25,118 nt of DNA from Oscillospiraceae bacterium (GTDB lineage Bacteria > Bacillota > Clostridia > Oscillospirales > Oscillospiraceae): positions 1 through 25,118 of the forward strand of contig JAFTGG010000161.1 of assembly GCA_017458025.1 (NCBI GenBank). Reading direction: 5' to 3'. Shown here in pieces: positions 1 through 25,118 of the stretch; the first letter of the stretch is position 1, and each line of letters opens with the position of its first letter. Position numbers and translations under genes: made by a program. The notes beneath the pieces were generated by a model. It searched no databases, had not been told where the DNA came from, and worked only from the letters and a program-made list of their open reading frames with translations.

Positions 1-1
1 C

Positions 2-175
2 TTCGCCATCAACTATGGGCAGAATCAGAACCACAGTGACATCGTAAACGTCTGTGTGATTGTGCTGTTGGCGGTGACGTTTGTGCTGCAGACGGTGGGG
101 AATACCCTTGCAAAACGGACGACGAATCGAAGCCTTTTTCTGATTCGCAGAGGCAACGGAGGAAAAACAATATGA
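2..175 (+). CDS. MetI-like ABC transporter permease, C-terminal end (partial)
   Basis: The window opens inside a gene whose last 57 residues are readable, beginning FAINYGQNQNHSDIV and ending at the TGA at 173-175. The visible part is a loop with an INYG segment, one hydrophobic helix (VCVIVLLAVTFVLQTVG) and a basic tail starting LAKRTTNR. This resembles the C-terminus of methionine-type (MetI) ABC permeases, where a YG-containing loop precedes a last helix ending in a G[ND]xLA+R pattern. The stop overlaps the ATG of the M20 gene as ATGA, so the two are translationally coupled. The role would be the membrane channel of a methionine or small-peptide importer. Only the tail is visible, so the family call is an inference; the open frame and the overlap are seen directly. 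Confidence 0.6.
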   Translation, partial: FAINYGQNQNHSDIVNVCVIVLLAVTFVLQTVGNTLAKRTTNRSLFLIRRGNGGKTI

Positions 176-1362
176 GTGCACGCGACGTTATCATAAACTA
201 TGTTGACCGGCAGGATCCGATCTACCGGCAGATTGCGCTGGATATTCACGCAAGGCCGGAGGTGAGCAACTACGAGTTCTTCGCCTGTGAGACCCTTTCC
301 GAGCAGATGAAAAAAGAGGGCTTTGACGTGAAGGTGGATGTTGCCGGCCACAGAACGGGTTTTACGGCTGTTTACAAATCAGCAAAACCGGGCCCGGTGC
401 TCTGCTTCCTGGCAGAATTTGACGCGCTGAATGGCATCGGCCACGCCTGCGGGCACAACGCGCACGGCTCGATGGCGGTGCTGGCGGCGCTCGCGATGGC
501 TGAGCTGCGGGATCGCTTTCAGGGCACGGTGTACGTCTTCGGCACGCCCGCAGAGGAGGCCAACGGCGCGAAGCTCGGCATGTCCGCCGGCGGCGCGTTC
601 GACGATTTGTCCCTCGCCATCATGATCCACACCTGGAGCGGCGGCAAAAGCATCGCCGACATGGATCTTTTGAGCATGCGGCAGTACGTCATGGAGTTCC
701 GCGGCAAGGAAGCCCACGCGGTAGCGGGCCCCTGGGAGGGCCACAGCGCGCTCGCGGCGGCGCGGAAGTTCCTGGACCTCGTGGACGCGCGGCGCGAGTG
801 CTTCACGCCGGATATCTTCGTCAACTCCGTTATCACAAACGGCGGCGCGCAGCCGAATATCCTGCCCGGTCTGGTGGAGCTGCGCTGCGAGTTCCGCACG
901 GGTTCCATGTCGGGCCTCGAAAAGCTTGACGAGATCGTGCTCAAGTGCGCCAACGCCGCGGCGATGGCGCTCGACTGCGAGGTGAGCTGGAAGAAGGCGT
1001 TCGAGGACTTCGCGGACATGGTCCGTGTCCCCGAGCTGGAGCAGGAGGCTGTCCGTGTGCTGCACGCGCTCGGCCAGGCGACGGCGGAGGTGCAGCGCGC
1101 AAGCGGCTCGTCGGACATCGGCAACACCAGCTACCGCTGCCCGTCGATCCAGCCGATGCTCTCCATCTGCGACACGTTCCACGCGCTGCACACGCCGGAG
1201 CACCGCGACTCGACCATCGAGCCCAAAGCGCACGAGGCGATCGCCGTCGGCGCAAGGCTCATCGCCTCGATGGTATTCCGCACGCTGACGGACGAGACAT
1301 TCCGGGAGTCGGTTTATCGCTCGTTCCTTGAGCAGAGAAAGCGCAAAACGGGCGTGAATTGA
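172..1362 (+). CDS. M20 family amidohydrolase / dipeptidase (AbgB/PM20D2-like)
   Basis: A 396-residue zinc amidohydrolase expected to cleave amide bonds of N-acyl amino acids, dipeptides or p-aminobenzoyl-glutamate in the cytosol. Visible motifs are AEFDAL (D84), HACGHNAHG (residues 91-99, metal ligands plus Cys) and GTPAEEANGAK (catalytic and metal glutamates E128/E129), then H153. These fit subfamily M20D and its AbgB/PM20D2 branch better than ArgE or DapE. The lid domain occupies roughly residues 165-285. Length is normal. GGAGG at 158-162 supports the ATG at 172, which overlaps the stop of the MetI-like permease. Lying between that permease and a YfcC carrier, it probably processes an imported amino-acid conjugate. 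The substrate cannot be read from sequence. Confidence 0.9.
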   Translation: MSARDVIINYVDRQDPIYRQIALDIHARPEVSNYEFFACETLSEQMKKEGFDVKVDVAGHRTGFTAVYKSAKPGPVLCFLAEFDALNGIGHACGHNAHGSMAVLAALAMAELRDRFQGTVYVFGTPAEEANGAKLGMSAGGAFDDLSLAIMIHTWSGGKSIADMDLLSMRQYVMEFRGKEAHAVAGPWEGHSALAAARKFLDLVDARRECFTPDIFVNSVITNGGAQPNILPGLVELRCEFRTGSMSGLEKLDEIVLKCANAAAMALDCEVSWKKAFEDFADMVRVPELEQEAVRVLHALGQATAEVQRASGSSDIGNTSYRCPSIQPMLSICDTFHALHTPEHRDSTIEPKAHEAIAVGARLIASMVFRTLTDETFRESVYRSFLEQRKRKTGVN

Positions 1363-1392
1363 TAGAAAGCTCATTATAAGGAGGAGAAACGC

Positions 1393-2802
1393 ATGAGCAA
1401 CAGTCCCTTGACAGAGAAGAAACGGTTCGCGCTGCCGCACATTTTCGTGCTGCTGTTCGCGATCATCGTCCTGTGCACGATCCTGACGTGGGTCCTGCCC
1501 GCGGGCGAGTTTGACCGCGAGGTCAACGCGGCGGGGCGCACGGTCGCCGTGGCGGGCACCTACCACACGGTCGAATCCAGCCCCGTGGGGATCTTCTCGA
1601 TGTTCCAGCAGATCTACCTCGGCTTCTGCAATGCCGCCGAAGTGGTCTTCTTCGTGTTCATTTCCTACGCTTCGATCAGCATCATCATTCACAGCGGCTG
1701 CTTCAACGGCCTCGTGGCGTTTCTGCTGAAGGTCTTCAAGGGCAAGAGCCGCGCCGCGATCATTCCCATCTTCATGGCGCTGATAGGCATCGCGTCCTCG
1801 ACCATCGGCCTGTTTGAGGAGTGGTTCCCGTTCATTCCGGTCTTTGCCGGCATCGCCGTCGCGATGGGCTACGACGCGGTCGTCGGCCTCGCCATCGTGG
1901 CGTTGGGCGCCGGTATGGGCTACTCGGGCGCCTGCCTGAACCCGTTCACCGTCGGCGTCGCGCAGGGCATCGCGGAGGTGCCGCTGACCTCGGGCATGGG
2001 CTTCCGTATCTTCTGCCACTTCTGCATGTGGGTCGTGGCGTCCATTCTGGTGACGCGCTATGCGATGAAGGTACAGGCCGATCCCACCAAGAGCCTGGTC
2101 TACGGCGAGACCGAGCTTGACTTCGGCATGGACGAGGAAAGCGTGCAGAACTCGAAGTTCGGCGTCCGCGAAAAGCTGGTGCTCCTGATCCTGCTGCTCG
2201 GCATCGTCGCGGTCGTCTACGGCTGCAAGGTCTACGGCTGGTACTTCCAGGAGCTTTCCGCCGTGTTCATGATCATGGGTATTCTGAGCGCGATCGTCAT
2301 GGGCTACAAGCCCAACGAAATCGGCAAGAAGTTCGAGGACGGCTTTACCAACGTGGCGATGGCGTGCATGATGATCGGCCTTGCCCGCGGTATCCTGATG
2401 GTCCTGACGGCGGGCAACATCATCGACACCGTCGTGTACGGCCTGTCCCTGCCGCTGGCGAAGCTGCCGGCATGGCTGTGCGGCGTGGCGATGCTCATTA
2501 TGCAGACGCTGCTCAACTTCCTGATCCCGTCCGGCTCCGGTCAGGCGGCGACGTCCATGCCGATCATGGCGCCGATGGCGGACCTGCTCGGCATCACCCG
2601 CGATACCGCAGTGCTCGCGTTCCAATTCGGCGACGGCCTTTCCAACGTCGTCTGGCCGACCGCCTTCCCCGCGGTTATGGCAGGCATGGCGGGCTTCAAG
2701 GTCGACAAGTGGTGGAAGTTCATCTTCCCGATCTTCGGTTGGCTTCTGCTCGTGCAGGCGGTCCTCATGGTGGTCGCGGTCACGACCGGCTTCGGCGCGT
2801 AA
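1393..2802 (+). CDS. YfcC family membrane carrier
   Basis: A 469-residue integral membrane protein of the YfcC/DcuC/ArcD group, related to anaerobic C4-dicarboxylate and basic amino-acid exchangers. It starts with a short basic N-terminus, a first helix near residues 16-36 (IFVLLFAIIVLCTILTWVLP) and a PAGEF motif. Family landmarks include LNPFTVGVAQGIA (~176-188), a second re-entrant-like segment LIPSGSGQAATSMPIMAP (~377-394) and GDGLSNVVWPT (~416-426). About ten to twelve membrane segments are expected. AGGAGG ends a few bases before the ATG, and the gap to the M20 gene is 30 bp, so they are co-transcribed. The carrier probably imports the amidohydrolase substrate or exchanges its product. 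The transported compound is unknown. Confidence 0.9.
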   Translation: MSNSPLTEKKRFALPHIFVLLFAIIVLCTILTWVLPAGEFDREVNAAGRTVAVAGTYHTVESSPVGIFSMFQQIYLGFCNAAEVVFFVFISYASISIIIHSGCFNGLVAFLLKVFKGKSRAAIIPIFMALIGIASSTIGLFEEWFPFIPVFAGIAVAMGYDAVVGLAIVALGAGMGYSGACLNPFTVGVAQGIAEVPLTSGMGFRIFCHFCMWVVASILVTRYAMKVQADPTKSLVYGETELDFGMDEESVQNSKFGVREKLVLLILLLGIVAVVYGCKVYGWYFQELSAVFMIMGILSAIVMGYKPNEIGKKFEDGFTNVAMACMMIGLARGILMVLTAGNIIDTVVYGLSLPLAKLPAWLCGVAMLIMQTLLNFLIPSGSGQAATSMPIMAPMADLLGITRDTAVLAFQFGDGLSNVVWPTAFPAVMAGMAGFKVDKWWKFIFPIFGWLLLVQAVLMVVAVTTGFGA

Positions 2803-2826
2803 GCGCAGTCCGTGCAAAAATAAATG

Positions 2827-2856
2827 GGAGGTCCCACTTCGGCGGGGCCTCCTTTA
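2827..2856 (+). terminator. Intrinsic terminator after the YfcC gene
   Basis: GGAGGTCCC pairs with GGGGCCTCC (nine pairs, one G-T) around an eight-base loop and is followed by TTTAT. It lies 25 bp after the YfcC stop and should end the MetI-M20-YfcC transcript. The T tract is short. Confidence 0.75.
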
Positions 2857-2952
2857 TAATGCGGCGGGGCGGCCCTCCCCGTCAAAGCGTACCTCGCGCA
2901 TCGCGGATGTTCTGCTCCGCAGGAGGCAGGCATAGGCACACGCAGCCGATAG

Positions 2953-2984
2953 AAAAACGACGCTTGACCGACGCGCCGTTTTTT
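2953..2984 (+). terminator. Possible second intrinsic terminator
   Basis: AAAAACGACGC pairs with GCGCCGTTTTT across a nine-base loop with one A-C mismatch and ends in a run of six T. It may be a back-up terminator for the upstream operon. The A/T symmetry would let it work in either direction. Confidence 0.5.
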
Positions 2985-3046
2985 GTGTAAAAAGCGGAAA
3001 GCCGCTCAAGTGCCGACCTCGCGGCGGATTTCCGGTTTTTGGAGCG

Positions 3047-3070
3047 TGTGCTCCCAAATGTGCTCCCAAA
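3047..3070. repeat. Tandem 12-bp duplication near tRNA-Arg
   Basis: TGTGCTCCCAAA occurs twice head to tail without a mismatch, about 75 bp from the 3' end of the tRNA gene. On the minus strand it would encode LGAHLGAH if translated. Its function is unknown. Confidence 0.7.
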
Positions 3071-3105
3071 GAATTTCCGCTCTCGCGAAATGCCTTGAAA
3101 AGCAC

Positions 3106-3145
3106 AAAAAACTCTTGATTTTCAACCGAAAACCAAGAGTTTTTT
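3106..3145 (-). terminator. Intrinsic terminator of tRNA-Arg (bidirectional)
   Basis: On the minus strand AAAAAACTCTTGGTTTTC pairs with GAAAATCAAGAGTTTTTT, with one G-T pair and a four-base loop. It begins at the encoded CCA end of the tRNA and ends in six T. The A/T flanks make it symmetrical, so it could also stop transcription on the plus strand. Confidence 0.85.
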
Positions 3146-3221
3146 GGTACGCCGTGAGGGATTCGAACCCCCGGCCTTCTGGTCCGTAGCCAGACGCTCT
3201 ATCCAGCTGAGCTAACGGCGC
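3145..3221 (-). tRNA. tRNA-Arg (anticodon ACG)
   Basis: On the minus strand the acceptor arm GCGCCGT pairs with ACGGCGT. The D arm is GCTC/GAGC, the anticodon stem TCTGG/CCAGA encloses the loop CTACGGA, and the T arm GGGGG/CCCTC (one G-T pair) encloses the loop TTCGAAT. The anticodon is ACG, so the tRNA reads CGU and, after inosine modification, CGC and CGA. The discriminator is A and the CCA end is encoded at 3145-3147. A promoter lies just upstream and a strong terminator directly downstream, so it is a single-gene transcript. Confidence 0.97.
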
Positions 3222-3244
3222 GTGTCCTCGCGGATAGCTTTGAT

Positions 3245-3273
3245 AATATAGCACATCATACGGCAAAATGCAA
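3245..3273 (-). promoter_or_regulatory. Promoter of tRNA-Arg
   Basis: TTGCAT and TATATT are separated by 17 bp on the minus strand, with the -10 box 24 bp upstream of the first base of the mature tRNA. Confidence 0.75.
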
Positions 3274-3316
3274 GAGGGAATTTCATTTTTTTGCAAAAAC
3301 TTCTGCACATTGCGAA

Positions 3317-3345
3317 TTGCAATCCGAAAATGCATCGTGTATAAC
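3317..3345 (+). promoter_or_regulatory. Promoter of the BMP-domain gene
   Basis: TTGCAA and TATAAC with a 17-bp spacer end 41 bp before the chosen start codon of the BMP-domain gene. The promoter is divergent from the tRNA promoter about 45 bp away. Confidence 0.6.
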
Positions 3346-3386
3346 GGGTGCACGATCCAACGATATTTCCCAAAGGTGGTTTTGAT

Positions 3387-5336
3387 ATGAGCAGACAGGA
3401 AGCCGCAACACAATATGCCGAAGCGCTGAAGACCGGCCGCAAAACCTATAAAGATCGTGTCCTGCGCGGGCAATATCCGTACCCGCAGGCGCTCGATGAA
3501 ATTCTCGACGACACGATGTCGGCCGGACAGGTCGATCTCGGACTGCTGGAGATCCCGACGGACCGCATAACCGGCACCAAGACACAGGGACGGCGCGACG
3601 CGTTCGCCGCCGACTTTATGCCGCTCATGCCGCAAAACAGCGAGTTCGCGACGAAGTGGATCACGCTGTGCGCCGCGCATCTGAGCGACGAGGGAATCCG
3701 CGAGCCGGTGCGCTGCTTTGAATACCTCGGGCGCTTCTATGTGCAGGAGGGCAACAAGCGTGTCAGCGTGCTCAAGAGCTACGGCGCGGCGTCTATTCCC
3801 GCGCATGTAACGCGCATTGTGCCCGCGTGGTCGGCGGAGCCCGCCGTCCGCGCCTACTACGATTTCATGCATGCCTATCAGCTGGCGGGACTTTATCAGG
3901 TGCAGTTCAGCCGCGAGGGCCGCTTCGCAAAGCTGCAATCAGCGCTCGGCCATGAGCCGGAGCACGTCTGGAACGAGGCGGAACGCCGGAGCTTTCTCAC
4001 CGGCTATTGGGCATTTGAAAAAGCGTTCCGCAAGCTCGGCGGCGAAAAGCTCGGCGTCACCGTGGCCGACGCGATGCTGGTGTTTTTAAAAGTCTATACC
4101 TTTGAGCAGCTTCGGGCAATGCCCGTATCGGAACTGAACAAGGCGCTCGGCGCCGTGTGGGCGGACGTGCGCGTTTCGGCGCAGGGCGAGTCCGTCGCCG
4201 TCAGCACAGAGGCGCAGGAGCCGGACGCGGAACCGGGCGTCATCAGCCGCATCGTCAAGACCGTCTTCCCCGGGCGGCTGCAGCTCGCGTTTGTCAGCGA
4301 CCGCCTTCCCGAGAAAAGCGATTGGGCGCAGGCGCATGACCTCGGGCGGCAATATGTCGAGGCGGTGATGGGCGAGCGCGTGGTCTGCCGCACCTATTAC
4401 GGCGCGCACAATCCCGAGGCGGTGATGGAGGAGGCGGTACGCGACGGCGCGCAGGTTGTCTTCGGCACCACGCCGTCGCTGATCGGCGCGTGCCGCAAGC
4501 TCGCCGCGGCGCACCCCGACGTGCGGGTGCTGAGCTGCTCCATTTCCATGCCCTATACGGGCGTGCGCACCTACTACAGCCGCATCTACGAGGGCAAATT
4601 CGTCACCGGCGCCATTGCCGGCGCGCTCTGCCGCGGCGATACCATCGGCTATGTCGCGAGCAATCCGATCCTTGGCGTGCCCGCCGCCATCAACGCGTTC
4701 GCCCTCGGCGCGCAGTTGACAAATCCGAACGCTAAGATCAGGCTCTGCTGGTCCTGCGTGGACGAGCACGCGATGGACACGCTGGCAAAGAGCGGCGCGC
4801 CGCTCATCTCCAACCGCGACGTGCCGACGCCCGACCGCATGTGCGAACCGTGGGGGCTGTGCGCTGTGACGGACGGCGGTTATCGCGCCGTCGCCTCCCC
4901 CTATTGGCATTGGGGCAAGGTGTACGAAAAGCTCGTGCGCGGTATCCTGAGCGGCAGCATGGACGCAATGAGCGCCGACGGCGGCCGCGCGGTCAATTAT
5001 TGGTGGGGCATGCGCAGCGGCGCCATCGGCGTGCTGATCGACGACGCGCTGCCCGCGGGCGCGCGACATCTGGCGAATCTCCTTTGCCGCGGCGTTGCCG
5101 ACGGCTCGATCCTGCCGTTCGAGCGCGCCATTCGCTCGCAGGACGGAACGCTGCGCAGCGACGGGACGCACTTCTTCCCGCCGGAGGAGATCCTGCGCAT
5201 GGATTGGCTCGCCGAGAACGTCGAGGGCGCGCTGCCCGAGTACGGCGAGCTTCTGCCCATGTCGCGGGGCATCGTACGCCTGCAGGGTGTCTATCGCGAC
5301 TGTATCCCGCCGGAAAAGGAGGATACGATCCTGTGA
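3387..5336 (+). CDS. Cytosolic BMP-domain (substrate-binding fold) protein with ParB-like N-terminal segment
   Basis: A 649-residue protein. The ATG at 3387 is chosen because AAGGTGG at 3373-3379 lies seven bases before it; an upstream in-frame ATG at 3348 has no ribosome site. Residues ~50-140 carry a conserved-looking block with YVQEGNKRVSVLK (~119-131), which resembles the ParB/sulfiredoxin-like EGNKR motif. Residues ~296-570 resemble the periplasmic BMP/PnrA nucleoside-binding fold (LAFVSDRLPEKSDWA, then GKFVTGAIAGAL and GYVASNPILGVPAAINAF). No signal peptide, lipobox or membrane helix is seen, so the binding domain should face the cytosol and may act as an intracellular sensor. The stop overlaps the GTG of the metallophosphoesterase gene. 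The domain calls come from motif memory; the ligand is unknown. Confidence 0.8.
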   Translation: MSRQEAATQYAEALKTGRKTYKDRVLRGQYPYPQALDEILDDTMSAGQVDLGLLEIPTDRITGTKTQGRRDAFAADFMPLMPQNSEFATKWITLCAAHLSDEGIREPVRCFEYLGRFYVQEGNKRVSVLKSYGAASIPAHVTRIVPAWSAEPAVRAYYDFMHAYQLAGLYQVQFSREGRFAKLQSALGHEPEHVWNEAERRSFLTGYWAFEKAFRKLGGEKLGVTVADAMLVFLKVYTFEQLRAMPVSELNKALGAVWADVRVSAQGESVAVSTEAQEPDAEPGVISRIVKTVFPGRLQLAFVSDRLPEKSDWAQAHDLGRQYVEAVMGERVVCRTYYGAHNPEAVMEEAVRDGAQVVFGTTPSLIGACRKLAAAHPDVRVLSCSISMPYTGVRTYYSRIYEGKFVTGAIAGALCRGDTIGYVASNPILGVPAAINAFALGAQLTNPNAKIRLCWSCVDEHAMDTLAKSGAPLISNRDVPTPDRMCEPWGLCAVTDGGYRAVASPYWHWGKVYEKLVRGILSGSMDAMSADGGRAVNYWWGMRSGAIGVLIDDALPAGARHLANLLCRGVADGSILPFERAIRSQDGTLRSDGTHFFPPEEILRMDWLAENVEGALPEYGELLPMSRGIVRLQGVYRDCIPPEKEDTIL

Positions 5337-5923
5337 AAATACTTCTCCTCTCTGACGTGGAAAGCAGGGCGCTTTGGGACTGCTACCGGCCCGGGCGGCT
5401 GGACGGGATCGACCTGATCCTCTCCTGCGGAGATCTGAAGGCGGACTACCTCTCGTTCCTCGTGACGATGGCAAACGTACCGCTGCTCTATGTCCACGGC
5501 AATCACGACGCTTCCTACGCCAAGTTCCCTCCTGAGGGCTGCGAATGTGTCGACGGGAAGCTCGTCACCGTAAACGGCCTGCGGATCCTCGGCCTCGGCG
5601 GGAGCATGCGCTACAACGGCGGCGCGCACCAATACACCGAGCGCCAGATGGCATGGCGGCTGATGGGGCTTTGGCCGAAGCTCCTGCTCGCCGGCGGCGC
5701 GGACATTGTGTTGACCCACGCGCCCGCCCGCGGCGTCGGCGACGCGGACGACCCCGCCCACCGCGGCTTTGCGTGCTTCCGCAGGCTGCTGGACACGTTC
5801 CGCCCCGGATACCTCGTTCACGGGCACGTCCATATGAACTACGGCGCAAACGTCCCGCGCGTGCTCACATACGGGGAGACCACGGTCATCAACGCCTTTG
5901 AACGATATATTCTGGAAATTTAA
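5333..5923 (+). CDS. Metallophosphoesterase (calcineurin-like)
   Basis: A 196-residue protein read from GTG at 5333, overlapping the preceding stop as GTGA, with AAAAGGAGG about ten bases upstream. Motifs of the calcineurin-like fold appear in order: an N-terminal LLLSDVE (a variant of the usual DxH block, with E in place of H), SCGDLKADYL (~33-42), VHGNHDASY (~52-60), THAPARGVGD (~130-139) and HGHVHMNYG (~166-174). It probably hydrolyses a phosphomonoester or phosphodiester in the cytosol using two metal ions. Tight coupling to the BMP-domain gene suggests that the two proteins act together, perhaps sensing and hydrolysing a nucleotide-like compound. The substrate is unknown. No clear terminator follows the gene. 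Confidence 0.85.
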   Translation: MKILLLSDVESRALWDCYRPGRLDGIDLILSCGDLKADYLSFLVTMANVPLLYVHGNHDASYAKFPPEGCECVDGKLVTVNGLRILGLGGSMRYNGGAHQYTERQMAWRLMGLWPKLLLAGGADIVLTHAPARGVGDADDPAHRGFACFRRLLDTFRPGYLVHGHVHMNYGANVPRVLTYGETTVINAFERYILEI

Positions 5924-5934
5924 AAATCTGTTCA

Positions 5935-5962
5935 TTGATTTTTTGTAAAAATGAGATATAAT
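5935..5962 (+). promoter_or_regulatory. Promoter of the VTT-to-GtrA operon
   Basis: TTGATT and a perfect TATAAT with a 16-bp spacer lie 30 bp upstream of the first start codon of the four-gene membrane and lipid operon. Confidence 0.75.
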
Positions 5963-5992
5963 GGCTGTTCGTCAGAATGAAGGAACAAGGAG

Positions 5993-6676
5993 ATGAACGC
6001 GCGGGCCATGAAGCACGACAGATTGGGCAAGGCGCTTCGTATCCTTGCCATCGCCGCATGGACGGGCATCATTCTCTTTGCCCTTTTGCACCGGCGGGAC
6101 TTTACGCTGGACGGTATTCTCAGCTATACGCCGGAGAGTCCGCCGCTCGCGTTCGCCGTGCTGATGGTGCTGTTCGCGCTCAAGAGCCTGACCGTCGTGT
6201 TTTACGCGGGCGCGCTCTACGCCGCCGGAGGCGTGCTGTTTCCGCTGCCCGTTGCGATCGCGGCGGGGCTCTGCGGCACGCTCGTCATGGCGCTGATCCC
6301 CTACTTTCTCGCGCGGCGCCTCGGCGCGGCGCGGGCGGACGAGCTGCGCGCGAAGTACCCGAAGCTCGGGGAATTTGAACGGATCCGCAGCCGCAACGGC
6401 TTTGCTTTCGTGGTGGTGCTGCGCTGCGTCAACGTCATCAACTTCGATATCGGCAGTATGTACTGCGGCGCGGTGCGTCAGGCCCTTCCGACGTTTCTCG
6501 CGGGGAGCCTTGCCGGCAAGCTCGTCGATATCGTCATGTGGTCGGTCATGGGCGCGACGCTCGACGAGCGGGACCCCGTCCCGTTCCTCATCGCGCTCGC
6601 CATCGACCTGACCATTGCCCTCGCCGTGGTGCTGTGGGTAAAAAAGCAAAATAAAGAGGAGAACGATACGCTATGA
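5993..6676 (+). CDS. TVP38/TMEM64 (VTT domain) membrane protein
   Basis: A 227-residue polytopic protein of the VTT/SNARE-associated family, related to DedA-type proteins that move lipids or lipid carriers across the membrane. It has an N-terminal helix (~15-35), a helix around 50-72, a glycine-rich segment AAGGVLFPLPVAIAAG, an amphipathic region, and the late motif RCVNVINFDIGSMYCGAV followed by FLAGSLAGKLVDI, where family members carry R..P/N..and G...G. It ends with another helix and a basic tail. GAAGGAA at 5979-5985 suits the ATG at 5993; a second ATG at 6008 is possible. The stop overlaps the next start as ATGA. The exact substrate is unknown. Confidence 0.85.
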   Translation: MNARAMKHDRLGKALRILAIAAWTGIILFALLHRRDFTLDGILSYTPESPPLAFAVLMVLFALKSLTVVFYAGALYAAGGVLFPLPVAIAAGLCGTLVMALIPYFLARRLGAARADELRAKYPKLGEFERIRSRNGFAFVVVLRCVNVINFDIGSMYCGAVRQALPTFLAGSLAGKLVDIVMWSVMGATLDERDPVPFLIALAIDLTIALAVVLWVKKQNKEENDTL

Positions 6677-7536
6677 AGAAAAAGTGGGGAGACCGGCGCG
6701 ACGCAACGCTTCTGCGCGACATCGACTCGATGCACTACATCATGCCCCTGATGTATCCCAACCGCTGCGACAACGAGGCGTTCATTTCCGAACGCATCGA
6801 CCTGACCAACGTCAACAAGTACTTAGAGAAGAAAAACGCGGACGATCCGGAGTACAGGTACAACATTTTCCAGATTATCGTCACCGCGGTGCTCAAGACC
6901 ATCACGCTGCGCCCGCAGCTCAACCGCTTCATCGCGAACTATAACCTCTACCAGCGCGACAGCGTGTCGGCGGCGTTCACGATCAAGAAGATCTTTACCG
7001 ACGAGGGCGACGAGGCGCTGGCGTTTCTCCGCGCCAAGCCCTCTGACAATATCGACTCGATCCACGACGAGATCTACCGTCAGGTGTCCTATGTCCGCAA
7101 CGAGGGCAAGGACCCGTCCACCGAGGGCATGGACATGCTGCAAAAAATCCCTCTGGTTTTCAAAAAGAGCATCGGCGTCACCGCGCGTTTTCTGGATCGC
7201 CACGGCTGGATGCCGCGCTCGCTCATCGAAACCGACCCGTACCAATCCTCGGTCGTGCTGGCGAACCTCGGAAGCATCAAGCTGCACTCGGGCTACCATC
7301 ACCTCACGAATTGGGGCACGACGTCGGTATTCTGCATCATCGGCGAGAAGAAGCCCCGCCGCTTTGAACTCGGCGACGGCACGACGGAGCTGCGCGACAG
7401 CATCGACATCGGCCTGACCATAGACGAGCGCATCTCCGACGGGTTCTACTGCTCCCGCGCGGTGCGCCTGCTCAAGACGCTGCTGGAGAATCCCGAGCTG
7501 CTCGAACTGCCGCTCGAAGAAAAAGTGGAATATTGA
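6673..7536 (+). CDS. 2-oxoacid dehydrogenase E2/CAT-fold acyltransferase-like protein, catalytic His absent
   Basis: A 287-residue stand-alone protein resembling the catalytic core of E2 acyltransferases and chloramphenicol acetyltransferase. There is no lipoyl or E1/E3-binding domain. Fold landmarks are FQIIVTAVLKTITLRPQLN near residues 56-74, a central VLANLGSIKLHSGYHH block, and the C-terminal stretch IDERISDGFYCSRAVRLLK. The last corresponds to the active-site HRxxDG motif, but the catalytic histidine is glutamate here. Either the protein is not a conventional acyltransferase, or the active site has been rebuilt. The ATG overlaps the VTT stop, with GAGGAG upstream. Its neighbours suggest a link to lipid or envelope chemistry rather than to a dehydrogenase complex. 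Confidence 0.8.
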   Translation: MKKKWGDRRDATLLRDIDSMHYIMPLMYPNRCDNEAFISERIDLTNVNKYLEKKNADDPEYRYNIFQIIVTAVLKTITLRPQLNRFIANYNLYQRDSVSAAFTIKKIFTDEGDEALAFLRAKPSDNIDSIHDEIYRQVSYVRNEGKDPSTEGMDMLQKIPLVFKKSIGVTARFLDRHGWMPRSLIETDPYQSSVVLANLGSIKLHSGYHHLTNWGTTSVFCIIGEKKPRRFELGDGTTELRDSIDIGLTIDERISDGFYCSRAVRLLKTLLENPELLELPLEEKVEY

Positions 7537-7572
7537 TTCTTTTATCAGGCATTACGGTCATACTGTCATATC

Positions 7573-9030
7573 ATGAGTAACAAAAAGATCTCGCCTCTCT
7601 ACAAATTCATCAAGCGGCTGGTGTGGCTGTTCTACCCCAAGATGACGGTTTCCGGCGCGGAGAACCTGCCGGACGGGCCGTGCGTCATCGTCGGCAACCA
7701 CACGCAAATGAACGGGCCCATCACCTGCGAGCTGTACACGCCGGGCGAGCATTACACCTGGTGCGCCGGCGAAATGATGCACCTGAGCGAAGTCCCCGCC
7801 TATGCGTACCGCGACTTCTGGTCGCAGAAGCCGAAGTATATCCGCTGGTTCTTCAAGCTCGCGTCCTACGTCATCGCGCCGCTGTCGGTGCTCGTGTTCA
7901 ACAACGCGGACGTCATCGGCGTCTACCACGACGCGCGCATCATGTCCACGTTCAAGGAGACGCTCGAAAAGCTGCAAGGCGGCGCGCGCATCGTCATTTT
8001 CCCGGAGCACGACGTGCCGCACAACCACATCGTCTGCGACTTTCAGGACCGCTTTATCGACATTGCGCGTATGTACTACAAGCGCACCGGCGAGGAATTG
8101 AGCTTCGTCCCGCTCTATGTCGCGCCGAAGCTCAAGGCGATGTATTTCGGAAAGCCCGTCCGCTTCGATCACGCCGCGCCGCTCGATCGGGAGCGCCGGC
8201 GCATCTGCGGCTATTTGATGGACGCGATCACCGGCATCGCCGTGTCGCTGCCGCTGCACACGGTCGTGCCGTACCGCAATATCCGCAAGAAAAACTACCC
8301 CACCAACGTCCCCAAGGAGGCGACTTCCCTCGTGCGCAAGCCCGTCGTCAACTATCGCGAATTTCGTTTTTCCCGCCTGAACGAGCCGCAGTTCTCTCAC
8401 ATCAAGCTGCTCGGCGGGTGGATCGTGTACTTTATCTTTTACTTCCTCACCGAAAATCTGATCCCGCTTGAGGACTGTCATGTGATCCACTCCCATTTGG
8501 ACGACCTGATCCCGTTCAACGAGTATTTCGCGATTTTTTACTGCTTTTGGTTCCTCCTGCTGATCGCGTCGTTGCTGTACTTCTTCCTCTATGATATCGA
8601 GAGCTTCAAGCAACTGCAAATCTTTATCATCATCACGCAGGTCGTCGCGATGATCTGCTACATCTTCTACCCCAGCGTACAGGACCTGCGTCCCGCGGTG
8701 TTCCCGCGCGACAATTTCTTCACGCATGTCATGGCGTTCATCTACGCGTTCGACACGCCTTCCGGCGTCTGTCCGTCGCTGCACGTCGCATACTCGATGG
8801 GTATCGCCTCCGTATGGCTCAAATATAAACCCGCGCCGAAGGCGTGGAAGGGTTTCGTGGTCTTCTCTGTCGTGATGATCTCGCTCTCCACCGCCTTTGT
8901 TAAGCAGCACTCGGCCATCGACATCGCCGTGGCGCTGCCGGTAGGTCTTCTGGCGGAGTACCTCGTCTACGGCACCCGTCCGGAGTTCCGCAAAAAGAGC
9001 AAGCTGCTCGCATATCTGGAAAAGGGTTGA
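7573..9030 (+). CDS. PlsC-like acyltransferase fused to PAP2-type phosphatase
   Basis: A 485-residue two-domain protein. Residues 1-~235 look like a lysophospholipid acyltransferase (VIVGNHTQMNGP at 38-49; IFPEHDVPHN at 142-151), but the expected HxxxxD aspartate is glycine and the FPEG glycine is histidine. Residues ~280-470 hold about six membrane helices and a PAP2 (Aur1/inositolphosphotransferase-like) signature: DLRP at 371-374, CPSLH at 400-404 and KQHSAID at 444-450. It could dephosphorylate or transfer phospho-groups on a lipid and possibly acylate it. No clear ribosome site precedes the ATG at 7573, 36 bp after the previous stop, so the start is less certain. It is co-directional with the GtrA gene 3 bp downstream. 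Confidence 0.85.
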   Translation: MSNKKISPLYKFIKRLVWLFYPKMTVSGAENLPDGPCVIVGNHTQMNGPITCELYTPGEHYTWCAGEMMHLSEVPAYAYRDFWSQKPKYIRWFFKLASYVIAPLSVLVFNNADVIGVYHDARIMSTFKETLEKLQGGARIVIFPEHDVPHNHIVCDFQDRFIDIARMYYKRTGEELSFVPLYVAPKLKAMYFGKPVRFDHAAPLDRERRRICGYLMDAITGIAVSLPLHTVVPYRNIRKKNYPTNVPKEATSLVRKPVVNYREFRFSRLNEPQFSHIKLLGGWIVYFIFYFLTENLIPLEDCHVIHSHLDDLIPFNEYFAIFYCFWFLLLIASLLYFFLYDIESFKQLQIFIIITQVVAMICYIFYPSVQDLRPAVFPRDNFFTHVMAFIYAFDTPSGVCPSLHVAYSMGIASVWLKYKPAPKAWKGFVVFSVVMISLSTAFVKQHSAIDIAVALPVGLLAEYLVYGTRPEFRKKSKLLAYLEKG

Positions 9031-9033
9031 GCG

Positions 9034-9459
9034 ATGAAAGGAAAAGAATTTATCCGCGTCGTCAAGTTTACGCTGTTTTCCGCGAGCGCGGGGCTCATTC
9101 AGTTGGGCGCTTTCGCGCTGCTCAACGAGCTGCTGCACCTGCCCTATTGGCAGAGCTATGTGGCGGCTCTGGTGCTCTCCGTGCTGTGGAACTTTACGCT
9201 CAACCGCAAGTTCACCTTCAAGTCCGCCGCCAACGTGCCGGTCGCGATGCTCAAGGTCGCGTGCTACTACGCGGTGTTCACGCCGCTGAGCGGCTGGCTG
9301 GAGCATTTCTACACGATGACGCTCGGCTGGAACGAGTACATAGCGACCATTCTCAACATGCTGCTGAATTTCGTGACGGAATTTCTCTACCAGCGGTTTT
9401 TCGTGTTCGGCAAGAACATCGACACCAACGAAACGCAAAAAGAAGAGGCGCTCAAATGA
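9034..9459 (+). CDS. GtrA family membrane protein
   Basis: A 141-residue small membrane protein with four predicted helices (~9-33, 39-58, 69-88, 105-123). It has the usual GtrA features: an early FxxxSASAGLIQLGAFALLN segment, LSVLWNFTLNRKFTF at the end of helix two, and the late NFVTEFLYQRFFVF. GtrA proteins are thought to flip lipid-linked sugars or to assist glycosyltransferases in cell-surface glycosylation. It starts 3 bp after the PAP2 fusion and ends the four-gene operon. Its stop codon lies inside the loop of the downstream hairpin. The function in this organism is inferred only from family and context. Confidence 0.9.
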   Translation: MKGKEFIRVVKFTLFSASAGLIQLGAFALLNELLHLPYWQSYVAALVLSVLWNFTLNRKFTFKSAANVPVAMLKVACYYAVFTPLSGWLEHFYTMTLGWNEYIATILNMLLNFVTEFLYQRFFVFGKNIDTNETQKEEALK

Positions 9460-9480
9460 GCGCCTGTTCTTTTTGCGTTT
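9431..9480. terminator. Large bidirectional terminator between GtrA and fructokinase genes
   Basis: AAACGCAAAAAGAA-G-AGGCGCTC pairs with GAGCGCCT-G-TTCTTTTTGCGTTT across a four-base loop, with a single G-G mismatch. It ends GtrA transcription on the plus strand and can stop read-through from the fructokinase operon on the minus strand. The GtrA stop codon sits in it. Confidence 0.9.
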
Positions 9481-9482
9481 AT

Positions 9483-9546
9483 ACTAGGCCTTGTTTGAAA
9501 AATGCCGATATACCCAAACGGTGGGCCTTTTCAGGCAAGGCCTAGT
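9483..9546. repeat. Dispersed palindromic repeat, short copy
   Basis: ACTAGGCCTTGTTTGAAAA at the left end and TTTTCAGGCAAGGCCTAGT at the right end form near-perfect terminal inverted repeats with two mismatches. The 20-mer from 9485 to 9504 is identical to 24974-24993, and the interior aligns loosely (CCAAACGGTGGGC versus CCAACGGCGAGGC). It sits directly between the bidirectional terminator and the fructokinase stop codon. It may be a miniature mobile or REP-like element. Confidence 0.7.
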
Positions 9547-9552
9547 TCCGCA

Positions 9553-10515
9553 TTACATTTGGTTGAGCACCCGCTCGACGTCCTCCGGCTCCGGCATTGA
9601 TTTGATCGCGCCGCGCTTCGTCGTCACAAGGTACGCCGCCGCGTTCGCGAAACGCAGCATCTCGTGCAGCTGCGGCTCCGTCAGGACGTCGACGCCGTGG
9701 TCCAGAACATAGTGCAGCACCGAGGCGCAGAACGTGTCGCCCGCGCCGGTCGTCTCGATCACGCCGCCGAGGCGGCAGCCTGCTTCAAACGCGCGGAAAT
9801 CGCCATAGTACGAATAGCTGCCCTCCGCGCCGGCCGTGATGTTCAGCAGCTTGATGTTCGGGTACTGCTCCTGCAGCATCGCCGCGCCCTTGTCGAAGTC
9901 GGTCGTGCCGCACATGAACTCGACCTCGTTGTCCGAGATCTTGAGCACGTCGCACTGCGCGAGGCCCCACGCGATCTGCTCCCTCGCCGCGCCGTCGCTG
10001 TCCCACAGCGGCGGGCGGAGGTTCGGATCATAGGAGATCAGCGCGCCGGCTTCCCTGGCGAGCGAGATCGCCTCGCGCGTCGCCGTGCGTACCGGCTCGT
10101 CGGTCAGAGACAGCGAGCCGAAGTGGAAGATGCGGCAGTTCCGCAGCGCGTCCGCGTCCAGCTCGTCCGCCGACAGGTTAATATCCGCGCCCGGCTTGCG
10201 GTAGAAGCTGAAATCGCGGTCGCCGTTCTCAAACGTGTGCACGACGGCAAGCGTCGTGTGCACCGCTTTGTCGCGCCGGAGGCCGCGGCTGTCGATGCCC
10301 GCGCCGCGGAGCGTCTCCTCAAGGACATCGCCGAAGCCGTCCGCGCCGACCTTGCCGAGGAACACGCAGCTATGCCCCAGCTTACGCAGCATCGCCAGCA
10401 CGTTCGCCGGCGCGCCGCCGGGATTTGCCTCAAACAGGAGGTTCCCCTGTTCGCTCCTGCCGTTCTGCGTAAAGTCGATCAGCAGCTCGCCGAGAGCCGC
10501 GACGTCGTATGCCAT
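9553..10515 (-). CDS. Fructokinase (PfkB family carbohydrate kinase)
   Basis: A 320-residue PfkB-fold kinase of normal length. It has the N-terminal signature around NPGGAPANVLAMLRKLG (31-47), GKVGADGFGD (54-63) and the C-terminal signature ETTGAGDTFCASVL (254-267) with the GAGD anion hole and catalytic D260. It most likely phosphorylates fructose with ATP to fructose 6-phosphate. The fructose assignment rests on the sequence style (GELLIDF at 9-15) and on its place at the end of the sucrose PTS operon; ribokinase-like alternatives are less likely. AAAGGAG lies nine bases before the start, and the gap from the ptsI stop is 16 bp. It would use fructose released by the amylosucrase gene at 15547-17418. 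Confidence 0.9.
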   Translation of the reverse strand: MAYDVAALGELLIDFTQNGRSEQGNLLFEANPGGAPANVLAMLRKLGHSCVFLGKVGADGFGDVLEETLRGAGIDSRGLRRDKAVHTTLAVVHTFENGDRDFSFYRKPGADINLSADELDADALRNCRIFHFGSLSLTDEPVRTATREAISLAREAGALISYDPNLRPPLWDSDGAAREQIAWGLAQCDVLKISDNEVEFMCGTTDFDKGAAMLQEQYPNIKLLNITAGAEGSYSYYGDFRAFEAGCRLGGVIETTGAGDTFCASVLHYVLDHGVDVLTEPQLHEMLRFANAAAYLVTTKRGAIKSMPEPEDVERVLNQM

Positions 10516-10531
10516 AGCGATGCTCCTTTGG

Positions 10532-12208
10532 TTAAATCGAAGTTTGGTCGCTCGCGAGATCGCCGAGCAGCTTGTCGCGCACCTGCGCGACGTTCGTCTC
10601 GCGCACCTTCTGGCGTAGCGGCAGCACCGCGCGCGGAGAGACCGACAGCTCGTCGATGCCGATGGAGAGGAACGTCTCGGTCAGTTGCAGGTCCGCGCCG
10701 AGCTCGCCGCAGATGCCGACCCAGATGCCGTTCTTATGCGCGTTGTCCGCGACCATTTTCAGCAGGCGCAGCACCGCCGGATGATGCGGATTGAAGAATC
10801 GGCCGAGGTCGTTGTTCTGGCGGTCGCAGGCAAGCGTGTACTGCGTCAGATCGTTCGTGCCGCAGGAGAAGAAGTCGACCTCTTTGGCGAGGCGGTCGCT
10901 CATGATCGCCGCCGCGGGCGTTTCGATCATGATGCCGATCTGCACGTCGTTCGAGTACGCGACGCCCTCGGCGTCAAGCTCCTTTTTGACCTGCTCGCAC
11001 ATCTTCTTGGCTTCCTTGACCTCCCAAACGCTCGCGACCATCGGGAACATGATGCACAGCTTGCCGAACGCCGACGCGCGATAGAGCGCGCGCAGTTGGG
11101 TGCGGAAGATCTCCGGACGGTTGAGGCAGATGCGCAGCGCGCGGTTGCCCATCGCCGGATTCTCCTCCTTCGGGAGGTTGAAGTACTCGATCTGCTTATC
11201 CGCGCCGATGTCCAGCGTGCGGATCACGACTTCCTTGCCGTCCATGTCCGAGAGCACCTTCTTGTATGCCTCGAACTGATAGTCCTCGCTCGGGAAATCG
11301 TCGCAGCCGAGATACAGGAACTCGCTGCGGAACAGGCCGATGCCGCCGCCGTCGTTCTTGAGCACGGTGGATACGTCCTCGGGATTGCCGATGTTGCAAT
11401 AGATGCGGATGCTGTGGCCGTCCTTCGTGACGTTTTCCTTTCCCTTGAGCTGGTCGAGCATCTCCTGAAGCTTGAGCTGCTCCTCGCGCTTCTTCATCAG
11501 ATGCGCGCGGGTGTCCGCGTCGGGCTCGAATACCGCCGTACCCGTGCCGCCGTCGACGATGACCTCGCGGCCCGCGTATTCTTTTTTCAGTTGGTCGCCC
11601 ACGCCGATAATGGCGGGAATCCCCATTGTGCGCGCGAGGATCGCCGTATGGCTGGAGCCGGAGCCGCCCTCGGTGATGAAGCCCAGAATCTTGCTCTTGT
11701 CGAGCTGCACGGTCTCGCTCGGCGCGAGGTCGTCGGACGCGAGGATCACGGGCACGTCGCTGTCGATGCCGCCCTGCGCCGCGCCGGACAGAATACCGAT
11801 GATGCGGTTGGAGACGTCCTTAACGTCCGCCGCGCGCGCCTGCATATAGGCGTCGTCCATCGAGGCGAACATCTCGGCAAACTGTTCGCGTACGTCGGCG
11901 ATGACCGCCTCGGCGTTCGTACCGCCCTTGATGGCCTCCTCAATGGCCTCCTCGTAGTCGAGGTCCTCCGCCATCATCTGATGCGTCTCAAACAGCAGCG
12001 CCGCCTCGTCGCCCGCCTCCGCGCGCGCCTTTTCGGCGAGCGCGCCGAGCTGGTCGATCGCTTTCGCCTGCGCGTCCTTGAAGCGCTTCCACTCCGCCTC
12101 GACGTCGGCGACGGTGGTGCGCGTAATGTCAGCTTTCGCGCGCTGGTAGAAATAGAGCGGGCCGGCGGCGACGCCGGTGGACACGCCCTTGCCCTGGATC
12201 GTGATCAT
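10532..12208 (-). CDS. ptsI: PTS Enzyme I (phosphoenolpyruvate-protein phosphotransferase)
   Basis: A 558-residue Enzyme I, which moves phosphate from phosphoenolpyruvate to HPr in the cytosol. The N-terminal HPr-binding region is residues ~1-150. The phospho-histidine is H187 in GGSGSSHTAILAR (181-193), slightly different from the usual GGRTSH form. The PEP-binding barrel follows with GGGIGLFRSEFLYL, NPAMGNRALR, FFSCGTNDLTQYTLACDR and the catalytic cysteine in GICGELGAD. Length is close to the usual ~570. AAAGGA precedes the ATG. It follows ptsH after an 86-bp gap holding a strong hairpin. This may be the organism's general Enzyme I, although it is embedded in a sucrose block. Confidence 0.96.
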   Translation of the reverse strand: MITIQGKGVSTGVAAGPLYFYQRAKADITRTTVADVEAEWKRFKDAQAKAIDQLGALAEKARAEAGDEAALLFETHQMMAEDLDYEEAIEEAIKGGTNAEAVIADVREQFAEMFASMDDAYMQARAADVKDVSNRIIGILSGAAQGGIDSDVPVILASDDLAPSETVQLDKSKILGFITEGGSGSSHTAILARTMGIPAIIGVGDQLKKEYAGREVIVDGGTGTAVFEPDADTRAHLMKKREEQLKLQEMLDQLKGKENVTKDGHSIRIYCNIGNPEDVSTVLKNDGGGIGLFRSEFLYLGCDDFPSEDYQFEAYKKVLSDMDGKEVVIRTLDIGADKQIEYFNLPKEENPAMGNRALRICLNRPEIFRTQLRALYRASAFGKLCIMFPMVASVWEVKEAKKMCEQVKKELDAEGVAYSNDVQIGIMIETPAAAIMSDRLAKEVDFFSCGTNDLTQYTLACDRQNNDLGRFFNPHHPAVLRLLKMVADNAHKNGIWVGICGELGADLQLTETFLSIGIDELSVSPRAVLPLRQKVRETNVAQVRDKLLGDLASDQTSI

Positions 12209-12248
12209 GATCGTTGCTTCCTTTCCGATAAATTTTCAGGTGGCCATA

Positions 12249-12285
12249 ACAGAAAACGGCTGTCACACCGGCAGCCGTTTTCTGT
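12249..12285 (-). terminator. Intercistronic hairpin between ptsH and ptsI
   Basis: A perfect 14-bp stem (ACAGAAAACGGCTG with CAGCCGTTTTCTGT) and a nine-base loop lie in the ptsH-ptsI gap. On the minus strand the 3' arm contains TTTT but no long T run follows, so it may be a partial terminator or an mRNA-stabilising or processing hairpin that sets more HPr than Enzyme I. On the plus strand it is followed by five T, but no plus-strand gene feeds it. Confidence 0.6.
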
Positions 12286-12294
12286 TTTTGTCGG

Positions 12295-12555
12295 TTAGAA
12301 ATAGGTCTTGAAGAACTCCTCGATCTTCGCGGCGACGTCTTCCTCGTTTTCGCCCTCGATGCTGACGGTCACGGTGTCGCCCTGCTTGATGCCCATACCC
12401 ATGAGCGCCATGAGCTTGAGCGCGTTGACGCTTTTATCGCCCTTGGTGACAGTCACGGTGGTGCCGGCGTAATTCTTGATCTCCTTGACCAGAATGCCTG
12501 CGGGACGGGCGTGAATGCCGACAGGATCGGTGATGGTGTAGTCAAAGCTCTTCAT
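12295..12555 (-). CDS. ptsH: PTS phosphocarrier protein HPr
   Basis: An 86-residue HPr that carries phosphate from Enzyme I to EIIA. The active histidine is H15 in GIHARPAG (13-20). The region that normally contains regulatory Ser46 reads KSVNALKLMALMGMGI. Aligned to the Bacillus form KTVNLKSIMGVMSLGI, the serine position is lysine (K47 here). HPr kinase could therefore not make HPr(Ser-P) at the usual site. AAGGAGG lies nine bases upstream of the ATG. It sits between the EIIBCA gene and ptsI. Confidence 0.95.
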   Translation of the reverse strand: MKSFDYTITDPVGIHARPAGILVKEIKNYAGTTVTVTKGDKSVNALKLMALMGMGIKQGDTVTVSIEGENEEDVAAKIEEFFKTYF

Positions 12556-12582
12556 GTTGGTTTCCTCCTTGAAAGTTGAATT

Positions 12583-12610
12583 ATGATAATCGGTTGAGCC
12601 GGTATATCAA
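12583..12610 (-). promoter_or_regulatory. Possible internal promoter for ptsHI
   Basis: TTGATA and TATCAT with a 16-bp spacer lie in the 62-bp gap between the EIIBCA and HPr genes. This would allow ptsH-ptsI-fructokinase expression without the sucrose transporter. Confidence 0.45.
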
Positions 12611-12617
12611 CGCTTGC

Positions 12618-14504
12618 TTATTTCGCGCCGCACTCGACGCCGTCCAGATCGTCGGAGTTGGTGAGGAGCACGACCACGGTGTCAGGGTGGCCCGCGGCCT
12701 TGATCTTCGCGCGGTCAAAGGTCAGGAGCTTCTGCCCCGCCTTGACCTTGTCGCCTTCCTTGACGGCGGGCACGAAGCCGTCGCCGTTCATGCCGACCGT
12801 ATCCACGCCGACGTGGATCAGCACCTCCATGCCGTTCGACTCAAGGCCGACGGCGTGCTTGCTCTCCGCGACCGAGGTCACTTCGCCGTCGAACGGCGCG
12901 ACCACGACGCCCTCCTCGGGCTCGATACCGACGCCGTCGCCGAGGATACCGGCCGCAAAGGTCTCGTCGGGGATCTCCTCGCGGGCGATGACCTTGCCCT
13001 TCGTGGGCTGGAGCACCGCGCCCGCCGCGCAGCGGATCACGCTGGTCGCCGGAGCTTCGATGGCAGGCTCCGCCTTGGCGGGGGCCGCTTCCTGCTTTCC
13101 GCCCTCGGGGGCGTCTTCCTTCCAGATGACCCAGGTCAGCGCGAACGCGACGCCCGCGGCGATGACCATCTCAAGCAGATAGACGGGAATGTTGTTGATG
13201 GCGGGGATACCGGGGATACCGGTGACGCCGTACACGGTCGCGCCGAACGGCACGGTCGCGCCGTTCATGTCGGTGCCGTGCATCCAGGACGCGAACAGCG
13301 CGCCGACCGCGCCGCCCGCCATGCCGCAGACAAACGGCTTCATGAAACGGAAGTTAACGCCGAAGATCGCCGGCTCGGTGATACCGAGGGACGCCGAGAG
13401 CGACGCCGGCAGGGCGACGGACTTGGTCTTCTGGTTCTTGACCTTGAGCGCGACCGCAAGGCACGCGCCGAACTGCGCGATGTTCGCGGCGGTGGCGATG
13501 GGCATCCAGGTGTTGACGCCGGTGCTCGCGATCATGCCCGCCTCGATGACGTTGTACATGTGGTGCAGGCCCATGACGACGGTGACGGGATAGATCGCGC
13601 CCATGACGGCGGCGCCCGCGCCATGACCGATGGTAATGAGCGTACGCGCGCCCGCAAGCACCCAATTCTCAAACACGGAGAACACCGGCCCGATGATGGT
13701 GAAGGTGATGTAGGACGTGATGAGCACCGTGCACAGCGGGGTGACAAACAGGTCGATCATCTCCGGCACATGCTTATGCAGCCATTTTTCCACCGTCGAC
13801 ATCAACAGGACCGCCAAAATGACGGGTATGACGTGCCCCTGATAGCCGACCTGCTGGACCGGGAAGAAGAAAATGTTCCATGTCGGGATCGCTCCCTCGT
13901 AGCTGGCGACCGTCCACGCGTTGATGAGCGCGGGGTGCACCATCATCAGGCCGATGACCGCGCCGAGGAAGATGTTGCCGCCGAACACGCGCGCGGCGGA
14001 GATCGCCACGAGCACGGGCAGCAGCGCGAACGCGGTGTTCGCGACAAGGTCGAGGAACGAGAACCAATCGGTCGCGCCGAACGCGGGCGCGAACTTCGGG
14101 ATCGCCTCGACGATACCCATCATCAGGCCGGAAGCCACGATGGCGGGCAGGATCGGCACGAACACGTCGCCGGGGACCTTAAGGATACGTCTCCACAGCG
14201 GCGCCTGCGCGGCGGCCGCGGCCTTGACGTCGTCTTTGGTGGCGGCGGTCATGCCGGTGACGGCGAGGAACTCGTCGTAGACCTTGTTGACCGTGCCCGT
14301 GCCGATGATAAGCTGGAGCTGGCCGTTCGATTCAAACATGCCCTTGACGCCGTCGACGTTTTCAAGAGCCGCCTTGTCGAGCTTGCTGTTGTCCGCGATC
14401 ACGAGACGCAGACGCGTGGCGCAGTGCGCCGCGCTGACGATGTTCTCTCTCCCGCCCAGGTGGGAGTAGATCTCCTCAGCGCACTTACGGTAGTCCAATG
14501 CCAT
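12618..14504 (-). CDS. scrA: Sucrose-type PTS transporter EIIBCA
   Basis: A 628-residue three-domain permease that imports and phosphorylates sucrose at the membrane, giving cytosolic sucrose 6-phosphate. EIIB is residues ~1-90 with phospho-cysteine C28 in SAAHCATRLRL, a spelling typical of sucrose rather than trehalose permeases (THCVTRLR). EIIC is ~105-450, with FVPILPAIVASGLMMG and the sugar-site motif GITEPAIFGVN. An Ala/Pro/Glu-rich linker (~460-485) leads to a glucose-type EIIA, with phospho-histidine H564 in EVLIHVGVD. AAGGAG precedes the ATG. A consensus promoter and a 16-bp palindrome lie upstream. Sucrose is the best substrate guess; related beta-glucoside or trehalose use cannot be excluded. 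Confidence 0.92.
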   Translation of the reverse strand: MALDYRKCAEEIYSHLGGRENIVSAAHCATRLRLVIADNSKLDKAALENVDGVKGMFESNGQLQLIIGTGTVNKVYDEFLAVTGMTAATKDDVKAAAAAQAPLWRRILKVPGDVFVPILPAIVASGLMMGIVEAIPKFAPAFGATDWFSFLDLVANTAFALLPVLVAISAARVFGGNIFLGAVIGLMMVHPALINAWTVASYEGAIPTWNIFFFPVQQVGYQGHVIPVILAVLLMSTVEKWLHKHVPEMIDLFVTPLCTVLITSYITFTIIGPVFSVFENWVLAGARTLITIGHGAGAAVMGAIYPVTVVMGLHHMYNVIEAGMIASTGVNTWMPIATAANIAQFGACLAVALKVKNQKTKSVALPASLSASLGITEPAIFGVNFRFMKPFVCGMAGGAVGALFASWMHGTDMNGATVPFGATVYGVTGIPGIPAINNIPVYLLEMVIAAGVAFALTWVIWKEDAPEGGKQEAAPAKAEPAIEAPATSVIRCAAGAVLQPTKGKVIAREEIPDETFAAGILGDGVGIEPEEGVVVAPFDGEVTSVAESKHAVGLESNGMEVLIHVGVDTVGMNGDGFVPAVKEGDKVKAGQKLLTFDRAKIKAAGHPDTVVVLLTNSDDLDGVECGAK

Positions 14505-14558
14505 AAGTGATTTTCTCCTTACACTTCATTTTGCTGCCCTTTCGGACAACCACCCTGT

Positions 14559-14587
14559 ATTATAACGGAAAGTTCTGCCAATGTAAA
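14559..14587 (-). promoter_or_regulatory. Promoter of the EIIBCA operon
   Basis: TTTACA and a perfect TATAAT with a 17-bp spacer on the minus strand. The leader of about 50 bases contains a short hairpin with a GAAA tetraloop (14533-14550) before the AAGGAG ribosome site. Confidence 0.85.
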
Positions 14588-14590
14588 CAA

Positions 14591-14606
14591 AAACTTATGC
14601 AAGTTT
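14591..14606. promoter_or_regulatory. Palindromic operator candidate upstream of the EIIBCA promoter
   Basis: AAACTT-ATGC-AAGTTT is a perfect 6+6 palindrome ending three bases upstream of the -35 box. A second CAAGTTTC half lies about 20 bp further upstream (near 14622). The position suits an activator or a LacI-type regulator. No such regulator gene is in the window. Confidence 0.5.
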
Positions 14607-14616
14607 CGCGTCATTT

Positions 14617-15441
14617 TTAGACAAGTTTCAAGGCTTCAAACGCCCGCGCCAATCCGTCCTCCCCGACGGCGCCGCAAACCAGACCGCTGACGCGCTTGAG
14701 CGCCTCGCTGCCGTTCGCCATGCAGACGCCGAGGCCCACGGTCTCGATCATCTCAAGGTCGTTCATGCTGTCGCCGAAGCCGACCGTGTCGGACAGCGGG
14801 ACGCCCAGCGCCTCCGCGATGCGGCGGACGCCGCGGCCCTTGTCGAATTTGCGGTTGATCATCTCACCGTTGACGCAGCCCTTTGAAAACGCGTCCTGCA
14901 CAACGAAGTTGAACTCCGCCTCCGCCGCGCGGCGCACGGGCGCAAGCTGCTCCTCCCGTTCGCAGAGGAACAGCACCTTGTAGACGGGCCTGCCGTCGTA
15001 CTCGCGCATAGGAAGAATGTGCAGCTCCTCCTCCAGCGCGCGCCGCCATCGCGCCAGCTCGCTGCTGCCGCCGTTGACGCGGCCCATAAACTCCACCGTG
15101 CCCTCGTCACAGTAGCTTTTCTCCCACGCCTCTATGGTGCGGTAGATGCCGTTTTCCCGCAAAAGCGACAGGATACGCTCGCTCTGCTCCGCGGTCATCG
15201 GGCAGTCGTAGAGCACCTTGTCCCCGCAGACGACGTAGCCGCCCGCGCTGGCAATATAGCCGTCGAAGCCGTATCCGAGCAGCGGCGAGAGCATCGCGTA
15301 ATTGCGTCCCGAGCAGAGAAACACCTTATTGCCCGCCGCGCGGGCACGGCGGATCGCGTCGACGGCGCTGCGCGGCGGCTCCGTTGCGCCAGGCTCCGTC
15401 AGCGTGCCGTCGACGTCGAGAAAAATCAGTTTTTGACTCAT
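14617..15441 (-). CDS. Cof-type HAD hydrolase (sugar-phosphate phosphatase candidate)
   Basis: A 274-residue HAD phosphatase of the Cof/YidA class. Motif I is FLDVDGT with nucleophile D9 and acid D11, motif II is the serine of LCSGRN (S44), motif III is K201 in NRKFDKGRG, and motif IV is GFGDSMND (222-228, with D224 and D228). The cap domain spans ~85-190. It should remove phosphate from a small phosphorylated metabolite in the cytosol. AAGGAG precedes the start. It lies between the amylosucrase gene and the sucrose PTS genes, so sucrose 6-phosphate is an attractive substrate, but Cof enzymes are broad and this is not shown by sequence. Confidence 0.92.
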   Translation of the reverse strand: MSQKLIFLDVDGTLTEPGATEPPRSAVDAIRRARAAGNKVFLCSGRNYAMLSPLLGYGFDGYIASAGGYVVCGDKVLYDCPMTAEQSERILSLLRENGIYRTIEAWEKSYCDEGTVEFMGRVNGGSSELARWRRALEEELHILPMREYDGRPVYKVLFLCEREEQLAPVRRAAEAEFNFVVQDAFSKGCVNGEMINRKFDKGRGVRRIAEALGVPLSDTVGFGDSMNDLEMIETVGLGVCMANGSEALKRVSGLVCGAVGEDGLARAFEALKLV

Positions 15442-15470
15442 TCCGATATCTCCTTACCGGCGTCAAGCAT

Positions 15471-15499
15471 CGCTCCGGCCAGCCTTGACGGCCGGAGCG
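15471..15499. repeat. Hairpin between the amylosucrase and HAD genes
   Basis: CGCTCCGGCC and GGCCGGAGCG form a perfect 10-bp stem with a nine-base loop. No T run follows on either strand, so it is not a classical terminator. It lies in the 105-bp gap just before the HAD ribosome site and may stabilise or process a joint mRNA. Confidence 0.6.
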
Positions 15500-15546
15500 C
15501 CCGCCATATTCGCGGCTGCCGCGCAGGCGGTGGGCAAAACGGCAGT

Positions 15547-17418
15547 TTAGCCGCTGTGCGGTCGATCTGCGTCGAAGGCGCGCGTCAGCCACAAAAAACC
15601 GCCGGGCGGGATCGGCAGGGCGCCGTCTTCGCGGACCTTGCCCGCGAACAGGTCGGTCATCGGCGCGTCCTCGCCCGTCCAGACCACGCGCTCACAATAG
15701 TCGAAGTTGAAGTACGCCAACAGCTTCTCGCCGTCGCGGTAGCGTCCGATGCCGAGCACGCCGTCATAGCCGGTGTCGAGCAGCCAGACGTCCGCCTCGC
15801 CGTCGAACGCGCGATGCTCCGCGCGAAGCGTTTCGAGCCGCCGGATACCGCCGAACAGCCTGCCCTCGACGGTATCGGGATCGTGCCGCAGCGCGGCCTT
15901 GTCCCAATCGAGGTTCCCGCGATGCAGCCATCGGCTGTCGTCGCGGCGGAGCGGGTCGTCGTGGTAGCCGTAGTCGTTCTCCTGCCCGATCTCGTCGCCG
16001 CTGTAGAGCACGGGAATGCCGCTGAGCGTGAACATGTAGGCGTGGAGCATCAGGTCGTAGCGCAGCGCCCAATCGGTCTTATAGCCGTTCTTTTCATAGC
16101 GCGCGGACTCAAGCCCGCAGAGCGACGCCGTCGTGCCGCACAGCCGCGCGTCGCCGAGCGTCGGGTCGTCGTTGTACAGCTCGCCGCGGGCGGGGCTGCC
16201 CTCCCACTTGCCGGTGAGGTAGTCGTTGAGAAACTTTTTATGCGCGACCTCCTCGCCGCCATAGCCCTCAAGAAAGTCGTAGTCGAGGCCCCAGCCGATG
16301 TCGTCATGGCAGCGGAGGTAGTTGAGGAACGTATATTCCCCGGGGAGCGCGAAGACCTGTTCAAGCTGGTGGCGCAGCAGGCGCGTGTCCTTTGTCGCCA
16401 CGGTGTGCCAGGTGCTCGCCATCGTGGTCACGTTGTAGAGCAGGTGGCACTCCGGCTTTTCCACCGTGCCGAAGTACGGCACGACCTTGCTCGGCTCCAT
16501 GACGATCTCGCCGAGCAGCAGCGTGCCCGGGCAGACGATCTCGCACACCATGCGCATCATGCGCACGAGCGTATGCACCTGCGGCAGGTTGCGGCAGGTG
16601 GTGTCGAGCTCCTTCCAGATGTACGGCGTCGCGTCGAGGCGCACGATATCGACGCCCCGGTTGCAGAGGTAGAGCATGTTCTCCGTCATGTCGTTGAACA
16701 CGACGGGGTTCGCGTAATTGAGATCCCATTGGTAGGGATAGAACGTCGTCATGACGACCTTCCCCGCCTCCTCGCACCAGCTAAAATTGCCGGGCGCGGT
16801 GGTCGGGAACACCTGCGGGACGGTCTTTTCAAACTCGTTGGGCACATCCCAATTGTCATAGAAGAAAAACCTGTCCTGATACTCCTTTTCGCCCGCGCGG
16901 GCCCTGCGCGCCCACTCGTGATCCTCGCTCGTGTGGTTCATCACGAAATCAAGGCAGACGGCAATGCCGCGCTTATGGCAGTCCGCGGCGAGCGCTGCGA
17001 GGTCGTCCATCGTGCCGAGCTCGGGCTGTACGGTGCGGAAATCCGACACGGCGTATCCGCCGTCGCTGCGTCCCTCGGGCGATTCCAGCAGCGGCATCAG
17101 GTGCAGGTAGTTGACGCCGCAGTCCTCGACGTAATCGAGCTTTTTGCGCACGCCCTTAAGCGTCCCCGCGAACGCGGAGACGTACATCAGCATACCCACC
17201 AGCTCGCGCCGTTTGTACCACCGCGGGTCGGCAAGGCGCTCGCGGTCGAGCCGGCGCAGCGCCGCGGGACGCGCCGCGTACATGCGCGCAAGCATTCCGA
17301 CAAAGTATTCGTATGCCTTTTCGTCGCCGTGGTACAGCTCCATATAGAGCCACTTGAGCTCATCGGCATGACGCTCGTAACGCACGCGAAATTCTTTCAT
17401 ACGGCCGGTCTTCTCCAT
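15547..17418 (-). CDS. Amylosucrase-type GH13 glucanotransferase
   Basis: A 623-residue GH13 enzyme matching the amylosucrase pattern: it transfers glucose from sucrose to an alpha-glucan and releases fructose. Visible matches to Neisseria amylosucrase are an N-terminal helical domain, YLHLMPL (104-110), SDGGYAV (118-124), NHTSEDHEWA (161-170), TTFYPYQWDLNYANP (224-238), nucleophile D262 in IVRLDA, acid/base E304 in LLGEIV, HDDIGW (371-376) and DDSRWLHR (493-500). D119 and R496 correspond to the pair that closes the glucose pocket. The ATG at 17418 is chosen for GGGGGAG upstream and a promoter at 17452-17481. No signal peptide is seen. Sucrose hydrolase activity is the main alternative. Confidence 0.9.
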   Translation of the reverse strand: MEKTGRMKEFRVRYERHADELKWLYMELYHGDEKAYEYFVGMLARMYAARPAALRRLDRERLADPRWYKRRELVGMLMYVSAFAGTLKGVRKKLDYVEDCGVNYLHLMPLLESPEGRSDGGYAVSDFRTVQPELGTMDDLAALAADCHKRGIAVCLDFVMNHTSEDHEWARRARAGEKEYQDRFFFYDNWDVPNEFEKTVPQVFPTTAPGNFSWCEEAGKVVMTTFYPYQWDLNYANPVVFNDMTENMLYLCNRGVDIVRLDATPYIWKELDTTCRNLPQVHTLVRMMRMVCEIVCPGTLLLGEIVMEPSKVVPYFGTVEKPECHLLYNVTTMASTWHTVATKDTRLLRHQLEQVFALPGEYTFLNYLRCHDDIGWGLDYDFLEGYGGEEVAHKKFLNDYLTGKWEGSPARGELYNDDPTLGDARLCGTTASLCGLESARYEKNGYKTDWALRYDLMLHAYMFTLSGIPVLYSGDEIGQENDYGYHDDPLRRDDSRWLHRGNLDWDKAALRHDPDTVEGRLFGGIRRLETLRAEHRAFDGEADVWLLDTGYDGVLGIGRYRDGEKLLAYFNFDYCERVVWTGEDAPMTDLFAGKVREDGALPIPPGGFLWLTRAFDADRPHSG

Positions 17419-17451
17419 AGCCTTCTCCCCCAAAAGACGGATTGTGCCATC

Positions 17452-17481
17452 ATTATAAAGCGTACAACTCCCCCTTGTCAA
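17452..17481 (-). promoter_or_regulatory. Promoter of the amylosucrase gene
   Basis: TTGACA and TATAAT, both perfect, with an 18-bp spacer, lie 34 bp before the chosen start on the minus strand. Its -35 box overlaps the -35 box of the divergent promoter of the coiled-coil gene. Confidence 0.85.
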
Positions 17482-17503
17482 CGGCGCGGTTTTGTGCTAC
17501 CAT
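17475..17503 (+). promoter_or_regulatory. Divergent promoter of the DivIVA-like gene
   Basis: TTGTCA and TACCAT with a 17-bp spacer lie 38 bp before the ATG. The -35 hexamer shares bases with the amylosucrase -35 (17476-17481), so polymerase can occupy only one at a time. Confidence 0.55.
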
Positions 17504-17541
17504 GCGCATAGACTGCCAAATTGTACGGAGATGTGGGATAT

Positions 17542-18258
17542 ATGGAGAACAACTCTTTTAAAAGCTCGCTTTTCGGCGGTTTTCGCCGCAAAGACGTCAT
17601 CGCTTATATCGAAAAAAGCGCCAATGCGTCGAACGAGCGCATCGCCGCGCTGGAGCAGGACGGCGACAGGCTCACGCAGGAAAACGGCGCGCTGCGCGAC
17701 GACCTCGCGTCCGTCAGCGGCGCGCGCGACCGCCTGTCCGAGGCGCTGCACGACAACTTCGACAAGCAGGAGGAGCTGCGCGCCGCGCTGGACGCCGCGA
17801 ATGACGAGTTGGAGACGCTGCGCGCAAAGCTCGCGGCGCTGGTCGGCGAGCGCGACGCGCTGCGCGCCGAGGTCGAAGCGCTGCGCCCGCAGGTCGAGGA
17901 GTTCCGGTCCGTCAAGGATAAGCTCTCCGAGCTGGAGCTTGCGGGGGACCTGCGTGCCGACGACTACGAAAAAGAGATCTATGGCCGCGCCGACTACAAC
18001 TAAGCCGACGTCCGCAAGCGCGCGGACGAGTATGCGTCCGAGATCCGCGAGCGCGCCGACGAGTACGAGAGCGAGACCCGCGCGAAGGTCGGCGAGCTGC
18101 TGGGCGGCTGCCGCTCGCAGGTCGACCTCGTGCTCGCGACGCTGGGCGAGACCTGCGCCAACGTGACGGCGGAGCTGCAAAAGAGCACCGAGACGGTCTC
18201 CCGCCTGCCCGACGCGTTCCACACGCTGCGGCACGACCTCGACGATTTGGGCAAATAA
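17542..18258 (+). pseudogene. DivIVA-like coiled-coil protein interrupted by an in-frame TAA
   Basis: The reading frame from the ATG at 17542 starts with FKSSLFGGFRRKDVIAYIEK, the N-terminal pattern of DivIVA/GpsB-type cell-division proteins, and continues as a long coiled coil. TAA at 18001-18003 ends it after 153 residues. The same frame then stays open for 84 codons to TAA at 18256. The stop falls inside a run of 11-residue repeats (RADYN*ADVRK, RADEYASEIRE, RADEYESETRA), so both sides clearly belonged to one protein of about 238 residues. Either the gene is truncated, the base is a sequence error, or the stop is read through. The role, if active, would be organising division or polar growth at the membrane. 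Confidence 0.8.
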
Positions 18259-18273
18259 ACCGGCGGCAAACGG

Positions 18274-18310
18274 AACGGCGGCCTGACGGCCGCCGTTTTC
18301 TTGCTTTTTT
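18274..18310 (+). terminator. Intrinsic terminator after the coiled-coil gene
   Basis: AACGGCGGCC pairs perfectly with GGCCGCCGTT around a four-base loop and is followed by TTCTTGCTTTTTT. It begins 16 bp after the distal stop codon at 18258, which supports the longer frame as the original gene end. Confidence 0.9.
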
Positions 18311-18321
18311 GTAAAAAGGGC

Positions 18322-18352
18322 TTGACTGTCAAGCGGCTTGATACCTTATGCT
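18322..18352 (+). promoter_or_regulatory. MerR-type promoter with 19-bp spacer and operator
   Basis: TTGACT and TATGCT are separated by 19 bp, the overlong spacing that MerR-family regulators untwist. The half-sites CTTGA, TCAAG and CTTGA (18321-18325, 18329-18333, 18337-18341) repeat every eight bases and form dyads within the spacer. It probably drives the MerR-RDD gene and is bound by its product. Confidence 0.75.
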
Positions 18353-18360
18353 GATACTGT

Positions 18361-18433
18361 TATCGAATAAAAAGCTTACACTTTTTATCCGATAGATGCC
18401 GCCGGCGGCGGCATACAGTTGCTAACGCAACTG
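18361..18433 (+). promoter_or_regulatory. Leader with three consecutive hairpins
   Basis: Three inverted repeats follow each other with gaps of only one base. TATCGAATAAAAAG pairs with CTTTTTATCCGATA (one mismatch, 18361-18394), ATGCCGCC pairs with GGCGGCAT (18396-18414), and CAGTTGC pairs with GCAACTG (18416-18433). A further ACGGCT/AGCCGT pair brackets the stretch before the ribosome site. None ends in a T run. They lie in the 5' untranslated region of the MerR-RDD mRNA and may regulate translation, or mark a small repeat element. Confidence 0.7.
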
Positions 18434-18492
18434 ACGGCTCAAAGGAAATCTTTTTATATGAGTTGAGTATGAAGCCGTAAGGAGGCATGTAT

Positions 18493-19902
18493 ATGACCAT
18501 CAAGGAAATCGAAGAACGCTCCGGCATGACCCGCGCCAACGTCCGCTTCTACGAATCGCAAGGGCTGCTCAGCCCCGAACGGAAAGAGAACGGCTACCGC
18601 GCATATTCGGACGGCGATCTCGACACGCTGCTGCGTATCCGCCTGCTGCGCTCGCTGGGCGTGTCTCTGGACGACATTCGCGCGCTGCAAACGGGCGACG
18701 CGGAGCTGCCCGACACGCTGCGGCGGCAGTTGGACGCGCTGCTCGCGGAGCAAAAAACGGTCGAGCGCTCGCGCGAGGTCTGCCGCGAGATGCTCGACGA
18801 CGGCGCGCAGTACGCGACGCTGGACGCGCCGCGGTATCTCGACGCGCTGTCGCGGGAGACGCCCGCCGCCGTGCCGGAGGGCGACGCCGTGCCAAAGGTG
18901 CGTGCGCCGTGGCGGCGGTATTTCGCCCGCTCGCTGGACTTCGCGCTTTGCGAAATGCTCTGGTATATCCTTTTGCTGCTGATCAACTTCAATCCCGCGC
19001 AGAGCAGGGGCATGCGGCTGCTCAATCTGCTGATGAGCGCTCTGATCCAGCTCGCGCTGGAGCCGCTGTTCCTCTCCAGGCTCGGCACAACGCCGGGTAA
19101 GTGGCTGCTGGGCCTCGGCGTGACCGACGCCGACGGCGGGCGGCTCAGCTATCGCGACGCGTTCCGGCGCTCGGTGGACGTGCTGGTGTACGGCTACGGC
19201 TTCCATATCCCGCTCTACTCTCTCCTGCGCCTGTACCGGAACTACGCCGCCTGCGACAGGGGCGAGACGCTCCCGTGGGAGAGCGGCAGCGTGCTGGCGC
19301 TCAAGGACGAAGCGCCGTGGCGGACGTGGGCGTACGTCGGCGCGCACATCGCGCGTTTTGCCGTTTTGATGCTGGCGCTGCTGCTGACGCTACTGCCGCA
19401 TCACCGGGGCGACATCACCGTCGCGGAGTTCTGCGAGAACTACAACGATCTGGTGGATTTCCTCGACCGCGAGCAGTTTGGCCGGCTCGACGAGACCGGA
19501 AGCTGGGTGCATCGCCGGACGGGCGGCGTCGAGCTGTTCATTGACTCCTCCGTCACGCCCGCGCTGACCTTTACCGAGGAGGGCGGATATATGACCGGCG
19601 TCGGCTTTGAGGAGTCGCTGGTCAACAGCGAATATGTCCCGTCGTCCTGCAATGCGGAGATGCAGTTCCTGCTGATGACCTTTGCCGCCTCGCAGAAGGG
19701 CGCGATTTGGCGTCTGGGCGAGATTTACTCGGCGGTACAGGACATTGCGGACAACGCCTACCGCAGCTTCGACGTCGCCGCCTGCGGCGTCCGCGCCGTC
19801 TGTGACGTGTCGTATCGGGGCTACAAGGACTTCGGCGGGCTCTCTCTGTTCCCCATCGACGAGCCGACGATCTTCTCTATGGGCTTTTCGTTGAGCAAAT
19901 AA
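18493..19902 (+). CDS. Membrane-anchored MerR-RDD transcriptional regulator
   Basis: A 469-residue fusion. Residues 1-~70 are a MerR winged helix (MTIKEIEERSGMTRANVRFY, then GYRAYSDGDLDTL), followed by a coiled-coil dimer helix (~75-120). Residues ~140-265 form an RDD-type membrane domain (RRYFARSLDFALCEMLWY, GTTPGKWLLGLGV). A further helix (~279-297) leads to a C-terminal part of about 170 residues that should lie outside the cell. The ATG at 18493 is preferred because AAGGAGG at 18479-18485 is seven bases away; an ATG at 18487 is too close. The design suggests sensing of an envelope signal by a DNA-binding protein held in the membrane. The ligand and targets beyond its own promoter are unknown. 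Confidence 0.88.
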   Translation: MTIKEIEERSGMTRANVRFYESQGLLSPERKENGYRAYSDGDLDTLLRIRLLRSLGVSLDDIRALQTGDAELPDTLRRQLDALLAEQKTVERSREVCREMLDDGAQYATLDAPRYLDALSRETPAAVPEGDAVPKVRAPWRRYFARSLDFALCEMLWYILLLLINFNPAQSRGMRLLNLLMSALIQLALEPLFLSRLGTTPGKWLLGLGVTDADGGRLSYRDAFRRSVDVLVYGYGFHIPLYSLLRLYRNYAACDRGETLPWESGSVLALKDEAPWRTWAYVGAHIARFAVLMLALLLTLLPHHRGDITVAEFCENYNDLVDFLDREQFGRLDETGSWVHRRTGGVELFIDSSVTPALTFTEEGGYMTGVGFEESLVNSEYVPSSCNAEMQFLLMTFAASQKGAIWRLGEIYSAVQDIADNAYRSFDVAACGVRAVCDVSYRGYKDFGGLSLFPIDEPTIFSMGFSLSK

Positions 19903-19903
19903 C

Positions 19904-19931
19904 AAAAGCTCCGCCTTTCGGCGGCACTTTT
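19904..19931. terminator. Bidirectional terminator between the MerR-RDD gene and plsY
   Basis: CCGCC-TTTC-GGCGG forms the core hairpin, flanked by AAAAG on the left and CTTTT on the right. It can end transcripts arriving from both converging genes and overlaps the last base of plsY. Confidence 0.7.
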
Positions 19932-20584
19932 CACTCTTTATGCCATTGGAACTTGCTCTCCGTGCCGTTGAGCAGGCGTTTGATGTTCCCGCGGTGCGCC
20001 CAGAGCACCAGCCCCGCCATCAGGAGGGAGAGGACAAAGCAGAAAGTAAATACGTCATACCCGATAGATTCCCTTTGCGCATGGTAGACCGCCCACGTCA
20101 TGATGGGAAAGCTGACCGCGGCGCAGACCGAGCCGAGCGAGACGTACTTTGTCGCCGCCCACAGCAGGGCAAACAGGCCCCAGCCGACCAGCGCGATGCG
20201 CCAGTCGATCATGATGAGCGTCATGCCGCTGCACAGAATGCCCTTGCCGCCCTTGAATTTGTAGAACGCGGGGAACATGTGCCCCACGACGACCCAGAAG
20301 CCCATAAAATATTTCCCATGCGGATCGCCGATGACCCACGCGCCGAGCGCCACCGCGACCGCCGCTTTTGCCAGATCGACCGCAATCACGCACCACGCGT
20401 ATTTCGCGCCGTAGGTGCGGTAGAAGTTCGTCAACCCCGCGTTGCCGCTGCCGTGCTTACGCACGTCGTCGTGGTAGAAGACCTTTGAGGTCAGCAGCGC
20501 GCCGTTGACGCAGCCGAGCAGATAACCGACAAGCGCCATCGCGAACCAGAGCGCATAAAGGAGCGGCATCAACATCTCCAGCAT
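19931..20584 (-). CDS. plsY: Glycerol-3-phosphate acyltransferase PlsY
   Basis: A 217-residue membrane acyltransferase that makes lysophosphatidic acid from acyl-phosphate and glycerol 3-phosphate, the first step of phospholipid synthesis. The three PlsY motifs are present: GYLLGCVNGA near residues 20-29, HGSGNAGLTNFYRTYG (44-59) and GHMFPAFYKFKGGKG (~101-115). About five helices are predicted, and the length is close to the usual ~200. AGAAGGAG lies six bases before the ATG and is partly inside the end of der, whose stop is 3 bp upstream, so the two are co-transcribed. Confidence 0.96.
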   Translation of the reverse strand: MLEMLMPLLYALWFAMALVGYLLGCVNGALLTSKVFYHDDVRKHGSGNAGLTNFYRTYGAKYAWCVIAVDLAKAAVAVALGAWVIGDPHGKYFMGFWVVVGHMFPAFYKFKGGKGILCSGMTLIMIDWRIALVGWGLFALLWAATKYVSLGSVCAAVSFPIMTWAVYHAQRESIGYDVFTFCFVLSLLMAGLVLWAHRGNIKRLLNGTESKFQWHKE

Positions 20585-20587
20585 ATC

Positions 20588-21910
20588 TTACTCCTTCTCC
20601 CCGCGCTCGCGGACGGTCAACACCACCGGCGTGCCCTCCAAACCGAACACGTTGCGGATACAGTTTTCCAGATATCTGCGATACGAGAAGTGGAACAGCC
20701 GCATGTCGTTGCAGAACACGACGAAGTGCGGCGGCTTGACGCCGACCTGCGTCATGTAATAGATCTTGAGCCGTCTGCCCTTGTCCGTCGGCGGCTGGAC
20801 GCGCGTCTGCGCGTCCTCCAGCACGTTGTTGAGCATGCCCGTCGTGATGCGGGTGCAGGACTGCTCGTAGACGTAGTTGATAAGCTCAAACAGCCGCGTC
20901 ACGCGCTGGCCCGTCGCCGCCGAGATGAACAGCACCGGCGCGTAGGTCATATACGCGAGGTCGCGGCGCACGTCCTCGCGCATCTTGTCCATCGTCTTGC
21001 CGTCCTTTTCGACGAGGTCCCACTTGTTGACGACGATGATGCACGCCTTGCCCGCCTCGTGGGCGAGGCCCGCGACCTTGGTGTCCTGCTCCGTGACGCC
21101 CTCGGTGGCGTCGATCATGATGAGGCACACGTCCGCGCGGTCGATCGCCATCGTCGCGCGCAGCACGCTGTAGCGCTCGATGCTCTCGTCCACCTTCGAC
21201 TTCTTCCGCATACCCGCCGTGTCGATGAAAACGTATTTGCCCGTCTCGTTCTCGAAGCGGCTGTCGATGGCGTCGCGCGTCGTGCCCGCGACGTTGCTGA
21301 CGATGACGCGCTCCTGTCCCAAAATACGGTTCACGAGAGACGACTTGCCGACGTTCGGCTTGCCGATGACGGCGACCTTGATCGCGTCGTCCTCCTCGTC
21401 CTCGCCGTCGTCGGGCGGGAAGTGCTCGATACACCGGTCGAGCAAGTCGCCCGTGCCGTGCCCATGCACCGCCGAGACCGCGACCGGATCGCCGAGGCCG
21501 AGGTTGTAAAATTCGTAGTAGTCGGGATCGACAGCGCCGGTGGAATCCATCTTGTTCACCGCGAGGACGATGGGCTTGCCGCTGCGCAGCAGCATGTTCG
21601 CCACGTCCTGATCGCTGGCGGTAAGTCCGGTCTTGACGTCGGTGAGAAAGATGATGACGTCGGCGTGGTCGATGGCGATCTGCGCCTGCTCGCGCATGAA
21701 GGTCAAAATCTGGTCGTCGGTGCGCGGCTCGATGCCGCCGGTGTCGACCAGCATGAACTTCCGCCCCACCCACTCGCACTCGCCGTAGATACGGTCGCGC
21801 GTGACGCCGGGCGTATCCTCGACGATGGCGAGGCGCTTGCCGATGAGCTTATTAAAGAGCATGGACTTGCCGACATTCGGCCTGCCCACGATGGCAACCA
21901 AGGGTTTCAT
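20588..21910 (-). CDS. der: Ribosome biogenesis GTPase Der (EngA)
   Basis: A 440-residue protein with two GTPase domains in tandem and a C-terminal KH-like domain, needed for 50S ribosome assembly. Domain 1 has GRPNVGKS (9-16), DTPG at 32-35, DTGG at 56-59 and NKMD at 119-122. Domain 2 has GKPNVGKSS (183-191), DTAG at 230-233 and NKWD at 295-298. The KH-like domain spans ~350-440. AAAGGAGG lies seven bases upstream, and the start overlaps the stop of the DUF512 gene as ATGA. The DUF512-Der-PlsY order is common in Clostridia. Confidence 0.98.
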   Translation of the reverse strand: MKPLVAIVGRPNVGKSMLFNKLIGKRLAIVEDTPGVTRDRIYGECEWVGRKFMLVDTGGIEPRTDDQILTFMREQAQIAIDHADVIIFLTDVKTGLTASDQDVANMLLRSGKPIVLAVNKMDSTGAVDPDYYEFYNLGLGDPVAVSAVHGHGTGDLLDRCIEHFPPDDGEDEEDDAIKVAVIGKPNVGKSSLVNRILGQERVIVSNVAGTTRDAIDSRFENETGKYVFIDTAGMRKKSKVDESIERYSVLRATMAIDRADVCLIMIDATEGVTEQDTKVAGLAHEAGKACIIVVNKWDLVEKDGKTMDKMREDVRRDLAYMTYAPVLFISAATGQRVTRLFELINYVYEQSCTRITTGMLNNVLEDAQTRVQPPTDKGRRLKIYYMTQVGVKPPHFVVFCNDMRLFHFSYRRYLENCIRNVFGLEGTPVVLTVRERGEKE

Positions 21911-23214
21911 ATCGTATCCTCCTTTGAGAAAAGGGTGTCCACAAGCGAGTAGCCGTCCGTCTCCGAGACGATTACGGGGCGGCGCAGCGCTTCCGAGACC
22001 TGTTCGAGCGTCACGTCGTCAAGGAACACGCCCTCGCCGTGGCGCAGCATATTGGCGGGAATGATGACGCGCTCGCCCAGCTCCCGCACGGAGAGCTGCT
22101 TGATGATGTCCTGTCCCGTCACAAGGCCGGAGACCGTAATGCTGTGGCCGAAAAAGTCGTTGACGACGGCGACGACTTCGCCGCGCAGCCGCGGAAACTT
22201 CTCCCGCGCCGCGTCCACCAAACGTTCAATGAACGGCGCCGCCGCGACGCCCGTCGCGATCGTAAAGCTCGGCACGCCGCCGTCGTCGATATCCCGCAGG
22301 CCGTCCAAAAATTCGTTCGTCGTGTTGCGCAGCATGCCGACGCCGTTTTCGAGCTGCTGATAGTCCTCGTAATAATCCTCATCCGGCAGCGGGCGCCCCG
22401 CTTTGAGGTACAGCTCATCGGCGCAGAAAAACATGCGCGTGCCGAAGCGCTCCAGGCACTTCGCGCCGTATTCGTCCACCGTGTCGATGATCTCCGCCGC
22501 CTTTGCCGCGTCGACCTCCGGCACCTTGGCGAGGCCCTTGCGGTACTTGGTCAGACCCACCGGCACGACCGAGCAGGAGCGGAAGCCGATCTCCATCAGG
22601 TCCTCGATGGTGCGCTTCAGATGCTCGCCGTCGTTCCAGCCGGGGCAGACGACGATCTGCCCGTTCATCTCGATGCCCGCCGCGCCGAACGCGCGCATGT
22701 ACTCCATGCTCTTGTCGGCGTGCCTGTTGCCGAGCAGCGTGCAGCGGAGCTTCGGCTCCGTCGCCTGCACCGAGACGTTGATGGGGCTGATGCGCAGGTC
22801 GATGATGCGCTGCGCCTCGCGCTCGGAGAGGTTGGTGAGCGTGATGTAGTTCCCCATTAAGAAGGATAACCGCGCGTCGTCGTCTTTAAAATACAAAGTG
22901 TCGCGCATGTTCGGCGGCATCTGATCGACGAAGCAGAACACGCAGTGATTGGAGCAGGGGCGCGGCTCGTCCATGAGGTAGGTGTCGAAGTTGAGGCCGA
23001 GATCCTCGCCCTCGTCCTTGCGGACGCGGAGCTTGCGCACCGTGCCGTCCGGCTCGCCCAGCTCGACATGCAGCGCCGGATCGTAGCAGAAAAAGCGGTA
23101 GTCCAGCACGTCCACGATGTCGTGATGGTTGAGCTTCAGGAGCTTTTCCCCCGCGCGGATACCCGCCTTTTCCGCGGGACTGCCCGCGTCGACCGACGCG
23201 ATGACCGTGCTCAT
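21907..23214 (-). CDS. DUF512 protein (PDZ plus radical-SAM-like Fe-S protein)
   Basis: A 435-residue protein of a family widespread in Clostridia and often found next to der. Residues 1-~65 form a PDZ-like segment (SVDAGSPAEKAGIRAGEKLLKL). CSNHCVFCF at 87-95 gives the cysteines C87, C91 and C94 (CxxxCxxC), typical of a radical-SAM iron-sulfur site. The DUF512 domain fills the C-terminal part (~285-420). The biochemical role is not established. GGAGGGGAGGGAG precedes the ATG, and a promoter is visible at 23257-23285. It is the first gene of the operon with der and plsY. Confidence 0.93.
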   Translation of the reverse strand: MSTVIASVDAGSPAEKAGIRAGEKLLKLNHHDIVDVLDYRFFCYDPALHVELGEPDGTVRKLRVRKDEGEDLGLNFDTYLMDEPRPCSNHCVFCFVDQMPPNMRDTLYFKDDDARLSFLMGNYITLTNLSEREAQRIIDLRISPINVSVQATEPKLRCTLLGNRHADKSMEYMRAFGAAGIEMNGQIVVCPGWNDGEHLKRTIEDLMEIGFRSCSVVPVGLTKYRKGLAKVPEVDAAKAAEIIDTVDEYGAKCLERFGTRMFFCADELYLKAGRPLPDEDYYEDYQQLENGVGMLRNTTNEFLDGLRDIDDGGVPSFTIATGVAAAPFIERLVDAAREKFPRLRGEVVAVVNDFFGHSITVSGLVTGQDIIKQLSVRELGERVIIPANMLRHGEGVFLDDVTLEQVSEALRRPVIVSETDGYSLVDTLFSKEDTI

Positions 23215-23256
23215 GGACTCCCTCCCCTCCGCTTAGGCGTAAATTCTTACTTGTAT

Positions 23257-23285
23257 AGTATAGCCGAAACCTCGCGTGCGCGCAA
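23257..23285 (-). promoter_or_regulatory. Promoter of the DUF512-der-plsY operon
   Basis: TTGCGC and TATACT with a 17-bp spacer on the minus strand lie 42 bp upstream of the DUF512 start codon. Confidence 0.65.
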
Positions 23286-23315
23286 GCGAAAACGGCAAAA
23301 ATCACCTGCCGGCGG

Positions 23316-23344
23316 TTGACAACCGCAGCCCGCTCCGCTATAAT
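23316..23344 (+). promoter_or_regulatory. Consensus promoter of the DMT transporter gene
   Basis: TTGACA and TATAAT, both perfect, with a 17-bp spacer. Transcription should start near 23351, about 90 bases before the start codon, and run straight into the hairpin at 23377-23408. Confidence 0.92.
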
Positions 23345-23376
23345 ACGGATTGCGAAAAGCCGGTCCGCCGGTACTG

Positions 23377-23408
23377 CCGCCGCCCGTCAACGGGAGGGCG
23401 GTTTTTTT
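23377..23408 (+). terminator. Leader terminator (attenuator candidate) before the DMT gene
   Basis: CCGCC-G-CCCGT pairs with ACGGG-AG-GGCGG around a two-base loop (a tighter fold may open one or two pairs), followed by seven T. It lies between the consensus promoter and the transporter gene. No plus-strand gene is upstream, so it should act on this transcript. An alternative CCGCC partner occurs at 23365-23369. Confidence 0.8.
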
Positions 23409-23443
23409 CGGCAAATGAAAACAAGCTCACGGAGGGATACACC

Positions 23444-23869
23444 ATGTGGAATATGATCTGGCCGCTGCTCATCATCGTCGGCAGCAACTGCCTCTATCAC
23501 ATCTGCGCGAAGTCCGTTCCGGAGAACGCGCACGCTTTCGGCGCGCTGACCGTTACATACCTCATCGGCGCGGCGCTCTCCGCCGCCGTCTTCCTCATCA
23601 GCGTCAAGCCCGCGAACGCGCTCACGGAGCTGCACAAGCTCAATTGGGCGTCGATCGTGCTCGGCTTCGCCATCGTGGGGCTGGAAGCCGGAAACGTGTT
23701 TTTGTACCGCGCGGGCTGGAAAATCAGCGTCGGCTCGCTGGTGGGCAACATCAGCCTCGCCGTCGTGCTGCTGTTCGTGGGGTACTTCCTGTTCCGCGAG
23801 ACCGTCACCGTCCGGCAGCTTGTCGGCGTCGCGGTCTGCGCCGCGGGTCTGTTTCTCATTACGAAGTGA
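23444..23869 (+). CDS. Half-size DMT (EamA-like) membrane transporter
   Basis: A 141-residue protein with about five hydrophobic helices (~4-20, 30-51, 67-89, 94-114, 120-138), the size of one EamA repeat. It would have to work as a dimer, like small multidrug resistance or small EamA-type exporters. Landmarks are GLEAGNVFLYRAGWKIS, then GSLVGNISLAVVLLFVGYFLFRE and a closing GVAVCAAGLFLITK, a typical DMT ending. CGGAGGG lies seven bases before the ATG. It stands alone behind a perfect promoter and a terminator-like leader, so expression is probably controlled by a signal acting on the RNA. The substrate is unknown. Confidence 0.85.
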   Translation: MWNMIWPLLIIVGSNCLYHICAKSVPENAHAFGALTVTYLIGAALSAAVFLISVKPANALTELHKLNWASIVLGFAIVGLEAGNVFLYRAGWKISVGSLVGNISLAVVLLFVGYFLFRETVTVRQLVGVAVCAAGLFLITK

Positions 23870-23907
23870 GGGCCGGAACGAAGCCTGTCGTCATTTTGTA
23901 AAGTGTC

Positions 23908-23937
23908 TTGACACGGGGGACGAAGCACTATTATACT
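23908..23937 (+). promoter_or_regulatory. Promoter of the 92-aa protein gene
   Basis: TTGACA and TATACT with an 18-bp spacer lie 30 bp before the start codon. A GGGAG ribosome site follows at 23954-23958. Confidence 0.8.
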
Positions 23938-23967
23938 GTCACTAAATTCTATCGGGAGACGTCTATC

Positions 23968-24246
23968 ATGGATATTCAGGGAATTGGCAACGCGTATACG
24001 TCCGCTTTGCCGCAGGCCGCGCCGCCGTCGAAGCAGACGGCCGATACAACGACAACAAATACGGATCAGGTCGATCGAGAGCTTGAGCAGCTGCGTGCCA
24101 AAAAGCAGCAGGCGGAGCAGCGGCTTCGCACGGAAAACGACCCGTACAAGCGCCTCGCCCTCGAAGAACAGCTTCGTCAGGTCGAGCGCGAGCTTTCCGC
24201 GAAGGACAACGACGCCTATCGCCGGCGGCGCGCGGTCGTTTCGTAA
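23968..24246 (+). CDS. Small hypothetical protein with charged coiled coil
   Basis: A 92-residue protein I do not recognise. The first ~45 residues are low-complexity, rich in Ala, Pro, Thr and Gln, starting MDIQGIGNAYTSALPQ. Residues ~47-85 form a strongly charged helix (DRELEQLRAKKQQAEQRL and following) likely to be a coiled coil, with a basic RRRR end. No signal peptide or membrane segment is seen. GGGAG is nine bases before the ATG. The gene has its own good promoter and a strong terminator, so it is probably a real single-gene unit. The N-terminus is reminiscent of small motility-associated or secreted proteins, but no function can be assigned. Confidence 0.7.
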   Translation: MDIQGIGNAYTSALPQAAPPSKQTADTTTTNTDQVDRELEQLRAKKQQAEQRLRTENDPYKRLALEEQLRQVERELSAKDNDAYRRRRAVVS

Positions 24247-24258
24247 TACGGCACAGTA

Positions 24259-24295
24259 AAAAATCGGGCGGGAGCTTCGCTCCCGCCCGATTTTT
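24259..24295. terminator. Bidirectional terminator between the small gene and rplS
   Basis: AAAAATCGGGCGGGAGC pairs perfectly with GCTCCCGCCCGATTTTT over 17 bp with a three-base loop. T runs at the ends serve both converging genes. Confidence 0.95.
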
Positions 24296-24310
24296 CTCTC
24301 ATTGCGCTTT

Positions 24311-24652
24311 TTACAGCTTCTCGCGGATCTTGGCAGCCTTGCCGACGCGGCCGCGCAGATAGTACAGCTTGGCGCGGCGGACATAGCCCTTGCGCACGGT
24401 CTCGATCTTCTCGATCGAGGGGCTGTGGATCGGGAACACCTTCTCCACGCCGACGCCATAGGCGAGGCGTCGCACGGTAATGGTCTCCTCGATGCCGCCG
24501 TGCTTTTTGGCGATCACGATGCCCTCGAAGACCTGGATACGCTCGCGGGAGCCTTCCTTGATGCGCACATGCACGCGGACGGTGTCGCCGACGTTTGCCT
24601 CGGGCGCGGTCTCCTTCATCTGCTGCTTTTCGAGTTCCTTGATGAGATCCAT
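24311..24652 (-). CDS. rplS: 50S ribosomal protein L19
   Basis: A 113-residue L19, at the 30S/50S interface of the ribosome. Typical segments are [19 protein letters not shown] (22-40), [12 protein letters not shown] (42-53), [18 protein letters not shown] (57-74) and the conserved [18 protein letters not shown] (~92-109). AGGAGG lies eight bases upstream of the ATG. It appears as a single gene with its own promoter at 24749-24777 rather than in the rpsP-trmD-rplS order seen in many bacteria; rimM and trmD are not visible here. Confidence 0.98.
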
Positions 24653-24740
24653 AGATATTTCCTCCTGTTTTATAGGCGTTCATGGTCGTTGTTTCCGTGC
24701 GTACCTTGAACGCACACGGCAGAGGACCGCCCTTTTTCAA

Positions 24741-24761
24741 GCTATGGTAGAATACCATAGC
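24741..24761. promoter_or_regulatory. Inverted repeat over the rplS -10 box
   Basis: GCTATGGTA-GAA-TACCATAGC is a perfect 9+9 palindrome centred on the rplS -10 element. Transcription should start inside its right arm (on the minus strand), so the complete repeat exists only in DNA. This suggests an operator, or a plus-strand terminator because TTTTTG follows on that strand. Confidence 0.65.
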
Positions 24762-24777
24762 TTTTTGAAAATTGCAA
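24749..24777 (-). promoter_or_regulatory. Promoter of rplS
   Basis: TTGCAA and TATTCT with a 17-bp spacer and an extended TGG before the -10 box, on the minus strand about 97 bases upstream of the start codon. Confidence 0.7.
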
Positions 24778-24780
24778 TAG

Positions 24781-24973
24781 TTTTTTCGAGGAAATTTGCG
24801 CCCGCAGGCGCAAATGAACCTGATACTAATATGCAACTAAAACAAGACATTCCTTGCGGCATAATTTGTGCCACGCTGCGTTGTCGTCCTTGGCGGGCGT
24901 CAGCCCGCCTGCGTCCTCCGCCTTGCCTGACAAAAATTCTGCTCGCAAGCCTTTGCCACTTTTAGTCGCATAT
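24781..24973. other. Intergenic stretch with two strong hairpins, no gene seen
   Basis: No frame here has a ribosome site or a recognisable domain. Two perfect hairpins are visible: ATTTGCGCC-CGCA-GGCGCAAAT (24794-24815) and GGCGGGC-GTCA-GCCCGCC (24892-24909). The composition swings between AT-rich and GC-rich, unlike the neighbouring genes. Together with the repeat that follows it may be one compound non-coding element. Confidence 0.5.
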
Positions 24974-25118
24974 TAGGCCTTGTTTGAAAAATGGGCAACG
25001 TGACCAACGGCGAGGCATTTTTTCGCCAGACAAGGCCGATTTGACGCAGCAATACTTTGTGTATTGCAAGAAAAATTGCCGCAGTATGACGGAAAAAGAC
25101 CCGCAGTTTGGGCATGTC
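24973..25118. repeat. Dispersed repeat, long copy (cut by the window end)
   Basis: It begins with the same 20-mer as 9485-9504 (here 24974-24993), followed by a related core and GACAAGGCC at 25029-25037, which is the inverted partner of the left end. The sequence after 25037 has no match elsewhere in the window, and the right end may lie outside. A 71-codon open frame on the minus strand (24900-25115) crosses it, without a ribosome site, and is not called as a gene. Confidence 0.6.

Follow-up and report, generated by a model that had tools for sequence, protein, structure and literature searches.

A sucrose-type PTS gene block encoding a GH13 enzyme and a HAD phosphatase

The window, the whole 25,118-nucleotide stretch of Oscillospiraceae DNA analyzed here, carries a block of six genes on the minus strand. 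As the initial annotation had it, all six lie in one direction. Genes were called with a codon-usage score, since longest-ORF calling had produced many shadow ORFs. The genes and two promoter-like sites are as follows:

9553-10515, minus strand: PfkB-family sugar kinase, probable fructokinase (PF00294, 2.3e-52)
10532-12208, minus strand: PTS Enzyme I (EI; TIGR01417, 604.6 bits against a cut-off of 341.7)
12295-12555, minus strand: HPr (PF00381)
12618-14504, minus strand: PTS EIIBCA, sucrose type (PF00367, PF02378, PF00358)
14559-14587, minus strand: promoter-like site 5' of EIIBCA, within the HAD-EIIBCA gap (TTTACA-17-TATAAT, 11/12)
14617-15441, minus strand: Cof-type HAD-IIB phosphatase, proposed sucrose-6-phosphate phosphatase
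15547-17418, minus strand: GH13 subfamily 4 (amylosucrase-type) glucosyltransferase, 623 aa (PDB amylosucrase matches)
17452-17481, minus strand: promoter-like site 5' of GH13 (TTGACA-18-TATAAT, 12/12)

The subfamily 4 label (GH13_4) is assigned from the amylosucrase matches. Both hexamers of the site 5' of GH13 are unchanged in seven same-genus upstream regions, the window counted in, and five promoter-like sites were seen on the two strands of 9400-17700 against 1.6 expected. The ATG at 17418 is the preferred GH13 start because the alternative TTG at 17481 falls inside the promoter.

The block HPr has the His15 motif and, by alignment, Lys where Ser46 would be; a second HPr of the genome, on contig C171, has Ser at this position. 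Besides the block EI, a further PF05524 match of this genome lies on contig C165. Annotation of the kinase as a fructokinase agrees with its PfkB family and its best NCBIfam match, fructokinase NF006957, but the score of 195 bits is below the cut-off of 450.

The HAD has the HAD motifs and a whole-length Cof-type fold, which place it in the Cof-type HAD-IIB family. It fails the sucrose-phosphate phosphatase (SPP) model TIGR01482 (57.7 against a cut-off of 107.15) and passes PF05116 (29.1 against 20.3), yet over 55 residues only. Classification as a classical SPP was rejected, as SPP structure 1s2o matches poorly (rank 40; TM 0.48 and 0.53). The protein may work like an SPP despite failing TIGR01482. 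Cof-HADs are often promiscuous, and the 120 relatives listed are, where named, just “HAD family hydrolase”, “Cof-type” or similar. On contig C272 of the same genome, a beta-glucoside-type EII has its own HAD and no known partner enzyme, an observation that, like the promiscuity of Cof-HADs, counts against the route proposed below.

The transporter probably imports sucrose

The EIIBC portion scores 520.4 bits against the sucrose model TIGR01996, under the cut-off of 559.3, and sucrose specificity therefore rests on a tree of 86 EII rows built by a quick method. One branch (98*) unites 51 rows, of which 39 are HAD-linked, 11 are GH32-linked and one has GH13 without HAD; TreC- or GH1-linked rows are absent from it. 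The HAD-linked clade is nested within the GH32-linked EIIs, which suggests that the imported sugar is probably sucrose. The earlier description as a sucrose EIIBCA is supported by tree position but not by the model cut-off. Specificity for trehalose or beta-glucosides was rejected on the tree position. The same tree implies roughly one main acquisition of the HAD and few changes afterwards, so that the gene association described next rests on few independent events, which counts against the proposal.

The HAD gene accompanies GH13_4 beside EII genes

A HAD was counted as near if it scored at least 100 bits within 4 kb of an EII gene, and 94 distinct EIIs were read. The HAD is near 33 of the 34 distinct EIIs that have GH13_4 within 4 kb, and near none of 44 without GH13_4 (0/22 GH32-linked, 0/17 GH1-linked and 0/5 TreC-linked). 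Close to two of the GH1-linked EIIs (L220, L223), a distant relative of the HAD scores 38-40 bits, under the 100-bit line. Viewed from the GH13 gene, 58 of 86 loci among the matches listed, a sample that includes the best 80 of a longer match list, have at least 5 kb downstream; 29 of these 58 carry HAD and EII, 25 neither, 3 the HAD only and 1 the EII only. The GH13 and HAD genes overlap or lie less than 70 bp apart in 24 of 35 loci. The HAD adjoins EIIBCA while GH13 sits on another contig in four cases (L162, L255, L257, L261), and three genomes (G456, G467, G470) were counted as linked with GH13 and EII on two contigs ending between them.

A class-wide EII sample not selected by GH13, in which 40 of 66 EII places were mapped, gave a single HAD-bearing locus, L197, which is also the single GH13_4-bearing locus. 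Its gene order is rearranged. L198, whose EII is close to that of L197, has HPr, EI and GH32 and lacks the HAD. The GH13-HAD-EII set occurs in gut and rumen Bacillota and in spirochaete-labelled MAGs.

Several loci count against a strict association. Absences are soft throughout, since a large share of the genomes are MAGs whose completeness is unknown. Three loci with GH13 and HAD (L050, L078, L100) have no EII match genome-wide at 1e-60, and two with GH13 and EII (L122, and L111, where the contig ends within the EII) lack any HAD match genome-wide at 1e-40. Among nine genomes with GH13 and EII apart, the HAD is beside the EII in four (G021, G460, G465, G478), alone in three (G471, G477, G486) and absent in two (G482, G485); in G449 the HAD stands alone and the EII is absent. 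A different HAD, HADfru, lies with GH32 beside EIIBCA in L256, L258 and L259, and a phosphatase gene near an EII is therefore not unique to GH13 loci.

GH32 genes elsewhere in the genome

The initial annotation reported no GH32 gene, which holds for the block but not for the genome: its only GH32 matches are two genes on contig C160, one of which passes the cut-off of the ScrB-family model TIGR01322. A palindrome that precedes the GH32 gene on C160 was not found upstream of GH13, although the two genes may still be co-regulated. Of the co-regulated GH32 that had been named as evidence to the contrary, one half was found, a GH32 elsewhere, with no sign of shared regulation in this upstream comparison. 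Among 49 genomes with GH13, HAD and EII, 34 show GH32, although G513 and G465 have nothing beyond weak or fragmentary matches. The other 15, two of them strain genomes (L105, Clostridium vitabionis, and L114), have none, and 10 of these 15 also have no GH4 match. GH32 is present in all three EII-without-HAD genomes tested (G482, G485, G495), and the difference in GH32 absence (15/49 against 0/3) is not significant alone (Fisher p 0.55). Where GH32 is present, in this genome and in 34 of the 49, sucrose 6-phosphate could be hydrolyzed by it, which counts against the need for another route.

The GH13 glucose pocket is the same with and without PTS linkage

The top PDB matches of the GH13 enzyme are amylosucrases (7esh, 5e-146), and structures named sucrose hydrolase are also near (3cze, 1.1e-126). 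Residues 2-513 of the window enzyme align with Neisseria amylosucrase (NpAS, chain 5n7j) with 201 of 500 aligned residues identical. The catalytic residues D262, E304 and D372, unchanged in 87 aligned GH13s, were assigned by reference to NpAS D286, E328 and D393, the last of which we take to be the third catalytic residue. In NpAS, an Asp144-Arg509 salt bridge closes the -1 pocket, as described in PMC6949346. D119 and R496 of the window enzyme align with these two residues, confirming the pocket-closing pair that had been proposed from the sequence. The R509-equivalent Arg is present in 86 of 87 aligned rows and is His in one, a PTS-linked row.

With the exception of this His, the -1 subsite is identical across 37 PTS-linked GH13s and 39 for which neither HAD nor EII was seen nearby, and the pocket-lining residues Y147, H187, F250, R284, H392 and D393 (NpAS numbering) are kept in both groups. 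No alignment column was found that separates the 37 rows from the 39. Fourteen of the 39 unlinked enzymes have less than 5 kb downstream and 25 have at least 5 kb; contig breaks affect L041 (cut inside GH13), L057 and L059 (HAD piece at the contig end). Among the 25, 17 genomes have no EII match at 1e-60. The shared glucose pocket argues against adaptation to sucrose 6-phosphate, the alternative offered by the initial annotation, which was rejected as the main reading and is disfavored. In each of the 87 aligned GH13s, Pro stands at the NpAS 226 and I289 positions, and I330 is replaced by Val. Family membership points to a storage glucan as the probable product, but glucose or glucose-1-phosphate may be made instead.

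A proposed route from imported sucrose to glucan

We consider it fairly probable that the block serves a PTS-fed sucrose route with no need for a sucrose-6-phosphate hydrolase, its reactions being predicted from gene families and context. This reading builds on four observations: which genes make up the set, how they are conserved, the residues of the glucose pocket, and the exchange between this set and GH32. EI, HPr and EIIBCA would import sucrose as sucrose 6-phosphate, with the phosphate on glucose O6, as the EII family and tree suggest. The gene association points to the Cof-HAD as the enzyme that would strip this phosphate in the cytoplasm. The closed pocket of GH13_4 should fit free, not 6-phosphorylated, glucose; the enzyme would then move the glucosyl unit, most likely onto alpha-1,4-glucan, and free fructose for phosphorylation by the PfkB kinase. 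The PEP-derived phosphate would be discarded, and the energy of the glycosidic bond would pass into glucan, from which later phosphorolysis could yield glucose-1-phosphate. By our own textbook accounting, the cost would equal that of the classical route, one PEP and one ATP per sucrose, with storage achieved without ADP-glucose. The comparative evidence favors the chain first suggested for this block, from PTS through HAD and GH13 on free sucrose to the kinase, with the GH32 genes elsewhere weighing on the other side.

Other readings were weighed. The HAD might be a general sugar-phosphate phosphatase for overflow or detoxification that travels with the PTS, while GH32 elsewhere cleaves sucrose 6-phosphate and GH13 uses sucrose from another source. 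The two GH32 genes on C160, one passing TIGR01322, the GH32 matches in most genomes with the full set, the many genomes with GH13 and no PTS, the four genomes in which the HAD stands by itself and the three loci where HADfru adjoins GH32 and EII would all fit. However, overflow should matter equally at the 22 GH32-linked EIIs without GH13_4, none of which has the HAD near; GH32 is missing from 15 of the 49 genomes, and GH13 often directly adjoins the HAD gene. We regard this explanation as rather unlikely. Direct action of GH13 on sucrose 6-phosphate, with the HAD dephosphorylating a product, would suit the gene neighborhood alone just as well, but appears very improbable given that the pocket-closing and pocket-lining residues are kept as in unlinked enzymes, bar the one His for R509.

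A sub-case of the dephosphorylation route, in which GH13 hydrolyzes or phosphorolyzes sucrose and so serves energy rather than storage, is a minority possibility that deserves more weight. The close match to 3cze is consistent with it, and the residues at 226, I289 and I330 suggest that acceptor sites may differ from those of NpAS. Against this, the top structural matches are amylosucrases, and 48 of the 50 genomes tested, the present one among them, encode a member of the glycogen synthase family, so that glycogen metabolism is there to use a glucan. The fullest version of the PTS-fed route is a self-contained sucrose-to-glycogen module in which a dedicated HAD discards the PTS phosphate and bond energy goes straight into storage glucan; its own EI and Ser46-less HPr would escape HPr-kinase-based catabolite control, and the C272 pair would make PTS-plus-HAD a more general means of supplying free disaccharides. 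This version is possible, although we lean against it.

The usual assumption is that sugars taken up by a PTS are cleaved in phosphorylated form. If true, the PTS-fed route would link uptake by the PTS to storage with no ADP-glucose required, account for possible sucrose use where a genome has a sucrose-type EII but lacks GH32, and provide a function for a HAD whose relatives bear generic names. It also bears on the way in which bacteria of the rumen and gut may store a brief pulse of sugar.

Relation to known systems

In the open-licence literature, as judged by titles and abstract starts, no description was found of an amylosucrase that receives its sucrose through a PTS and a phosphatase. 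Sucrose phosphate of the Synechococcus type carries its phosphate on fructose, and the Synechococcus SPP belongs to another HAD subgroup than the window HAD. The spsA-sppA-frkA-amsA operon of Synechococcus PCC7002 further differs in that its sucrose phosphate arises by synthesis within the cell rather than by import, and a PTS gene is not named for it (PMC11046441). The inulin locus of the gut bacterium Faecalibacterium prausnitzii likewise pairs an amylosucrase with a fructokinase, and E. coli lysates with its ams gene degraded sucrose; it differs in having ABC transporters and a GH32 beta-fructosidase, and neither a sucrose PTS nor a HAD is named among its genes, although two hypothetical proteins are (PMC8894670). 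In Sharpea azabuensis, the strongly expressed genes are reported to include several PTSs and genes for glycogen synthesis, which is not a PTS-HAD-GH13 route (PMC5069950).

A close parallel is the MalT-MapP-MalP maltose route of Enterococcus faecalis (Mokhtari et al. 2013, as described in PMC3737437 and PMC8950772), in which a disaccharide phosphate from a PTS meets a phosphatase, there encoded downstream of the EII gene, and then an enzyme for the free sugar. That route handles maltose, its phosphatase MapP belongs to the endonuclease/exonuclease/phosphatase family, whereas the window protein is a HAD, and the free maltose then goes to a GH65 maltose phosphorylase. By analogy, the block seems to work like this MalT-MapP bridge, for sucrose. 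The classical scrA-scrB-scrK sucrose PTS has a homologous EII and a PfkB kinase, but there GH32 cleaves sucrose 6-phosphate and such a HAD is not within 4 kb. EII-GH32 pairs were seen in L200-L206, L210 and others.

Gene block and phosphorelay

The window spans the whole of contig C9 from a 2.01-Mb, 89% complete genome in 282 contigs. Its closest named relatives, among the matches listed, are metagenome-assembled genomes (MAGs) that carry the labels Clostridia, Oscillospiraceae or Ruminococcaceae and whose titles in many cases point to rumen samples. All six co-directional genes described in the initial annotation were found on the minus strand:

15547-17418, minus, GH13 (GH13_4, amylosucrase type)
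14617-15441, minus, Cof-type HAD, the proposed sucrose-6-phosphate phosphatase
12618-14504, minus, PTS EIIBCA (EII)
12295-12555, minus, HPr
10532-12208, minus, EI
9553-10515, minus, PfkB-family kinase, a probable fructokinase (FRK)

Promoter-like sites lie 5′ of GH13 (12/12 consensus match, invariant across seven same-genus upstream regions, the window counted) and 5′ of EIIBCA (11/12), which suggests that the block is read out as two predicted transcripts, GH13-HAD and EIIBCA onward. Directly upstream of the GH13 promoter, the stretch TAxCACAAA (17491-17499, minus strand) is kept in seven same-genus regions including the window, and is perhaps a candidate regulator site.

Because the genome holds a second HPr (contig C171) and a second EI-type match (C165), the block brings its own phosphorelay. 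The block HPr has Lys where the C171 HPr has its Ser46 equivalent; in an alignment read by eye that covers 28 HPrs from loci of this type, 27 have no Ser at that position and the one at L123 does. Of 50 genomes tested, 48, including the window genome, carry a glycogen synthase family member.

The GH13 pocket is the same with or without a PTS

The solved structures nearest the window GH13 are amylosucrases (7esh, 5e-146), and 201 of 500 aligned residues are identical to the Neisseria chain 5n7j. In the pairwise alignment, Neisseria amylosucrase residues D144, Y147, H187, F250 and R284 correspond to D119, Y122, H162, F226 and R260, and D286, E328, H392, D393 and R509 to D262, E304, H371, D372 and R496. 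We take Y147 and F250 to be pocket positions and D393 to be the third catalytic residue. Published work gives D286 and E328 as catalytic, D144, H187, R284, H392, D393 and R509 as −1 residues, and D144-R509 as a salt bridge (PMC6949346). D119 and R496 do align with this pocket-closing pair, as had been proposed.

These positions are invariant in 87 aligned GH13 sequences (37 PTS-linked, 39 without a HAD or EII in view nearby, 8 that have HAD alone and 3 that have EII alone), the sole exception being a His for R509 in one PTS-linked row. Even the column that best separates the 37 linked from the 39 unlinked sequences differs by only 0.55. An EII search in 37 genomes of the unlinked set gave no match at 1e-60 in 27, and the same holds for 17 of the 25 unlinked GH13s with at least 5 kb downstream. 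An identical pocket in both settings argues that the PTS-linked enzyme most likely uses free sucrose, as the unlinked ones would.

HAD tends to accompany EII at GH13 loci

We read 86 GH13 loci: the best 80 named among the matches listed, five from same-family genomes, and the window. Downstream sequence reaches at least 5 kb in 58 of them; both HAD and EII occur in 29 of these, neither in 25, HAD only in 3 and EII only in 1 (Fisher p 6e-12, a descriptive value given that the loci are related). The GH13-HAD-EIIBCA order is recurrent, being contained in both commonest arrangements among 35 loci, GH13-HAD-EII-HPr-EI-FRK (10/35) and GH13-HAD-EII-HPr-EI (7/35); a LacI-type regulator sits between GH13 and HAD in several loci.

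Where HAD, EII or both were missing from the GH13 locus (47 genomes), genome-wide searches found both in 9, EII only in 3, HAD only in 6 and neither in 29 (Fisher p 5e-4, or 1.4e-3 when a 172-residue EII piece in a further genome, G489, is counted). In nine genomes GH13 and EII are truly apart. HAD adjoins EII in four of these (G021, G460, G465, G478), stands alone in three (G471, G477, G486) and is absent from two (G482, G485), both of which have GH32 beside EII. Thus, HAD tends to go with EII, yet is not bound to it.

Two other arrangements were seen. At L103:676-9146, co-directional GH13, EI, GH36 alpha-galactosidase, GH32 and kinase genes, with no EIIBCA seen, are perhaps a raffinose version; at L087:7184-11854, no EIIBC accompanies the stand-alone EIIA, HPr and EI genes from which GH13 diverges.

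To avoid selection by GH13, we searched for EII in 393 genomes of the class and obtained 66 places, of which 40 were mapped for neighbours, five were read separately (two in the window genome, three in G036) and 21 were left out. Within 4 kb of the 40 lie GH32 (17), GH1 (15), TreC (4), GH13_4 (1) or none of these (3), and the only EII with this HAD nearby is the one with GH13_4. In a pooled set of 94 distinct EIIs, many recruited through GH13, HAD lies beside 33 of 34 with GH13_4 (the exception is L122; L111, with an EII cut by a contig end and outside the 94, likewise has no HAD). This HAD was not found near those linked to GH32 without GH13_4 or GH1 (0/22), to GH1 (0/17), to TreC (0/5) or to both GH32 and GH1 (0/1). 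Two of the 33 loci, L097 and L123, also contain GH32.

HAD occurs near 7 of 15 EIIs with no such enzyme in reach, including one pair with a different HAD on contig C272 of the window genome. There (L128:997-5328), a LacI-type regulator accompanies a second EIIBCA, which passes the cut-off of the beta-glucoside model TIGR01995, and a Cof-HAD 35% identical to that of the window; no partner enzyme was seen before the contig end.

Origin of the transporter and GH32 in carriers

In an EII tree of 86 rows built by a quick method, HAD-linked EIIs form a clade of 43 rows (support 100; 39 with HAD, three with GH32, one with GH13 without HAD). The enclosing 51-row branch (98) otherwise holds GH32-linked EIIs, and TreC- and GH1-linked EIIs fall outside. 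This nesting makes a sucrose EII the most likely identity of the transporter. By the same tree, the HAD-GH13 pair would have displaced GH32 about once, and some loci (L256; L258 and L259) would have gone back to GH32 afterwards. Gene order differs at L197. The position of L081, from a Spirochaetales-labelled MAG, deep within the clade suggests inter-phylum transfer or a mislabelled contig.

Parallels have been described: Enterococcus faecalis MapP, encoded downstream of a maltose EII gene, converts maltose 6-phosphate to maltose (PMC3737437), and Faecalibacterium prausnitzii has an amylosucrase in a locus that also includes ABC transporters (PMC8894670). Here, such ideas, a disaccharide-phosphate phosphatase and an amylosucrase, are joined with a sucrose PTS, a combination of which our searches of open-licence literature turned up no description.

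Among 49 genomes having GH13, HAD and EII, 15 lack a GH32 match, and 10 of these also lack a GH4 match. Two of the GH32-less genomes are strains, Clostridium vitabionis YH-T4B42 (L105) and Lachnospiraceae ACC2 (L114). In Sharpea porci (L093), GH32 is present only as a fragment, alongside two GH4 matches. The earlier statement that GH32 is missing holds for the block but not for the window genome, in which GH4 gave no match and two GH32 genes lie on contig C160 (384.7 and 355.4 bits; ScrB cut-off 356.4). There they flank another HAD (L003:2342-6343), relatives of which occur with GH32 beside EIIBCA at L256, L258 and L259. This GH32 pair and the GH32-HAD-EIIBCA loci are real counterpoints, and the genome may run both sucrose routes, GH32 and HAD-GH13.

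In the window, a gene at 18487-19902 encodes an RDD membrane domain fused with a MerR-type DNA-binding domain. The 19-mer ATACTGTTATCGNATAAAA occurs once 5′ of this gene (18354-18372), and a repeat containing it is found as two facing copies, a palindrome, 5′ of a GH32 gene on C160 (L003:2272-2309); it is perhaps a small mobile repeat.
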